Shown: one piece after another, positions 1 through 64,000 of the stretch
Numbering within the stretch: the first letter of the stretch is position 1
Layout: every line of letters starts with the position of its first letter
From: Gemmatimonas aurantiaca T-27
Lineage (GTDB): Bacteria > Gemmatimonadota > Gemmatimonadetes > Gemmatimonadales > Gemmatimonadaceae
DNA: 64,000 nt
Direction of reading: 5' to 3'
NCBI RefSeq assembly: GCF_000010305.1
Contig: NC_012489.1
Location: 3,603,646 to 3,667,645 of the forward strand
Notes under the pieces: model-generated
The model's database searches: none
What the model was told of the DNA's origin: nothing
The model's input: the letters and a program-made list of their open reading frames with translations, nothing else
Program-made: the position numbers and the translations under genes

Positions 1-270
1 CAGCGCGAAATCCCCCACCTGCGCCTGCATCGGCACATAGCGGGCTTCACGATGTGAGGCACCGCCAATACGCCATGGCTCCTCGCCCTGTTCGGCGAGA
101 TCGGGCAGCGCCAGCCCGGGGCCGGTGGAGACGATTTCTCCTCCCTGCACCGCCTGATTGTCCACCGCCGTGGGCGGCAGATAGAGACCCACCTTCGACC
201 GCTGATCGCCGTCTTCGGTTTTCACGAGTACACGGTCCCCGACAACGATCAATCGTTTGTTCTTGGCCAT
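1..270 (-). CDS. GroES-like co-chaperonin, 3' end cut by window edge
   Basis: The first 90 codons of a minus-strand gene are visible; the rest lies beyond base 1. The reading begins MAKNKRLIVVGDRVLVK and continues with KVGLYLPP and a GGEIVSTGPG stretch. That is the Cpn10/GroES beta-barrel pattern (GDRVLVK near the N terminus, then the conserved V.STGPG strand). The visible part already approaches the length of a normal GroES (about 95 residues) and the barrel appears interrupted by an insertion, so this is a divergent, longer GroES-like protein rather than the canonical partner of GroEL. No groEL is seen in the window. It starts 12 bases downstream of the stop of the M24 peptidase gene, so it is probably the last-transcribed member of that minus-strand run. 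Confidence 0.75.
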   Translation of the reverse strand, partial: MAKNKRLIVVGDRVLVKTEDGDQRSKVGLYLPPTAVDNQAVQGGEIVSTGPGLALPDLAEQGEEPWRIGGASHREARYVPMQAQVGDFAL

Positions 271-282
271 GGAGAAATCTAC

Positions 283-1770
283 TCAGCGCACCAGGTGGAA
301 CGTGGACTGACGCCCGAAAGCCCACCGGACCTTGCCGCTGGCATCGATGATCACGTCCTCTTCCTGCGCCGAACGGACGAGCTGGTTGCCCCACTCCGGC
401 ACCGGCGTGGTGGCCTGCAGTTCGATGGAGTACCACATGCCCGGGATGATCTTGTGATCACCGCGCCCCGGCACGCCGTCCTGATAGTCCCACAGACCGA
501 TCAGGGAACCGGCGCCATGGCCATGCAGGCCGATCGGGTGTGAGTACAGGGTGCCGTCGATCTTTTCGTCGCGCATGCGCTTGAGTGCCGCCGCCAGCAC
601 CTGATTGCCGGTGCGTCCCGGCTTCAGTTCTTCGTTGGTGATGTCCTGCAACCGGTTGGACGCCTGCAGCGCCTTCTTGAGTCCGGCCGGCACATCGGTC
701 TCGCCCGGCTTGAGCACATAGCCCATGTGCTGCGTGTCGGTGTTGAGGCCGAGCGCGGTGATGCCAAAGTCACAGTGCAGCACGTCACCGGGCAGGATGG
801 TCGGGTTCACGCCGACCAGCTCCGGGCTGCCAAACTGCCGCTGCACTTCCACACTGGTCTGGAACCAGGTGCTCAGTCCGAGATCGTTCACACGCTGGCG
901 CATCCACCAGAGCACATCGTCGGCCTTGGTGACACCGGGCTTGATGACTTTGCTCGAGAACGCTTCGCTGATGATCTCCCACGCCACGCGGTTGAGTTCA
1001 CGGAACACCGCTTCTTCTTCCGGCTGACGCGCGGCGATGAGGTCCACGGCCATGGCTTCGGCGTTCACCACCTTCGACGCCCAGGCCGGGCCCAGCGCCT
1101 CCAGCATGCCTTCCTTTTCGCCACTCGAGAGACCATCGGAGAACGCAAAAACCCGCGACGTGTTGATGGCGATCTTCTTCGGCTTCCGCTCTTCGATCAC
1201 CTGCTTGAGCACGTTCCACTGTTCATCGCCCCACAACTCGGCCTGACGGCTGGCATCGCGGCTGCCGGCGGCCGGCGCTCCCACCGGCTTCATGCTGCGC
1301 ACGGCCTTGTACACGTTGCCCTGCGAGGTGCCACCGAGTGCGATGCGTTCCACACCCTGTGCACCGCCACGATCGAAGAAGACGTAGATGGTCCGTCGGC
1401 GGGCCGAAAACGTGGTGGGCGACACCAGTGCCTTGAAGAGCGGGTCTTCGTTGTATTCACGCATCGGCACCACCCACATGTCCACGCCATCGCGGCGCAT
1501 CAGCGCGGGCAGCGTGCGCTCCATGCGCAGCTCCAGCCACTTCTGCTGGTGGAAGGCCTGCTCACGCAACGTCCCGAACGGGCGCAGGGTGTCGGCGGCG
1601 GTGGAGCCCGACGTGCGGGCGCCTGGCGTGGCCGGGCTCACGACGGGCTGCGCGCCCAGTTCAGAGGCCATCAACGAAGCCGCCAGAGCGGCCGCCGCGA
1701 ACGACAGGGCATGCGGCAGGACCTGCGTCGTGCCAAACGGACGCGGAGTGGTGCGGCGAAGACGAACCAT
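283..1770 (-). CDS. Secreted M24-family (aminopeptidase P-like) metallopeptidase
   Basis: A 495-residue protein of the pita-bread metallopeptidase family (Xaa-Pro aminopeptidase/creatinase fold). I start it at ATG 1770 (MVRLRRTTPRPFGT), which gives a basic n-region, a hydrophobic Ala/Leu segment and an ...ELGAQP cleavage region, that is, a signal peptide; the open frame further upstream would run into the preceding gene. The N-terminal half is the non-catalytic creatinase-N-like domain. The C-terminal half shows the five expected metal ligands: Asp in LHCDFG, Asp in NTDTQH, His in GLHGHGAGS, Glu in WYSIELQ and Glu in RSAQEEDVI. It should therefore be an active dinuclear-metal exopeptidase in the periplasm or outside, cleaving N-terminal residues (often before Pro). 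It is co-oriented with the GroES-like gene and the membrane-protein gene on either side. Confidence 0.88.
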   Translation of the reverse strand: MVRLRRTTPRPFGTTQVLPHALSFAAAALAASLMASELGAQPVVSPATPGARTSGSTAADTLRPFGTLREQAFHQQKWLELRMERTLPALMRRDGVDMWVVPMREYNEDPLFKALVSPTTFSARRRTIYVFFDRGGAQGVERIALGGTSQGNVYKAVRSMKPVGAPAAGSRDASRQAELWGDEQWNVLKQVIEERKPKKIAINTSRVFAFSDGLSSGEKEGMLEALGPAWASKVVNAEAMAVDLIAARQPEEEAVFRELNRVAWEIISEAFSSKVIKPGVTKADDVLWWMRQRVNDLGLSTWFQTSVEVQRQFGSPELVGVNPTILPGDVLHCDFGITALGLNTDTQHMGYVLKPGETDVPAGLKKALQASNRLQDITNEELKPGRTGNQVLAAALKRMRDEKIDGTLYSHPIGLHGHGAGSLIGLWDYQDGVPGRGDHKIIPGMWYSIELQATTPVPEWGNQLVRSAQEEDVIIDASGKVRWAFGRQSTFHLVR

Positions 1771-1796
1771 GTCCACCAACGGGATGAAGGGAAGGA

Positions 1797-2291
1797 TCAG
1801 TGTGCCGGGCGAGCGTCCTGGCGCTGGTCGACGGCCCGTCGCACAAGTTGCACGACGAGGGCGAGAACCAGCACAAACGGAATGACGACCACGCCACGTT
1901 GCAGCAGGGTCTGTGCAGCCAACGGCCACCAGTCACCCCACGTTGCGAGTTGGGAGCCAAGCCGCTCCCGGCCAGCGGCAATGAGCAGGGAGCTCATGCC
2001 AAGTTCCACGGCCACTTCAATGATCAGGAAGGCCAGCACCCGCAGCGGCCAGCGCCGCACGGGAAAGTTGCCGAGGTGCCAGGTGAGCATGCCGCAGAGG
2101 AACAGCATGGCAATGGTCAGACCGGCGACAAACAGCAACCAGTTGTCGGTGCCCAGCAGGACGACGCGCCACAGGCGCAACACGATCCCGGTGATGCCGG
2201 CCGGTTCGACGGTGCGAATGGCAAAGGCCCGCAACGGATGCAGGTGCTCTTCGCCCCAATGGATGACTTCGCGCGGAAAGAACCGGGACAT
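1797..2291 (-). CDS. Hypothetical four-helix integral membrane protein
   Basis: A 164-residue protein that I do not recognise. It starts MSRFFPREVIHWGEEHLHPL and contains about four hydrophobic spans (roughly residues 30-48, 52-72, 85-108 and 130-152) with an Arg-rich, hydrophilic C-terminal tail. No catalytic motif is visible. It ends 26 bases before the start of the M24 peptidase gene on the same strand, so the two are probably co-transcribed. Similar small membrane proteins occur in many bacteria without known function. Confidence 0.65.
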   Translation of the reverse strand: MSRFFPREVIHWGEEHLHPLRAFAIRTVEPAGITGIVLRLWRVVLLGTDNWLLFVAGLTIAMLFLCGMLTWHLGNFPVRRWPLRVLAFLIIEVAVELGMSSLLIAAGRERLGSQLATWGDWWPLAAQTLLQRGVVVIPFVLVLALVVQLVRRAVDQRQDARPAH

Positions 2292-2333
2292 CCTCGCAAG
2301 CTACGCCCCCACCTGCCTGCCGCCAGCCCGGGT

Positions 2334-2350
2334 GTGACACGACGTGTCAC
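2334..2350. repeat. Small inverted repeat between esterase and membrane-protein genes
   Basis: GTGACAC-GAC-GTGTCAC forms a 7-bp perfect dyad with a 3-base loop in the 69-base gap after the esterase stop. It lacks a T tract, so it could be a weak transcription terminator/attenuator or a protein-binding site; the sequence does not decide. Confidence 0.35.
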
Positions 2351-2360
2351 CGACGGGGCG

Positions 2361-3362
2361 TTACCGCGCGACGCGATCGAGCAGGAACCGCAGGCTTTCC
2401 GGTGAATGGGAACGCCAGTAGTCCCAGTTGTGTGTCCCGGGCCATTCGCGGTAGGTGTGGGGCATGCCGAGTCGCGTGAGTGTCGCGTCGAAGTCGGCGT
2501 TCTGGGCGTGCCACGGGTCGTCCACGCCCACATCGATGAGCAAGGCGGGCCAGGTAGCCTTTCCGGCTTTGACGCGGCTGGCGAGGCGTTCAGCGAAGAC
2601 CTGCGGGTCTCGGCCGCGCCACGCGATGCTGTCATGACCGAACGCGGTCCAGAGTTGTGGCCACAACGAACGGGCGGCGAGCGCCATCTCCTCACGATCG
2701 CGTGCGTACTTCACGCCACGGGACTTCTGCACGCTGTCGGGCAGCAGGCGGGGTGACAACACGCCACTGTGACTGGCGGCGGCCGCGAAGTAGGTGGGGT
2801 AGTTGAGCGCCAGCGTGATGGCGCCGTAGCCCCCCATGCTGAGACCGGCGATGCCGCGGTGTGCCCGGTCGGCGCGCGTGCGATAGTGGCTGTCGACCCA
2901 GCGCACGATGTCGAACGTGATGTAGTCGTCGTACCGGGTCCACGGCACGCAGTACGTGGCAGCCGGCTCGCGGCGGGTGGTATCGCGCTCACAGGGGCCC
3001 ATGTCCGGCAGCACACCCCAGGTGGTGTACCAGCCATCGTCCCCGTCGGGCATGGCGATGATGGCCTCGGGAGCACCGGCAGCGATCAGCGAATCCATGG
3101 TGCGATGCAACGCGCCCGCATCCACCCAATTGCGCTCGTTGCCGGTTTTGCCGTGCAGGTAGTACAGCACCGGATACCGGCGTGACGTGCCGCGGTGGTA
3201 CGAAGGCGGCAGATAAACGGTCAGGGCCTTTTGCACCCCGAGGGCCTGCGCCCACAGGGTATCCGTGCGCACCGTGCCGGTTCCCGTCTGCGCCTGCGCG
3301 GCGGCAGGCGCCGTGAGCGAGGTGCCAAGCACCAGCGCGGCGAGAGCCCTCAGGATGCGCAT
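2361..3362 (-). CDS. Secreted alpha/beta-hydrolase, esterase D/feruloyl-esterase type
   Basis: A 333-residue putative esterase. Residues 1-22 form a signal peptide (hydrophobic core then AAAQAQ). The mature part carries the esterase-D family signature: YPVLYYLHGKTGNERNW (oxyanion region, residues 63-79), nucleophile elbow GLSMGG with Ser175, a likely acid in LLIDVGVDDPW (Asp277 or 281/282) and a catalytic His in PGTHNWDYW (His311). Members cleave short acyl or feruloyl esters and related bonds; the natural substrate cannot be read from the sequence. It follows lepB closely (5-base gap), so it is likely expressed from the same minus-strand transcript. Confidence 0.85.
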   Translation of the reverse strand: MRILRALAALVLGTSLTAPAAAQAQTGTGTVRTDTLWAQALGVQKALTVYLPPSYHRGTSRRYPVLYYLHGKTGNERNWVDAGALHRTMDSLIAAGAPEAIIAMPDGDDGWYTTWGVLPDMGPCERDTTRREPAATYCVPWTRYDDYITFDIVRWVDSHYRTRADRAHRGIAGLSMGGYGAITLALNYPTYFAAAASHSGVLSPRLLPDSVQKSRGVKYARDREEMALAARSLWPQLWTAFGHDSIAWRGRDPQVFAERLASRVKAGKATWPALLIDVGVDDPWHAQNADFDATLTRLGMPHTYREWPGTHNWDYWRSHSPESLRFLLDRVAR

Positions 3363-3367
3363 GGGTG

Positions 3368-4168
3368 TTAGCGGATCACGTCACCGATGCGTCCCCACCG
3401 GATGTCGGTGAGGAAGGGGAGCGGGCGATCGCTGTCCTGGGCGTTGTACGAGTAGTACACGAACACCGGGCGGCCGCGCACGTTTTCCCTCGGTACCATG
3501 CCCCAGTAGCGACCGTCCTTGGAGTCGTAGCGATTGTCGCCGAGCATGAAGAGATGGCCCTCGGGTACGACGAGCGGCCCCCAATCATCGAGCGTAGGGG
3601 ACGCCGGCGGATCGCCTCCGGCAGTCCCGCGCACCTCGAACTGATGCTGCCAGGCGAACAGCGGATGCGAAAACCCGCCGTCTCCACGCGGGTTCTGCTG
3701 CGCGGCGAAGCCCTGCCGCTGCGGCATGCCGTTCACGTGCAGCAGCGCCCCACGCATCCAGATCGTATCGCCGGCCACCGCGACCAGACGCTTGACCAGG
3801 GTGGGGTTCGGATCTTCCGGCTGGTCGATCTGATTGGGCGAAACGAACACCACGACATCACCGCGTTCCGGCTCGTCGTAGCCCGGCAGGTTGATGTTGG
3901 TGAACGGCACGTGCGGCCCGTACGCCAGCTTGTTCACGAACAGCCAGTCCCCGACGAGCAGGGTGGGGATCATGCTCCCTGACGGAATCCGGTAGGCCTC
4001 GATGAGGAAGGTCCGGATGGCGAGGAAAATCGCCACGGTGACGAGCACCGCTTTGACGTTTTCCCAGACACTGACGCCGCTCCCCGAGGAACCGGCGGAG
4101 GACTTGCCGCTACGCAGGGCGGAGACGCTGGAGCGTTCACTGGAACGATCGGACTTCTTCGAGGCCAC
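3368..4168 (-). CDS. lepB: Signal peptidase I
   Basis: A 266-residue type I leader peptidase that cleaves signal peptides of exported proteins at the outer face of the inner membrane. After a Ser-rich cytoplasmic extension (residues 1-33) comes one transmembrane helix (about 37-54), then the catalytic Ser in RIPSGSM (Ser65), the general-base Lys in NPTLVKRLVAVAGD (Lys126) and the box-E motif GDNRYDSKDGRYWG. All catalytic boxes are intact. The long Ser/Lys/Arg-rich N-terminal tail is unusual but precedented. It is the only Lep in the window, next to the secreted esterase gene and downstream of the SWIB gene terminator. Confidence 0.95.
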   Translation of the reverse strand: MASKKSDRSSERSSVSALRSGKSSAGSSGSGVSVWENVKAVLVTVAIFLAIRTFLIEAYRIPSGSMIPTLLVGDWLFVNKLAYGPHVPFTNINLPGYDEPERGDVVVFVSPNQIDQPEDPNPTLVKRLVAVAGDTIWMRGALLHVNGMPQRQGFAAQQNPRGDGGFSHPLFAWQHQFEVRGTAGGDPPASPTLDDWGPLVVPEGHLFMLGDNRYDSKDGRYWGMVPRENVRGRPVFVYYSYNAQDSDRPLPFLTDIRWGRIGDVIR

Positions 4169-4225
4169 AGGCGGAGCGGGTGGAGAGACGTGGGAGAGGC
4201 GGTGGTACGAACGGGGAGAAATCTA

Positions 4226-4255
4226 AAGGGGCGCATCCGGCAGGACGCGCCCCTT
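4226..4255 (-). terminator. Rho-independent-type terminator after the SWIB gene
   Basis: AAGGGGCGC (4226-4234) pairs with GCGCCCCTT (4247-4255); three more pairs inside leave a GGCA loop. On the minus strand the stem is followed by TTTAGATTTCT. It sits 27 bases past the SWIB stop and before lepB, so it probably separates the two units. Confidence 0.75.
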
Positions 4256-4282
4256 CAAACATACGGCGAAAACCGGGGAAGG

Positions 4283-4705
4283 TTACTTCAGATGCGCCGA
4301 CACGAGCTTCGTCATGTCGAACATGCTGACGGTCTTCTTGCCGCCGAAAACGACCTTGAGCTTGTCGTCGGCGTTGATGTTGCGCTTGTTGGTCTTGTCC
4401 TGGAGGTTGTTCTTCTTGATGTACGCCCAGAGCTTCTTGACCACTTCGGTGCGCGGCAGCGGCTTGTCGCCGACGATCGCGGCCAGATCCGAGCTCGGGG
4501 TCAGCGCCTTCATGAACGCCGCATTCGGCGTGCGCTTGGCGGCCTTCTTCGGAGCCGCCTTCTTGGCCGGAGCGGCCTTCTTGGCCGGGGCCTTCTTGGC
4601 GGCAGCCTTCTTCGGCGCGGCCTTCTTCGGAGCAGCCTTCTTTGCAGCTTTCTTCGGGGCAGCCTTCTTTGCAGCCTTTTTCGCGGACTTCTTCGCAGCG
4701 GCCAT
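4283..4705 (-). CDS. SWIB/MDM2-domain protein with histone H1-like Lys/Ala tail
   Basis: A 140-residue protein made of two parts. Residues 1-58 are a low-complexity Lys/Ala/Pro tail built of AAPKK/AAKK units, like bacterial histone H1-like proteins and expected to bind DNA non-specifically. Residues 60-140 form a SWIB/MDM2 domain (PLPRTEVVKKLWAYIKKNNL, then DDKLKVVFGG and VSMFDMTKLVSAHLK). In eukaryotes the SWIB fold belongs to chromatin remodelling complexes; in bacteria, including chlamydiae, it occurs alone or fused to topoisomerase. Here it is a stand-alone nucleoid-associated candidate. A terminator follows it, so it is probably a single-gene unit; the 286 bases upstream hold a three-copy sequence element. 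Confidence 0.88.
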   Translation of the reverse strand: MAAAKKSAKKAAKKAAPKKAAKKAAPKKAAPKKAAAKKAPAKKAAPAKKAAPKKAAKRTPNAAFMKALTPSSDLAAIVGDKPLPRTEVVKKLWAYIKKNNLQDKTNKRNINADDKLKVVFGGKKTVSMFDMTKLVSAHLK

Positions 4706-4839
4706 GTCGTCTCCTGATGTGGTGACCGTGTGGGTCGTGTCGAGCCCTCACTGATCTCGACGGGTCGCGCGAAGTCGGAAGCCTCGCGGACGGCCACAAA
4801 CTACAATCACGAGTTAGGCGCGCAATAGGGCTTCGCGCG

Positions 4840-4906
4840 TTTTCCCTCTGGGAATTGGTGTTTTTTTGCGTTTTTCCCTCGGAAGCGCGACAAATTTCCC
4901 TCGGAA
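4840..4906. repeat. Three copies of a TTTCCCTCGGAA-like element upstream of the SWIB gene
   Basis: TTTTCCCTCTGGGAA (4840-4854), TTTTTCCCTCGGAA (4871-4884) and TTTCCCTCGGAA (4895-4906) occur in 67 bases in the gap between nfo and the SWIB gene. The last two are followed by GCGC or ACGC. The AT-rich spacing in an otherwise GC-rich gap suggests a regulatory site array or a degraded repeat; no matching protein can be named. Confidence 0.45.
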
Positions 4907-4991
4907 ACGCCTCCGCACGTGACGGAATGCGCTCGCAGCGTGCGCGGCGTATCGCATGATCTGCGGTTTCCGCGCACGTTCGGCGCCGCGC

Positions 4992-5891
4992 TTACGCCGT
5001 TTCCTGCGCGAGCGCCCGCAGCAAGGCGATGGACTTCACGTCCCACGGGTCGGGGGTATCGTCGTCGTCGGCCACCGTTTCGATCTCCTGCGGCGTCTCG
5101 AGAATGAGCGGGATGCCCTGCGCCCGCCGATCCTGCAGCAGCCAGCCGAACGGTGTCGCACCGATCAGTCCCTCGCCGATGCAGCGATGGCGATCCTTGT
5201 TCGATCCGCAGGCCCCTTCGCTGTCATTGAGATGCAGGAAGGCCGGCGGTTCGCCCGTGGCCTGCTCGAAGGCGTCAAGCACCTCCGTAAGAGCGGCACG
5301 CGATTCGGCGATCGGAAACCCGGAGGCAAACAGGTGACAGGTGTCGAGACCATACCCAGTGCGATGGCGGTCGGCGGCCGGAATGCCCCGCAACATGGCG
5401 CCCACTTCCTCCGGCGTACGTCCCACCGTGGTGCCGGCACCGGCGGTGTTCTCGATGAGCAGGCGCGTCCGCCCCTCCGGCACAGCGGCCAGGGCCCGGC
5501 GCATCGCCTCACTCACGCGCGCGATCGCCGCATCGCGGTCGCCGTCGGTGGCTGCCCCGGGATGAAAACACACCCCCTTCACCCCGAGCGTGGTGGAACG
5601 CTCGAACTCCTTTGCGAGCCCCGCCGCCGCGCGGGCCCACTTCTCTTCGTCAGGCGTGGCGCAGTTGAGCACATACGCCGCGTGCACGATGACGTGTTCG
5701 GGACGAATGCCGGCGATCTCCAGCGCTTCCTGCCATCGCGCCAGCCGCTCCGGCTTCACGCCCACCTTGTCGTTGTAAAACTTCGGCACCGCGCTGAACA
5801 CTTGCAGCGCCTGCATGCCCGCGCGTCCGGCGCGGCGGGCGGCCATCGGAATGCCACCTTCGTCGAGGCAGTGGGAACCAAGCAGCAACAT
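4992..5891 (-). CDS. nfo: Endonuclease IV-type AP endonuclease
   Basis: A 299-residue TIM-barrel apurinic/apyrimidinic endonuclease of base-excision repair, with a tri-zinc site. I start at ATG 5891 so that the protein opens MLLLGSHCLDEGG, matching the usual LGAHVSxxGG start of the family. Likely metal ligands are in VIVHAAYV, LLIENTAGAG, GLDTCHLFASG, FLHLNDSEG, DRHRCIGEG and LILETP, so the site looks complete. An alternative ATG 30 bases upstream is less consistent with the family. It lies 69 bases downstream of a lipoprotein gene on the same strand. Confidence 0.92.
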   Translation of the reverse strand: MLLLGSHCLDEGGIPMAARRAGRAGMQALQVFSAVPKFYNDKVGVKPERLARWQEALEIAGIRPEHVIVHAAYVLNCATPDEEKWARAAAGLAKEFERSTTLGVKGVCFHPGAATDGDRDAAIARVSEAMRRALAAVPEGRTRLLIENTAGAGTTVGRTPEEVGAMLRGIPAADRHRTGYGLDTCHLFASGFPIAESRAALTEVLDAFEQATGEPPAFLHLNDSEGACGSNKDRHRCIGEGLIGATPFGWLLQDRRAQGIPLILETPQEIETVADDDDTPDPWDVKSIALLRALAQETA

Positions 5892-5960
5892 GACGTCGTC
5901 GTGGTGAAAGAACGAAAGCACAACCTGCGGGAATGGCGCCGGTGACGTGTCCGCCGTGAA

Positions 5961-6986
5961 TCAGTGAATGCGGGCGCGACGCACCAGGAAGGTGGGCTCG
6001 GCGGTGGGCGCCCCGAACTCGCTCCATCCGACCACGACCGCGCGCCCCTGCACCGCCACATACGGATCACGCGACTCCGTGCTGCCGACGCTCACGGTCT
6101 GCCGTTCCTCGAAGATATGCCCCGCCGTGCGCGAGACCGCGAGCCCGATACGCCCCCGGCCGCGGCCATTGGGATCTTCATAGGTGACGGCGACCAGGTC
6201 ACCGTCAGAGGCGACACGCACCTCTCCCAGACGGGCACCATACAGGACGGCCACCGGCGGTTCGAACAACGCGTGCGGAGTCATCTGATGCGCATAGAAG
6301 ATGCCGGGGCCTTCCGGCCCGGTGAGCGCATACGCGACATGCACGTATCCATTGATGCTGTCCACCGCCAAACTCGGCGCGGGACGGGCGCATCCATACG
6401 CGCCGCGCTCCGACGCCTGCGCATCACGCGGCCCCTGATCGAGCGTGTCCACCGGAATCGGCCCGCGCCACATGGCACGCATCGGCCCTCCCGGCACGGA
6501 ATCGCGCCAGGCCGCCATGAGAAAAACCCGCCCACCGGTCGCCCGTGTCCACCAGGCCGCGACCTGTCCGTGTCCTTGCTTGGGGTCGCTGCCCCCCGCG
6601 GTCACGATGCGCAGAGAGCGGGCGCAACGCAGGGAGTCCATCGGCGCCGCGCCGTCTCCCAGCGGGGCGTCGGTGGCCTGCCCGGTGCCCGTGGACGGAA
6701 TCGTGGCCGCCGATGTCAGCGTCTGTGTCGCTTCGGCCATCGCTCCGACACGCGCGAACAGCAGCGAGGCCGCCCCGGCTTCACGCAGACGATCCTGCGT
6801 CTCGAGGAAATCGGCATACGGCGTGTTGGCGCGCAGCGTGGAGTCGTACGGCACAAACGGCGGGTGGGCGAGTGGCGACGGATTCGCGGTGCGTTCCGGC
6901 GCGGCGTCGGCCCAGGTCAGGGCGGGCTGCTCGCATGCGGCCAGAGGCAGGCAGAGCGCTGCCCCGAGGAGGAGCTTGTAGACCAT
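5961..6986 (-). CDS. Lipoprotein with sialidase-like beta-propeller repeats
   Basis: A 341-residue exported protein. The chosen start (6986) gives MVYKLLLGAALCLPLAACEQ, a lipoprotein signal with lipobox LAAC, so Cys19 is the likely lipidated residue; longer upstream frames lack any signal. The mature part has repeated strands with SLAVDSINGYVHVAYAL, VRVASDGDLVAVTYEDPNG and PYVAVQGRAVVVGWSEFG, the D.x.G.x.hhVxW/Y rhythm of BNR/sialidase-type propellers. The substrate and activity are unknown; no complete Asp-box set is obvious, so a binding role is as likely as hydrolysis. Divergent from pruA across an 86-base gap. Confidence 0.7.
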   Translation of the reverse strand: MVYKLLLGAALCLPLAACEQPALTWADAAPERTANPSPLAHPPFVPYDSTLRANTPYADFLETQDRLREAGAASLLFARVGAMAEATQTLTSAATIPSTGTGQATDAPLGDGAAPMDSLRCARSLRIVTAGGSDPKQGHGQVAAWWTRATGGRVFLMAAWRDSVPGGPMRAMWRGPIPVDTLDQGPRDAQASERGAYGCARPAPSLAVDSINGYVHVAYALTGPEGPGIFYAHQMTPHALFEPPVAVLYGARLGEVRVASDGDLVAVTYEDPNGRGRGRIGLAVSRTAGHIFEERQTVSVGSTESRDPYVAVQGRAVVVGWSEFGAPTAEPTFLVRRARIH

Positions 6987-7072
6987 GTGCGAAGGGTACT
7001 CAGGGAACGCGCCGACGCTAGCTTTCCCGGTCTGAGGTTCGCTCTCAAATCCTGACTTGCCGGAGATTTCCG

Positions 7073-8707
7073 ATGTCCTATGCGCCTTTTGACGGGGTGC
7101 GTCGTGTACCCGCTGCCGTGAACGAACCGGTGCGCAGTTATGCGCCAGGCTCCCCGGAGCGTGCGGCACTGCAAGCGCGACTCACCCAGATGTCGAACGA
7201 GACGATCGAGATTCCCCTCGTCATCGGCGGGCGTCGCATCCAGACGGGCGACATCGGCACGGTGAACAATCCCTGCGATCACCAGCAGGTACTGGCGCGC
7301 TACCATCGCGCCACGCCGGCGCTGGTGCGCGAGGCCATCGAAGCCGCCGCCACCGCATCGGCCGACTGGGCACGCTGGCGCTGGGAAGACCGCGCGGCCG
7401 TGTTCCTGCGTGCCGCCGAACTGCTGACCACCACGTGGCGCGACACGCTCAATGCCGCCACGATACTCGGCCAGTCCAAGACGGTGCATCAGGCCGAAAT
7501 CGATGCGGCATGCGAACTGATCGATTTCTTCCGCTTCAACGTGCAGTTCGCGCAGGACCTGTACCACGAGCAGCCGCTGTCCGACCACGCCATGTGGAAC
7601 CAGCTCGACTACCGTCCGCTGGAAGGTTTTGTGTACGCGGTCACGCCGTTCAACTTCACGGCCATCGGCGGCAACCTGCCCGGCGCGCCGGCGCTCATGG
7701 GGAATGTGGTGCTCTGGAAGCCATCGGCCACCGCGCTGCTGTCGTCGTGGTACACGATGCAGTTGCTGGAAGAAGCCGGACTGCCGCCGGGCGTGATCAA
7801 CTTCATTCCGGGCGACGCGGCGATGATCTCCGACATCGCGCTCACTCACCGGGACCTGGCCGGCGTGCACTTCACGGGCTCCACGGCCGTCTTCAACAGC
7901 ATGTGGAAGACGATCGGTGGCAACATGAACCAATACCGTTCGTATCCGCGCATCGTGGGTGAGACCGGCGGCAAGGACTTCATTGTGGCGCACCCCAGCG
8001 CCGACCCACAGGCACTGGCCGTGGGCATGGTGCGTGGCGCGTTCGAATACCAGGGACAGAAGTGTTCGGCGGCGAGTCGGGCGTACGTGCCCGCGTCGCT
8101 GTGGCCGGTCGTGAAGGAGAAGTGCATCGCCATGATGGCCGAGATCAAGCAGGGCGACGTGCGTGACTTCTCCAATTTTGTGGGCGCTGTGATCGACGAG
8201 CGCGCGTTCACGCGGCTCAAGGGCGCACTCGACGATGCCCGCGCCAATGCCTCCATCGTGGCCGGCGGCGGATCCGATAGCTCGAAGGGCTGGTTCATTC
8301 AGCCAACGATCGTGGAGACCAAGGACCCGTCGTATCGCCTGCTGTGCGAAGAGCTGTTCGGCCCGATCCTCACGGTGCACGTGTACGAAGACGCCAAGTG
8401 GAAAGAGATCCTCACCACGGTCGACGCCACCTCGCCGTACGCGCTCACCGGCGCGGTCTTCTCACGCGATCGTCATGCGGTGCAGGAAGCGATGGTCGCA
8501 CTGCGCCAGTCGGCCGGCAACTTCTACGTGAACGACAAGCCCACCGGCGCGGTGGTGGGTCAGCAGCCGTTTGGTGGCGCGCGCGGGTCCGGCACCAATG
8601 ACAAGGCCGGCTCCAAGAGCAACCTGATGCGCTGGGTGAGCACACGAACCATCAAGGAAACGTTCGTGCCGCCGCTCGACTGGAAGTACCCGTTCCTCGG
8701 CGCCTGA
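7073..8707 (+). CDS. pruA: L-glutamate gamma-semialdehyde (1-pyrroline-5-carboxylate) dehydrogenase
   Basis: A 544-residue mitochondrial-type P5C dehydrogenase that oxidises glutamate-gamma-semialdehyde to glutamate with NAD+ in proline catabolism. The family signatures are clear: GFVYAVTPFNFTAIGGN, GNVVLWKPS, the general-base Glu in VGETGGKDF and the catalytic Cys in GQKCSAASRAYV. Length and the opening (ATG 7073, with GGAG seven bases upstream) fit the family. There is no proline dehydrogenase (putA/prodh) next door; the product, glutamate, links loosely to the GltB gene further on. The PhzF-like gene follows after 13 bases and is probably co-transcribed. Confidence 0.95.
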   Translation: MSYAPFDGVRRVPAAVNEPVRSYAPGSPERAALQARLTQMSNETIEIPLVIGGRRIQTGDIGTVNNPCDHQQVLARYHRATPALVREAIEAAATASADWARWRWEDRAAVFLRAAELLTTTWRDTLNAATILGQSKTVHQAEIDAACELIDFFRFNVQFAQDLYHEQPLSDHAMWNQLDYRPLEGFVYAVTPFNFTAIGGNLPGAPALMGNVVLWKPSATALLSSWYTMQLLEEAGLPPGVINFIPGDAAMISDIALTHRDLAGVHFTGSTAVFNSMWKTIGGNMNQYRSYPRIVGETGGKDFIVAHPSADPQALAVGMVRGAFEYQGQKCSAASRAYVPASLWPVVKEKCIAMMAEIKQGDVRDFSNFVGAVIDERAFTRLKGALDDARANASIVAGGGSDSSKGWFIQPTIVETKDPSYRLLCEELFGPILTVHVYEDAKWKEILTTVDATSPYALTGAVFSRDRHAVQEAMVALRQSAGNFYVNDKPTGAVVGQQPFGGARGSGTNDKAGSKSNLMRWVSTRTIKETFVPPLDWKYPFLGA

Positions 8708-8720
8708 CCTCCGCGACGAC

Positions 8721-9668
8721 ATGACCATGCGAACACTGCGGTACGTCACGGCCGACGTCTTCACGTCGGTGCCTTTCACGGGCAATCAGCTCGCGGTGGT
8801 ATTCGGTGCCGAGGGATTGCCCACCGAGACCCTGCAGGCGATCACGCGGGAATTCAACTACGCGGAGAGCACGTTTGTCATGGCCGCCGAAGATGCGCGC
8901 ACGACCCGTCGGGTGCGCATCTTCACACCGGAGATGGAAGTGCCGTTCGCCGGGCATCCGACGATCGGCACGGCACATGTGCTGGTCGCTACCGGTGAAG
9001 TGCCGGCCACGGGCGACCAGATGACGGTGGTGCTGGGCGAAAATGTGGGGCCAGTGCCCGTCTCACTGCGCCTCGAAAGTGGTGTGCCGGTGCATGCGCA
9101 GCTCACCACGGCGTTGCTGCCGGAGGAGCGTGTCGAGGTGACCGATCTCGATGCGCTCGCCGCCGCGGTGGGACTCACGCGGGACGATCTGGTGGGTGGT
9201 GATCATATGCCCACCGGGGCGAGCTGTGGACTGCCGTTTCAGATCATTCCCGTGCGCAGCGTGGCGGCAGTGACACGCGCGCGCCTGGATCAGGCCGCGT
9301 GGCGGCGTGTGCTCGACGGCACCTGGGCCCCCTGGCCGATGGTCTTTGCCATGGCACGTGACGAGCAAGACGCGTCGCTGCCCGCACATGTGCAGGGGTG
9401 CGACATCCGGGCCCGGGTGTTCGTGCCCGGCAGCACAGTGCCGGAGGATCCGGCCACCGGTTCGGCCAACGCGGCGCTCGCGGGTTATCTGGCCGCGCGC
9501 ACACCCCGCGATGGCGTGTTGCGGTGGGAGGTCGCGCAGGGCGTAGAGATGGGACGCGCCAGCCGACTGTCCACTGAAGCGGAGAAGTCGCAGGGGGCCG
9601 TTCAGGCAGTGCGTGTTGGTGGAGCGTCCGTGATCATGTGTGAAGGCACCCTCACGCTACGCCACTGA
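8721..9668 (+). CDS. PhzF-family isomerase/epimerase-like protein
   Basis: A 315-residue protein with the diaminopimelate-epimerase-like fold of PhzF. The N-terminal signature FTSVPFTGNQLAVVF, the catalytic Glu in FNYAESTFVM, PFAGHPTIGTAHVL in the first half and PGSTVPEDPATGSANAALAGYL in the second are all typical. Only PhzF of phenazine producers has a defined reaction (isomerisation of DHHA). No other phz gene is nearby, so this should be read as a family member of unknown substrate. It is located 13 bases after pruA and convergent with the diguanylate cyclase gene. Confidence 0.88.
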   Translation: MTMRTLRYVTADVFTSVPFTGNQLAVVFGAEGLPTETLQAITREFNYAESTFVMAAEDARTTRRVRIFTPEMEVPFAGHPTIGTAHVLVATGEVPATGDQMTVVLGENVGPVPVSLRLESGVPVHAQLTTALLPEERVEVTDLDALAAAVGLTRDDLVGGDHMPTGASCGLPFQIIPVRSVAAVTRARLDQAAWRRVLDGTWAPWPMVFAMARDEQDASLPAHVQGCDIRARVFVPGSTVPEDPATGSANAALAGYLAARTPRDGVLRWEVAQGVEMGRASRLSTEAEKSQGAVQAVRVGGASVIMCEGTLTLRH

Positions 9669-9686
9669 TCGGAGTACAACAGGTCG

Positions 9687-9714
9687 GTCGCGCGGTACGA
9701 AGGTTCCGCGCGAC
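9687..9714. terminator. Bidirectional hairpin between convergent phzF-like and cyclase genes
   Basis: GTCGCGCGG (9687-9695) and CCGCGCGAC (9706-9714) form a 9-bp perfect stem with a 10-base loop. It lies in the 52-base gap between convergent stops. There is no clear T tract on either side, so efficiency is uncertain. Confidence 0.55.
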
Positions 9715-9720
9715 ACCTCG

Positions 9721-10989
9721 CTATTCCACCACCGCCGAATCGCCCGACTGCTTGAGCCGGAGCGCATTGAGTCCACGCGACCAGAGCACCGCACGATTGC
9801 GCCCGCTGCGCTTGGCCGCATAGAGCGCCTCGTCGGAGCGCGCCCGCAACGCCTCCGCGATGCCGTCATCACGCACGCTGTCGCTGACCACGCCAATCGA
9901 CACCGTGACGCTCACGCGCGCCTGCGGCTCGGCAAAGGTGCGGCGACGGAAGGCCTCCACGATACGGAGGGCCAGATGCTGTGCGCCGTCGAGCGAGGTA
10001 TCGGGCGCCAGGATGGCGAACTCCTCACCACCCGTGCGGGCCACCACGTCCTGCGTACGGGCACTGGCACGCAACAACTCTCCCGCCTCGGCGATCACCT
10101 GATCACCCACCAGATGGCCGTGGGTATCGTTCACGAGCTTGAAGTGATCGAGATCGATCGCGAGTAACGCGATATCGGTGTGCGCGCGGGCCGCCCGGGC
10201 AATTTCCCGGCGGTATTGCTGCTCGAAGCCACGCCGGTTGAAACATCCGGACAGCGGATCGGTGAGTACGATGGTGGCCAGTTGGCCGCGCATGCGATTG
10301 TACGCACGCCCAACGGCCGTGATTGCGTCGGGGCGACGATCGGCCGCGACGTTGTAGCTGTCGTTGAAATCTCCCTCTTCGGCCCGCTCGAAAATGGCCA
10401 CGAGGTTGCCCAGCCGCTCGTGCAAATGACTCTGCACGCGCGTGACCAGCCAGGCACCGATGCCGAACAGCGCCAAGGTGAACAACGCATCACTCCACTC
10501 GACGCCCGCCCGATGCTGCACGGCAATGTCGGTGAGCAGCAGATACCCCGCGGCGGTCGCTACCAGCATCAGCAGCGCTGGCGCCCTGCCGAAGTAGACG
10601 TGCGTGAGCTGGAGCGAAAAGAGCGCCACCAGCAGCCCACGGTGATAGTTGTGCGGTTCACTGAGCAGGAACGCGAGCCAGAAGACCAGCGCAATGTCGG
10701 CCGCGACCATGAGGGTGGACAGCGGCTCACCGGCCCGGCGCGTGGCCCGGACATAGACGCGGATACCGATGACCAGCAGCGCATACACACCCGTCGTGAT
10801 GGCCACGAGCCAGTCGGCGAGATCGTCCCCCACCGTCTCCAGCACGACTGCAGGCGGTGGCAACACGCCCGACAGGCGCAGCGCCACGGCCACCACGCCG
10901 ACGAGCAGCACGAGCACGATCCGATAGCCGGTCTGCCAGAGCAGAATATCCGCAATCGCGGCATCGGGGCGGGGACGATCGGCGGCCAT
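9721..10989 (-). CDS. Membrane-bound diguanylate cyclase (GGDEF)
   Basis: A 422-residue protein that should make cyclic-di-GMP from two GTP. Residues 15-205 contain about six transmembrane helices; a short linker then leads to a GGDEF domain (about 245-405) with TDPLSGCFNRRGF, AIDLDHFKLVNDTHGH and the active-site motif RTGGEEFAIL. The allosteric I-site RxxD (RTQD) sits five residues before GGEEF, so product inhibition is expected. The helical N-terminal region is not a named sensor I recognise. It is divergent from a second c-di-GMP locus (11159-13168), forming a small signalling neighbourhood. Confidence 0.93.
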   Translation of the reverse strand: MAADRPRPDAAIADILLWQTGYRIVLVLLVGVVAVALRLSGVLPPPAVVLETVGDDLADWLVAITTGVYALLVIGIRVYVRATRRAGEPLSTLMVAADIALVFWLAFLLSEPHNYHRGLLVALFSLQLTHVYFGRAPALLMLVATAAGYLLLTDIAVQHRAGVEWSDALFTLALFGIGAWLVTRVQSHLHERLGNLVAIFERAEEGDFNDSYNVAADRRPDAITAVGRAYNRMRGQLATIVLTDPLSGCFNRRGFEQQYRREIARAARAHTDIALLAIDLDHFKLVNDTHGHLVGDQVIAEAGELLRASARTQDVVARTGGEEFAILAPDTSLDGAQHLALRIVEAFRRRTFAEPQARVSVTVSIGVVSDSVRDDGIAEALRARSDEALYAAKRSGRNRAVLWSRGLNALRLKQSGDSAVVE

Positions 10990-11158
10990 GAGAGCCCTAG
11001 GATACGCCCGCGTCGGTCGGAAGGGAACGCATGTGTTGTCGTCGAGTTGTTACGTAACAGCACGCCGTATGCCACTCGGGAGCCCATGGCCGGGGTCGAT
11101 ACCCGTAGGCGCGAGGATCGTCGCTCCGGCCGGTCTTCATCCCCAAGCGTCCCCGGTC

Positions 11159-11482
11159 ATGCCTGTTCACGGCCTCACCACATCCTCTCAGTTCCGTGCC
11201 ATTTCCGTGCCGGCAGAACGCCGCTGGCGCGCCACGCTGCTCGCCACGTTGGCAGGGGCGTTGGTGTTTTTCATTTTCGAAGCCTCCAAGTCCGCGATCT
11301 TTCCCTCGCTCACGATCTGGCAATCGCACAACATCACGATCGCATTCGGGTCGATGATCGCCGGCGGGGCCGCGTGGTTTGCCATGGTGCGCCAGGCGTC
11401 GATGCTACAAACGCTGGCCGCCGAAGAGGCGCTGCGGGAACGCCTGGAGATTCGACAGCGTGCGCTGGAGGAGAGCGAATGA
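11159..11482 (+). pseudogene. N-terminal fragment of a PAS-GGDEF-EAL protein, ended by in-frame TGA
   Basis: A 107-codon piece starting MPVHGLTT: two membrane helices (about residues 25-45 and 58-77) and the start of a charged coiled coil (ALRERLEIRQRALEESE). It stops at TGA 11480-11482. The same frame continues without interruption as RYRQLM and into the PAS domain of the next entry. The usual consensus at the coil-to-PAS junction is ESEERYR, so the stop replaces one residue of a continuous protein. The fragment by itself would be a membrane stub without an output. Longer starts back to 10988 are open but lack family support. Readthrough or a sequencing error are alternatives to true gene breakage. 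Confidence 0.75.
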
Positions 11483-11497
11483 CGATACCGGCAGCTC

Positions 11498-13168
11498 ATG
11501 ACCCATTCACCGGAAGCCATTGCCGTACACCGCAATGGCCGGCTCGTGTATGCCAACGAAGCGGCGGCCCATTTGATCGGAGCGCGTCAGGGGGCGGACA
11601 TCCTCCGGCGTCGGGCGTCGGACTTCGTGCATCCCGACGATCTGGCCCTGGTTCAACAACGCCTCACGTCGGGCCCGGCTCGTGTGCAATACCGGCTGCG
11701 GCGTCTCGACGACGGCATCCGTGAGGTGGAGGCGGTGTCGGTGTCCATCGCCTTCGAGGGCACGCCGGCCATGCAGACGCTCTTTCGTGATGTGACCGAA
11801 CGGAAGGAGCTCGAGGCGCGCCTGCTCCACGGCGCCTTTCATGACGCGCTGACGGGATTGGCCAATCGTGCCCTGTTTCGCGATCGATTGGAGCATGCCC
11901 TGCAGGTGGCGGGGCGCGATCCGGACCATCGCATCGCGGTGCTCTTTCTCGATCTCGACGATTTCAAGGGTGTGAACGACAGTCTGGGACACGATGCCGG
12001 GGATCAGCTCCTGCGCACCGTATCCGAGCGCATCATGGCCGAGGTCCGCGCATCGGATACGGTGGCACGCTTCGGGGGCGATGAGTTTGCCGTGCTGCTG
12101 GAGCGGTTGCCGACCGAATCGGAGGCCCTGACCATTGTGAACCGCATCAAGGTGGCCCTGCGCCGGCCCCTCATGCTCGAAGGACGTCTGATGAGTGTGG
12201 CCACCAGCGTGGGTGTGGCGTACGCCACGCCCGCCGACGACGTGGACACCCTGCTGCGCAATGCCGATGTGGCCATGTACGAAGCGAAGGAAGCCGGCAA
12301 GGCACGCCATGCGGTGTTCGAGCCGTCGATGTATGCGGCGATTGTGCAGCGATTGCAGTTGGAGGCCGACATCCGCATGGCCGCCGGTGCCCCCGAGCGC
12401 TCAGGACTCTTTCTCGCGTACCAACCCATCGTGGACCTGCGGACGGGCGCCGTACGCGGACTGGAAGCCCTCCTGCGGTGGGATCATCCCACACGCGGGA
12501 CCGTGACACCGAGCGTGTTTGTCCCCGTGGCCGAACACACGGGGGTGATTGTCCCGTTGGGTCGGTGGGTACTGGAGCAGGCCTGCACACAACTGATGGC
12601 GTGGCGTACGCAGTGGTGGCGTGAGCGACGGCAGCCCGATTCGGTGCCGAGTGTGTCGGTGAACATCTCGGGACGCCAGCTCGCCGAAGAGGACTTCGTG
12701 GACGAAGTGGCTGCCATCCTCCAACGCACCGGCGCTCCGGCAGGCAGTATCACCCTCGAGATCACGGAGAGCGTGATCATGCGCAACACCGAGTCCTCGT
12801 TGCGCACATTGTCGGCGCTCAAGGCCCTTGGCCTGCGTCTCGCCATCGACGACTTCGGCACGGGCTACTCGAGCCTCAGTTACCTGCAGAAGTTCCCGGT
12901 GGACGTACTCAAGATCGACCGCGCGTTCGTGGAAGGTGTGGCACAGGGCGGATCGGACGCGGCCCTCGCCCGCACCATCGTCACTCTGGGTACCACCCTC
13001 GGCCTGCGCACAGTGGCCGAGGGCGTGGAGACGTCATCGCAGCAGGAAGCCCTGGAAGCGATGGGGTGTGTGGACGGTCAGGGTTACCTGTTCTCGCCTG
13101 CCCGGCCGGTGGATGAGATCACCGCATGGTTGCGGGTGCAGACCGGCAGCCTGGCAATCGCGGTGTGA
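11498..13168 (+). CDS. PAS-GGDEF-EAL c-di-GMP signalling protein (C-terminal part of split gene)
   Basis: A 556-residue open frame beginning at an internal ATG, in the same frame as the upstream stub. Domains: PAS (about 1-105), GGDEF (about 110-270) with ARFGGDEFAVL and an upstream RxxD I-site (RASD), and EAL (about 295-545) with LEALLRW, ITESVIM, DDFGTGYSSLSYL and KIDRAFV. Catalytic residues of both the cyclase and phosphodiesterase domains look intact, so the part could be active if made. No good Shine-Dalgarno precedes ATG 11498 (the nearest GGAG is about 27 bases upstream), so expression may need readthrough or re-initiation after TGA. If so the protein would be soluble and uncoupled from the membrane. 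Confidence 0.85.
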   Translation: MTHSPEAIAVHRNGRLVYANEAAAHLIGARQGADILRRRASDFVHPDDLALVQQRLTSGPARVQYRLRRLDDGIREVEAVSVSIAFEGTPAMQTLFRDVTERKELEARLLHGAFHDALTGLANRALFRDRLEHALQVAGRDPDHRIAVLFLDLDDFKGVNDSLGHDAGDQLLRTVSERIMAEVRASDTVARFGGDEFAVLLERLPTESEALTIVNRIKVALRRPLMLEGRLMSVATSVGVAYATPADDVDTLLRNADVAMYEAKEAGKARHAVFEPSMYAAIVQRLQLEADIRMAAGAPERSGLFLAYQPIVDLRTGAVRGLEALLRWDHPTRGTVTPSVFVPVAEHTGVIVPLGRWVLEQACTQLMAWRTQWWRERRQPDSVPSVSVNISGRQLAEEDFVDEVAAILQRTGAPAGSITLEITESVIMRNTESSLRTLSALKALGLRLAIDDFGTGYSSLSYLQKFPVDVLKIDRAFVEGVAQGGSDAALARTIVTLGTTLGLRTVAEGVETSSQQEALEAMGCVDGQGYLFSPARPVDEITAWLRVQTGSLAIAV

Positions 13169-13204
13169 GCGGGCGTTGCCAGGCGCTGCGGGAATGCCAC
13201 GGGA

Positions 13205-13927
13205 TCAAGCGGTCTGCACGGTGGCTTCGGAGCCCTCGACGACACGACCGTCGAAGAGCTGCACTGAACGCTCGGCATGCTGCGCGTACCGTGCATCGTG
13301 TGTCACCATGCACACGGTGGCACCACCCGCATGCAATTCACGCAGCAGCTCCATCACGGCTTCACCGTTGCGGGAATCGAGATTGCCGGTGGGTTCGTCA
13401 GCCAGCAGAATGGCCGGATCGCCTGCCACTGCACGGGCAACGGCCACACGCTGCTGCTGACCACCCGAGAGTTGCGCGGGAAAGTGTTTCGCGCGATGCG
13501 TCATGCCGACCCGCTCGAGCGCCCGCTGCACCCGTTCCTTGCGTTCGTTCGCTTCCATGTCGCGATAGGTGAGCGGCAACTCCACGTTCTCCCACACAGT
13601 CAGGTCCCCGATGAGGTTGAACGCCTGGAAGATGAAGCCGATCTCCTTGTTGCGGACACGGGCCCGATCTGCGGCCGCCAGATTCCCCACCGGCGTCCCG
13701 GCAATGTGGTATTCCCCACTGCTCGGCGCATCGAGCAAACCCAGAATGGAAAGCAGCGTGGTCTTGCCGCAACCCGATGGACCGGCGATGGCCACGTACT
13801 CACCCTTGCGAATGTCGAAATGCACGTCCGACAACGCATGCGTTTCCACTTCATCCGTATGAAACACCTTGCGGATGTTGCGCATGTGAATGAGCGGGGT
13901 GGACTGCGACGTGGAAGTGGTCGTCAT
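13205..13927 (-). CDS. ABC transporter ATPase, MacB/LolD type
   Basis: A 240-residue nucleotide-binding subunit that powers the exporter encoded just upstream. Visible motifs: Walker A GPSGCGKTT, Q-loop FIFQAFNLIG, signature LSGGQQQRVAVARA, Walker B ILLADEPTGNLD and the H-loop MVTHDAR. The FIFQxFNL and EPTGNLDS sequences are typical of the LolD/MacB/FtsE group that works with FtsX-like permeases. I start at ATG 13927 (MTTTSTSQ), 14 bases after the adaptor stop; the longer frame would overlap the adaptor gene. It is the last gene of the three-gene exporter operon. Confidence 0.92.
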   Translation of the reverse strand: MTTTSTSQSTPLIHMRNIRKVFHTDEVETHALSDVHFDIRKGEYVAIAGPSGCGKTTLLSILGLLDAPSSGEYHIAGTPVGNLAAADRARVRNKEIGFIFQAFNLIGDLTVWENVELPLTYRDMEANERKERVQRALERVGMTHRAKHFPAQLSGGQQQRVAVARAVAGDPAILLADEPTGNLDSRNGEAVMELLRELHAGGATVCMVTHDARYAQHAERSVQLFDGRVVEGSEATVQTA

Positions 13928-13941
13928 GAGTGCAACTCCGG

Positions 13942-15186
13942 TTAGCGGATGCGGATCTTCTCGGCAGCGGCGACGCTGCTGAGATCGGAGAGGATGATGC
14001 GGTCCCCAACAGCGAGACCGTTGAGGATTTCGATGGCATTGACCGAACTCCGGCCCAGCACGACCGGTACGCGCACGGCGATCTCCCCGTCGGCGTCCAC
14101 ACGGAACACCGATGTATTGCCGGAACTCGCGCTCGACGCGGGGCGACCGGCATGCAGCACGTTGGTGAGCCGGTCGATGATAATGGTGCCGTCCACGCTC
14201 AGATCCGGCACCGCGCCCGCCGGCAACTCCCCGTCGAGCGCTACATCGATCGTCACCGAACCACCGAGCGCCGAAGGGTCCTTGCGAATGACATGGCCGG
14301 CCACGAGCCCATTGCGGGTGTCGATGCTGGCCTTCTGTCCGAGCTGCACATCCTTGGCCTGTGACTCGGGGATGCGCAGCACCGCCTTGAGCTTGCCAGG
14401 CTGCACCACCTTGGCCAGCGCTGTGCCTTCGGGTACCCACTGCCCTAGCTGCAGCGTGAGCTCCTGCAGCACACCCGGCTCGGGTGCGCGCACCTGCAGC
14501 GAACGCAGACGGGCCTGCTGATTTTCGGCGATCGCCCGAAGCTGCACGACGCGCGATCCCTGCACGGAGATCTGCGAATCGATGGCCGCTTTCATGAGCG
14601 CGAGCCGTTCCTGCTCCACGCGGAGCCGGGTGGTGAACTCTTCAGCGGCCGCTTTGCGATTGGCCGCTTCGAACGGCGGCACCAGGCCAAGACGCACCAA
14701 CGAATCGGCCGCCTTCGCCTCCTGCGTGGTGCTGACATACTGCGTGCGCGTGGACGCCACCGTGCCCTCCTGCGTGAGGATGGCACTGCGCAGGTTGGTA
14801 CGTAGGTTGATCAGGTCGATCTCTGCCTGCCGTGCCTGCTGCTCGGCCTGCATGGTCTGAATCTGCAGATCAGGGTTGGACAGTTCGAGCAGCAACTCGC
14901 TGTTGCCTACGTTACGCCCTGACTCGCTGTGCAGGCGCTCAACACGTGCCGAGGCCTGCGCGGTGATCCAGCGAATGCGCTCGGGAACCAGCGTGCCCGG
15001 ACCACGCACCTCACGTACGATGTCGCCCTGCTTCACGGTGTCGAGCAATACCGCCGCGCGCTCGATGGTGGGCACGGCGGGATCGAGCCGCATGAGCGCG
15101 ACACTGACCAGCACCACGGCGGCCACACCCACGCCGATCAGCACCTGCTTCTTGTAGGACTTCTTGGGAGTACGAACGATATCCAT
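13942..15186 (-). CDS. Periplasmic adaptor (HlyD/MacA-like) of a tripartite exporter
   Basis: A 414-residue membrane-fusion protein. It begins with a short cytoplasmic end and one transmembrane anchor (about residues 14-32, VLIGVGVAAVVLVSVALM), followed by a lipoyl-like half motif, a long alpha-helical hairpin (about 100-215), the return lipoyl segment (VRAPEPGVLQEL) and beta-barrel domains ending in GLAVGDRIILSDLSSVAAAEKI. Such adaptors link an inner-membrane MacB-like permease to an outer-membrane channel. It is 21 bases downstream of the permease gene and 14 bases upstream of the ATPase gene. Confidence 0.9.
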   Translation of the reverse strand: MDIVRTPKKSYKKQVLIGVGVAAVVLVSVALMRLDPAVPTIERAAVLLDTVKQGDIVREVRGPGTLVPERIRWITAQASARVERLHSESGRNVGNSELLLELSNPDLQIQTMQAEQQARQAEIDLINLRTNLRSAILTQEGTVASTRTQYVSTTQEAKAADSLVRLGLVPPFEAANRKAAAEEFTTRLRVEQERLALMKAAIDSQISVQGSRVVQLRAIAENQQARLRSLQVRAPEPGVLQELTLQLGQWVPEGTALAKVVQPGKLKAVLRIPESQAKDVQLGQKASIDTRNGLVAGHVIRKDPSALGGSVTIDVALDGELPAGAVPDLSVDGTIIIDRLTNVLHAGRPASSASSGNTSVFRVDADGEIAVRVPVVLGRSSVNAIEILNGLAVGDRIILSDLSSVAAAEKIRIR

Positions 15187-15207
15187 GCGTCAGGGAGTCT
15201 CGGACCG

Positions 15208-17706
15208 TCAGTCGTAGCGGAGGGCATGCATCGGATCGACCTTCGATGCACGGCGTGCAGGCATGAATCCCGCAGTGAGCGCCACGAGCACCAGGACCAC
15301 CACGGCACTCGCGAACACCATCGGATCGTGGCCTTCGAGTTGATAGAGCTGCGATTGGGCGGCGCGGCCGATGGCAAACGCCGCCGCGATGCCAATCACG
15401 GCACCGATGGCCGTCATGACGCCGACCTGGCGCATCACGAGGCCACGCACACGCGCGCCATCAGCGCCCAGGGCCATGCGCACACCGATCTCGCGGGTGC
15501 GCTGTGCCACCGAGTAGGCGAGCACGCCGTACAGCCCCACGCCCGCCAGCAACGTGGCGAGCAAGGCAAACGCCGAGGCCATGGTGCTGATCATGCGATC
15601 GAGGAAGACGTTTTCGCGGACCTGCTGCGGCATCGTCTTGAGATCTTCCACGGGCAGCGTGGGATCGATGGTCTTCATCATGGTGGTGATGCTGCGCAGC
15701 ACCTCAGCGGGCGGCTGCTTCGTGCGCACGTAGAAAAAGAGTGAGCTTCTCGTACCGTCCTGCCGCCAGGGCGTGAAGTACAGCGGCGGGATCTCGCCCT
15801 TCACTTCGGAATAGGCCGAGTTCTTCATCAGTCCCACGATCTGCACATCCAGCGAATCGGCGCCGGAAAGGGACATGAACTTCCCGACCGCGTCGGTGCC
15901 GAGGTTGAACTTCTTCGCAAAGGCCTCGTTCACGATGGCCACCTTGGCGCTGCCGTCCCGATCGACCGTCGTGAACTCGCGGCCACTGAGCAGCTTCATG
16001 CCCGTGGTCGCCAGATAGCTCGCACCAACGGCGTTGAAGCGGGAGTTCGCATCGACGTCGGGTCCGTGCTGGAAACCCTGCACGCGCACATCATTGCCCC
16101 AGTTGTTGCCACTCACGAGTGGCACCAACCCGGAGGTCACCTGCGTGACTCCCGGCAGCGCGGCAAGCTCCTGCTCGATGCGCTCGTAGAGCACGCCGGC
16201 CCGTGTGCTGTCGTAGCCACTGCGCATGGGCGACACATTGAAGGTGGCCAGATGGTCCACGTCGAAGCCAAGATCGGTGCGCGACACGTTCACCAGGCTC
16301 TTGAGGAACAGGCCAGCCGAAATCAACAGCGCCATGGAGAGCGCGATCTGCGCCGTCACCAGGGCCGTGCGGAAGCGTGATGCGGCACGTCCACCACCGG
16401 TGATCTGGCCGGCGCCGGCGCGGATGACCGAAATGAGATCGGCGCGTGTGCTGTGCAACGCGGGGAAGATGCCGAACAGCAGACCGGTGCTCAGTGCGAG
16501 CACCGCCGCAAACACGATCATCTTCGGCTGCAGCGAGATATCGATGGTGGCGATGGCCTCGGCGGGCAGAAACGCGGCGATGGAGCGCAGCGTCCAGACC
16601 GACACCAGCAGGCTGGCCAGGCCACCGATGGCCGCCAGCAGCAACGATTCGGTGAGCAGTTGGCGCAGCAGTTGGCTGCGCGACGCGCCGAGCGACAAGC
16701 GCACCCCCATTTCCGTGGCGCGCGTGGCGCCCCGGGCCAACAGGAGATTGGCGATGTTCGCGCAGGCAATGAGCAGTACCGTGCCGGTGATGGCGAACAG
16801 CAGCAGGATGGGCGTGCGCGCTTCACGATGGATGCTGCTTTGGCCACGCGCGCCGGGCTCGATCACGATGGAGCGAGCCTTGAAGCGCTTCATGGTGGCA
16901 TCGCTCATCGAGGTCTGGAGCGGCGCCTCCACATCGTTCAGAATGGGGCGATAGAACGCATTGAGCTGCGCGGAGGCCTGCTCGATGCTGCCGCCGGGCT
17001 TGAGGCGTCCGAAGACGTACAACCAGTAACTCCGCCGATTCTCGAACGCGTTTCGCCACGTGGAGACAGCGGCTCGCATGCTCACCGGCACATAGACCAT
17101 CGGCTCGGCCCCGAGCGTCGTCCCTCGGAACCCCGCTTCCGCCACGCCGAGAATGGTGAGAGACTTTCCATTCACGATCAGGGTCTGTCCAACGATTTTG
17201 GGGTCACTCCCGTATCGTTCCCGCCAGAACTCGTGACTCAGTACCGCCACGTAATTGGCACCAATGGTGCCGTCATCGGCCGGCTGCAGCAGCCGTCCGA
17301 TCGTCGGCTTGATACCCAGCAGACCGAAGTAGCCTCCGGAGACGAACATGCCGCGCCCCGAGAACGCTTCATTGCGCACCGAGAGGTTGGCCCCGAAACT
17401 GACGTGGCCTGCCACGCCGGCCAATGCCGTCTGCTTTTGCTCTAAATCGCGGAACATCGGATAGCTGAAGACCGCCTCACAGTCGCCCGCCTGGCCACAG
17501 GATGTCGATCCTGGCTTGGGCCCTGGCGCTGAAAGGTTGACCAGCTCGCCCGGCGCACGGACCGGAAGACTCCGCAGCAGCATCTGATCGAACAGCGAGT
17601 AGATGGCCGCGTTGGCTCCGATGCCAAGAGCCAATGACGCCACAGCGATAGCCGTGACAAATGGCGTCTTGCGCAGCATGCGCAACGCCAGCGTGAGATT
17701 TCTCAT
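15208..17706 (-). CDS. ADOP-type ABC permease (MacB-PCD/FtsX duplicated)
   Basis: An 832-residue permease with the acidobacterial duplicated orphan permease architecture: an N-terminal FtsX helix (ALRMLRKTPFVTAIAVASLA), a large periplasmic MacB-PCD domain, three helices, a second MacB-PCD domain and three C-terminal helices ending in FMPARRASKVDPMHALRYD, the standard family end. The start at ATG 17706 (MRNLTLALRML) is the usual one; a second Met lies three codons upstream. Members of this family are often found without an ATPase; here the adaptor and ATPase genes follow directly, so the system looks complete apart from an outer-membrane channel, which could be the TolC at 40 kb or another. 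The substrate is unknown. Confidence 0.92.
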   Translation of the reverse strand: MRNLTLALRMLRKTPFVTAIAVASLALGIGANAAIYSLFDQMLLRSLPVRAPGELVNLSAPGPKPGSTSCGQAGDCEAVFSYPMFRDLEQKQTALAGVAGHVSFGANLSVRNEAFSGRGMFVSGGYFGLLGIKPTIGRLLQPADDGTIGANYVAVLSHEFWRERYGSDPKIVGQTLIVNGKSLTILGVAEAGFRGTTLGAEPMVYVPVSMRAAVSTWRNAFENRRSYWLYVFGRLKPGGSIEQASAQLNAFYRPILNDVEAPLQTSMSDATMKRFKARSIVIEPGARGQSSIHREARTPILLLFAITGTVLLIACANIANLLLARGATRATEMGVRLSLGASRSQLLRQLLTESLLLAAIGGLASLLVSVWTLRSIAAFLPAEAIATIDISLQPKMIVFAAVLALSTGLLFGIFPALHSTRADLISVIRAGAGQITGGGRAASRFRTALVTAQIALSMALLISAGLFLKSLVNVSRTDLGFDVDHLATFNVSPMRSGYDSTRAGVLYERIEQELAALPGVTQVTSGLVPLVSGNNWGNDVRVQGFQHGPDVDANSRFNAVGASYLATTGMKLLSGREFTTVDRDGSAKVAIVNEAFAKKFNLGTDAVGKFMSLSGADSLDVQIVGLMKNSAYSEVKGEIPPLYFTPWRQDGTRSSLFFYVRTKQPPAEVLRSITTMMKTIDPTLPVEDLKTMPQQVRENVFLDRMISTMASAFALLATLLAGVGLYGVLAYSVAQRTREIGVRMALGADGARVRGLVMRQVGVMTAIGAVIGIAAAFAIGRAAQSQLYQLEGHDPMVFASAVVVLVLVALTAGFMPARRASKVDPMHALRYD

Positions 17707-17900
17707 AGGCACCAAATCGGAAGGCAGGTCAACGGCAGATGCTCTTCAGGTCGAGCATTCTGACAGCGGCATGCCCAGAAGGGTTTGACTCCGTCGTGGC
17801 GCTCCTAACGGCGGAGGGACAGGCAGGTTTCACGGCCGCAGCCCCCGCAGGTGATCACGGGGTGCTGCGCGCCCATCGGTCACCTCGTTCAGGCCTTCCC

Positions 17901-20900
17901 ATGAGTGCGCATCGTGCCAGCGGTTCCGTGTTCGACGATTCGGTGGGTTCCCCCTACGCTCCGCGTGACGCGTGCGGTGTGGGGTTCATCGCGAGGCAAA
18001 GCGGGGAACGCACCCACGAGGTGGTGAGCCTGGCGGTGGAAGCGGCCGCCCGCCTCGCCCATCGCGGGGCTTCGGCGACCGACAGCTCTGCCGACGGGGC
18101 CGGATTGCTCACGCAGATTCCACGCCGCCTGTTCATCCTCGCGGCGTCGCGACTGGGCATTCACCTGCCCGCCGATGCCTCCATCGGGGTCGGCATGTGT
18201 TTCCTCCCCGTGGAAGCGCACGCGCGCGAGGAAGCCATGTCGCTGGTGACCGACGTGCTGCTCGGCGACGGCATTCCCGTACTCGGCTGGCGCGACGTAC
18301 CCGTGCGCCCGGACGTGCTGGGTCCCTCAGCGCGCGCCTCCATGCCCGCCATCGCGCAGATCCTGGTGAGCCGGCCGGCAGCCAGCGACGACGACGCATG
18401 GGAGCGCCAACTGTATCTCGCCCGTCGCGAGATGGAGCATCGGGCGCTGGCCCGTGGTCTCGAGCCGTTCTACATCTGCTCGCTGTCGTGTCGCACGGTG
18501 GTGTACAAGGGCCTGCTCACCGGCGGACAACTGGGGGACTTCTTCCCCGACCTGCGTGATCCGGCATTCGAGACGGCGATTGCGGTGTTCCACGAACGCT
18601 ACGCCACCAACACGATGCCACGATGGGAGCTCGCACAGCCGTTCCGCATGCTGGGACACAACGGCGAGATCAATACGCTGTGGGGCAACCGCAATGCCAT
18701 GGCGATGCGTGGTCCGCTGCTGGATGCGCCCGACTTCGGTAGCCACGCCGAACGGTTGCGTGATCCCATTCGTCCACGGGGCAGCGATTCGGCCAGCCTC
18801 GACAACGCGCTGGAGCTGCTCGTGCGCGCCGGCCGTTCACCCGTGCACGCGGCCATGATGCTGGTGCCACAGGCGTGGGAGAAGTATCCCGATGTGGAGC
18901 CGGTGGTGAAGGCATTCTACGAATACCACCAGTGCGTGATCGAACCGTGGGATGGCCCGGCGGCGGTGGCCTACAGCGATGGACTGCAGGTGGCAGTGTC
19001 CCTCGACCGCAACGGCTTGCGTCCCTGTCGATACAAGATCCGCGCCGATGGCATGGTGGTCGCCGGCTCTGAAGTGGGCATCGTGGATTTCGATCCACGC
19101 GATGTCGTGGAAACGGGCAAGCTCGGACCGGGCGGCGTGTTTCTCGTGGACACCGCAGGCAAACGTATCGTACGCAACCTGGCCGCCAAGCGCGAAGTGG
19201 CCACGCGGCGTCCGTATGCCCGATGGATCGCGCAGCATATGTCCACCCTGCCCACCACCGATGGCACCGAACCACTCGTGCGCTCCAGCGATGTGCTGCG
19301 GGCCACGCAGGGCGCGTTTGGATACGGGCACGAAGATCTGCGCATGGTGCTCGAGCCGATGGCCACATCAGCCGCCGAAGTGGTGTGGAGCATGGGTGAC
19401 GACGCACCACTGGCCGTACTCTCGGCCACCACGCCGCCGCTCTACTCGTTTTTCCGCCAACGCTTTGCGCAGGTGACCAATCCGCCCATGGACTCGCTGC
19501 GCGAATCGATGGTGATGTCGCTGCGCATGCACCTCGGTCGACGCGGGTCGCCGCTGGTGGAGAAGTCGTCGTACGCCCGCATGCTGCGTATCGAACATCC
19601 GGTCCTGCTCCCCGACGAGATGGCTTCGTTGCGCACGTTTCCGGATGTACCCAGTGCCACACTCGATGCCACGTATGGGGCACATTCGCGGCCTGAAGCA
19701 CTGGAGGCGGCGTTGGACACCCTGTGCCGCCGCGCCGAAGTGGCCGCGCGCAAGGGCGCTCGCCTGCTCATCATCAGTGATCGCAAGGTCAGTGCGGAAC
19801 GTGCACCCATTCCCGCGCTGCTGGCCCTGGGCGCCATTCGTCAGCATCTGGTGCGCACAGGCCTGCGGGCACGCGTCGGGCTGGTGGTGGAATCCGGTGA
19901 CGCCATGGAACAGCATCACATGGCCACCCTGTTCGGCTACGGTGCCGAGGCGGTGCATCCGTGGCTCGCTATGGAAACCGTTGCTACGTTGTTTGCCGAA
20001 GCGCATGGCCGCTCCGACACCGATGCGGAACGACCGGAGCCCGCGCTGGCCCAGTCGCGCTATCGCACGGCCGTGGAAAAGGGTCTGCTCAAGGTGCTCG
20101 CCAAGATGGGCATCTCCACGCTGTCGAGCTATTGCGGCGCGCAGACGTTCGATGCCCTGGGACTTGGCGCCGATGTCATCGACCGCTGTTTCAGTGGCAC
20201 CGCTTCGCCATTGGGCGGGCTGACATTGCGTGAGATCAGCGAAGACGTATTGCTGCGCCATCGCCGAGCCTACGCGACGGATGGTACCGCACTCACGGCC
20301 CTGCCCGACCACGGACGTGTGCGCTTCCGCAAGGACGGCGAGACACACGCGTGGGCACCGCGTCGGGCGCAGTCGTTGCAGCAAGCGGTTGGCAGTGCAC
20401 GCCGGGCCGGCGTGGACCCCGACGAAGCCTGGCGCACGTTCGCGAAGAACAGCGAACAGGCCACGCCGTCGGCGGTGCGTGATCTGCTCACCGTGCGCCT
20501 GGGTACCCCCATCCCGATCGAAGATGTCGAGCCGATGGAAGCGATTCGGGCACGCTTCATTGCCTCGGCCATGTCACTGGGTGCACTGTCGCCGGAGGCA
20601 CACGAGACGCTGACCATTGCGATGAACCGCATGCAAGCCCGCTCCAATTCCGGGGAGGGCGGTGAGGATATCGCGGCCTACGCGGACACCACGGGCGATC
20701 GACGGCACAGCAAGATCAAGCAGGTGGCGTCGGCTCGCTTCGGCGTGACGACCGAGTATCTCGTGAATGCCGAAGAACTCGAGATCAAGATCGTGCAGGG
20801 CGCCAAGCCTGGCGAAGGTGGTCAGCTCCCGGGACACAAGGTCACTGAACTGATCGCGCGGTTGCGTCACAGCACCCCGGGCGTGGGTCTCATCTCACCG

Positions 20901-22514
20901 CCGCCGCATCACGATATCTACAGCATTGAAGACCTGGCCCAGCTTGTTCACGATCTCAAGACCGTGAATCCGCGCGCGCGGGTCGGCGTGAAGCTGGTGG
21001 CCGAATCAGGGGTGGGCACCGTGGCCGCCGGCGTGGCGAAGGCGTTTGCCGACTACGTGCTCATTGCGGGGCACAATGGAGGCACGGGCGCCTCGCCGCT
21101 GTCGAGTATCAAACACGCGGGTTCGCCGTGGGAACTCGGACTGGCCGAAGCGCAGCAGGTGCTGGTGGCCAATGGCCTCCGTCATCGCGTGGAGGTGCGT
21201 GTGGACGGTGGTCTCACCAATGCGCGTGACGTGATCATCGCGGCCCTGTTGGGCGCCGAGTCGTACGGATTTGGCACCGCGCCACTGGTGGCGCTGGGCT
21301 GCGACATGGCGCGTCAGTGTCATCTCAACACCTGCCCTACGGGCATTGCCACACAGCGCGAAGACCTGCGCGCCAAGTTCCGTGGCACCCCCGAGCACGT
21401 GATCGACTATTTCTCGCGGCTGGCCGAAGACGTGCGCACCGAACTCGCGCTGCTTGGTGCACGCTCGCTCACGGAGATCATCGGCAAGGTGGAGTTGCTG
21501 CAACGGGCCGAGCGCCCCGAGCTGCCACGATCCACGATGCTTGATCTGTCGCAGGTGCTCACCGCGCCGCGGCGTTCCGACGAACCGCGTCATCGCACCG
21601 CGGAGCGCAACGAGCGTCACGGCCTGCAGGTCCTCGATGCACAAATCCTCGCCGACGCAGCCACCACGCTCGCCGATGGATCACCGGTGGCCGCGCAGTA
21701 TGCCATCCGCAATCACAATCTCACCGTGGGCGCACGCGTGGCGGGCGCACTGGCAGAACGTTTCGGCAATGCCGGACTGGCCGATGGCACGCTGCAGTTG
21801 GGATTCGCGGGCAGTGCCGGACAAAGCTTCGGTGCGTTCAGTGTGCGCGGCATGCAACTCACTCTCGAAGGCGAAGCCAACGACTACGTGGGCAAGGGAT
21901 TGAGCGGAGGTGAAATCACGGTGCGGCCGTTCCGACTCGCGCGGTATCGAGGAGCCAGTCATCTCAACATGATTCTCGGCAACACGGTGTTGTATGGCGC
22001 CACCGACGGTATCCTGTGTGCCGCGGGACAGGCCGGCGACCGCTTCGGCGTACGCAACTCCGGTGCGTGCGCGGTCGTGGAAGGCGTGGGCAATCACGCC
22101 TGTGAGTACATGACCGGTGGTGTGGTGGCGGTGCTCGGACGTGCGGGGCGCAACTTTGGCGCCGGCATGTCGAATGGCGTGGCGTATGTGTTCGACGAAG
22201 CCGACACATTCGCGAGCCGTCTCAACCACGAGATGGTGCTACTGGCCGAACCTGATGCCGAGGACAACACCCTGCTGTATCTGCTGCTCCGTCTCCATCT
22301 GGCGCGCACGGAAAGTGCCCGGGCACGCTGGCTGCTCGACGACTGGGATCACCAGCATGTGCATTGGCGCAAGGTGAAGCCACGTGGTGCCGGCGAGCAT
22401 GTGGCCCGGATTCGCGAGCGGTGGATCACACGACTGCGCGCACGCCTCTCAGCCGAGCAAGGCAGCAGCGCGCTCGGCGATCGTCGGACTCGGGTCGTCG
22501 AGCAGTCGATATAG
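17901..22514 (+). CDS. gltB: Glutamate synthase, large subunit
   Basis: A 1537-residue GltB that transfers the amide of glutamine to 2-oxoglutarate. The N-terminal class II amidotransferase begins at Cys25 (RDACGVGFIA); a short 24-residue propeptide before the Cys is normal and supports the ATG at 17901 over the 54-codon-longer frame. The central and FMN synthase domains show GEGGED, QVASARFGV, GAKPGEGGQLPGHKV, PPHHDIYSIEDLAQL and the 3Fe-4S ligands in CDMARQCHLNTCPTGIATQ. The C-terminal GXGXG domain ends the protein. No gltD (small, NADPH-oxidising subunit) is present in the window, so either it is elsewhere or electrons come from ferredoxin. Its 3' end overlaps the HEAT-repeat gene by 66 bases. 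Confidence 0.96.
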   Translation: MSAHRASGSVFDDSVGSPYAPRDACGVGFIARQSGERTHEVVSLAVEAAARLAHRGASATDSSADGAGLLTQIPRRLFILAASRLGIHLPADASIGVGMCFLPVEAHAREEAMSLVTDVLLGDGIPVLGWRDVPVRPDVLGPSARASMPAIAQILVSRPAASDDDAWERQLYLARREMEHRALARGLEPFYICSLSCRTVVYKGLLTGGQLGDFFPDLRDPAFETAIAVFHERYATNTMPRWELAQPFRMLGHNGEINTLWGNRNAMAMRGPLLDAPDFGSHAERLRDPIRPRGSDSASLDNALELLVRAGRSPVHAAMMLVPQAWEKYPDVEPVVKAFYEYHQCVIEPWDGPAAVAYSDGLQVAVSLDRNGLRPCRYKIRADGMVVAGSEVGIVDFDPRDVVETGKLGPGGVFLVDTAGKRIVRNLAAKREVATRRPYARWIAQHMSTLPTTDGTEPLVRSSDVLRATQGAFGYGHEDLRMVLEPMATSAAEVVWSMGDDAPLAVLSATTPPLYSFFRQRFAQVTNPPMDSLRESMVMSLRMHLGRRGSPLVEKSSYARMLRIEHPVLLPDEMASLRTFPDVPSATLDATYGAHSRPEALEAALDTLCRRAEVAARKGARLLIISDRKVSAERAPIPALLALGAIRQHLVRTGLRARVGLVVESGDAMEQHHMATLFGYGAEAVHPWLAMETVATLFAEAHGRSDTDAERPEPALAQSRYRTAVEKGLLKVLAKMGISTLSSYCGAQTFDALGLGADVIDRCFSGTASPLGGLTLREISEDVLLRHRRAYATDGTALTALPDHGRVRFRKDGETHAWAPRRAQSLQQAVGSARRAGVDPDEAWRTFAKNSEQATPSAVRDLLTVRLGTPIPIEDVEPMEAIRARFIASAMSLGALSPEAHETLTIAMNRMQARSNSGEGGEDIAAYADTTGDRRHSKIKQVASARFGVTTEYLVNAEELEIKIVQGAKPGEGGQLPGHKVTELIARLRHSTPGVGLISPPPHHDIYSIEDLAQLVHDLKTVNPRARVGVKLVAESGVGTVAAGVAKAFADYVLIAGHNGGTGASPLSSIKHAGSPWELGLAEAQQVLVANGLRHRVEVRVDGGLTNARDVIIAALLGAESYGFGTAPLVALGCDMARQCHLNTCPTGIATQREDLRAKFRGTPEHVIDYFSRLAEDVRTELALLGARSLTEIIGKVELLQRAERPELPRSTMLDLSQVLTAPRRSDEPRHRTAERNERHGLQVLDAQILADAATTLADGSPVAAQYAIRNHNLTVGARVAGALAERFGNAGLADGTLQLGFAGSAGQSFGAFSVRGMQLTLEGEANDYVGKGLSGGEITVRPFRLARYRGASHLNMILGNTVLYGATDGILCAAGQAGDRFGVRNSGACAVVEGVGNHACEYMTGGVVAVLGRAGRNFGAGMSNGVAYVFDEADTFASRLNHEMVLLAEPDAEDNTLLYLLLRLHLARTESARARWLLDDWDHQHVHWRKVKPRGAGEHVARIRERWITRLRARLSAEQGSSALGDRRTRVVEQSI

Positions 22515-23831
22515 CGCCGCATCGGCCGCGGGACGATGTCCCGCGGCCAATGCCGCCATGGCGGCGAGGCGCAACTGAAAATCGTCCGCCGTGATGGCTT
22601 CCATGGTACTCAGTGACACCAGGCGGTTGCGTGCACGGGTCGTGGGTACATGCGCCAGTGCATGGATCATCTCGAGCTGGAACTCGAGTGTGCTCTCTTC
22701 TTCGAGTGCCATCAGCATACGATCAGCCAGCGGATCCGACTCGGGGGAGGCGAACACCAGTGCCAGTGCGCGATTGCGGACATCGCTGGACGGATCCGTG
22801 AGTACCGACTCCAGCCTCGCCATGGCCGCCGGCCCACCGATGCGTCCCAACGCTACAACGGCGGCCGCACGCACGCGCTGATCATCGTGCCGCAGCAACT
22901 TGCTGAGGTCGGGAATGGCCTGGGGAGAACCGCTCTCCCCAAGCAGGCCCGCTGCGTTGCGCACCACATACCAGGTGGGATGCCCGACGTGCGCGCGCGC
23001 CACATCCGCGATGGCAGGATGCGCCGCCGACGCATCGTACAACAACCGACGCTCGGCCGTCTCCGTCGACGCCATGAGCTGCCGGAACAGTGCCCGCGCG
23101 CCGACGGCTCCCGCGCGGCGCAATACGGCGTGCACCCGGTCATAGTCATCGGGCACATCGACGAGATGCTCGACCGCCAATACCAACGCCTCCATGGACG
23201 CGGCCTGCGCGAATCGCGGCGGTTCTTCGATGGATTCGAGCAGACGCACCACCTCTGCAGCGTCGGCCTGCACCACCGCATCAGCCACTTCACGGCGCAT
23301 ATCGCGCACCACTTCCGCCGGCTTGATCGGCGATGGTGTGCTCGGCACGGGATCACGCACCACTGCCTGATGCGACGCAATCACATCGGGTGCCACAGCA
23401 TGCATGCCTGGCGGCGTGGGACGGGGGGAAACGCCGCGCACATGCAGGCGCACATTCCACACCGATAGTGCATCCGCCGTATCGATGATGCTGCCGTGCA
23501 CCGAGGAGGGGGGCCCAACCAGAATCCCCGCCAACTTGATGAGCTCGGCGTCGGTGACCGTGGCACTGATGTCGATCGCTTCGAGATCATGCACACCCAG
23601 CGTCTGACGCAGGATGTCGAGTGCTTCCTGCACCGACGCCGGCGCACCGGCATCGGTCATGTCCGCGCGCAGTGTCACACTGCCCACACGGGCAAGCGCG
23701 CACAGACGCTGCACACTGGTGAGCACGTCCGCCATCGCAGCCTTGTCGCGAAGCTGAGAGACCAGCATCGCGAACGCCGCAGCATAGACGATTTCAAAAG
23801 ACAGGAAGTACTCCGGGAGGTAGGCGCCCAA
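22449..23831 (-). CDS. HEAT-repeat protein
   Basis: A 460-residue protein. The first about 150 residues form an alpha/beta region I cannot name; the rest is a series of helical HEAT/PBS-lyase-type repeats, for example VARAHVGHPTWYVVRNAAGL, DLSKLLRHDDQRVRAAAVVA and the final DDPSPTIAERAAALLG. Such repeats make protein-binding scaffolds. No enzyme motif, signal peptide or clear membrane span is visible. The gene is tail-to-tail with gltB and shares its last 66 bases with the antisense of gltB. It sits 67 bases downstream of the Omp85-like gene on the same strand. Confidence 0.75.
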   Translation of the reverse strand: MGAYLPEYFLSFEIVYAAAFAMLVSQLRDKAAMADVLTSVQRLCALARVGSVTLRADMTDAGAPASVQEALDILRQTLGVHDLEAIDISATVTDAELIKLAGILVGPPSSVHGSIIDTADALSVWNVRLHVRGVSPRPTPPGMHAVAPDVIASHQAVVRDPVPSTPSPIKPAEVVRDMRREVADAVVQADAAEVVRLLESIEEPPRFAQAASMEALVLAVEHLVDVPDDYDRVHAVLRRAGAVGARALFRQLMASTETAERRLLYDASAAHPAIADVARAHVGHPTWYVVRNAAGLLGESGSPQAIPDLSKLLRHDDQRVRAAAVVALGRIGGPAAMARLESVLTDPSSDVRNRALALVFASPESDPLADRMLMALEEESTLEFQLEMIHALAHVPTTRARNRLVSLSTMEAITADDFQLRLAAMAALAAGHRPAADAALYRLLDDPSPTIAERAAALLG

Positions 23832-23898
23832 TATTTAGAGCGCTGCCCGCCTCACGCCAGTGCCCGTCGGCATCTTCGGGAAAAACCGAAAGGTGCGA

Positions 23899-26502
23899 CT
23901 ACAGCGGTGCTTCGAGATAAAAATCCGACCGCCATCCCTTGAATGGATAGAGCCCGCGGGAGACATCAAATCGCAGGAGCCCGTCCAATAAGCCGAGTCC
24001 GATACCGGTGCCGCGCTGTGGCTGGATCTGCCCGAAGGTCTTCCGGCTACCGCTCCAGCCCACATCGAAGAACGCGACAGGCCGGACCGCGCCGCGACGC
24101 GTGCCCACTTCCGCGCGGGTGAACCAGTAGGCATCACCGCCTTGCGTACCCGGCAACTGCCCGCGCACGGTGCGTAGTCCGCCCACCATGTAGGTGCGCT
24201 GCGCTGGTACACGTCCGACCGAGCTGCCGATCGATCCGGTCACCGCTACGGCTACCGGTCCTGTCGGGCTCGAGATCGTGCTTTCGACGGAGCCTCGCCC
24301 GTACTCGAACGTGCCGGTGGCGGCTTCGGCCCGCATGATGCTGGTAAGCCGCAGCCCTCGTGGGCGTTCGACCAACAACCGGGTCAGCGTCATGTTCGCA
24401 CCGGCATAGGCTCCGGGTTCGGCGACCATGTTCTGGCGAAAGCGTCGATTGCCCAGTGCCCGGGCCAACGAAAAGGTGTTCACCACATCACTGTCGCCCG
24501 CCGTCCACTGGCGCTCGAGGAACAGGCCATACTCGACCGCTCCACGCCGTTGTTCACGCTGCTCACGCAGGGACACACCCATCGTGCGGTAGTAGAAGCC
24601 TTCGTCGCGCCCATAGAGAAACGCCGGCAGCGAAGGCCCCAGTGTGAGCGCCCCCGCCCATTCCGGATTCATGGCCGCCAATCGATGGTACGCCGTCGCG
24701 GTGACCGTGCGGGCACCGTTGCTACGCGAAAGTGCGAACTCACCGTTGGCGTGCAGATCGGCATGCCCGATGCGGCCCACTGCGCGTGCCGTGAAGCCCG
24801 CTCCCAGCGTCTGGGAAACCTCGACACCGGCAGAGAGTCCTTCCACACGATTGTAGCGCAGCAGATCCGACCCCAGTCGGATGCGCGGCATCTGAGGGGC
24901 CCATGGTGCCTGCAGCGACAACCCGAGCGCCTTCACCAACTCCGCTTGACTGCGCAGGTCGAAGAGGGATTCATCGCTGGCCGATTCCGGCGGCAACACA
25001 GGCGACGAACTCAGTTGTTTCATATCGCATGGCAACTGATAGGCAACGCGTACTGCGCCCTCGTAGCGATTTTCGATCCGCGTCCATGTGGTGTCATTGG
25101 CACACTGCCGCACCTTGGCGGCCCCATACACCGAGGCCTGCACGGAGTCACGCCGCTGGCGCGTGCGCTCATTGCCTGATCCGCCGGCACTCATCGTCAC
25201 GGTGGCATTGCTGCCACCCACATCGACGCCTGTGGTATCGGCCTTGGCGGAATCGCCCGAAGCGAACCGATTGCGCGCCGCCGGCAGCGCGGGCAGTGCG
25301 AAGTCGCCGTCCACCGATTCATACGTGAACTTCTCGTCGAGGCGGAACGGCACCCGCATGAACAGGAAGTCGGCGCTGGCGGTAGCGCTGTGCGCGCGTG
25401 GCAGCCAGAACTTCCCCTGATACAGCCCGTATTCCACGGTGATGGCATCCAGACGTGCCTTGGCCGGACGGAACGTGGCCGACACCCAGGCGGGAACATC
25501 GTCTTCGTCAGGATCGCGACGCTTTTCCGCTTCCGCACGACGCGTGCTGTCCTTCACGTAGATCTCGCGCGGCAAACGTGCCCGCAGCACGGAATCGCGC
25601 ACGGGGGCGAGCTCCTTGTCTTCCATGAGCTCGCGGGCTGTCTCTTCGCTGGCCACACTCCAGATATCGATCTCGGCGGCCATGCGATATGCCGCACGCA
25701 CCAACTGTCCGCCATCGCGATCGAACCAGAAGGAGCCGACAAACGTGCGCCATTCCGGCTTGCGCGCCGTGATCTTGAGTTCGCGCAGATGAATCACCCG
25801 ATCATTGGGCAGACGAATGTCCACCGAATCCCCGGTTTCATAGCGATACCAGCGTTCGGCGCCACGAGCCAGCGGGTGAATGATGTCGCGATCGTCCACT
25901 TCGGTCTTGGCCACGCCAAAGTCCGACGACGGGAACCAGAGCTGTTCGCGGCCGGGGAAGTAGGGAATGGTCACGGCCGAGACCATGTCACCGCGCACAT
26001 CGGAGGCCATGGGCACCGTGAGACGCGATCCCACCGGCTTCACCCAGACCCCCACATCACGGCGCCAGGAAATCTCGGCCACGTTGTCACCGCGGAAGAG
26101 CAGCTTCTCGAGGCCCAGCTTGCGGGCGCCCATGCTCACCGACATGCGCTGGGTGGTGGTGGCCCGGTACGACTTGAGCGCGCTGTCCTGTACTTCCCGC
26201 GCCTGGCGAGCCCGGACCAGAATGGCGCGCGCCTCCGGGGTCGCAAAAGCCGTCGTGGACGCCGCATCGGTCAGGGCCGCTCGGGTGCTGCTGTCGCCCC
26301 GCTGCACCCGCCGGCTGATGGAACGGGCGTCGCGGGCAGCCTCCCGCACCGCCTCGCGCTGTTCCCGGGTCAGGGAATCGGCAGAGGGCCGCCGCACGCT
26401 GTCCCGCTGCGCGCGCGTACCGCTGCGCTGCTGGGCTTCGATCGGGCGCGCCGGAAGCCCCAGGAGGGCCAGCGACAACAGGGAGACGACGTATGGGCGC
26501 AT
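23899..26502 (-). CDS. Outer-membrane protein with Omp85/surface-antigen-like C-terminal barrel
   Basis: An 867-residue exported protein. The chosen start (26502, MRPYVVSLLSLALLGLPARP) gives a signal peptide ending around IEAQQ. Residues about 30-430 contain a soluble domain with a lipoprotein-carrier-like section (GDNVAEISWRRDVGVWVKPV and a later DRDGGQLVRAAYRM), reminiscent of DUF5686-type proteins. The C-terminal half is an alternating beta-strand barrel with YMVGGLRTVRGQLPG and a final ...GLYPFKGWRSDFYLEAPL strand, like the Omp85/TpsB/surface-antigen barrels. No POTRA repeats are obvious. It is expected in the outer membrane; its export or sensing job is unknown. Divergent from the M20 peptidase operon. 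Confidence 0.7.
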   Translation of the reverse strand: MRPYVVSLLSLALLGLPARPIEAQQRSGTRAQRDSVRRPSADSLTREQREAVREAARDARSISRRVQRGDSSTRAALTDAASTTAFATPEARAILVRARQAREVQDSALKSYRATTTQRMSVSMGARKLGLEKLLFRGDNVAEISWRRDVGVWVKPVGSRLTVPMASDVRGDMVSAVTIPYFPGREQLWFPSSDFGVAKTEVDDRDIIHPLARGAERWYRYETGDSVDIRLPNDRVIHLRELKITARKPEWRTFVGSFWFDRDGGQLVRAAYRMAAEIDIWSVASEETARELMEDKELAPVRDSVLRARLPREIYVKDSTRRAEAEKRRDPDEDDVPAWVSATFRPAKARLDAITVEYGLYQGKFWLPRAHSATASADFLFMRVPFRLDEKFTYESVDGDFALPALPAARNRFASGDSAKADTTGVDVGGSNATVTMSAGGSGNERTRQRRDSVQASVYGAAKVRQCANDTTWTRIENRYEGAVRVAYQLPCDMKQLSSSPVLPPESASDESLFDLRSQAELVKALGLSLQAPWAPQMPRIRLGSDLLRYNRVEGLSAGVEVSQTLGAGFTARAVGRIGHADLHANGEFALSRSNGARTVTATAYHRLAAMNPEWAGALTLGPSLPAFLYGRDEGFYYRTMGVSLREQREQRRGAVEYGLFLERQWTAGDSDVVNTFSLARALGNRRFRQNMVAEPGAYAGANMTLTRLLVERPRGLRLTSIMRAEAATGTFEYGRGSVESTISSPTGPVAVAVTGSIGSSVGRVPAQRTYMVGGLRTVRGQLPGTQGGDAYWFTRAEVGTRRGAVRPVAFFDVGWSGSRKTFGQIQPQRGTGIGLGLLDGLLRFDVSRGLYPFKGWRSDFYLEAPL

Positions 26503-26660
26503 GCAGGGGACGGCAGGCGGAAATGCAAAAGGGCCACGAGCAATAGCAGAAGCCCGTACGCGAGGCCAACACGAGCGGTTTCTCTTCACGAAACGTAACT
26601 TCGGTCAGTTCGACCCCGGCTATGCCCCACGCCGTTGGCTCACGTTTCAGGAGATTTCGC

Positions 26661-28382
26661 GTGCCCTTCCTCCCGCATCTGTTCCGTTCGACCCGCCGGA
26701 ACAGCGCCCCCATGGTGTTCAAAGCGGTAGCGCTCAACGCTATCGCACTGGCGTCAGTGCCCCTGCTCACCAACCACGTCGGCGCTCAGCAGCCGACCAC
26801 GCCGCCCGCCGCCTCGGTCGCATCCACCGACCCCCGCGTCGAGAAGTTGAAGGCGGAGGCGCTGCAGATGGTCGAAGGCCGCTCGAAGCAGGTCCAGGAG
26901 ATCGTGGACATGCTGTTCTCGTTCCAGGAGCTCGGTTTCCAGGAGTTCGAGACGCAGAAGTACATCACCACCCTGCTCCAGAAGGAAGGCTTCACGGTGG
27001 AGAAGGGGGTGGCAGGTATCCCCAGCTCCTGGACGGCCAAGTGGAGCTATGGCACGGGCAAGCCGGAAATCTCCCTCGGCTCCGACGTGGACGGCATCCC
27101 GCAGGCCAGCAGCAAGCCCGGCGTGGGCTACCGTGACCCGATGATCCAGGGCGGCCCGGGCCACGGTGAAGGGCACAACTCCGGCCAAGCCGTGAACATC
27201 GTCGCGGCCATTGTGGTGAAGCAGCTCATGCAGCGTGACAAGATCAACGGCACGATTCTGCTGTGGCCTGGCATCGCGGAAGAGCAGATGGCCGGCAAGG
27301 CGTTCCTCGTGCGCGCTGGCATCTTCAAGAACACCGACGTCACGCTGTTCACACACGTCGGCAACGACCTCGGCGTGTCATGGGGTGCCAGCGGCTCGAG
27401 CGCGCTCATCTCGGCCGAGTTCAAGTTCCGCGGCGAGAGCGCGCATGCGGCCGGCGCACCGTGGCGCGGAAAGAGCGCGCTGGACGCCGTGATGCTCATG
27501 GCGCAGGGGTGGGAGTTCCGCCGCGAGCACATCCGTCTGCAGCAGCGCTCGCACTATGTGATTCGCGATGGCGGTGACCAGCCGAACGTGGTGCCGAGCA
27601 CGGCGAGCATCTGGTTCTACTTCCGTGAGCAGGACTATCCGCGCACGATGGAACTGTTCGAGATCGGCAAGCGTGTCGCGGCCGGTGCGGCCATGATGAC
27701 GGATACGCAGCTCGATACGGTGAACATTCTGGGCAGCGGCTGGTCGGCGCACTTCAGCAAGCCGATCGCCGAAGCGATGCATCAGAACGTGGTGAAGGTG
27801 GGCATGCCCAAGTGGGACGACAAGGACCAGGCGCTGGCCAAGGGTCTGCAGAAGGAGCTGGGCTCGCCCGACTTCGGCCTCTCCGAGCAGGTGAACAAGG
27901 AGCTTCGTGGTGCGGCGACGCCGCAGAACTGGACCGGCGGTGGTTCCGATGACATCGGTGACGTGGCGTGGAACATGCCCACGATCACGCTACGGTATCC
28001 GTCGAACATTCCGGGGCTGCCGGGACACAACTGGGCCAACGCGATTGCCATGGCCACACCGATCGCGCACAAGGGTGCCGTGGCCGGAGCCAAAGTGCAG
28101 GCCCTCACCATGCTCGACATCTTCATGACGCCGAAGGTGGTGACGGACGCGTGGGACTATTTCAACAACGTCCAGACGAAGGACACGAAGTACAAGCCCT
28201 TCATCCGGCCGTTCGATCAGCCACCCACGTACCTCAACGCCGACATCATGGCGCGTTTCCGTGAGCAGCAGCGGAAGTTCTACTACGATCCGACCAAGTT
28301 CAAATCCTATCTCGAGCAGCTCGGCATCGAGTATCCCACAGTACGCGCGGCGGAGACCAAGCCGCGCGGCGACAACAACTGA
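26661..28382 (+). CDS. Exported M20-family amidohydrolase, AbgB-like
   Basis: A 573-residue zinc amidohydrolase close to the p-aminobenzoyl-glutamate hydrolase subunit B group. I start at GTG 26661 because AGGAG at 26649-26653 lies seven bases upstream and the product then carries a signal peptide (Arg-rich n-region, VFKAVALNAIALASVPLL, then VGAQQ). Likely metal ligands are in GSDVDGIPQ, GHGEGHNSGQ and IAEEQMAG; the Asn-for-Asp/Cys context in GHNSGQ resembles AbgB rather than classical M20. It should cut an amide bond of an acylated amino acid or dipeptide-like compound outside the cytoplasm. The next gene starts 7 bases after its stop, so the two amidohydrolases are translated together. Confidence 0.88.
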   Translation: MPFLPHLFRSTRRNSAPMVFKAVALNAIALASVPLLTNHVGAQQPTTPPAASVASTDPRVEKLKAEALQMVEGRSKQVQEIVDMLFSFQELGFQEFETQKYITTLLQKEGFTVEKGVAGIPSSWTAKWSYGTGKPEISLGSDVDGIPQASSKPGVGYRDPMIQGGPGHGEGHNSGQAVNIVAAIVVKQLMQRDKINGTILLWPGIAEEQMAGKAFLVRAGIFKNTDVTLFTHVGNDLGVSWGASGSSALISAEFKFRGESAHAAGAPWRGKSALDAVMLMAQGWEFRREHIRLQQRSHYVIRDGGDQPNVVPSTASIWFYFREQDYPRTMELFEIGKRVAAGAAMMTDTQLDTVNILGSGWSAHFSKPIAEAMHQNVVKVGMPKWDDKDQALAKGLQKELGSPDFGLSEQVNKELRGAATPQNWTGGGSDDIGDVAWNMPTITLRYPSNIPGLPGHNWANAIAMATPIAHKGAVAGAKVQALTMLDIFMTPKVVTDAWDYFNNVQTKDTKYKPFIRPFDQPPTYLNADIMARFREQQRKFYYDPTKFKSYLEQLGIEYPTVRAAETKPRGDNN

Positions 28383-28389
28383 GCGCCTC

Positions 28390-29730
28390 GTGTTCCGACG
28401 TCATTCTTTCCTGAGCTTCGCGACGGCCGCTGCGCTGGTTACAACGGCCGTCGCTCCGCGCCTTGCCGCCCAGGCTGCGCCGTTCGATCCTGCCCTCGCG
28501 GCGGAGATCGACAAGCGCACCGCCGCCATCGCCGACAAGATCACGGCGTGGCGTCATGACATTCACCAGCACCCTGAACTCGGCTACCAGGAAAAGCGCA
28601 CGGCGGCGCTGGTTGCGGCGCATCTGCGTGCGCTGGGACTCGAGGTCCAGGAGAATGTGGGTGGCATTCCCGGTGTGATCGGCACCCTGAAAGGCGCCAA
28701 GCCGGGCCCCACGGTGGCCTTGCGCGCCGATATGGATGCGCTGCCGGTCACGGAGCTGGTGGACCTGCCGTTCAAGAGTACGGTGCGCACGGTCTACAAC
28801 GGCGTGGAGACGGGTGTGATGCACGCCTGTGGCCACGACATGCACACGGCGATGCTCATGGGGACCGCCGAAGTCCTCGCGGGCATGAAGAGCCGCATCC
28901 CGGGCACGGTGAAGTTTTTCTTCCAGCCTGCCGAAGAAGTGCCACCCAACGGCGGCGCGCTCGCCATGATCAACGCCGGCGCGATGACGGGCGTGGATGG
29001 CGTGTTTGGCCTGCACGTCGGACCTGGCCCGAGCGGTACTCTGTCGTATCGCAGCGGCTCCATCACCGCTGCGGCAGATAGCTGGAAGATCATCGTGCGC
29101 GGCCGTCAGGGACACGGTGCGATGCCGGCCAACGCCGTGGATCCGATCGTGGCGAGCGCGGAAATCGTGTCGGCACTGCAGACGATTGTCTCTCGCTCAG
29201 TAGACCTGACGTCCGGACCGGCGGTGGTGACCGTGGGCGCGATTCATGGCGGTCTGCGTGAAAACATCATCCCGGATTCCGTGTGGATGATCGGCACCAT
29301 TCGCACGTTCGATCCCAAGTCGCGTCAGGTGATCGCGGATCGCCTGAAGCTGATCGCGACCAAGATCGCCGAAGCGCATGGCGCCAAGGCAGAAGTGCAC
29401 GTGGAGCTGGGCTACAGCAGCACGCTCAACAACGTGGCCATGGTGAGCCGCTTCTCTCCCGCGCTCAAGCGCGTGGCGGGCAGCAAAGGAGCCTTCGAAT
29501 CGAAGAGCCCGAGCATGGCAGGTGAAGATTTCTCCCGTTTCGCCGACAAGGCGCCGGGCTTTTTCTTCAATCTCTCCGTGACTCCGCCGAACGTGGACCT
29601 GTTCAACGTGGCCGGCAATCACTCGCCGCTGTTCCAGGGTGATGATGCCGCGCTGCCCGTGGGGACACGCGCGATGGCCAATGTGGCGCTCGAGTTCCTG
29701 GTGAGCGGCGGGATTCCGAAGACGCCGTAA
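28390..29730 (+). CDS. Exported M20-family amidohydrolase (N-acyl amino acid/hippurate hydrolase-like)
   Basis: A 446-residue zinc hydrolase. I start it at GTG 28390 (then FRRHSFLSFATAAAL), seven bases after the preceding stop; this gives a clean signal peptide ending ...RLAAQAA. The family motifs are all present: WRHDIHQHPELGYQE, RADMDALPVTEL, HACGHDMHTAMLMG, PAEEVPPNGGA and, near the C terminus, SMAGEDFSRF. Members remove acyl groups from N-acyl amino acids or open related amides. It is paired with the AbgB-like gene, suggesting sequential use of modified peptides or acyl amino acids in the periplasm. Confidence 0.92.
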   Translation: MFRRHSFLSFATAAALVTTAVAPRLAAQAAPFDPALAAEIDKRTAAIADKITAWRHDIHQHPELGYQEKRTAALVAAHLRALGLEVQENVGGIPGVIGTLKGAKPGPTVALRADMDALPVTELVDLPFKSTVRTVYNGVETGVMHACGHDMHTAMLMGTAEVLAGMKSRIPGTVKFFFQPAEEVPPNGGALAMINAGAMTGVDGVFGLHVGPGPSGTLSYRSGSITAAADSWKIIVRGRQGHGAMPANAVDPIVASAEIVSALQTIVSRSVDLTSGPAVVTVGAIHGGLRENIIPDSVWMIGTIRTFDPKSRQVIADRLKLIATKIAEAHGAKAEVHVELGYSSTLNNVAMVSRFSPALKRVAGSKGAFESKSPSMAGEDFSRFADKAPGFFFNLSVTPPNVDLFNVAGNHSPLFQGDDAALPVGTRAMANVALEFLVSGGIPKTP

Positions 29731-29812
29731 CTGGGAAGGGAAGCGGGAAGGGAAACTGCAAGGGAAACGACCTGGGCGCCCTGCGGGCCCGAAAGCCGCG
29801 GGACTGCAAAGG

Positions 29813-29880
29813 AAAAAAGCAGGATGGTTTCGGTGATGTGCACGGACTTGTCCGTACAATCGAGACCACCCTGCCTTTTT
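29813..29880. terminator. Bidirectional terminator between M20 and aminotransferase genes
   Basis: An A tract (29813-29818) and a T tract (29876-29880) flank an imperfect stem, GCAGGATGGTTTCG (29819-29832) with CGAGACCACCCTGC (29861-29874), 12 of 14 pairs. Inside, ACGGAC-TT-GTCCGT makes a second perfect hairpin. Genes converge on this site, so it can act on both transcripts. Confidence 0.8.
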
Positions 29881-29960
29881 CATTTTTGTGTCATGCTGTT
29901 TTCGCCGCCGCAGGCGGCCCGGCAGGCAACCCTTACATCCCTTCCAATTCCCTTGCGCGC

Positions 29961-31286
29961 CTACGCCCGCGCCACGATGGTCTTGATGGCCGCAGCAAGT
30001 TTGTCGGCGTCGGCCGGCGTGTTGTAGAGCGTTGGTGTCACGCGCACGCAGTCGCCCTTGGCGATGCCGGTGCGCTGGAACGTGAACACGCCGAATTCGT
30101 CGAGCAGCGTTTTGGCGATGGCATTGTTGGCCTCGCGCGTGCCCTTGCCATTCAGGCGGAACGCCGTGATCGCGCCGGTGAGCGGCGTGTCGTCGGGTGT
30201 GAGCACGTCCACCCCCTTCACATTGCGCACAGCTTTTGCCCAGCGATCGCGCAGGTAGCGCAGCCGCGCCGCCTTCTGCGGGATACCAATCGACTGCTGG
30301 AAGTCGATGGCATCAGGGATCGTCATCACGGTGGCGAAGTTCACAGTACCGGTGTGCAGGCGGCTGTCGATACGATCGGCCGGCGCGCTTTCGTCGGCAT
30401 GGGCCCGATCGATGGCCCCGAGCTTTCCCTCACGGATATACATCGCGCCCGCGCCCACCGGCGCACCGATCCACTTGTGCAGATTGAGGCCGATGAAGTC
30501 GGCCCCGACCTCGTCCACCGTGAGTGGCACCTGTCCGAACGAGTGGGCCGCGTCGACCACCACATCCACACCACGGCTGCGCGCGAGCGCTGCCACATCC
30601 TTCACCGGCAGCAACAGCCCCGTCTTGTTGTTGCAGTGCGTGAGCAACAGCAACTTGGTGCGCGGATTCGCATCGAGAGCCTTGGTGTAGGCCTCGATGA
30701 TATTCGCGTGCGTCGCCGGCTCAGGAATATCGAAGCGGGCCACCTTGGCCCCACGCCGCTCGGCGAGCCCATTCATGGCCCACTGCATGGCGTTGTAATC
30801 GAGATCGGCGTACATGACCGTGTCGCCCGGACCAACCTTGTTGTACTGGCTGATCAGCGCCTGCAACGCCTCGGTGGCGCCGCGTGACAGTGCGATCTCC
30901 GTGGGCTTGGCACCCACGAACTGCGCCACCCGATCACGCGCATTGCGCATGAGGGGCGGGAATTCGCGACGGGCGAAGTACGAGTTCTCGCGGTTCATCC
31001 GGTCGATGTGCTCGTGATACTTCGCCAGCACCGGCTGTGACATGAGGCCCCAGTATCCGGCTTCCATGTTCGTGACCGCATCGGTCACCCGATACTGATC
31101 CGCCACCTTCTTCCAGTAGGCCTCGTCCTGCGCCACCACATCCAACGCACCGGTGTGCGGCGAAAGCGGTTGGGCCGTGGCGTCCGGGAATGCAGGGGCC
31201 GCCGCCATCGTGGCGGGAGCCATCAGGGAGGCGGCACCAAGGACCGCCGAGTCGCGCAAAAATTCGCGCCGGGAAGAGCCAGTCAT
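29961..31286 (-). CDS. Tat-exported class V aminotransferase (isopenicillin-N-epimerase-like)
   Basis: A 441-residue PLP enzyme. ATG 31286 is chosen because it begins MTGSSRREFLRDSAVLGAAS, a twin-arginine (Tat) signal peptide with SRREFL, so the enzyme is folded with its cofactor before export. The body has the class V fold with LSRGATEALQALI, the cofactor-region Asp in VDVVVDAAHSFGQ and the Schiff-base Lys in IGLNLHKWIGAP. Relatives include cysteine desulfurases and isopenicillin N epimerase; exported versions of this group have no settled substrate. It is convergent with the M20 pair and divergent from the PLP decarboxylase (110-base gap). Confidence 0.88.
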   Translation of the reverse strand: MTGSSRREFLRDSAVLGAASLMAPATMAAAPAFPDATAQPLSPHTGALDVVAQDEAYWKKVADQYRVTDAVTNMEAGYWGLMSQPVLAKYHEHIDRMNRENSYFARREFPPLMRNARDRVAQFVGAKPTEIALSRGATEALQALISQYNKVGPGDTVMYADLDYNAMQWAMNGLAERRGAKVARFDIPEPATHANIIEAYTKALDANPRTKLLLLTHCNNKTGLLLPVKDVAALARSRGVDVVVDAAHSFGQVPLTVDEVGADFIGLNLHKWIGAPVGAGAMYIREGKLGAIDRAHADESAPADRIDSRLHTGTVNFATVMTIPDAIDFQQSIGIPQKAARLRYLRDRWAKAVRNVKGVDVLTPDDTPLTGAITAFRLNGKGTREANNAIAKTLLDEFGVFTFQRTGIAKGDCVRVTPTLYNTPADADKLAAAIKTIVARA

Positions 31287-31395
31287 GCCTGACGCTACGG
31301 GAACCGTGCGTCCTCCGCAACGGCGCACACCGATTCGTGCAGGACCGTGACCGGAACGGCGCCGGTCCCCATACTGGCCGGATTCCGGTACGCTG

Positions 31396-32895
31396 ATGAG
31401 CTTCACAGGCATGACTGATCGCTCGTCCGCCCCGCACCGCGGCGACTCGCCCATTGGCGACGTCCCGGCCGCCGAATTCCGCGCCGCCGCCCACGCGGCC
31501 GTCGACTGGATTGCCGACTATCTCGAAAATCCGGCCGCACACCCGGTGCGCAGCCGCGTGCGTCCTGGCGATGTGCGCAGCGCCCTGCCCGCCTCGCCGC
31601 CGACACATGGTGAGCCGCTGGACGCGATGCTGCGTGATTTCCACGCCACGATCCTGCCCGGTATCACCCATTGGAATCACCCGGGCTTCTTCGCGTACTT
31701 TGCCAACTCCGGATCGTACCCCGGCATTCTCGGTGAGCTGCTCACGGCAGGGCTCAACGTCAACGGCATGCTCTGGATCACCAGCCCTGCCGTCACCGAA
31801 CTGGAAGAACTCACGCTCGACTGGCTGCGTCAGTTGCTCGGGTTGGCCGAAGGGTGGACCGGTCAGATCACCGACACGGCGAGTGTCAGCACCTTCTACG
31901 CACTGGCTGCAGCCCGCGAGCGCGCCGGTCTCGATGTGCGCACGCAAGGCCTCGCTGGCCGTACGGACATGCCGCGCCTGCGGGTGTACTGCAGCGAGCA
32001 CGCCCACTCATCCATCGACAAGGCCGTCATGGCACTGGGACTGGGCCATGAGAACTGCGTGAAGGTCGCGGTGGATGAACAGTTTCGCATGCGCCCTGAT
32101 GCGCTCGAGGCAGCGCTCGCAGCGGATGTGGCGGCGGGTTACCGACCCATCGCCGTGGTGCCCTGCGTGGGCACCACCAGCATCACCAGCATCGACCCGG
32201 TCCCCGCCGTGGTGCGCATTGCGCGGCAGTACAACTGCTGGGTGCATGTGGATGCGGCGTACGGCGGGGTGGCCGCCATTGTGCCGGAGCTCCGCTACCT
32301 GCTCGATGGTGTGGACGGCGCCGACTCGATGGTGGTGAATCCGCACAAGTGGCTGTTCACCCCCATGGACTGCTCAGTGCTGTTCACGCGCGACCCCGCC
32401 ACGCTGCGTCAGGCGTTTGCGCTGTTGCCGGAATACCTCGTCACCCGCACGCCCGACGCCACCACCAACCTGATGGACTACGGCATCCAACTCGGCCGGC
32501 GCTTCCGCGCGCTCAAGCTGTGGATGATCATGCGGGCGTACGGTGCCGAAGGACTGGCCGAACGCATCCGGCATCACTGTGAACTGGCACGCGACTTTGC
32601 CGGCATGGTGCATTTCGAAGGGGGCTGGGAAATCACGGCCCCGGTCACGCTGTCCCTGGTCTGCTTCCGTCATGTCCCGGCCGGCGCCGATGAGGCAACC
32701 ATTGCCACAGTGAACGCCGCGATCATGGAACGGGTGAATGCGCGGGGCCACGTGTACCTCTCCCACACCAAGCTCGATGGCCGCTACACGCTGCGCCTGG
32801 CCATCGGCAATATCCGCACCGATCGCGAACACGTGGAACTGGCATGGCGCGAATTGCGCGACGCCGCAGCCGTGGTCGGAAACGCTGCCTCTTGA
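31396..32895 (+). CDS. Group II PLP-dependent amino acid decarboxylase
   Basis: A 499-residue decarboxylase of the aromatic-L-amino-acid/tyrosine/glutamate decarboxylase superfamily. Signatures: HWNHPGFFAYFANSGSYPGI, GMLWITSPAVTELE, HVDAAYGGVAAIVPEL (Asp binding the PLP nitrogen) and VNPHKWLFTPMDCSVLF with the Schiff-base Lys. The sequence is closest in feel to aromatic-L-amino-acid decarboxylases (NHPxFFxYF), which make tryptamine, tyramine or phenethylamine, but substrate choice cannot be read directly. A second possible start is MTDRSS five codons on. No transporter for the amine product is adjacent. Confidence 0.9.
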   Translation: MSFTGMTDRSSAPHRGDSPIGDVPAAEFRAAAHAAVDWIADYLENPAAHPVRSRVRPGDVRSALPASPPTHGEPLDAMLRDFHATILPGITHWNHPGFFAYFANSGSYPGILGELLTAGLNVNGMLWITSPAVTELEELTLDWLRQLLGLAEGWTGQITDTASVSTFYALAAARERAGLDVRTQGLAGRTDMPRLRVYCSEHAHSSIDKAVMALGLGHENCVKVAVDEQFRMRPDALEAALAADVAAGYRPIAVVPCVGTTSITSIDPVPAVVRIARQYNCWVHVDAAYGGVAAIVPELRYLLDGVDGADSMVVNPHKWLFTPMDCSVLFTRDPATLRQAFALLPEYLVTRTPDATTNLMDYGIQLGRRFRALKLWMIMRAYGAEGLAERIRHHCELARDFAGMVHFEGGWEITAPVTLSLVCFRHVPAGADEATIATVNAAIMERVNARGHVYLSHTKLDGRYTLRLAIGNIRTDREHVELAWRELRDAAAVVGNAAS

Positions 32896-32907
32896 ACGAG
32901 CGAACTC

Positions 32908-34992
32908 TTAGTTCAGGCTGTCCAGGAGACTGCGTACCTGTTCGCGATCGAGCGGCTTGGTGAGGAACGCGTGGATCCCGTCGCGTTGCGCATCATCGAG
33001 CTGGTAGTGCTCGCTGTAGCCTGAGCAAAGCACGACCGGCAGATCCGGACGGATGGACAGCACGGCGCGCGCCAAGGCATCGCCGGTCATACCCGGCATC
33101 GTCTGATCGGTGAGGATCACGTCGAACGCCATCGGGTTGCGCACAACGCTCTGCAATGCGTCCTCGGGATCGGTCTCCGTCGTGACTTCGTGTCCGATCG
33201 AGCTGAGGAGCCGGGTCAGCGCGCGGGCCACCGCCGGCTCGTCATCGACCACGAGGATCCGGCGGGTCCGCGGTGCGCGCGCGGCATCCGCCACCGAGCT
33301 CGGAGCGGGCCGCGACTCCTTGCCCGCTTCGAGCATGGGCACCCACACCTCCACGGTCGTGCCTCGATGCAACTGGCTGCGGACCTGCACATGTCCACCG
33401 TGCGACTGCACGATGCCGAGTGTGACAGCCATACCGAGACCGGTGCCGTCACCCTGCGGTTTGGTCGTGAAAAACGGCTCGAACACCCGCGTCAGCGCAT
33501 CCTCACTCATCCCCGATCCGTTGTCGCGGACGGTCAGATGCGCCCAATGCCCAGGTGCCACCTGCATCGCCGCGGCAGTGTCCTCGGTGACCACCTCGGT
33601 CGAGAGCCAGATCTCGAGCTGCGCATCACGCACACCACGCAGTGCGTACTCGGCGTTTGCGCACAGATTGAGCACCACCTGCTGGAATTGCGAAGGATCG
33701 CCTTCCAACTCACAGCATTCAGCGGCGAGCTGCACATCCAACTCCAGGGTGGACGGCTTGGACACCACGAAGAAACGCACCGCCTCACCCACCACATCCG
33801 CCAGGCGGAATCGTTCGCGCACGGCATCACGCATGCGACTGAACGTGAGAATGCGATGCACCAGGTCACGGGCGCGTGTTGCCGCGGCCATCACGTCGGC
33901 ATTGGCCTCACGCGCCGCATCATCCGTGATCGTGCCATCGACACTCTCCGCGGAGTGCAGGATGACCGTGAGCAGGTTGTTGAAGTCATGCGCGATCCCA
34001 CCAGCCAGGCGCCCCAGTGCTTCCATACGCTCCGCCTGACGCAGGCGCTGTTCACTGAGCCGGATGTCCGTGACGTCCTGCAGGACGCCGAGCGTCGTGG
34101 TGGGCTGCCCCTTTGCATCGCGCGACAGTACCAGCGACCGCTGCACCAGCCAGCGCCAACCACCCGTACGATGCAGAATGCGATACTCGATGGACCGCAC
34201 CTCGGGGTCCATCGTGCCTTTCCAGTTCTCCGTATAGGCGGCCAGCGCGGTCAGATCTTCCGGGTGCACCAGTCGCATCCACAGTTCCGCACCGAGCTCC
34301 ATGATCTCGGCCACCGAATAACCGACCACCCGTTCGCATGACGGCGTCACGAATGTCATGCGGCGCTCAGCGAGATCGAACGTGTAGACCACATCGGGAA
34401 TGGCCTGCATGATGCGATCGATGAAACGCCGGCTTTCGATGGCATCCCGCAATGTGTTTTCCGACGCGACCGTGCGATGGTCCTGCGAGCGGCCAATGAG
34501 CAGCGCCGCCACACGCGCCACATCTTCCATCAGGCGCAGCTCATGCTCCGAGGGCGCGCCCACACGTTGGCGGTAGATCGCAAAGGTGCCAACCACCGTG
34601 CTATCGAGCGTGAGAATGGGCATCGACCAGCACGAGCGGAACCCGAACGGTTCCACTGCGGCGGCCCATCGCGCCCATGACGGCGCGATACGGATGTCTT
34701 CGCTGATGACCACCTGGCGCGTCGCCGCCGCGCGTCCGCAGGTGGCGATGTCTGCGCCGATGGGCAAGTGACGAGTGAGCGCCACGAATTCGGGCGACAT
34801 CGACGGAGCGGAGCCGGGTTCCAGGAGGCCCGCCGCGGGGTCGACGAGCAGGATCGTGCATCGTGCACCGGGCAGCAGCGCTTCGACGCCAAGGCAGATG
34901 GCATCGAGCGACCCTTCAAATGACGATGCCGCGGCTACCGCGCCGAGCAGCGCGCGCAGATCACTGTCGGGTACTCCCGATGTCGATGTCAT
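32908..34992 (-). CDS. Hybrid sensor histidine kinase (GAF-PAS-HisKA-HATPase-REC)
   Basis: A 694-residue soluble sensor kinase. Domains: GAF (about 20-170), PAS (about 190-312), dimerisation/phosphoacceptor helix with LGRLAGGIAHDFNNLLTVI (His335), HATPase with NLCANAEYAL, DNGSGM and GDGTGLGMAV, and a C-terminal receiver domain with LVVDDEPAV and the phospho-acceptor Asp in VILTDQTMPGM. There is no membrane segment. The HDFNNLL type usually phosphorylates its own receiver and lacks a fixed partner regulator. The input bound by the GAF domain is not evident. Its start overlaps the end of the DedA gene by 32 bases on the same strand, indicating co-transcription. Confidence 0.93.
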   Translation of the reverse strand: MTSTSGVPDSDLRALLGAVAAASSFEGSLDAICLGVEALLPGARCTILLVDPAAGLLEPGSAPSMSPEFVALTRHLPIGADIATCGRAAATRQVVISEDIRIAPSWARWAAAVEPFGFRSCWSMPILTLDSTVVGTFAIYRQRVGAPSEHELRLMEDVARVAALLIGRSQDHRTVASENTLRDAIESRRFIDRIMQAIPDVVYTFDLAERRMTFVTPSCERVVGYSVAEIMELGAELWMRLVHPEDLTALAAYTENWKGTMDPEVRSIEYRILHRTGGWRWLVQRSLVLSRDAKGQPTTTLGVLQDVTDIRLSEQRLRQAERMEALGRLAGGIAHDFNNLLTVILHSAESVDGTITDDAAREANADVMAAATRARDLVHRILTFSRMRDAVRERFRLADVVGEAVRFFVVSKPSTLELDVQLAAECCELEGDPSQFQQVVLNLCANAEYALRGVRDAQLEIWLSTEVVTEDTAAAMQVAPGHWAHLTVRDNGSGMSEDALTRVFEPFFTTKPQGDGTGLGMAVTLGIVQSHGGHVQVRSQLHRGTTVEVWVPMLEAGKESRPAPSSVADAARAPRTRRILVVDDEPAVARALTRLLSSIGHEVTTETDPEDALQSVVRNPMAFDVILTDQTMPGMTGDALARAVLSIRPDLPVVLCSGYSEHYQLDDAQRDGIHAFLTKPLDREQVRSLLDSLN

Positions 34993-35656
34993 CGTGGGTC
35001 AGCGCGTGATCCGAAGGAAGGGGTACTGCATCGCGGCGAGTGTCGGAGCGCGCCGCCTTGCGCTCACGTCGTTTCCGCTGCCAACGCACGAACGCCAGAA
35101 TCGCGATCGTGAGCAGCACGGCACCGACCAACTCCCCCGCCTGTCCAATATGACCAATGGCTTGGACTGCAGCTTCGCCGGCAGCATATCCCACTGCTGC
35201 GAAGAAACTCGTCCACACCACTGAACCAAGCAAGGACACTGGCAGGTATATGTACAGAGGTACACCTGCGGCGCCACAGGCCATAGGGAGTACAATGCGC
35301 AAACCAAATGCGAAGCGCACAAAAAACGACGCTTTCAGTGGGTTATTGCGGACCACCCGTAGGGCGACGGTCCCCGTGCTTCGGGCCCGGGGAAAACGCC
35401 GACGGATGGCGTCCCATTTGAGACGACCAACCCCGTACAGCAGCACGGTGGCCACCCATCCACCCAGAGTGATGGCGACAATGACCCGTCCGAGATGCAG
35501 TTGACCTTCATGCGCGGCAATGCCACCGAAGATTGGGCCAAGCTCCTCGGTGATAATCGCGCTGGCGCCGAGGACCCAATAGGTCCACGGGCCATCGGAA
35601 AGGGCGGTCAGCCAGCTACCGGCAACCAACAGGGCAGGAAAGAACCACAGGCGCAT
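34961..35656 (-). CDS. DedA-family (SNARE-associated/VTT) membrane protein
   Basis: A 231-residue inner-membrane protein with five or six helices. It shows the DedA core: an N-terminal re-entrant-like segment (SAIITEELGPIFGG), GGWVATVLLYGVGRL, then FFVRFAFGLRIVLPMACGAAG and PLYIYLPVSLLGSVVWTSFF, with Arg in the second motif, as in the proposed proton-driven lipid flippases (undecaprenyl phosphate/PE). The glycine-rich E/D and R positions are the functional residues in characterised members. A charged tail follows. It is upstream of and overlaps the kinase gene. Confidence 0.85.
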   Translation of the reverse strand: MRLWFFPALLVAGSWLTALSDGPWTYWVLGASAIITEELGPIFGGIAAHEGQLHLGRVIVAITLGGWVATVLLYGVGRLKWDAIRRRFPRARSTGTVALRVVRNNPLKASFFVRFAFGLRIVLPMACGAAGVPLYIYLPVSLLGSVVWTSFFAAVGYAAGEAAVQAIGHIGQAGELVGAVLLTIAILAFVRWQRKRRERKAARSDTRRDAVPLPSDHALTHDDIDIGSTRQ

Positions 35657-35745
35657 AACGATCAGAATGTAAACCCGTCACCGCGCATGAAGTTCGCTCC
35701 CCATCGGCATTCCCCGCTCCGTTCTGTCCCTATGGCACACGGTGG

Positions 35746-35789
35746 AAAAAAGCATGGGGCGGCCCCCGATGTCCGGGAACCGCCCCATG
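35746..35789 (-). terminator. Rho-independent terminator of the efflux operon
   Basis: CATGGGGCGG (35753-35762) pairs perfectly with CCGCCCCATG (35780-35789), with a smaller CCCG/CGGG stem inside. On the minus strand the stem is followed by TTTTTT (bases 35746-35751 are A on the plus strand). It lies 19 bases past the acrB-like stop. Confidence 0.9.
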
Positions 35790-35807
35790 TGCCGCTCTCA
35801 CACCACG

Positions 35808-38972
<3,165 letters not shown>

Positions 38973-38979
38973 GAGGTCC

Positions 38980-40152
38980 TCAGGGCTTGTTGGTCTTTGC
39001 TGCCGTCGTATCGCGAGGGGCCGCTTCACGCGCCGCCGCGTCACGTGGCGTCGATACGACGACCGCCGCACCGACCGAGATGCCACGCGCCGCGCCCAGC
39101 AACACCGTGTCGCCGCCCGCGAGTCCGCTCGAGATCTCGAACAGTTCGGCAGCTTCATCGCGCACGCCGATCTGCACTTCCACCTTCTCCACCTTGCCGC
39201 CCCGCACACGCATCACACTCGGCGTGATGCCTGCCAGATCCACTGCCTGCTGCGGCACGAGGATGCCGATACGCTTCTCCGAGGCGACGCGGCCTTCCAC
39301 GAACAGACCAGCCACCAGTGCGTTGGCACTGTTCGGCACCGTGGCGAGAATGCTCACCTGCTTGGTCTGCGGATTCACCATCGGACTGACGCGCGTGACC
39401 CGGCCTTCCAGCATGCGATCGGCGCCGTTCACCTTGAACATCACCGGCGCCCCCACACGCACCTCCGACAGCGCGCTGGCCGGCACGGACGCTTCCACCC
39501 GCAAGCTGCGCGGGTCGATCACCGTGAACAGTGCCGAGCCGGGTGACACGATGTCGCCCGGGCTCACACTCTTCTCGGCCACGACGCCCGCAAACGGCGC
39601 ACGAATGGTGGCGTTGGCGAGGTTCTTTTCTGCGCTCGACAAACGCGCCTTGGCATCGGCGAGCTGCGCCTGGGCGCCCAGGTTCGCACGTTCGGCGCTT
39701 TCCACGTCACGTTCGGCGATGGCACCGGCCGCGACCAACGTCTTCGACCGTTGCAGTTCCCGAGCCGCCTGTTCGGCGGCGATGTTCGCCTGCGCCACAC
39801 CGGACCGCGCGGAGATGGCGAGATCGCGGACGGTGCCTTCATCGATGCGGGCGAGCACGGTGCCTTCGCTGACGCGCTGACCGGCGTCCACCAGCGTTTG
39901 CAACACCGCGCCAGACACCTCAGCGCGGATACGGGCTTCCCGGTCGGCGATGAGCGTGCCGGAGATGGAGGGGCCGCTGCGCAGCGTATCCTGCCGGGCG
40001 ACGGCAACATTCTCGGCGCCGATCGCCTGCGGAGCACCCACCGCATCAGCGGGCGCCGCTTCCGGCGCCTTACCGCACGCCGTCATGGTTGCGGACAGGG
40101 CCAGGACCGAAAAGCTCAGATAGGGCGCCACACGGCGCGTAGTGGTCATCAT
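38980..40152 (-). CDS. RND efflux periplasmic adaptor (MFP), probable lipoprotein
   Basis: A 390-residue HlyD/AcrA-type adaptor. The first about 26 residues (MMTTTRRVAPYLSFSVLALS, then ATMTAC) look like a lipoprotein signal with a slightly relaxed lipobox, MTAC. Lipoyl half motifs (GAVLQTLVDAGQRVSEGTVL and APFAGVVAEKSVSPGDIV) flank an alpha-helical hairpin, followed by the beta-barrel (VGAPVMFKVNGADRML) and membrane-proximal domains. It bridges the RND pump and TolC. Its start overlaps the tolC stop as ATGA (40149-40152), and the pump gene starts 7 bases after its own stop. Confidence 0.93.
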   Translation of the reverse strand: MMTTTRRVAPYLSFSVLALSATMTACGKAPEAAPADAVGAPQAIGAENVAVARQDTLRSGPSISGTLIADREARIRAEVSGAVLQTLVDAGQRVSEGTVLARIDEGTVRDLAISARSGVAQANIAAEQAARELQRSKTLVAAGAIAERDVESAERANLGAQAQLADAKARLSSAEKNLANATIRAPFAGVVAEKSVSPGDIVSPGSALFTVIDPRSLRVEASVPASALSEVRVGAPVMFKVNGADRMLEGRVTRVSPMVNPQTKQVSILATVPNSANALVAGLFVEGRVASEKRIGILVPQQAVDLAGITPSVMRVRGGKVEKVEVQIGVRDEAAELFEISSGLAGGDTVLLGAARGISVGAAVVVSTPRDAAAREAAPRDTTAAKTNKP

Positions 40153-41717
40153 CGGCTGGTACCGGGATTCGTGGTCATCGCCTGCGGCGCTGCGGCCGAA
40201 GCCTGCGCCAGCGGCAGATAGGGAAGAAGTTCAAGACGCTTGCGTGCGACCTGCAGATCACGCGCCGCACGTGCGCGGTTGGCCAACGCCTGCTGCAACT
40301 GCACACGCGTTTCCGACAATTCGATCTGCGTGGAGATGCCTTCGCGGAAGCGCACTTCCGCGATCTCGTAGGCGCGCTGTGCCTGTTCGGCGGTGCCGAC
40401 ACTGGCCTGCCAGGTGCCTTCTGCTTCGGTGAGCTGCAGCGCCGCCTGACGGGCGTCGAGCGTGGCGCCTTCCTCCGCGAGTTTCAGGCGCTGACGCGCT
40501 TCGATCACGCCGGCTTCTGCCGCCGCGATTTCACCGCGCACCCGTCCGCCGCTGAACACCGGATAGGAGATACCGAGACCGATCGTCCAGTTGGGGAAGA
40601 AGTCCGCGAGGCTCTTCGGCAGGACGTTCTGCGGATACGCGAGTCGCTGGTAGTTGGTCGTCGCGGAGAGCTGCGGCAGACGCTGGGCCTTGGTGGCCTT
40701 GAGCTGCTGCTGGGCCACTTCGACGCCCTTCTGCGCCTGACGCACCGAGGCACGCGCGCGGGCGGTGGTATCACTCGCGCTCACCACACGCGCGACATTG
40801 CCCTGTGCGGCCGGATCCACCCGCAACACATCGGCCGGACTCACGTTCACCGTGGTGATGGGGGCTGCCGCCGTGGAGGGCGCCGCAGCCGCCACCGGTG
40901 CATCAGCGATGCTGTCGGTGAGCAACAAGGGTTGATCAGTGGGCAGATCAAGCAACTGCCGCAGACGAACATACGCGAGTTCGCGCGACGTGCGGGCCTG
41001 CAGCCACGCCGGCCGCTGATTGTCGCGTGTCACGCGGGCACGGATCATCTCGAATTCCGACGTCGAGCCGACGGAACGGGTGAGCTGCACCTGACGCAAC
41101 GTGCGCTCCGACTGCACGAGCGACGAATCGGCGATGGCCACGAGACGATCACTGAGCGCCGCATCGTAGTAGGCCTGCGTGATATCGAGCTGCACCTGCG
41201 CCTGCGCACTGGTGATGCCGATTTCGGCCGACTCTCGTGAGAGTCTGGCCGCGCGCACGTTGGCCGACGCACGACCGCCTGTATAGATCGGCTGCGTGGC
41301 GGTGAGCCCGAACGTGACGTTGTACTCCGACGCGAAGATGCGCGTGATCGGATTGTCGGCACTGGATGAATCGCTGCCGCCGGAACCGCTGCCGCCGCTG
41401 CCACCGAGTCGTTCGGTGATGGCGGCAAACTGATTCTGGAGCTGCTTCTGCCAGTTGAGAGTGGTGGAGACCTGCGGAAGGAGCGCCGAACGCGCTTGCG
41501 TCTGCTGACCGCGGGCGCGCTGTTCACCGGCTTTGGCGAGCGCGACCTGCTCGCTGGTGCCACCGGCGCGTTGGAGGGCTTCCGCCAGGGAGAGCGGTGT
41601 TGGCGTTGCCGTGGACTGCGCCTGTGCACCCATCGGCACGAGCAGCAATACGGCGAGCAACGTCATCGTTGCCGGAAGTGCGCTGCGCATCGCAGTCGCA
41701 CGAAGGGAAGACATCAT
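40149..41717 (-). CDS. TolC-family outer-membrane efflux channel
   Basis: A 522-residue outer-membrane factor. The start at 41717 (MMSSLRATAMRSALPATMTL) gives a signal peptide ending GAQAQS. The body has the two-fold TolC repeat: LSLAEALQRA, KAGEQRARGQQTQARSALLP, GLTATQPIYTGGRASANVRA in the first half, and GLGISYPVFSGGRVRGEIAA plus RFREGISTQIELSETRVQLQ in the second. A Gly/Ser-rich loop (about residues 105-125) interrupts the first half. It forms the trimeric exit duct. Both ends of the gene are coupled by ATGA overlaps, to the tetR stop and to the adaptor start, so all four genes should be translated in fixed ratio. Confidence 0.93.
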   Translation of the reverse strand: MMSSLRATAMRSALPATMTLLAVLLLVPMGAQAQSTATPTPLSLAEALQRAGGTSEQVALAKAGEQRARGQQTQARSALLPQVSTTLNWQKQLQNQFAAITERLGGSGGSGSGGSDSSSADNPITRIFASEYNVTFGLTATQPIYTGGRASANVRAARLSRESAEIGITSAQAQVQLDITQAYYDAALSDRLVAIADSSLVQSERTLRQVQLTRSVGSTSEFEMIRARVTRDNQRPAWLQARTSRELAYVRLRQLLDLPTDQPLLLTDSIADAPVAAAAPSTAAAPITTVNVSPADVLRVDPAAQGNVARVVSASDTTARARASVRQAQKGVEVAQQQLKATKAQRLPQLSATTNYQRLAYPQNVLPKSLADFFPNWTIGLGISYPVFSGGRVRGEIAAAEAGVIEARQRLKLAEEGATLDARQAALQLTEAEGTWQASVGTAEQAQRAYEIAEVRFREGISTQIELSETRVQLQQALANRARAARDLQVARKRLELLPYLPLAQASAAAPQAMTTNPGTSR

Positions 41718-42370
41718 TCGGAAACAGAGGTGAAGGTCGAACGGCGTTCGACCGTACGGGCGGTTGACGTCTCGGGTTCCGACCGGACGCCGATACCGCG
41801 GAGGAAGATCCGCACATACCCGCGCAGGCTCTCCTGGACCGGCAGCGAAAACATCGCCGGCATGAGATCCCGGTTCATCGCATCGGCGAACAGCGCCCCC
41901 ATCAGCATCGTCACGGCGGCACGCACTTCGGCCGGTGTGACATCGCCCGACTCGGGAATCCACCCGTGGCGTCGGAGCTGCACGACGTACTCACGCAGCT
42001 GCGCCGCCGCTGCGCTGGGGCCATGCGAAGCGCAGCCGGCAACATCAGGCCGCTCCTCCGCATCACTCATCATCTGCCGCACGATGGATCGCATGGTGCT
42101 GATCTTCTCGTGCTGATTCACGACCCATTGCAGCAGATCGTTTTCCGGATCCTTCGGTGTCCTCGGCATGGACGGGCTGCTGTCGCGACGGGCGCACAAC
42201 TGCATCATCTGGTCGAGCAATGCGTGCTTGGAACCGAACTGACGGAAGAGCGTCACCTCATTGACACCCGCTTCATCAGCGATGCGTCTGGTGGTGGCGC
42301 CCCGCCAGCCATGCTGGGCGTACACGCGTGCGGCGGCCTCAATGATCCGGTGACGGTGGTCATCAATCAT
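41714..42370 (-). CDS. TetR/AcrR-family repressor of the efflux operon
   Basis: A 218-residue one-component regulator. The N-terminal helix-turn-helix is clear (IIEAAARVYAQHGWRGATTR then RIADEAGVNEVTLFRQFGSK); the C-terminal helical domain would bind an effector. I start at ATG 42370 (MIDDHRHR); no good Shine-Dalgarno is visible and a TTG start six codons upstream is possible. It is the first gene of the tetR-tolC-adaptor-pump transcript, and its stop overlaps the tolC start (ATGA, 41714-41717). Two palindromes immediately upstream (42385-42417) are its probable autoregulatory operators, so a pump substrate would be expected to release repression of the whole operon. Confidence 0.92.
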   Translation of the reverse strand: MIDDHRHRIIEAAARVYAQHGWRGATTRRIADEAGVNEVTLFRQFGSKHALLDQMMQLCARRDSSPSMPRTPKDPENDLLQWVVNQHEKISTMRSIVRQMMSDAEERPDVAGCASHGPSAAAAQLREYVVQLRRHGWIPESGDVTPAEVRAAVTMLMGALFADAMNRDLMPAMFSLPVQESLRGYVRIFLRGIGVRSEPETSTARTVERRSTFTSVSE

Positions 42371-42384
42371 CGCGGTACATAAGT

Positions 42385-42400
42385 GCAAGCAATTGCTTGC
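42385..42400. promoter_or_regulatory. Palindromic operator 1 upstream of tetR
   Basis: GCAAGCAATTGCTTGC is a perfect 16-bp palindrome, 15 bases from the tetR start codon. Size and symmetry fit a TetR/AcrR dimer site. Confidence 0.8.
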
Positions 42401-42401
42401 C

Positions 42402-42417
42402 GCAAGTAGGTACTTGC
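42402..42417. promoter_or_regulatory. Palindromic operator 2 upstream of tetR
   Basis: GCAAGTA-GG-TACTTGC is a second dyad with the same GCAAG...CTTGC ends, centred 17 bp from operator 1. The two could bind two dimers, on different DNA faces or cooperatively. Confidence 0.78.
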
Positions 42418-42469
42418 AGACAACGCCGAGCCCGGGACGAAATACGCCGCGTCGAGCTGTACCAACGCG

Positions 42470-42499
42470 TTGGAGCTTTTGTCACGCGCTCCCTATAGT
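42470..42499 (+). promoter_or_regulatory. Possible sigma70-type promoter for xdhC-like gene
   Basis: TTGGAG (42470-42475), an 18-base spacer and TATAGT (42494-42499) precede the GTG start at 42543. The -10 is good, the -35 weak. It is about 50 bases from operator 2, so repression by TetR is not excluded. Confidence 0.35.
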
Positions 42500-42542
42500 A
42501 GGAGATGTCCCCCCATCGTCTTTCCCCGGCCCCCGGATTCCC

Positions 42543-43757
42543 GTGAACGGATTCGCCGAGTTGGCCCACGCCGCCGCGGTCGCGAAGGCCGTGCGGCCTG
42601 ATGTCGCGCTCGCGCTTGCCACCCTCGTAGATGTGGAGGGTTCGTCGTATCGGCAGCCGGGCGCTCGACTGCTGGTGGATACCGAGGGCCGGATATTGGC
42701 AGGCGCGGTCAGCGGAGGCTGCCTCGAAGCGGATGTCGCCGCTCGCGCCGCGGACGTGTGGACCAGCGGTCGTGCGACAACACTGACGTACGACCTGCGC
42801 ACCGACCTCGAAACCATCTGGGGATTTGGTGCGGCCTGCGATGGCGTGGCCCATATCCAGCTTGAGCCACTACCCGACTTCTCCTGGATGGAAGAAGCGG
42901 AACTGATACGAAAGAGTCGTCATGGAGGCGCTTTGGTGATGCTCATTCGAACCGGCGAAAGCAAAGATGTCCGCCTATTGGTGGAGGGGGGAACGGACAC
43001 AACCCATCCGGCGGTCATCAAAAAGGTGAGTGGGGACACCCTGACCGAGCAGGAAACCGCCGCCATCGTCGAACTCGTACGGACCGCGGATCGCACGGGG
43101 CTGCCGTTCGCGCATCAACTGCCAGGCGACGTCGGCTCGGTGTTTGTCGAGCCCCTGTCAGCACCGATCGCGCTGCACATTGTGGGCGCCGGGCGTGGCG
43201 CGGAGCTATTCGCTCGCATCGCCCACACCATGGGATGGTCGGTGACGGTGCTCGACCATCGCCCCGCCCTCCTCGAAGGCATTCAACTCCCCACGGGGGT
43301 GGCCAGACAGGGTGTGTCGGCCACGGAAGGCCCGGCGGGCGCGCTGGCGGCATTGCCACACGACGGCCGTTCAGCCGTGGCTTTGCTGACACACGTTTTT
43401 GATGTGGACTGTGCGTGGCTGACGGCGGCCCTGCCGCTTCCCGTGGGGTATGTGGGGGTGCTGGGTTCGCGCGCGCGGGGAGCGCAATTGCTGGAAGCCG
43501 TCGAAGCCTCCCTGGCGTCGAGTGGCACACCGCTCACCGAACGCATGCGGCGGAAGCTCCATGCACCCATTGGCTTGGATCTTGGCGGAGAGGATCCGGC
43601 CTCCATCGCGCTGGCCGCTGTCTCCGAGATCGAGGCGGTGATGCATGCCCGGCCAGGCGGTTTTCTCCGAGAGCGCCAGAGTCCTATTCACACCCGCACC
43701 CCCAGCCCTCGGCTGCTCAACCAGCCGATCGACAGCGAGGAGCCGGGAGCGGCATGA
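42543..43757 (+). CDS. XdhC/CoxI-family molybdenum-enzyme maturation protein
   Basis: A 404-residue protein of the XdhC family, which binds molybdenum cofactor and helps insert its sulfurated form into xanthine dehydrogenase or CO dehydrogenase-type enzymes. The N-terminal XdhC/CoxI domain shows ALATLVDVEGSSYRQPGARL and AGAVSGGCLEADVA; the C-terminal Rossmann-like domain shows LHIVGAGRGAELFARIA, VTVLDHRP and GYVGVLGSRAR. The GTG start at 42543 (then NGFAELAHAAAV) is chosen as the last in-frame start before the domain; the ribosome site is weak. No molybdo-hydroxylase subunit lies in the window. The stop overlaps the next start as ATGA. Confidence 0.9.
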   Translation: MNGFAELAHAAAVAKAVRPDVALALATLVDVEGSSYRQPGARLLVDTEGRILAGAVSGGCLEADVAARAADVWTSGRATTLTYDLRTDLETIWGFGAACDGVAHIQLEPLPDFSWMEEAELIRKSRHGGALVMLIRTGESKDVRLLVEGGTDTTHPAVIKKVSGDTLTEQETAAIVELVRTADRTGLPFAHQLPGDVGSVFVEPLSAPIALHIVGAGRGAELFARIAHTMGWSVTVLDHRPALLEGIQLPTGVARQGVSATEGPAGALAALPHDGRSAVALLTHVFDVDCAWLTAALPLPVGYVGVLGSRARGAQLLEAVEASLASSGTPLTERMRRKLHAPIGLDLGGEDPASIALAAVSEIEAVMHARPGGFLRERQSPIHTRTPSPRLLNQPIDSEEPGAA

Positions 43758-44512
43758 CGCACCGGCACCAGGACCATCCGCCGGACGTTGCCCTACCCGC
43801 CGAACCCATCGCACCTGGACGCCTGGCGGCCATACTGCTCGCAGCCGGCGGTTCGACGCGCCTGGGATCGCCGAAGCAGCTTCTGCGCGACGCGCATGGC
43901 GAGACGCTGGTGCACCGAAGCGCCAGAACCTTGCTGCAGGCTGGATGCTGGCCGGTGATCGTCGTGACCGGATCGTCTGCCGAAGAGGTGACGTCCTCCA
44001 TAGAAAACTTGCAGGTAGAAGTCTTTCTCAATCCCAGTTGGCGAGAAGGAATGGGAAGCAGTGTGGCGGCGGGATCGACTTACGTGGCGGCTACCGCCCC
44101 CTCCGCCGATGGGCTGCTGGTCGCCGCGTGCGATATGCCCGGCATAGACGTGGCCCATCTGCAAGCGCTTATGGCTTGTTCAGAATACGGCATTAAAAGA
44201 GCAGCATCGTCATATCAAGACGACAGTTCCGATCAGGTAATCGGGATTCCCGCGGTATTCCCACGATCAGACTGGCCCAGTCTCATGAAACTGCAGGGAG
44301 ACCAGGGCGCCCGCGCGCTCCTGCGTCGCGAACCTCCAGCGACGGTCCCGCTCACGGGAGGACGATTCGATATCGACACGCCCCAGGATGTCGAAAAATG
44401 GCGCGCGACCATGAACCCCATGGCTCATGATCGCGCGCCGTTCTCCGCTTCCTATCCCGTGGCCGACGTCCCTGCGCCGGGACTACCGGACCCGTCAGCC
44501 GACCAGCGCTGA
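43754..44512 (+). CDS. MocA/MobA-like nucleotidyltransferase (molybdenum cofactor cytidylyltransferase)
   Basis: A 252-residue NTP-transferase. The nucleotide-binding signature LAAILLAAGGSTRLGSPKQL is near residue 27, then PVIVVTGSSAEEV, LNPSWREGMGSSVAAG and LVAACDMPGID, as in MocA, which converts molybdopterin cofactor to the cytosine dinucleotide form used by xanthine dehydrogenase-type enzymes. It overlaps the XdhC gene by four bases (ATGA), supporting a shared role in maturing one molybdo-hydroxylase encoded elsewhere. The last about 30 residues are Pro-rich and variable. It ends 13 bases from the convergent Spy-like gene. Confidence 0.88.
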   Translation: MTHRHQDHPPDVALPAEPIAPGRLAAILLAAGGSTRLGSPKQLLRDAHGETLVHRSARTLLQAGCWPVIVVTGSSAEEVTSSIENLQVEVFLNPSWREGMGSSVAAGSTYVAATAPSADGLLVAACDMPGIDVAHLQALMACSEYGIKRAASSYQDDSSDQVIGIPAVFPRSDWPSLMKLQGDQGARALLRREPPATVPLTGGRFDIDTPQDVEKWRATMNPMAHDRAPFSASYPVADVPAPGLPDPSADQR

Positions 44513-44525
44513 CGAGCCGGCAACA

Positions 44526-45365
44526 TCAGTTGTTCGGCGGTGTGGGAGCGTCGAAGCCCAGACGCGGGTCCTGACGCGATTCGTTCTGGGACAGCGAGTC
44601 CAACTCCTCACCACCACGACGCATGCGCGGTCCCATACCCCCGGGGCCCATCTGGCCACGCGGAGGGCCGTACTGCTGGCGCATTCCCGGTGCGCCGGGG
44701 CCAGGCTGACGCATGCGGACACCAGGCGGCACGAAGTCACGACCACGGGCCCCGGGCCCGAAAGCCCCACGCCCGGGCCCCGGCCCAAAGCCACCCCGCC
44801 CCTGCGCCACCATGCGCTGACGACGATCTCCCATCGCTGCCCGCATGTTGTCGAGCTTCGACTTCTGGTCGGCCGTCAGCACCGCGCGGGCATCCTGACG
44901 CAGCTTGAGCTGCGCCACTGCACGATCCGTACGCACCTTGTGCATGCGGTCCATCGCCGCACGGGCCGCCGACAGATTGCCGTCGCCTTGTATGGCGTCC
45001 ATCAAATCGGCTCGGGCGCGCAGTTCGTCGGCCTGATTCCGACGAGGGACGTTTGCGTTCTGGAGCGCTTCGAGTCGCTTTACCTGATCGTCCGTGAGCG
45101 TGAGCTGCGTCCTGAGCCGCAGCAAGGCAGACGCCGGACTGCCACCCATCGCGCGCGCAGGCCGTGCACCATTGCGATCAGGGCCTGCGACGTCCGGGGC
45201 GCCAGCCGGTGCGCCAGCAGGTGCGCCGGCTGCTGCACCTGCACCCGGCGGACCACCGGGAGGTGTGCGACGGCCACGAGCCTGCCCCTGTGCATTGGCC
45301 AAGCTGGCCAGGGAAACACTCACCACGGCGGCAGCGGCCACGAGCATCGAACGGGAGTGACGCAT
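44526..45365 (-). CDS. Periplasmic Spy/CpxP-like (LTxxQ) protein with Gly/Pro/Arg-rich tail
   Basis: A 279-residue exported protein. It starts at ATG 45365 with AGAGGA six bases upstream; residues 1-26 (MRHSRSMLVAAAAVVSVSLA) are a signal peptide ending ANAQG. A short Gly-Ala-Pro repeat (GAPAGAPAGAPDV) precedes a helical region with LTLTDDQVKRLEAL and LTADQKSKLDNMRAAM, the two LTxxQ motifs of the Spy/CpxP chaperone-like family. The last 80 residues are a disordered Gly/Pro/Met/Arg-rich tail. Such proteins buffer envelope stress; the partner is unknown. Divergent from the vWA gene cluster. Confidence 0.75.
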   Translation of the reverse strand: MRHSRSMLVAAAAVVSVSLASLANAQGQARGRRTPPGGPPGAGAAAGAPAGAPAGAPDVAGPDRNGARPARAMGGSPASALLRLRTQLTLTDDQVKRLEALQNANVPRRNQADELRARADLMDAIQGDGNLSAARAAMDRMHKVRTDRAVAQLKLRQDARAVLTADQKSKLDNMRAAMGDRRQRMVAQGRGGFGPGPGRGAFGPGARGRDFVPPGVRMRQPGPGAPGMRQQYGPPRGQMGPGGMGPRMRRGGEELDSLSQNESRQDPRLGFDAPTPPNN

Positions 45366-45670
45366 GATGTCCTCTCTATCAGAAAAGGTGCATGGTCGCC
45401 GTGAGCCGGCAACAAAGGCTGCCGAGGCGCCCACTTCACGAAATTGGACGGCACACACATCCCGGCGTTAAGCGACGCAGACCAGAACACCGGACCACCG
45501 CCAACATCGGCTTTGCCTGCCGCGTCAACAGTAGACGTCCTCTGCTCCGTGCTGCACTGTGAGGAAGTTGCTGATCGCAGGGCACGCATTCATGCCCTCT
45601 GGTGTCCAACTGCTCGCCCGTTGTGCCCGCCGCGTAGTCGTCTCCCCGCCCTGAGATCGCTGGTCGCCCT
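45366..45670. other. 305-base divergent intergenic region before the MoxR/vWA cluster
   Basis: Contains the ribosome site of the Spy-like gene at its left end and must hold both outward promoters. I see no convincing -35/-10 pair, hairpin, small ORF or RNA gene in it. Confidence 0.5.
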
Positions 45671-48001
45671 GTGGGATCCTGGATCGACGCTGTCAGCACG
45701 CTCCTCTTCAAGTATCCACCGCGCGCCTTTGCCCGCGGTGATCTCGTCGTGGCCCCGGTCGTACCGATCCTGGTGCTCCTGGTGGTCGCCTTGGTGCTGG
45801 TCGCGATCGTTGTGGCCACACACGCTTCACTGCGCACCTTGCGTGGCCGCGACCGCGCCCTGCTGGCCACGTTGCGTGTCCTGGTCATCCTGCTCGTCAT
45901 CGGCTGCCTGCTGCGCCCAGGCCTCGTCATTGCTTCCGCCGTTCCGCAGCGCAATGTGTTTGCGGTGTTGTACGACGACTCACGCAGCATGCGCATTCAT
46001 GATGTAGACGGGGCAGCCGCATCGAGCGGGACGAATGCGGCTGCCACACGTCTCGATGCGATGCAAGGCGTGTTCTCCGACACCAGTGCGCTGATGCGCA
46101 CCCTCGGCGAAAAATTCGCACTGCGCCGCTTTCGCTTCTCGGCGGCTGCAGCGCCGATGCGCAGCAGCAGCGAGGTGCTCGCCGGCGGCACCCGTTCCGA
46201 CCTGACGCAAGCTCTCGTCGATGTACGCGAAGACCTGAACGGCATGCCACTCGCCGGTGTGGTGGTGGTATCCGATGGCGCCGACAACGGCAACGGCGCG
46301 CTCGACGATGCACTACTCGCGCTCCGTGCCCGCCGTGTACCGGTGTACACCGTGGGTGTTGGTCGCGAACGGTTCGAGCGCGATATCGCCATTGAGCGGG
46401 TCGATGCACCGCGTCGTACACTCGCTGGCGCCAGCAGCGTGGTGGAAATCGACGTGCGCCTGCGTGGCACCGGCAAAGATCCGGTGACGGTGACCGTGGA
46501 AGCCGATGGCCGTGTGGTGGCCACCGAATCGGTGCGTCCACCGGCGCGTGGTGATCTCGCCACGTTGCAGGTCCGTGTGCCACCGCTGGACCCCGGCGTG
46601 CATCGCCTCGCGGTGCGGGCGCGCCCACTCGCATCGGAGATCGTCACCGAAAACAACGAGTGGCAGACCAGCATGGCGGTCCGGGCGGGCCCTGACCGTG
46701 TGCTCTATCTCGAAGGGGAACCGCGCCCCGAGTTTGCGTTCCTGCGTCGTGCCGTGGCGAACGACAGTGCACTGATGGTCGTGGGACTGATGCGCAGCGC
46801 CGAGCGCAAATTCCTGCGACTGGGCGTGCAGGACAGTCTCGAACTGCTTGGTGGTTTCCCCACCACGCGCGAAGAACTCTATCAGTATCGCGCGATCATC
46901 CTGGGCAGCATCGAAGCGTCGTTCTTCACGCCGGAACAGTTGCGCATGCTGGCCGACTTCGTGAGTGTGCGCGGCGGTGGACTCATGGTGCTTGGTGGCC
47001 GCGCCTCGCTGTCCGAAGGGGGATATGCCGGCACACCGATTGCCGACGTGTTGCCGCTCACGCTTACGCGGGGAGAGGTGAATGCCGAAGGACCGGCGAT
47101 TCCCGTGATGATCCGCCCCACACGCGCCGGCGAGTCGCACTCGGCGCTGCAGCTCGGCACATCGCTGGCCGCTTCGCGGACACGGTGGGATTCGCTGCCG
47201 GCGCTCACGATGGTGAATCGCCTGGGCACTCTGCGCGCCGGTGCGACACAGTTGCTGGCGGGTCGCACCGACGATGGCCGCAGCGATGTGCCGATTCTCG
47301 CATTCCAGCGTTACGGTCGCGGCATGAGCGCGGTGCTGGGTGTACAGGATACGTGGTTGTGGCGCATGGACACCTCCATTCCCGTCGAAGACCTCACGCA
47401 CCACACGTTGTGGCGGCAGATAGTGCGCTGGATTGTGGAAGACGCACCAGCGCCCTTCGAGATCATCGCATCGCCCACCCGAGTGGCGCCCGGCGAACCG
47501 GTGCTGTTGCGCGCGCAGGTGAACACGCCGCTGTATGCCGATGTGAACGACGCCGGCGTGACGGCCACCATCACCGGCCCCGACGGCGCGGCGCAGTCCG
47601 TGGCATTGGAGTGGTCGTTGCGTGACGATGGCAGCTACTCGGCGCGATTCACCCCCGCCGATACCGGGCGCTACACGATCGAAGCAACCGCGCAGCGTCC
47701 AGGTGCAGGTCGGGATTCGGTGCAGGTCACGCAGGCCACGGTGCTGGTGGATGACCGTGGGGCGGACGTTGCGCAGGCCGAATTGCGCTCGGCATTGCTG
47801 CGCCGCATCTCCGATGAAACGGGTGGCAAGTACTATCCCCTGCGTGATGCGGCGCGCCTTGCTGACGACGCCGTATACACCGACGCCGGCGTGACCGTAC
47901 GGGAAGCCAAGGACCTGTGGGACATGCCCGCGGTGTTGCTGCTGCTCGCGTTGCTGCTCGGCGCGGAGTGGGGCTATCGCCGGTGGCGAGGGCTGGCCTG
48001 A
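45671..48001 (+). CDS. Membrane-anchored vWA/glutamine-amidotransferase-like protein
   Basis: A 776-residue protein, starting at GTG. Two N-terminal transmembrane helices (about residues 27-48 and 66-88) are followed by a von Willebrand A-like domain with the metal-site motif DDSRS (in YDDSRSM) and VVVVSDGADNGNGALDD. A middle class-I-amidotransferase-like domain (RVLYLEGEPRPEFAFLRRAV to GGGLMVLGGRASLSEGGY) has no Cys nucleophile. An Ig-like section and a final helix (AVLLLLALLLGAEWGYRRW) close the protein. This architecture recurs next to MoxR genes; its function is unproven. First gene of an eight-gene cluster; its TGA shares one base with the next ATG. Confidence 0.85.
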   Translation: MGSWIDAVSTLLFKYPPRAFARGDLVVAPVVPILVLLVVALVLVAIVVATHASLRTLRGRDRALLATLRVLVILLVIGCLLRPGLVIASAVPQRNVFAVLYDDSRSMRIHDVDGAAASSGTNAAATRLDAMQGVFSDTSALMRTLGEKFALRRFRFSAAAAPMRSSSEVLAGGTRSDLTQALVDVREDLNGMPLAGVVVVSDGADNGNGALDDALLALRARRVPVYTVGVGRERFERDIAIERVDAPRRTLAGASSVVEIDVRLRGTGKDPVTVTVEADGRVVATESVRPPARGDLATLQVRVPPLDPGVHRLAVRARPLASEIVTENNEWQTSMAVRAGPDRVLYLEGEPRPEFAFLRRAVANDSALMVVGLMRSAERKFLRLGVQDSLELLGGFPTTREELYQYRAIILGSIEASFFTPEQLRMLADFVSVRGGGLMVLGGRASLSEGGYAGTPIADVLPLTLTRGEVNAEGPAIPVMIRPTRAGESHSALQLGTSLAASRTRWDSLPALTMVNRLGTLRAGATQLLAGRTDDGRSDVPILAFQRYGRGMSAVLGVQDTWLWRMDTSIPVEDLTHHTLWRQIVRWIVEDAPAPFEIIASPTRVAPGEPVLLRAQVNTPLYADVNDAGVTATITGPDGAAQSVALEWSLRDDGSYSARFTPADTGRYTIEATAQRPGAGRDSVQVTQATVLVDDRGADVAQAELRSALLRRISDETGGKYYPLRDAARLADDAVYTDAGVTVREAKDLWDMPAVLLLLALLLGAEWGYRRWRGLA

Positions 48002-48945
48002 TGCGACACGCCAGTCGTCTATGGCTCGCATGTGCGGCGGCCATCACGCTCTCACTGCCGGCATCGGTTGTGCATGCACAGCGCACGCACGTGCTGATCG
48101 TGGCAGGGCTGTCTGGAGCGCCGAATTTCAAGACCGCATTCAATCAGGCCATTGCATCCACCCGCACCGCTGCCCGTGAACGGTGGGCCGTGGCCGATTC
48201 GAATTTTGTGGCACTCACGGAAGACTCACTGCCGACGGCCGCATCACAGGGGCAGTCGACGAAGGCCAACATTGCTGCCGCGTTCCTTCGCCTGTCGAAG
48301 CGCGTGAGCGCCGGCGATGTGGTGCTGGTGATGTTGTTCGGCCATGGCAGCGGCGAAGGACCTGGCTCCAAGGTGAACTTGCCGGGCCCGGATGCGACGG
48401 CCTCGGAGTATGCGTCGTGGATGGCACCGTTCACACAGCAACAGGTCGTGTTCGTGAACGCCGCCACGGGTAGCGGTGATTTTGTGCCGGTGCTGGCGAA
48501 ATCGGGGCGGGTGGTGATCACGGCTACACGCACCGCGATGGAACGCAACGAATCGGAATTTCTCGGTGTCTTTACGAAGGCATTGAACAGCGAAGAAGCC
48601 GATGCCGACAAGGATGGCCGGCTCTCGGTGCTGGAGGCGTTCCGCTATGCCCGCGCGGAGGTCGCCAAGTCGTACGAACGTACCAACCGCATGCTCACCG
48701 AACACGCGGTGCTGAGCGACTCCATCATCGCGGGGCGCATCACCTTCGGTGGCAAAGCCGTGTCAGCCAACCCGCGGGTGGCGGCGCTCATTGCCGAACG
48801 ACAGATCCTCGAATCGCAGGTGGCGGCATTGCGCACCCGCAAGGCCACGATGGCCGCCGACGCGTACGATGCAGAGCTGGAACGGTTGCTGCTGGCGATC
48901 GCCGAGAAGACGCAAGCCATCAAAGCGGCGGGGGGCGACAAGTGA
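48001..48945 (+). CDS. Exported caspase-fold (C13-like) protein, apparent catalytic Cys loss
   Basis: A 314-residue exported protein. ATG 48001 (MRHASRLWLACAAAITLSLP) gives a signal peptide ending VVHAQ. The core looks like a caspase/legumain fold: THVLIVAGLSG as the first strand, VVLVMLFGHGSGEG with the expected catalytic His115, and VVFVNAATGSGDFVPVL as the strand that normally ends in the nucleophile Cys. Here the place is taken by Ala154-Ala155-Thr156, so it is probably a pseudo-enzyme or uses another residue. A Ca-type DADKDGRL segment and a C-terminal coiled coil (MAADAYDAELERLLLAIAEK) follow. It overlaps the neighbours by 1 and 4 bases. Fold assignment is moderate. Confidence 0.65.
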   Translation: MRHASRLWLACAAAITLSLPASVVHAQRTHVLIVAGLSGAPNFKTAFNQAIASTRTAARERWAVADSNFVALTEDSLPTAASQGQSTKANIAAAFLRLSKRVSAGDVVLVMLFGHGSGEGPGSKVNLPGPDATASEYASWMAPFTQQQVVFVNAATGSGDFVPVLAKSGRVVITATRTAMERNESEFLGVFTKALNSEEADADKDGRLSVLEAFRYARAEVAKSYERTNRMLTEHAVLSDSIIAGRITFGGKAVSANPRVAALIAERQILESQVAALRTRKATMAADAYDAELERLLLAIAEKTQAIKAAGGDK

Positions 48946-51287
48946 TCCGTTCCGGGATGCGCGCGGGAGCGCTGCTGACCAGTGTCCTGACGGGCCTGAT
49001 GGCTGCGACATCGCTGGCGTGCGCGCAGGATCAGGGTACGGCTCGCACGATGCCCGACCGATGGGGCACCGAGGTATCGGCGGCAGAAGCGTCCCGCGAC
49101 CGTGGCAACCGGGCCGATGCGGTCGCCCGTGCGCGTCGCATCACGGCGTCGTACCAGCAAGACGGCGCACGCAACAGCGCCGAACACACCTCAGCGGGAC
49201 GCGCGTACGCGTTGCTTGGTGTCGGCGACGCGGAGGCGGTGCGTGCAGCGCTGCGGGCGTTTGATCGCGCCGTCGCGATGGACTCCAGCAATCTCGAGGC
49301 CGTGCGTCGCACCGGTGCATTGTTCCTCGAGAAGTACAATGCCCCCGAAGCGCGGGCGTCATACGAGATGGCGCTCAAGCGTGCGTCCAACGATGCCGAG
49401 GCATTGCTCGGGCTGGCGCGGGTGGAGGAGTTCGAAGGCAAAGGCACGCCGATGGCGACGGCGCGCCGCAGTCTGGCAGCCGATCCGCGACGTGCCGAAA
49501 CACTGGCCTACATCGCGCGCCTGCAGCTCGACGTCGAAGCATTCGATTCCGCGCGGGGGTACGCGGAGCGCGCAGTGACGGCCGACAGTACGACGCAGGC
49601 GGGTTGGAGTGTGCTGGGCGCCATCGCCTGGATCACCGGCGATTCCACCGGCTATCGCCGAGCGCTGCGCGCGGCCACGTCGCTGCAGCCCGCACCGTCC
49701 ACGTTCAATCTCGCGTTGGCGGAGGCAGCCATCCGGCAGCGACGCTACGCGGAAGCGGTGCAATTGGCGCAGCAGGCCGTGCGCGACGATTCCCTGTCCG
49801 TGGCGGCGTTTGGTGTGCTGGGTACCACGCAGCTACGCATCGGCCAGATGCAAGCCGGTCGGGCCGCGGTGGAGCGGGCGTTTGCGCTCGATCCATTCAA
49901 CGTGTGGCACAAGAACACGCTGGACCTGCTCGACAAGATGCAAACGTTCCGTACGGTGAAACAGGGACGTTTCGAGGTGGTCGCGCCGGAAGACGAGGCG
50001 GACCTGCTGTCGCTGTACATCGTGCCGTTGCTGGAGCGGGCATTCGATTCGCTCTCGGTGCGATACGGCTACTCGCCGCCGACGCCGGTGCGTCTCGAGT
50101 TCTTCCGCCAACACGCCGACTTCTCGGTGCGTACCGTGGGCCTCAATGGTCTGGGCGCACTGGGTGTGAGCTTTGGCAGTCTGCTGGCCATGGATGCGCC
50201 CAATGCCCGTGAGCGCGGCACGTTCAACTGGGGCAGCACGGCCTGGCACGAGCTCACGCATGCGTTCACGCTGGGCGCCAGCGCGCACCGTGTGCCACGA
50301 TGGTTGTCGGAAGGACTCTCCGTACTGGAAGAACGCCGTGCAGCGCCCGGATGGGGCGCGCGGGCGTCTCTGCCGTGGCTCGTGGCGATGAACACGGGCC
50401 AGGTGCGTCGCATCAGCGAGCTGAATGATGGCTTCCTGCGGCCTCGTTCTCCCATGGAGACGCAGAACAGTTACTTCCAGGCCTCCATGTTCAGCGAGTG
50501 GGTGGAGCTGACCAAGGGCAGCAAGGCGCTACCGGCATTGCTGGTGGCGTACCGCGATGGATTGGACACACCGGCGGCCTTCCGCAAAGTGCTGGCGATG
50601 TCGCCTGAACAGGTCGATACCCAGTTCGACGCCTGGGTGCGCCAGCGTTACGCCAAGGATCTGGCAGCGGCGCGAGGCATGACGCCCACTGACTCTACCG
50701 GCGGTCAATTTCCCCGGGCGATGCGCGCCGCGATGGGCCTGATCGATACACGTCCCGACTCGGCACGCAAGCTGTTCGAGGAAGCACGCGGACTGATGCC
50801 GTCATACACGTCCGAGGATGGTCCGGCATGGTATCTGGCTCGCATCGCGCTGTTGCAGCGGGACACAACCACCGCGCTGACCATGTTGCAGGTGGTGACC
50901 GGCGGCGATGAAACCGCGTGGGATGCCAATCAACTGGAAGCCACTGTGCGCGAAGCACGCGGTGATCGTGCGGGCGCGATGGCCGCACTGGAACGTTTGG
51001 TGTGGATCTGGCCGTACGAGCCACCCATTCATGTGCGTTACGCGCAACTCGCCACGGCGCAGGGGCAGCATGCGCTGGCCGTGCGTGAACGCCGGGCGGT
51101 GATCGCGAACAAGCCAGCCGATTTGCTGGACGCGCGCTACGAATTGGCGCGTGCATTGGCCGCCGCGGGACAGGTGGCCGAGGCCCGACGTGAGCTACTG
51201 CAGGTGCTGGAAGAAGCACCGAGCTTCGAGAAGGCTCAGGCTTTGTTGCTGGAGTTGCGGCAACGCAGCGGAGGCTCCTCGCGATGA
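48942..51287 (+). CDS. TPR protein with embedded gluzincin (peptidase MA-like) domain
   Basis: A 781-residue exported protein, GTG start overlapping the preceding stop (GTGA). Residues 1-28 form a signal, possibly lipoprotein-type (LMAATSLAC). About residues 30-340 are tetratricopeptide repeats (for example YEMALKRASNDAEALLGLAR and YAERAVTADSTTQAGWSVLG). A metallopeptidase domain follows with H436-E-L-T-H440 in WHELTHAF and a likely third ligand Glu in WLSEGLSVLEE, the gluzincin arrangement. More TPRs close the protein (from about 620). The protease looks catalytically complete; target unknown. It ends in an ATGA overlap with the DUF4159 gene. Confidence 0.85.
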   Translation: MIRSGMRAGALLTSVLTGLMAATSLACAQDQGTARTMPDRWGTEVSAAEASRDRGNRADAVARARRITASYQQDGARNSAEHTSAGRAYALLGVGDAEAVRAALRAFDRAVAMDSSNLEAVRRTGALFLEKYNAPEARASYEMALKRASNDAEALLGLARVEEFEGKGTPMATARRSLAADPRRAETLAYIARLQLDVEAFDSARGYAERAVTADSTTQAGWSVLGAIAWITGDSTGYRRALRAATSLQPAPSTFNLALAEAAIRQRRYAEAVQLAQQAVRDDSLSVAAFGVLGTTQLRIGQMQAGRAAVERAFALDPFNVWHKNTLDLLDKMQTFRTVKQGRFEVVAPEDEADLLSLYIVPLLERAFDSLSVRYGYSPPTPVRLEFFRQHADFSVRTVGLNGLGALGVSFGSLLAMDAPNARERGTFNWGSTAWHELTHAFTLGASAHRVPRWLSEGLSVLEERRAAPGWGARASLPWLVAMNTGQVRRISELNDGFLRPRSPMETQNSYFQASMFSEWVELTKGSKALPALLVAYRDGLDTPAAFRKVLAMSPEQVDTQFDAWVRQRYAKDLAAARGMTPTDSTGGQFPRAMRAAMGLIDTRPDSARKLFEEARGLMPSYTSEDGPAWYLARIALLQRDTTTALTMLQVVTGGDETAWDANQLEATVREARGDRAGAMAALERLVWIWPYEPPIHVRYAQLATAQGQHALAVRERRAVIANKPADLLDARYELARALAAAGQVAEARRELLQVLEEAPSFEKAQALLLELRQRSGGSSR

Positions 51288-52081
51288 TCGGCTGGCATCG
51301 GGATGGCGACTCATGGACACGGCGCGCCCTCGTGCTGGGCATGGCATGGGCAGCGCTGACTGTGGCGCCTGCGACTCTCGATGCCCAGGGACGCCGCGGC
51401 GGTGGCCGTCAACCGGAGTTCGCCGACAACGTGCCGTATGATGGGCGACTCACCTTCGCGCGCATCCGCTACACCATGCCGGACTTTGGTGGTTTCCGCG
51501 GGCGCGACCTGCCGTGGAGCCACGACTATCCGCGTGGCGAACGGCATTTCACGAAGATCGTCAGTGAGATCACGTCGGCACGTGTGCGCACGATGCAGAG
51601 CAACATCCTCACGCTCGACGACCCGCAGCTCGGCAAGTATCCGATCGCCTACATGGCGGAAGCAGGGTTCTGGGTGCCCAACGAGGCCGAAACCCTGGGC
51701 ATGCGGCACTACCTGACGAAGGGCGGTTTCATGGTGTTCGATGATTTTGCCGGTGATGCCTGGCGGAATTTCGAAGCGCAGATGCGGAAGGTGCTCCCCG
51801 ATCTGCGCCCGATCGAACTCACCGTGGACCATCCGATCTTCGATTCGTTCTACCGTATCAAGAGCCTCGACTACTACCACCCGTACTATCGGATGAAGTC
51901 GGTGTTCTATGGCTACTTCGAAGGCAACGATCCGAAGAAGCGCATGCTGGCCATTGTGAACTACAACAACGACCTGTCGGAGTACTGGGAGTTTTCCGAT
52001 CAGGGGATGTTTCCGCTGGACATGTCGAACGAATCGTACAAGCTGGGCGTGAATTACATCGTCTACGCCCTGACTCGCTGA
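51284..52081 (+). CDS. DUF4159 exported protein
   Basis: A 265-residue protein with a signal peptide (hydrophobic stretch VLGMAWAALTVAPATLDAQ) and a single DUF4159 domain: LTFARIRYTMPDFGGFRGRD, WSHDYPRGERHF, PIAYMAEAGFWVPNEAETLG, GGFMVFDDFAGDAW, DHPIFDSFYRI and a C-terminal LGVNYIVYALTR. The fold resembles amidotransferase-like Rossmann proteins, with no known activity. DUF4159 genes are typically found beside MoxR/DUF58/BatA genes, as here. ATGA overlap with the upstream TPR-peptidase gene, 28 bases to moxR. Confidence 0.9.
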   Translation: MIGWHRDGDSWTRRALVLGMAWAALTVAPATLDAQGRRGGGRQPEFADNVPYDGRLTFARIRYTMPDFGGFRGRDLPWSHDYPRGERHFTKIVSEITSARVRTMQSNILTLDDPQLGKYPIAYMAEAGFWVPNEAETLGMRHYLTKGGFMVFDDFAGDAWRNFEAQMRKVLPDLRPIELTVDHPIFDSFYRIKSLDYYHPYYRMKSVFYGYFEGNDPKKRMLAIVNYNNDLSEYWEFSDQGMFPLDMSNESYKLGVNYIVYALTR

Positions 52082-52109
52082 CCACTTCCCTCCCCCGTCG
52101 AGGACTCGC

Positions 52110-53162
<1,053 letters not shown>

Positions 53163-53172
53163 CGGTCGCCCT

Positions 53173-54072
53173 GTGCCCGTCGCTCCCGCCTCCTTTCTCG
53201 ACCCCTCGCTGCTCGCGAAGATCTCCGATCTCGCGTTGCTGGCGCGTACGGTCGTGGATGGATTCATGCACGGCCAACATCGGTCGTTGCGCAAAGGCTC
53301 GTCGCTCGACTTCGCGGAGCATCGCAGCTACCAGCCGGGCGACGACCTGCGACGCATCGATTGGCGCGTGTACGGTCGCACCGATCGGTTCTATATCAAG
53401 GAGTACGACGCCGACACGAACGCGGGCGTGCTGTTCGCGCTCGACAGTTCTGGGTCCATGGACTACGGCAGCGGAACCGTCACGAAGTTCGCGTACGGCC
53501 GCATGCTGGCCGCGTCGCTGGCGTGGCTCTCCCAGTCGCAGGGTGATCGTGTCGGTCTCGCCACGTTCACGCAGGATCTCGAAGAAGTCATTCCGCCGTC
53601 GGTGCGCCATCTGCAGCGCATGCTGCACACGTTGGCCAACACCACGCCCAAGGGCTCCAGCCGACTGGTGCACAGCGTGGAGCGTGTGGGGCTGCTGTCT
53701 TCTCGGGCAGGCATTCTCGTGCTCATCACCGACTGTTACGAACGCCCCGATGCACTCGGCCGCGCGGTGGACGCGCTGCGCATGAACGGCAACGATGTGA
53801 TCGTGTTTCACCTGGTGGACGTCGCCGAGCGCGACTTGCCCGGTGATGCCGATACGACGTTCGAGGATATGGAGAGTGGTGCGCTGCTGCCACTCAAGCC
53901 CGACGATCTGCGCAACAAGTATCAGACGCTGATTCGTGACCATCACGCGGCCCTGCAGTCGCGGCTGGCGGCCGCCGGCGCCGACTATGTACGGCTGCTC
54001 ACCAACGAACCGCTCGACCGCGCCTTGCATGCCTATCTCGACGCGCGGCTCACGCGCGGTCGGGTGCGCTGA
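53173..54072 (+). CDS. DUF58 vWA-like protein
   Basis: A 299-residue soluble protein, GTG start. The DUF58 signature SLDFAEHRSYQPGDDLRRID (residues about 46-65), then WRVYGRTDRFYIKEYD, leads into a vWA domain whose metal-site motif is intact (LDSSGSMDYG) with GILVLITDCYE further on. DUF58 proteins are the usual immediate partners of MoxR. No membrane helix is seen, so it is probably cytoplasmic and bridges MoxR to the membrane vWA proteins. Located 10 bases after moxR and 14 bases before the BatA-like gene. Confidence 0.94.
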   Translation: MPVAPASFLDPSLLAKISDLALLARTVVDGFMHGQHRSLRKGSSLDFAEHRSYQPGDDLRRIDWRVYGRTDRFYIKEYDADTNAGVLFALDSSGSMDYGSGTVTKFAYGRMLAASLAWLSQSQGDRVGLATFTQDLEEVIPPSVRHLQRMLHTLANTTPKGSSRLVHSVERVGLLSSRAGILVLITDCYERPDALGRAVDALRMNGNDVIVFHLVDVAERDLPGDADTTFEDMESGALLPLKPDDLRNKYQTLIRDHHAALQSRLAAAGADYVRLLTNEPLDRALHAYLDARLTRGRVR

Positions 54073-54086
54073 GGATAGGGCTCATC

Positions 54087-56186
54087 ATGGGACTCGGCTT
54101 TCTCGTTCCGGCATTCCTGGCCGCACTCGCTGCGCTGGCTGTGCCCATTCTGCTGCACCTGCGACATCGCGACCGCGACCGCCCCCTGCGGTTTCCGTCA
54201 CTGATGTTCCTGGAGCAATTGCCTATCCGTACGGAAAGCCGGCAGCGCATCACCGACTGGCCGATGCTGCTGCTGCGGTTGCTCGCACTGGCACTGCTGG
54301 TGTTCGCTTTCGCGCGCCCGGTGCTCAAGGACCAGCGGGTGGTGGGCGCCGACAATCGCACCAAGGCGGTGGTGATTCTGCTCGACCGGTCGATGAGCAT
54401 GGGGTACACCGGTGTGTGGCCGCGCGCCCTCGATTCAGCCCGGGCGGTCATCGATCGGTTGGAAGGCAAGGATCGTGTGGCCCTGGTGGCCTACGACGAT
54501 GCGGCCGAGGTGATGCAGCGCCTGACGGATGACCGGGCGGCGGTGCGCGGCAGCCTGGGTGCGGTGCAGCCGATGCGCAGAGGCACCCGTCTCGCGCCCG
54601 CACTGCGTACTGCTCGGCAGTTGCTGCTCGATGCGCCGTTTGCCGCGGCGGAAGTGATCGTGATCTCCGACCTGCAGCGAGCCAGTGCCTCAGGCATTGC
54701 GGGGGTGGAGTTTCCCTCCGGCGTGCAGGTGCGTGGCATCGGCGTGGGTGGCGAGACGTGGGTGAACAGCACCGTGCGCTCGCTCGATGCACGCCGCGTG
54801 CGCGAAGGCGATCGCACCTTGCTGGCCGTGAAGGCTCGGGTGCAGAACCACGCGCTGCCCGCCGCGCGGCAGGTGACGGCCTCACTGACCGTCAATGGAC
54901 GTGAGGCCACCACGGCATCGACGTCCCTGACCCGTGACGGCGAAACGGTGATCACGTTCACGCCGGTGCCTGCGCCCGACGGAGCCGTGGCCATACGAGT
55001 GGCGCTGCCGCCCGATTCGCTGGTAGCAGACGACACCCTGGTGGCGGTGGTACCACGCGATGATCTGTTGCGTGTGGCGCTGGTGGCGCCGTCGGACATG
55101 AGTGCATCGGAAACACTGTACCTGCAGCAGGCACTCGGCATCGGTCGCGCGCCGCAGATGCAGGTGGAGCGGCTGACCAGCGCGCCGTCCAATGCGGCGG
55201 CGTTGGCCCGTACCGGTGTCGTGCTGTTCTGGGATGTGGCACCCGATGCACCGGCCGCACTCACGACGTGGGTGAACGACGGTGGTGGCATCGTGCTGGC
55301 AGCGGGTCGTCGGCTCGCCGCGCGGCGTTCGGCGCTTCCGGCGTATGCTGGTATCAGCTTCAGTGGTCTGGCGGATCGGGTAAGCGATCGTGGTGGCACC
55401 CTGCGTGATGTGCGCGCCGAACACGCCCTGTTTGCGCCTTTCCGTGAAGCCAAGGATGCGCTCACAGCGGTGCGCGCCTGGCGTTATCCGCGCGGTGATG
55501 CGGTGCCCACGGCCGACATTCTGGCCCGGTTCGATGATGGTGTACCCGCGGTGCTCGAACAGCGCATCGGCAATGGCCGCGCTTTGACACTCACGGTGCC
55601 GCTGGACAATCAGTACGGTGACTTCCCGCTGCAGCCCGCCTACCTGCCTTTTGTGCGGCAGTTGGTGCTGCACACCTCGGGACGTGATGCCACGCCGCTG
55701 TGGCTGAGCACCGGCGAGAGTTGGTCACTACCCACCACACTGACCAATCCGGTAGTGACCGGTCCCACCGGTGCACTCACCCGTCCCCAGGCCGATTCGG
55801 CCGGCGCCGCCGTGGCCCTGCCTGACGCGGGACTGTACACGGCGTATGCGGAACGAGCGTCGGGCGAGCCCGGCGCGGTGCAGGCCGTCAATGTGCCGCC
55901 CAGTGAGTCGGAACTGACCCCGATGGACACCACCGAGCTGCTGCTCGGCGTGCGTACCACGTCCACAGCACAGTCTGCTGCGTCGGCTAACGCCGATGCA
56001 CCAATGACCGTCGAAGAGATGGAACGCCGCCAGAATCCCTGGCGGGTACTGCTCATTGTCGCCGCACTGTTGTTGCTCGCCGAAACGATTCTTGGGACAC
56101 GTGGCCGCCGAGGCATGGCGCGCCGTGTGGTTCCTGGCACAACGTCAAACAGATCGGCCGGCGGATCCACACCGGCTGGTCCGTGA
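54087..56186 (+). CDS. BatA-like membrane vWA protein
   Basis: A 699-residue protein. The N terminus is the BatA/aerotolerance-type signature: GFLVPAFLAALAALAVPILL and HLRHRDRDRPLRFPSLMFLE, then a second helix (LLLRLLALALLVFAFARPVL). A vWA domain with an intact metal motif (LLDRSMSMGYTG) and VIVISDLQRAS follows. The middle is Ig-like plus an amidotransferase-like segment (TWVNDGGGIVLAAGRRLAAR). One C-terminal helix (WRVLLIVAALLLLAETILG) anchors the other end. It is a likely MoxR/DUF58 client at the inner membrane. Its short Thr/Ser/Gly tail ends 34 bases before the DUF4175 gene. Confidence 0.9.
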   Translation: MGLGFLVPAFLAALAALAVPILLHLRHRDRDRPLRFPSLMFLEQLPIRTESRQRITDWPMLLLRLLALALLVFAFARPVLKDQRVVGADNRTKAVVILLDRSMSMGYTGVWPRALDSARAVIDRLEGKDRVALVAYDDAAEVMQRLTDDRAAVRGSLGAVQPMRRGTRLAPALRTARQLLLDAPFAAAEVIVISDLQRASASGIAGVEFPSGVQVRGIGVGGETWVNSTVRSLDARRVREGDRTLLAVKARVQNHALPAARQVTASLTVNGREATTASTSLTRDGETVITFTPVPAPDGAVAIRVALPPDSLVADDTLVAVVPRDDLLRVALVAPSDMSASETLYLQQALGIGRAPQMQVERLTSAPSNAAALARTGVVLFWDVAPDAPAALTTWVNDGGGIVLAAGRRLAARRSALPAYAGISFSGLADRVSDRGGTLRDVRAEHALFAPFREAKDALTAVRAWRYPRGDAVPTADILARFDDGVPAVLEQRIGNGRALTLTVPLDNQYGDFPLQPAYLPFVRQLVLHTSGRDATPLWLSTGESWSLPTTLTNPVVTGPTGALTRPQADSAGAAVALPDAGLYTAYAERASGEPGAVQAVNVPPSESELTPMDTTELLLGVRTTSTAQSAASANADAPMTVEEMERRQNPWRVLLIVAALLLLAETILGTRGRRGMARRVVPGTTSNRSAGGSTPAGP

Positions 56187-56220
56187 TGTCCACGGGTTCG
56201 CCCCAGTTGAAGGAGCCACG

Positions 56221-59200
56221 ATGAGTCCCGACCGTCAGTTGCTCACCGCACTCGGCACGCTGCGTCGCCAATGGCGTCAGCGCGTGCTGCTGGAATCCGT
56301 GGTCTGGATCGCGACGGCCATCGTGCTGGCGGTGTTGGCCACGTGGGCCATCACCACATGGCTTGGCGGTGATGGACGTGCACTCTGGACCGCGCGACTG
56401 GTGGGGTATGGGCTCATCGTCGTGGCGATCGTGCGCGGGCTGATCATCCCGTTGATGCGCCGGGCCAGCGACGAACGGTTTGCGTTGTACGTGGAGGAAC
56501 GTGCGCCGGCCTTGCGTCAGACGCTGCTGGCGGCCGTGCAGGAAGCCCATGTGCCCGAAAGTCAGCGCATGTCGCAGTCCCTGTCGGCCCGCGTGATGTC
56601 GCGTGCCGCGTCGGCGATTGCACCGCTGCACCGTGGGGCGTCGCTCGAGCGTGAGCGCATGACGCGTGCCGGCCAGGCGATCGGCGTGGTGACGGCCGTA
56701 GCCGCGGTGGCGCTCTACTTCGGCCCGCAGTCCGTACGCGACGGGGCGCGTCTGCTGTTTGTGCCGTTTGGTACCGCGCAGGCGGCAACGCCCGAGCGGC
56801 GCGTGGCCGTGGAACCGGGATCGGTGGCAGTGCCGCGTGGCGGTGCCATCGAAGTGCGCGCGGAGCTGGTCGGCTTTGCGGCCAGCGGCGCGGAGATCGT
56901 GTTCCGTACCGACAGCGGCGGCGCGACGGGTGGAGAGTGGCAACGGTTGCCTATGGCGCCTGACGCCGATACGTCGCAGTTCCGGTCGCGTCTATTCGAT
57001 ATTGTCACGCCCACCGAGTACTACGTAGAGAGCGCTGATGTGCGCTCGCCGGTGTATCGGCTCACGGTGAACAACCTGCCGGCGGTCTCGCAGGTCTCGC
57101 TCGACCTCAAGTTCCCGGCCTACAGTGGCCTGCCCACCGAACATGTCGATGACGGCGGTGATGTGGCGGCCGTGGTCGGTACCACCGTCACGGTGCACGC
57201 CAAAGTCACGCGTGCCGTGAAGGGTGGTGCGCTGCGCTTCGACGACGGCACCACCGTCGCGCTCACGCCCGACAGTGACACCACCGTGAGCGGCAGCTTC
57301 CGCGTGACACGCAGCGGGTTCTATCACGTGGACCTGGTCGCGCCCGACGGACAAACGGTGGCCGGTTCGGTGGAATATGTCGTGGACGCCATTCCGGACC
57401 GTGCGCCGATGGTGCGCATCGAAGATCCGGGGCGTGACACGAAGGTATCGAACACCGATGAAGTGACCGTGGCCGTGCGCGCGTCCGACGATCTGGGTGT
57501 GGTATCGATGGAACTGCGCTACCGCGTGAACGGTGGCCCCGAGCAAGCGAAGAAGATCACCGACAGCACCGCGCGTCGTCCGCGCGATGCCCAGGGGGCA
57601 CACACGTTGTTCCTCGAGGAGATGTCGCTGCAGCCGGGCGATCTGGTGGCGTATCACGCGGTCGCCAAGGATGGCGGCGGCCACGAGGGCACCAGTGACG
57701 TGTACTTCCTCGAAGTGCGTCCGTTTGGCAAGGACTATCGGCAGTCCGACGATCGTCAGCAGGGTGGTGGCGGAGGCGGTGGCGGCGGACAGCAGGATTC
57801 GCCGGACGGATTCATGGCCCGCCAGAAGGAGATCGTGTCGGCCACGTTCAACTGGATGCGCGACAGTGCGACGAGCACGGACAAGAAGCGTCGCGAAGAT
57901 ATGGCAACGCTTGCCATTGCCGAGGGGCGCCTGCGCACGGATGTGTCGGAGCTGGTGAAGCGTCTGACCGAACGTGGCGTGGCGAAGGGCGACACGAACT
58001 TCTTCAAGATCCGTGCGGAGCTGCAGCAGGCCACGGTGGAGTTGCAGGCGGCCGAAGAACAGTTGGGGCGCGCCCGGGGTGGTGATGCGATGCCCCCGGA
58101 GCAGCGTGCCCTGCAGCGTCTGCAGCGTGCGGAAGCGATCTACCGCGACGTGCAGGTGCAGATGGGTGGTGGCGGAGGGGGTGGCGGCGGTGGTGGTGGT
58201 GGCGGACAGCAGCGCGCCGAGGACCTCGCAGACCTGTTCGAACTGCAGACCGACAAGCAGCGCAATCAGTACGAGACGGTGCAGCAGGGACGGCCCGAGA
58301 GCGCACCGCAGCAGGAAGTGGATGAAACGCTGGAGCGGCTCAAGCAGATGGCGCAGCGTCAGCAACAGGAAAACGAGCGTATGCAGCGCATGGCCGATCA
58401 GATGCGTCAGCGGATGGCGCAGGAGAGCGGCGGTGCGAGTGGATCCAGCGGCGGCTCGGCGGGTGCGTCCGGTTCTGCCGGAGCACAGGGCGCGGCGGGG
58501 CAGAACAACAACCGTCCCAACGGTGGCAACACGAACAGCGGAGCGCAGCGTGAGCTGGCGCGCCAGGCGGAAGAAGAAGCACGGCGCCTGGAGCGGCTGT
58601 CGCGTGAACAGAACAATCCCGAACTCGCGAACGCCGCACAGCAACTGCAGCAGGCGGCCGACGCGATGCGTCGCGCGGCCAGCGGATCGAACGCCCAGGG
58701 CAGCGCGGCGCTCGAAGAGCTGACGCGTGCCGCGCGTGGTCTCGAAGGGGCACGGTCGGCGGAGTCCTCGCGTGGTGTGCAGCAGTTGGCTGAACGCGCG
58801 CAGGATCTCGAAGCGCGTCAGCGCGAGATCTCGCAGGGTGTGAAGGCCATCCAGGGCCAGCAGGCCTCACCGCAGCAGCGCGCCGAACAGTTGCGGCAGA
58901 TCTCGCAGCAGAAGGACGAGCTCAATCGTGACGTGCGCCGGCTGGAATCCGATGCGGATCGTTTGGCGCGGGATTCACGTCGTGATCAGCCCAAGGCAGC
59001 GGGCAAGGTGGCCGAGGCGGCGGAGACGATCCGTGATACCCGTCTGGCGGACAAGATCGAGTTCTCGAAGCAGGTCGCACGCGGTGGCTCGGAAGAGTAC
59101 GCGTCGGCGTTCGAGGCGCAGATCGCCGACAACCTGCGTGATGTGAGCGAGCAACTGCGGGCCGCGTCGGGTTCGCTGCAGGGCGAATCGGCTGCGCGTC

Positions 59201-60012
59201 AGCAGGAACGCACACTGGAGGCCACGCGGGATCTGGTGCGCGGGCTGGAGTCGCTGCGCGAGCGGATCGCCGACCGGCAGGGGCAGCAAGGCCAGCAAGG
59301 CCAGCAAGGCCAGCAAGGCCAGCAAGGCCAGCAAGGCCAGCAAGGCCAGCAAGGCCAGCAAGGCCAGCAGGGCCAGCAGGGCCAGCAAGGCCAGCAGGGC
59401 CAGCAGGGCCAGCAGGGCCAGCAGGGCCAGCAGGGCCAGCAGGGCCAGCAGGGCCAGCAGGGCCAGCAGGGCCAGCAGGGACAGCAGGGACAGCAGGGAC
59501 AGCAGGGACAGCAGGGACAGCAGGGACAGCAGGGACAGCAGGGACAGCAGGGCGGTGGTGCGCCGAATGGCTCGAACAGTGGTGCACCGCGCATGGGTGG
59601 CTCGCCGCGCTCGCAGGTGGGTGAGATGGCGCCTGGCGGATCACCGATGAGTGGTCAGATGGCAGGAGACGCCACGCAGTTCGCGCGGGAGTTCCGTCTG
59701 CGTCGTGAAAACGCGGAGGGACTGCGGCGCGAAGCAGCGCAGCAGGGGATCGACACACGAGATCTGGATCGAGCGATCCAGGGGCTGCGCCAGCTCGAGA
59801 ACAGTCGCGCGTTTGGTGACCCGAAGGGGCTCGAGGCGCTGCAGACGGCGATGCTGGAGCGACTCAAGGATTTCGAATTCGCGGCATTGCGGGCGGCGGG
59901 CCTGGGAAGCGACGGCCGACCGGCGGCAGGGGCACGGGCAGCGGTACCGGGGGAGTACCGGGCGTTGGTGGAGGAGTACTACCGGTCGTTGGCCAGGAGA
60001 GGCGGGAAGTAG
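56221..60012 (+). CDS. DUF4175 giant membrane protein with (Gly-Gln-Gln)30 tract
   Basis: A 1263-residue protein. The start at ATG 56221 is supported by AGGAG five bases upstream. Three N-terminal helices (about 22-40, 58-76, 155-172) are followed by a large extracytoplasmic Ig-like/beta region, then a long Gln/Glu/Arg-rich coiled coil (about 520-1000) that includes two poly-Gly stretches (9 and 14 Gly) near residues 515-525 and 648-662. Residues 1021-1110 are 30 uninterrupted Gly-Gln-Gln units. The C-terminal domain (EFRLRRENAEGLRREAAQQG ... PGEYRALVEEYYRSLARRGG) is typical of DUF4175 proteins. Function unknown; it is the last gene of the MoxR/vWA cluster and probably its envelope-spanning component. 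Confidence 0.88.
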   Translation: MSPDRQLLTALGTLRRQWRQRVLLESVVWIATAIVLAVLATWAITTWLGGDGRALWTARLVGYGLIVVAIVRGLIIPLMRRASDERFALYVEERAPALRQTLLAAVQEAHVPESQRMSQSLSARVMSRAASAIAPLHRGASLERERMTRAGQAIGVVTAVAAVALYFGPQSVRDGARLLFVPFGTAQAATPERRVAVEPGSVAVPRGGAIEVRAELVGFAASGAEIVFRTDSGGATGGEWQRLPMAPDADTSQFRSRLFDIVTPTEYYVESADVRSPVYRLTVNNLPAVSQVSLDLKFPAYSGLPTEHVDDGGDVAAVVGTTVTVHAKVTRAVKGGALRFDDGTTVALTPDSDTTVSGSFRVTRSGFYHVDLVAPDGQTVAGSVEYVVDAIPDRAPMVRIEDPGRDTKVSNTDEVTVAVRASDDLGVVSMELRYRVNGGPEQAKKITDSTARRPRDAQGAHTLFLEEMSLQPGDLVAYHAVAKDGGGHEGTSDVYFLEVRPFGKDYRQSDDRQQGGGGGGGGGQQDSPDGFMARQKEIVSATFNWMRDSATSTDKKRREDMATLAIAEGRLRTDVSELVKRLTERGVAKGDTNFFKIRAELQQATVELQAAEEQLGRARGGDAMPPEQRALQRLQRAEAIYRDVQVQMGGGGGGGGGGGGGGQQRAEDLADLFELQTDKQRNQYETVQQGRPESAPQQEVDETLERLKQMAQRQQQENERMQRMADQMRQRMAQESGGASGSSGGSAGASGSAGAQGAAGQNNNRPNGGNTNSGAQRELARQAEEEARRLERLSREQNNPELANAAQQLQQAADAMRRAASGSNAQGSAALEELTRAARGLEGARSAESSRGVQQLAERAQDLEARQREISQGVKAIQGQQASPQQRAEQLRQISQQKDELNRDVRRLESDADRLARDSRRDQPKAAGKVAEAAETIRDTRLADKIEFSKQVARGGSEEYASAFEAQIADNLRDVSEQLRAASGSLQGESAARQQERTLEATRDLVRGLESLRERIADRQGQQGQQGQQGQQGQQGQQGQQGQQGQQGQQGQQGQQGQQGQQGQQGQQGQQGQQGQQGQQGQQGQQGQQGQQGQQGQQGQQGQQGQQGQQGGGAPNGSNSGAPRMGGSPRSQVGEMAPGGSPMSGQMAGDATQFAREFRLRRENAEGLRREAAQQGIDTRDLDRAIQGLRQLENSRAFGDPKGLEALQTAMLERLKDFEFAALRAAGLGSDGRPAAGARAAVPGEYRALVEEYYRSLARRGGK
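59281..59550 (+). repeat. Thirty-copy 9-bp minisatellite coding (GQQ)30
   Basis: Thirty in-frame 9-bp units. By synonymous type and order: one GGGCAGCAA, eight GGCCAGCAA, two GGCCAGCAG, one GGCCAGCAA, ten GGCCAGCAG and eight GGACAGCAG. The amino acids never change; variants sit in blocks. This is a typical slippage-prone tract. Confidence 0.97.
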
Positions 60013-60027
60013 CTGCGGGGGCTGGAC

Positions 60028-60056
60028 GGAGCTACGGGAGCTGGACCGACGGGAAA
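60028..60056 (+). repeat. Left inverted repeat bracketing the four-helix-bundle gene
   Basis: A 29-base sequence opening GGAGCTACGGGAGCTGGAC, 16 bases after the DUF4175 stop. It is the reverse complement of 60511-60540 with one mismatch and one 1-base gap. Confidence 0.85.
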
Positions 60057-60071
60057 GAACGGTGACCGGAT

Positions 60072-60446
60072 CTACTGTGTGGTGATGGCGAGTCGTGATT
60101 GAACGGCGCGCAGCAACCGCTCCAGCATCTGACACACCACCGCGCGTTTTGCCTGGCAGCGGCGCGCGGTGTGCTCGTCGAGCGCTCCCACCGTGCGCGC
60201 GACCCGCAGATGCGCGCCGACTTCGTTGGCCGAGCCAAGAGCGATAGTGAGTCCGCGCGCGAACTGTTGATCGGTGCCAAGCCCCGCGGCTTCCGCAATG
60301 TTGGCCGGGATGGCATCGGCCGCGGCAAGCAATTGCGCACGCAGCCCGGGAGCCTTGCCAACCTTGATGCGTGGCGCTGCGTCATGAATCGCGGCGCAGA
60401 GATCATGCGCGGCAGCGAAGACGCGGAGGTTTCGAAGATCGGCCAT
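60072..60446 (-). CDS. Four-helix-bundle protein (23S rRNA IVP/S23 family)
   Basis: A 124-residue helical protein. It starts MADLRNLRVFAAAHDLCAAI and continues with AQLLAAADAIPANIAEAAGL, RGLTIALGSANEVGAHLRVA and RAVVCQMLERLLRAVQ, four amphipathic helices in the order of the IVP/S23 family. The conserved R/D..S.PxNIAEG-like turn is present as IPANIAEAAG. Members occur inside 23S rRNA intervening sequences and, as here, free in chromosomes; some are accessory to diversity-generating retroelements (Avd). None of those contexts is visible. The gene is enclosed by inverted repeats (60028-60056 and 60511-60540), suggesting that it may move or have been inserted as a unit. Confidence 0.85.
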   Translation of the reverse strand: MADLRNLRVFAAAHDLCAAIHDAAPRIKVGKAPGLRAQLLAAADAIPANIAEAAGLGTDQQFARGLTIALGSANEVGAHLRVARTVGALDEHTARRCQAKRAVVCQMLERLLRAVQSRLAITTQ

Positions 60447-60510
60447 ACACGAGGATGCGTGTACCAGCCGACTGCGCGGTAACCCAATCTACGCGCCCAT
60501 ACCCCCCGTA

Positions 60511-60540
60511 TTTCCCCGTCCGTCCAGCTCCCGTAGCTCC
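60511..60540 (-). repeat. Right inverted repeat bracketing the four-helix-bundle gene
   Basis: A 30-base sequence ending TCCAGCTCCCGTAGCTCC, the reverse complement of the left repeat except for one substitution and one inserted base. Confidence 0.85.
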
Positions 60541-60570
60541 AGCTCCCGTGGCCCCAGCTCCCGTAGTTCC
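60526..60570 (+). repeat. Three-copy 15-bp tandem repeat
   Basis: AGCTCCCGTAGCTCC, AGCTCCCGTGGCCCC and AGCTCCCGTAGTTCC follow each other at exact 15-base spacing. The first copy lies inside the right inverted repeat. Confidence 0.9.
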
Positions 60571-60747
60571 GGCCCACGGTCACTCCCCTTGCCCTTCTCA
60601 GTCATCGTGACGGTGTGTGCCTTCTCCCGCACGAAAACCCGCGAAATCGGCATCAAGTCCAGCGCCTCCGCTCCGATCTTCAACTATGAACGAGCGTGGT
60701 TGCCGCCGATGTCGGTGGGGGCCGCTCGCGCCCGTTATCGCAGTCCG

Positions 60748-61236
60748 ATGCCTCTCGACACCACAACTCGCATGTTGGCCCCGTTCCTCAATCGGTTGAG
60801 CGATGAGGAACTGGATTCCATTCCCTACGGGGTGATTCAATTGGATCCCGAGGGTTTTGTCGTTTCCTACAATCGTGCGGAAGCCGAGAATGCCGGCTAC
60901 TGCCCACGCCCCATTGGTCGACATTTTTTTCGTGAGGTCGCCCCCAGCGCCAACGCCCCGGAGTTTCACGGGCGGTTCCTGCGTGGTGTCGCCGAAGGTC
61001 GACTCGATGAGACCTTCAACTTCACGTACCACTGCGACCTGATGCCGCGGCGTGTGCAGCTACGGTTGTACCTGTCCCCTCAGACCCAGTCCGTTTGGCT
61101 CTTTGTCGCCAAACCGGACGGCACTCCGCTCGACTGGCCCAGTGTGGACCTCACGCCGGTGCTCACCTCCAAGTATGTGCCGCGCTTCACCGGCTTCGCC
61201 GCTCTGAATGCCACCGTGGACGCCCTGCTGGCCTGA
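60748..61236 (+). CDS. Photoactive yellow protein-like PAS protein without the chromophore Cys
   Basis: A 162-residue PAS protein. From residue 18 it follows the photoactive yellow protein fold closely: LDSIPYGVIQLDPEGFVVSY, NRAEAENAG, IGRHFFREVAPSANAPEFHG and a final VWLFVAKPDG strand. In PYP of Halorhodospira halophila the segment VAPCTDSPEF carries Cys69, the p-coumarate attachment site; here the same place is Ser67 (codon AGC at 60946-60948). Tyr42 and Glu46 equivalents are kept (Tyr41, Glu45), Thr50, Arg52 and Met100 are not. So it is probably not a covalent blue-light sensor. The ATG at 60748 is chosen by family length; frame-open starts at 60589 and 60709 exist. A C-terminal 35-residue extension is unique. 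Confidence 0.85.
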   Translation: MPLDTTTRMLAPFLNRLSDEELDSIPYGVIQLDPEGFVVSYNRAEAENAGYCPRPIGRHFFREVAPSANAPEFHGRFLRGVAEGRLDETFNFTYHCDLMPRRVQLRLYLSPQTQSVWLFVAKPDGTPLDWPSVDLTPVLTSKYVPRFTGFAALNATVDALLA

Positions 61237-61273
61237 TAGACAGGCCACAGGTCCCGACCAATGTGCACCACCC

Positions 61274-61310
61274 GATGCGCCAACTGGACGCCCTGTCCGG
61301 TTGGCGCATC
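61274..61310 (+). terminator. Long perfect-type hairpin after the PYP-like gene
   Basis: GATGCGCCAACTGGAC (61274-61289) pairs with GTCCGGTTGGCGCATC (61295-61310): 16 pairs with one T-G wobble, loop GCCCT. It starts 38 bases after the stop. No T tract follows, so terminator or RNA-stability element are both possible. Confidence 0.55.
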
Positions 61311-61457
61311 GAGTCATGTCTGAACATCACCGGACGCATCGTCAGCGGCTCAGACCAATAGCTCTGACCTGGGCGGCACACCGTCACGCGCGTACCACCT
61401 GCGCAACGGGCCCGTCGCGTCGCTCGCGATTTGCCGCGCCAGGCGTAGCATAGGAGC

Positions 61458-63002
61458 ATGGAACGCCGACTCTTCCTTGCCGATCTGACGCGCTACGCCG
61501 CCCTCTGCGCCGTCGTCCCCAACATCTGGCGCGTCACCTCGCGCCCACACTTCGCCGACAATCCGTTCGGCCTGGGCGTCTCGTCCGGTGATCCAACCCC
61601 CACCGGCGGTGTGCTCTGGACCCGTCTTGCCCCGCGCCCCAACGATCCCGATGGTGGCATGGAAGGCACACGCGCGACCGTCGATTGGGAAGTCGCCCAC
61701 GATGATCAGTTCAAGAACATCGTGACCAAAGGACGCGCGACGGCCGGACCGGAACTCGCCTACAGCATTCACGTCGACGTGGACGGACTCGAGCCCGATC
61801 GGTGGTACTTCTACCGCTTCATGAGCGGCGAAGCCGTGAGCCCGACCGGTCGATTCCGCACCACGCCGCCAGACGGCGCGCGCACGCCGCTGCACATGGC
61901 GTTCATGTCATGCCAGCGCTGGGACCAGGGGTTGTTCACCGCGCTCGGACACGTCGCACGCGAGGAGCAACTCGACCTCGCCATCCACCTCGGCGACTAC
62001 ATCTACGAAGGCGCGAGTCCCGCCACGGCCCTGCGCAAACATCAGGGCCTCGAGATCCGCACGCTCGACGACTATCGCCGTCGGTATGCGCAGTACAAGA
62101 GCGATCCCAATCTGCGCGCCGCACACGAGCGATGCCCGTGGCTCGTCACGTGGGATGATCACGAGGTCGACAACAACTACGCCGGTCTCGTGGGCGAAAA
62201 CGTCATGGAGTCGACGGAGCAGATGCAGCAGCGTCGTGCGGCGGCCTATCAAGGCTGGTGGGAACACCAGGCCGTGCGCGTACCACGGGTGAAATCCTGG
62301 GCCGATCTCAACATCACGCGCACCGTGAACTGGGGATCGCTGTCGCGCTTCTACATGCTCGATACCCGGCAATACCGCGACGACCAAGCCTGCGGTGACA
62401 TGATCAAGCCCGTCTGCGCCGATTCGCTCGATCCCAAGCGCACCATGCTCGGTGCCGCGCAGGAACAATGGCTGTACAACGGACTGGGCTCGTCCAAGGC
62501 GCACTGGCAGGTCATCGCCAACCAGGTGATGATGGCACAGTACGATGCTGCTGCAGGGCCCGACTTCCGTGTCTCGATGGACCAGTGGGGTGGCTATCCG
62601 GTCGCACGTGATCGCCTGCTCGGCGAGATCGGCAAGCGCGCCCCCAATCGGACCGTGGTCATCACCGGCGACATCCACACCAATTGGGTGCACGACCTGC
62701 ACAACGGCTTCTCGCGCCCAGACCGACCGGTGATCGCCACGGAATTTGTGGGCACCAGCATCGCCTCCGACGGCGATGGCCGAGACATCGATGCCGCGCG
62801 CCTGTCGACCATGCAGAGTGAAAACCCGCATCTCAAGTGGTACTCCGCGCGTCGCGGTTACGTACGTTGCCGCATCGACGAGCAGGCCTGGAACGTGGAC
62901 TATCGCACCGTGCCGTTTGTCTCGCGTCCCGATGCGCCGATCAGCACCGCGACGTCGTGGCGGTTGCAGCATGGGAAGGCCGGGGCCGAACGCACCGCGT
63001 GA
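61458..63002 (+). CDS. phoD: PhoD-type alkaline phosphatase/phosphodiesterase, Tat-like signal
   Basis: A 514-residue secreted phosphatase. The N terminus MERRLFLADLTRYAALCAVV resembles a twin-arginine signal, normal for PhoD, whose Fe/Ca site is built before export. The fibronectin-like N-terminal domain has GLGVSSGDPTPTGGVLWTRL; the metallophosphatase core has MAFMSCQRWDQG, LAIHLGDYIYEG, VTWDDHEVDNNYAG and VVITGDIHTNWVHDL. All metal-binding segments look intact. It should release phosphate from mono- and diesters outside the cytoplasm. No Pho-box was identified in the 221-base upstream gap. Confidence 0.94.
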   Translation: MERRLFLADLTRYAALCAVVPNIWRVTSRPHFADNPFGLGVSSGDPTPTGGVLWTRLAPRPNDPDGGMEGTRATVDWEVAHDDQFKNIVTKGRATAGPELAYSIHVDVDGLEPDRWYFYRFMSGEAVSPTGRFRTTPPDGARTPLHMAFMSCQRWDQGLFTALGHVAREEQLDLAIHLGDYIYEGASPATALRKHQGLEIRTLDDYRRRYAQYKSDPNLRAAHERCPWLVTWDDHEVDNNYAGLVGENVMESTEQMQQRRAAAYQGWWEHQAVRVPRVKSWADLNITRTVNWGSLSRFYMLDTRQYRDDQACGDMIKPVCADSLDPKRTMLGAAQEQWLYNGLGSSKAHWQVIANQVMMAQYDAAAGPDFRVSMDQWGGYPVARDRLLGEIGKRAPNRTVVITGDIHTNWVHDLHNGFSRPDRPVIATEFVGTSIASDGDGRDIDAARLSTMQSENPHLKWYSARRGYVRCRIDEQAWNVDYRTVPFVSRPDAPISTATSWRLQHGKAGAERTA

Positions 63003-63038
63003 GCGGCGGGGATGTAGGGGACGAGTAGAGGCTGTCCC

Positions 63039-64000
63039 CTACATCCGTGACTGTGCCGGAAAGATCGTGCTGAACTCCCGCGTCGGCATGCGAGCGCCGC
63101 CACGCAGTGTCTGAACGATGTCGTCGGCTCGATCATCATCGCAGCCGATGGAGCGCAGGCTGTGGTAGGCCATGCCAAACGCCAACTCGCGCTCCCCCAT
63201 GAGCGCCTTGCTCACCCCCAGGCGCTCGAAGTGCTCCTGCTCCTGGTCGTTGTGGGTGCGCACGATGATGTCGATGTCGGGATTTTTTGCGCGCACCAGC
63301 TCGATCACATGTCGCGCGTGGTACGGATCGGGCGTCGCGACCACCAGCAGTCGCGCAAACTCCGGCTTGGCGTGTTCCAGAATGCCCGGACGCGTCGCGT
63401 CACCATATACTGCCGTCACGCCCAGCGTGCGCATCGCGTCCACCACACGGCGATCCTGGTCGATGGCGATGAAAGGCACCCCCACTCGCTGCAGTGCGTC
63501 GCCGATGGTGCGGCCCACACGACCATAACCAATCAGGATGGCGTGATTGGCCGGCGTGGCCATCCAGAGATCGGTGCTGTAAAGGCGCGGAGCCTTCTGT
63601 CGCTCGAGGCGATCGAGCAGGCGTGGATAGCGCGCCAGAAACTCGGCCAGACGATCCATGGCCAGGAACAGCAGCGGATTGAGGACGATCGTGACCAGAG
63701 CGGCAGCCAGAATGAGACTGCGCGCTTCTTCCGTGAGCACACCCAGTGTCACGCCGATGCCGGCCAGAATGAATGAGAACTCGCCGATCTGCCCAAAACT
63801 CGCCCCCAGTCGGAGCGAGGCACCCAAGGGGTGTCGCAAGAGCACCATCACCACTGCCGCGACCAGCGTATTGCCCACGATGATGACGGCCGACGTGAGC
63901 GCCACCCGCCCCGGTTCATGCAGCAGTACCGCCGGGTCGATGAGCATGCCGGCCGCCACGAAGAAGATCACGGCGAAGGCATCCTGCATGGGCAATGCGT
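63039..64000 (-). CDS. KefB/YbaL-type cation:proton antiporter, N-terminal part beyond window
   Basis: The last about 320 codons of a monovalent-cation:proton antiporter; the frame is open to base 64000, so the start lies outside. It begins in the mid-membrane domain (LPMQDAFAVIFFVAAGMLID), continues with about five further helices (including SFGQIGEFSFILAGIGVTLG), and then a cytoplasmic TrkA-N/RCK domain with the dinucleotide signature ILIGYGRVGRTIGDAL, AIDQDRRVV and VYGDATRPGILEHAK. This layout matches YbaL/KefB, which move K+ or Na+ against H+ under ligand control. The tail is short, without an additional TrkA-C domain. Confidence 0.9.
   Translation of the reverse strand, partial: ALPMQDAFAVIFFVAAGMLIDPAVLLHEPGRVALTSAVIIVGNTLVAAVVMVLLRHPLGASLRLGASFGQIGEFSFILAGIGVTLGVLTEEARSLILAAALVTIVLNPLLFLAMDRLAEFLARYPRLLDRLERQKAPRLYSTDLWMATPANHAILIGYGRVGRTIGDALQRVGVPFIAIDQDRRVVDAMRTLGVTAVYGDATRPGILEHAKPEFARLLVVATPDPYHARHVIELVRAKNPDIDIIVRTHNDQEQEHFERLGVSKALMGERELAFGMAYHSLRSIGCDDDRADDIVQTLRGGARMPTREFSTIFPAQSRM

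Follow-up and report, generated by a model that had tools for sequence, protein, structure and literature searches.

A Cys69-less photoactive yellow protein paralogue of Gemmatimonas with a putative flagellar-type promoter

The genome of Gemmatimonas aurantiaca (one contig, 4,636,964 bp) carries a photoactive yellow protein (PYP) homologue without the chromophore-binding cysteine. The gene belongs to a lineage, here denoted family I, preceded by a candidate sigma-28 (FliA)-type promoter. On balance we favour the view that it encodes a Gemmatimonas-specific PYP paralogue, non-photoactive at Cys69, that is part of the flagellar/chemotaxis regulon. The features below are numbered within the window, the whole stretch of 64,000 nucleotides that was analyzed, and pocket positions throughout follow H. 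halophila PYP.

60653..60660 (+), -35 element TCAAGTCC of the putative sigma-28 (FliA)-type promoter, from the upstream alignment; identical to the E. coli flgKL -35 element (PMC4183435)
60672..60679 (+), -10 element TCCGATCT of the same putative promoter, after an 11-nt spacer, from the upstream alignment
60748..61236 (+), Cys69-less PYP paralogue (family I), 162 amino acids and stop, from the open reading frame, profile, orthologues and AlphaFold model
60748..60825 (+), residues 1-26, forming the N-terminal cap, where family I is conserved best, from orthologue conservation
60868..60870 (+), Tyr41, the Tyr42 equivalent; Tyr, Cys or Phe in the orthologues, from alignment
60880..60882 (+), Glu45, the Glu46 equivalent, invariant in family I, from alignment
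60946..60948 (+), Ser67 (AGC) at the position of the chromophore Cys69, from alignment
60949..60951 (+), Ala68 at the Thr70 position, Ala in 15 of 15 orthologues, from alignment
61033..61035 (+), Cys96, equivalent to the 'gateway' residue Tyr98; 14 of 15 orthologues have Cys here, from alignment
61123..61233 (+), C-terminal extension, residues 126-162, not conserved and modelled with low confidence, from orthologues and AlphaFold

The start and stop of the open reading frame are as given in a preliminary description of this DNA, and the ATG at 60748 is supported by an N-terminus (MPLDTTTRMLAPFL) common to the orthologues. The product is a free-standing single PYP domain of 162 amino acids. It matches the TIGR02373 profile with an E value of 1e-28, and PDB PYP sequences match it at E of about 1e-23. 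Its profile score of 99.9 bits stays below the equivalog cut-off (143.05 bits), which alone says little because Cys69-bearing homologues from other phyla also score below it. The AlphaFold model (pLDDT 82 overall, above 90 across most of the core) superimposes on PYP crystal structures with Z 19.9 and an rmsd of 1.7 A over 121 residues, placing model residues 1-123, N-terminal cap included, on PYP residues 4-125. By profile, sequence matches and predicted fold the protein is of PYP ancestry and structure, and the initial assignment as a PYP homologue holds. Judged from its sequence, it lies outside the functional PYP family as defined in PMC9664959, since it has no Cys69.

The residue that would form the thioester to p-coumarate (pCA) is replaced by Ser67, codon AGC, in agreement with the first reading of the sequence. 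A single-sequence protein search of genome contigs gave no match; an alignment-based query did. Orthologues, 55-68% identical to the G. aurantiaca protein, are present in 15 of the 30 Gemmatimonas genomes sampled (G. aurantiaca included). Position 69 is Ser in 12 of them and Gly in the other 3, and the Ser codons are AGC or TCN. Sequencing error is therefore not the explanation, as 14 further genomes of the genus carry such Cys-less homologues, which the preliminary description had proposed to seek, with Ser encoded in both ways in addition to Gly. The same description had regarded Ser as one base away from TGC; what we find instead is a fixed property of a clade and not a one-base event in a strain.

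Outside the genus, family I was found in none of 395 Gemmatimonadota genomes, a sample in which genera are represented evenly and rare carriers may be missed. We compared 101 homologue rows, including Acidobacteriota, Planctomycetota, a Myxococcota (from a sample of 5 genomes) and two PDB PYPs, and Cys69 is kept in all 85 rows outside family I. In an unrooted tree built from few columns, family I is monophyletic (support 100/99) and sits on a long stem among Cys69-bearing lineages. Because the clade is confined to one genus and every other lineage compared has Cys69, loss of this residue in the ancestry of family I is likelier, as far as the unrooted tree goes, than an origin that never had it. 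The reading frame is intact in 15 of 15 orthologues. Unsaturated pairs give pN/pS values far under 1, with omega of 0.03-0.21 for closely related pairs, which argues that the gene is maintained; by these estimates family I is under purifying selection. Its protein evolves faster than the Cys69-bearing paralogue of the genus, which could reflect weak constraint.

The hydrogen-bond pair Tyr42/Glu46 is kept as Tyr41/Glu45, as had been noted before. Glu46 is present in 15 of 15 orthologues, and position 42 is Tyr in 10, Cys in 4 and Phe in 1. Position 70, Thr in nearly all other homologues, is Ala throughout family I. Position 98, called gateway in the title of PDB entry 2i9v, is Cys in 14 orthologues and His in one, and aromatic or Leu in the other homologues. 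Glu46, Pro68, Ala70 and Trp119 are invariant and positions 52, 67 and 100 drift, with an extra pocket cysteine in nine orthologues, at 42 (4), 67 (4) or 52 (1). The preliminary description had drawn attention to changes at Arg52 and Met100: the residues are indeed Tyr and Leu, and we regard them as unremarkable because both positions vary among PYPs, the consensus at position 52 being a residue other than Arg (PMC12826048). It had also considered that another cysteine, for example Cys52, might occupy the pocket; Cys52 is not conserved among the orthologues, and the cysteine that recurs is Cys96, at position 98. The invariant Glu46 and the new Cys98 are compatible with a different signal being received in the same pocket.

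A search for chromophore-supply genes, suggested earlier, found that the only Lyase_aromatic protein of the G. aurantiaca genome is HutH (615.8 bits against a cut-off of 539), encoded beside HutU; no tyrosine ammonia-lyase (TAL) was detected in this genome. Nor was a PYP-type coumarate ligase (pCL) detected there, the best TIGR02372 match reaching 57 bits over about 105 C-terminal positions, with a cut-off of 334.7. The absence of both fits loss of pCA, but it is weak evidence and no strict criterion, since most Cys69 PYP operons lack these genes too: of the pyp operons, 5% include TAL and 32% include pCL (PMC12826048). Together with the clade-wide absence of Cys69 and the presence of Cys69 paralogues in the genus, these comparisons render the loss of covalent p-coumarate attachment in family I well supported, and to this extent the earlier proposal of lost p-coumarate binding stands. 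Two genomes in which the only PYP is Cys69-less (G009 and G016, loci L097 and L098) have aromatic ammonia-lyase and AMP-ligase-like genes. We rejected these pairs as TAL and pCL and did not count them as chromophore genes, since they lie among glycosyltransferase, acyltransferase, thioesterase and dehydratase-like genes in what we read by eye as an aryl-polyene-type cluster.

Most genomes of the genus hold, in addition to or instead of family I, the Cys69-bearing family II, about 40% identical to it. Family II does not occur in G. aurantiaca, and the nearly complete genomes of G. aurantiaca (G000), G005 and G008 have no Cys69 paralogue. Family II PYPs (L018, L026, L028, L033, L036, L038 and others) share an intergenic block, ACCGAATATACACCGAA, with repeated ACCGAA, about 150-210 nt upstream of the ELDxLPYG codons, a candidate operator or promoter. 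A third, canonical Cys69 PYP is found in G002 (L040, G002:C1:1266000-1278000), on the same strand as an HDOD gene and a tyrosine/histidine ammonia-lyase-like gene, about 4 kb apart. L040 is possibly a complete PYP system in a phototrophic Gemmatimonas, and it serves as a positive control for the appearance of a chromophore locus in this genus. We rejected the idea that family I tracks phototrophy: reaction-centre genes are present in 23 of the 30 genomes, and family I occurs with and without them.

An operon partner was sought and none was found; the family I gene stands alone and its neighbours change between genomes. No signalling gene adjoins it, the neighbours being unrelated (PhoD, KefC-like, DUF4175-type, SSF symporter). 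Within 60446-61458, the SSF symporter, NosD-like beta-helix protein and PEMT/ICMT-like methyltransferase that flank the paralogue in relatives are missing and the PYP gene stays. Nearby, arrays of a 15-nt unit (CCCGTAGCTCCAGCT type) at 60011-60062 and 60506-60574 form long inverted repeats (up to 35 nt, 89% complementary) flanking a 23S rRNA intervening-sequence-protein gene (60072-60446, minus strand), and a long (GQQ)n tract lies at about 59200-59600 inside the reading frame 56056-60012.

Conservation is distributed within family I in a manner opposite to that in family II. Across family I the N-terminal cap scores 0.81, the core 0.54 and the pocket 0.63. In the nine genomes that hold both families, the values for cap and core are 0.79 and 0.58 in family I versus 0.63 and 0.89 in family II, and the pocket scores 0.63 versus 0.98. 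The 25 cap codons after the start show a mean of 2.0 amino-acid types versus 3.9 codon types, indicating that the constraint acts on the protein. In PYP the N-terminal cap moves in the signalling state; given this movement and the strong conservation, we infer that the cap, the best-conserved surface, is the partner surface. The preliminary description had assigned this role to the C-terminal extension. We rejected the extension as output, as it differs among orthologues, three of which end at 135 amino acids nearly without it, and its pLDDT is about 40-60.

Alignment of the upstream regions detected a conserved block, CTcAAGTC-N12-CCGA, 92-106 nt before the start codon in 15 of 15 orthologues, holding nearly all positions conserved at 80% or above in a 90-nt stretch. 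In G. aurantiaca the candidate promoter at 60653-60679 reads TCAAGTCC-N11-TCCGATCT, and the E. coli flgKL sigma-28 site is TCAAGTCC-N11-GCCGATAA (PMC4183435). The family I site conforms to the FliA regulon promoter type TAAAGTTT-N11-GCCGATAA and is conserved among orthologues, the strict sigma-28-type pattern occurring in 13 of 15 upstream regions; among the looser matches listed for the 64-kb window it is the sole strict one. Flagellin genes of the genus carry CTCAAGTTC-N11-GACGACA in most genomes, with variants CTCAAGTTC-N11-(G/T/A)(A/C)CGA, at a distance similar to that of the family I site. In G000 and G002 a near-perfect site, TAAAGTTA...GCCGATAG, stands ahead of flgM, and a cheY-like gene comes next (both genes named by eye from their translations). 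In addition, the strict site lies near the start of 6 of 37 chemoreceptor genes from three genomes (about 0.3 expected), the reversed control pattern at 0 of 37, and the strict pattern occurs in 0.7% of random 600-nt segments. Family II upstream regions differ in sequence and have no sigma-28-type site.

Genome-wide, the strict motif is not enriched in G000 (22 sites versus 27 for the reversed control), and a looser form of the pattern is no more frequent than its own reversed control. A flagellin-trained matrix gave single family I promoters moderate scores, with p of about 0.01-0.07, and counting matches to the E. coli FliA consensus did not separate family I upstream regions from background. 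The promoter call therefore depends on how well the site is conserved and on the occurrence of such sites at motility genes, and from these we infer that the family I gene is transcribed by FliA.

In the explanation that we favour, family I has given up p-coumarate photochemistry and the protein is a soluble cytoplasmic PAS sensor or adaptor, which probably serves swimming behaviour by sensing a signal that is not light. FliA would transcribe the gene at the late stage of flagellar assembly at which chemoreceptors are produced. The pocket, with its invariant Glu46 and Ala70 and its Cys98, would respond to a signal other than pCA: a non-covalently bound small molecule, or a redox or electrophile change at Cys98. 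The response may loosen the N-terminal cap or shift its position, as happens in PYP, and through its conserved cap the protein may bind a chemoreceptor or a motor component. The particular ligand and partner in this scheme are tentative, and we hold them far less firmly than the overall explanation. A broader proposal, that within one genus a photoreceptor family turned into a non-light swimming sensor, losing Cys69, gaining a gateway thiol and keeping the output surface and a chemotaxis-type promoter, is possible, though we would not count on it.

Among the competing explanations, a thiol-based redox or electrophile sensor ranks highest, ahead of a signal-blind adaptor and of a non-covalently bound or relocated chromophore. 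In the redox explanation the place of the chromophore is taken by Cys98, joined in some orthologues by another pocket cysteine. Cys98 occurs in no other homologue compared, nor does any of these have Cys at 42, 67 or 52, and a comparable redox role has been proposed for Y42C/S50C in the Cys69-less Methylobacterium Ppr-PYPs (PMC9664959). However, the second cysteine moves between lineages and is missing in several, one orthologue has His98, and many cytoplasmic cysteines are inert; we hold this explanation to be unlikely. Somewhat less likely still is that the protein is a photoreceptor relic whose pocket senses nothing and whose cap competes for, or replaces, a PYP contact in the chemotaxis machinery. 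The cap better conserved than the pocket, the opposite of the Cys69 paralogue, and the drift at positions 52, 67 and 100 agree with this, whereas the invariant Glu46, Pro68, Ala70 and Trp119 and the nearly invariant Cys98 suggest that the pocket still matters, and G000, G005 and G008 hold no Cys69 paralogue to compete with.

That family I still senses light, with pCA or another chromophore bound without a covalent link or joined to Cys98 as a relocated thiol, appears improbable. The retained Glu46 and, in most orthologues, Tyr42 would allow it; Cys98 lies on the strand lining the pocket in the PYP fold; and FAST (Z 16.8) and nanoFAST (Z 12.6), engineered PYPs resembling the model, hold chromophore analogues non-covalently. 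Against this, Tyr42 is lost in 5 of 15 orthologues, phototrophic and non-phototrophic members carry family I alike, and G000 has no detectable TAL or PYP-type pCL, although many genomes with Cys69 PYPs also lack these next to pyp (PMC12826048). A decaying pseudogene or a sequencing error, to which the faster protein evolution might point, is refuted by the intact reading frames, the low pN/pS and the conservation of cap and promoter-like block in independent genomes.

Cys69-less PYPs are already known, Cys69 being substituted in 124 of 789 PYP homologue sequences (PMC9664959); the family I lineage and its link to a regulon appear new. In the article texts compared, PMC9664959 among them, we found no account of a Cys69-less lineage that is free-standing and genus-wide, has Cys98 and inverted conservation, and carries a motility promoter. 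Finding the partner through which PYP signals has been a standing problem ever since the protein was discovered (PMC9664959, PMC12826048), and in a Cys69-less paralogue with a conserved cap and a flagellar-type promoter the presumed output surface is uncoupled from photochemistry. The genus includes cultured, flagellated strains (G. phototrophica, G. groenlandica; PMC9862903) in which a Cys69 copy and a Cys69-less copy occur together, making a direct partner test possible. If a ligand proved to be attached at Cys98, the attachment site would have been relocated within the PYP fold.

With H. halophila PYP (clade A) the G. aurantiaca protein shares the fold, the single domain, the N-terminal cap and the Tyr42 and Glu46 equivalents, and it differs in lacking Cys69, in Thr70 to Ala, Tyr98 to Cys, Arg52 to Tyr and Met100 to Leu, in the variable C-terminal tail of its family and in having no detected TAL or pCL. 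The methylobacterial Ppr-PYPs and the 'PYP_like' branch (PMC9664959) resemble it in the absence of Cys69, in being expected not to bind pCA and, in some, in new pocket cysteines, but in Ppr the domain belongs to a multidomain histidine kinase and carries Y42C/S50C, whereas family I is free-standing, has Cys98, is restricted to one genus and has a sigma-28-type promoter. Family II of the Gemmatimonadaceae (e.g. L038, L026) comes from the same genus, is about 40% identical and is likewise a single domain; unlike family I, it has Cys69, Thr70 and Phe98 fixed, a nearly invariant pocket and no sigma-28-type site upstream. Finally, the Leptospira PYP near chemoreceptors and Campylobacter CetB/CetA (PMC9664959) offer the parallel of a soluble PAS/PYP protein proposed to feed a chemoreceptor; there the protein is encoded beside its receptor, whereas family I is linked to chemoreceptors by the shared promoter type only.
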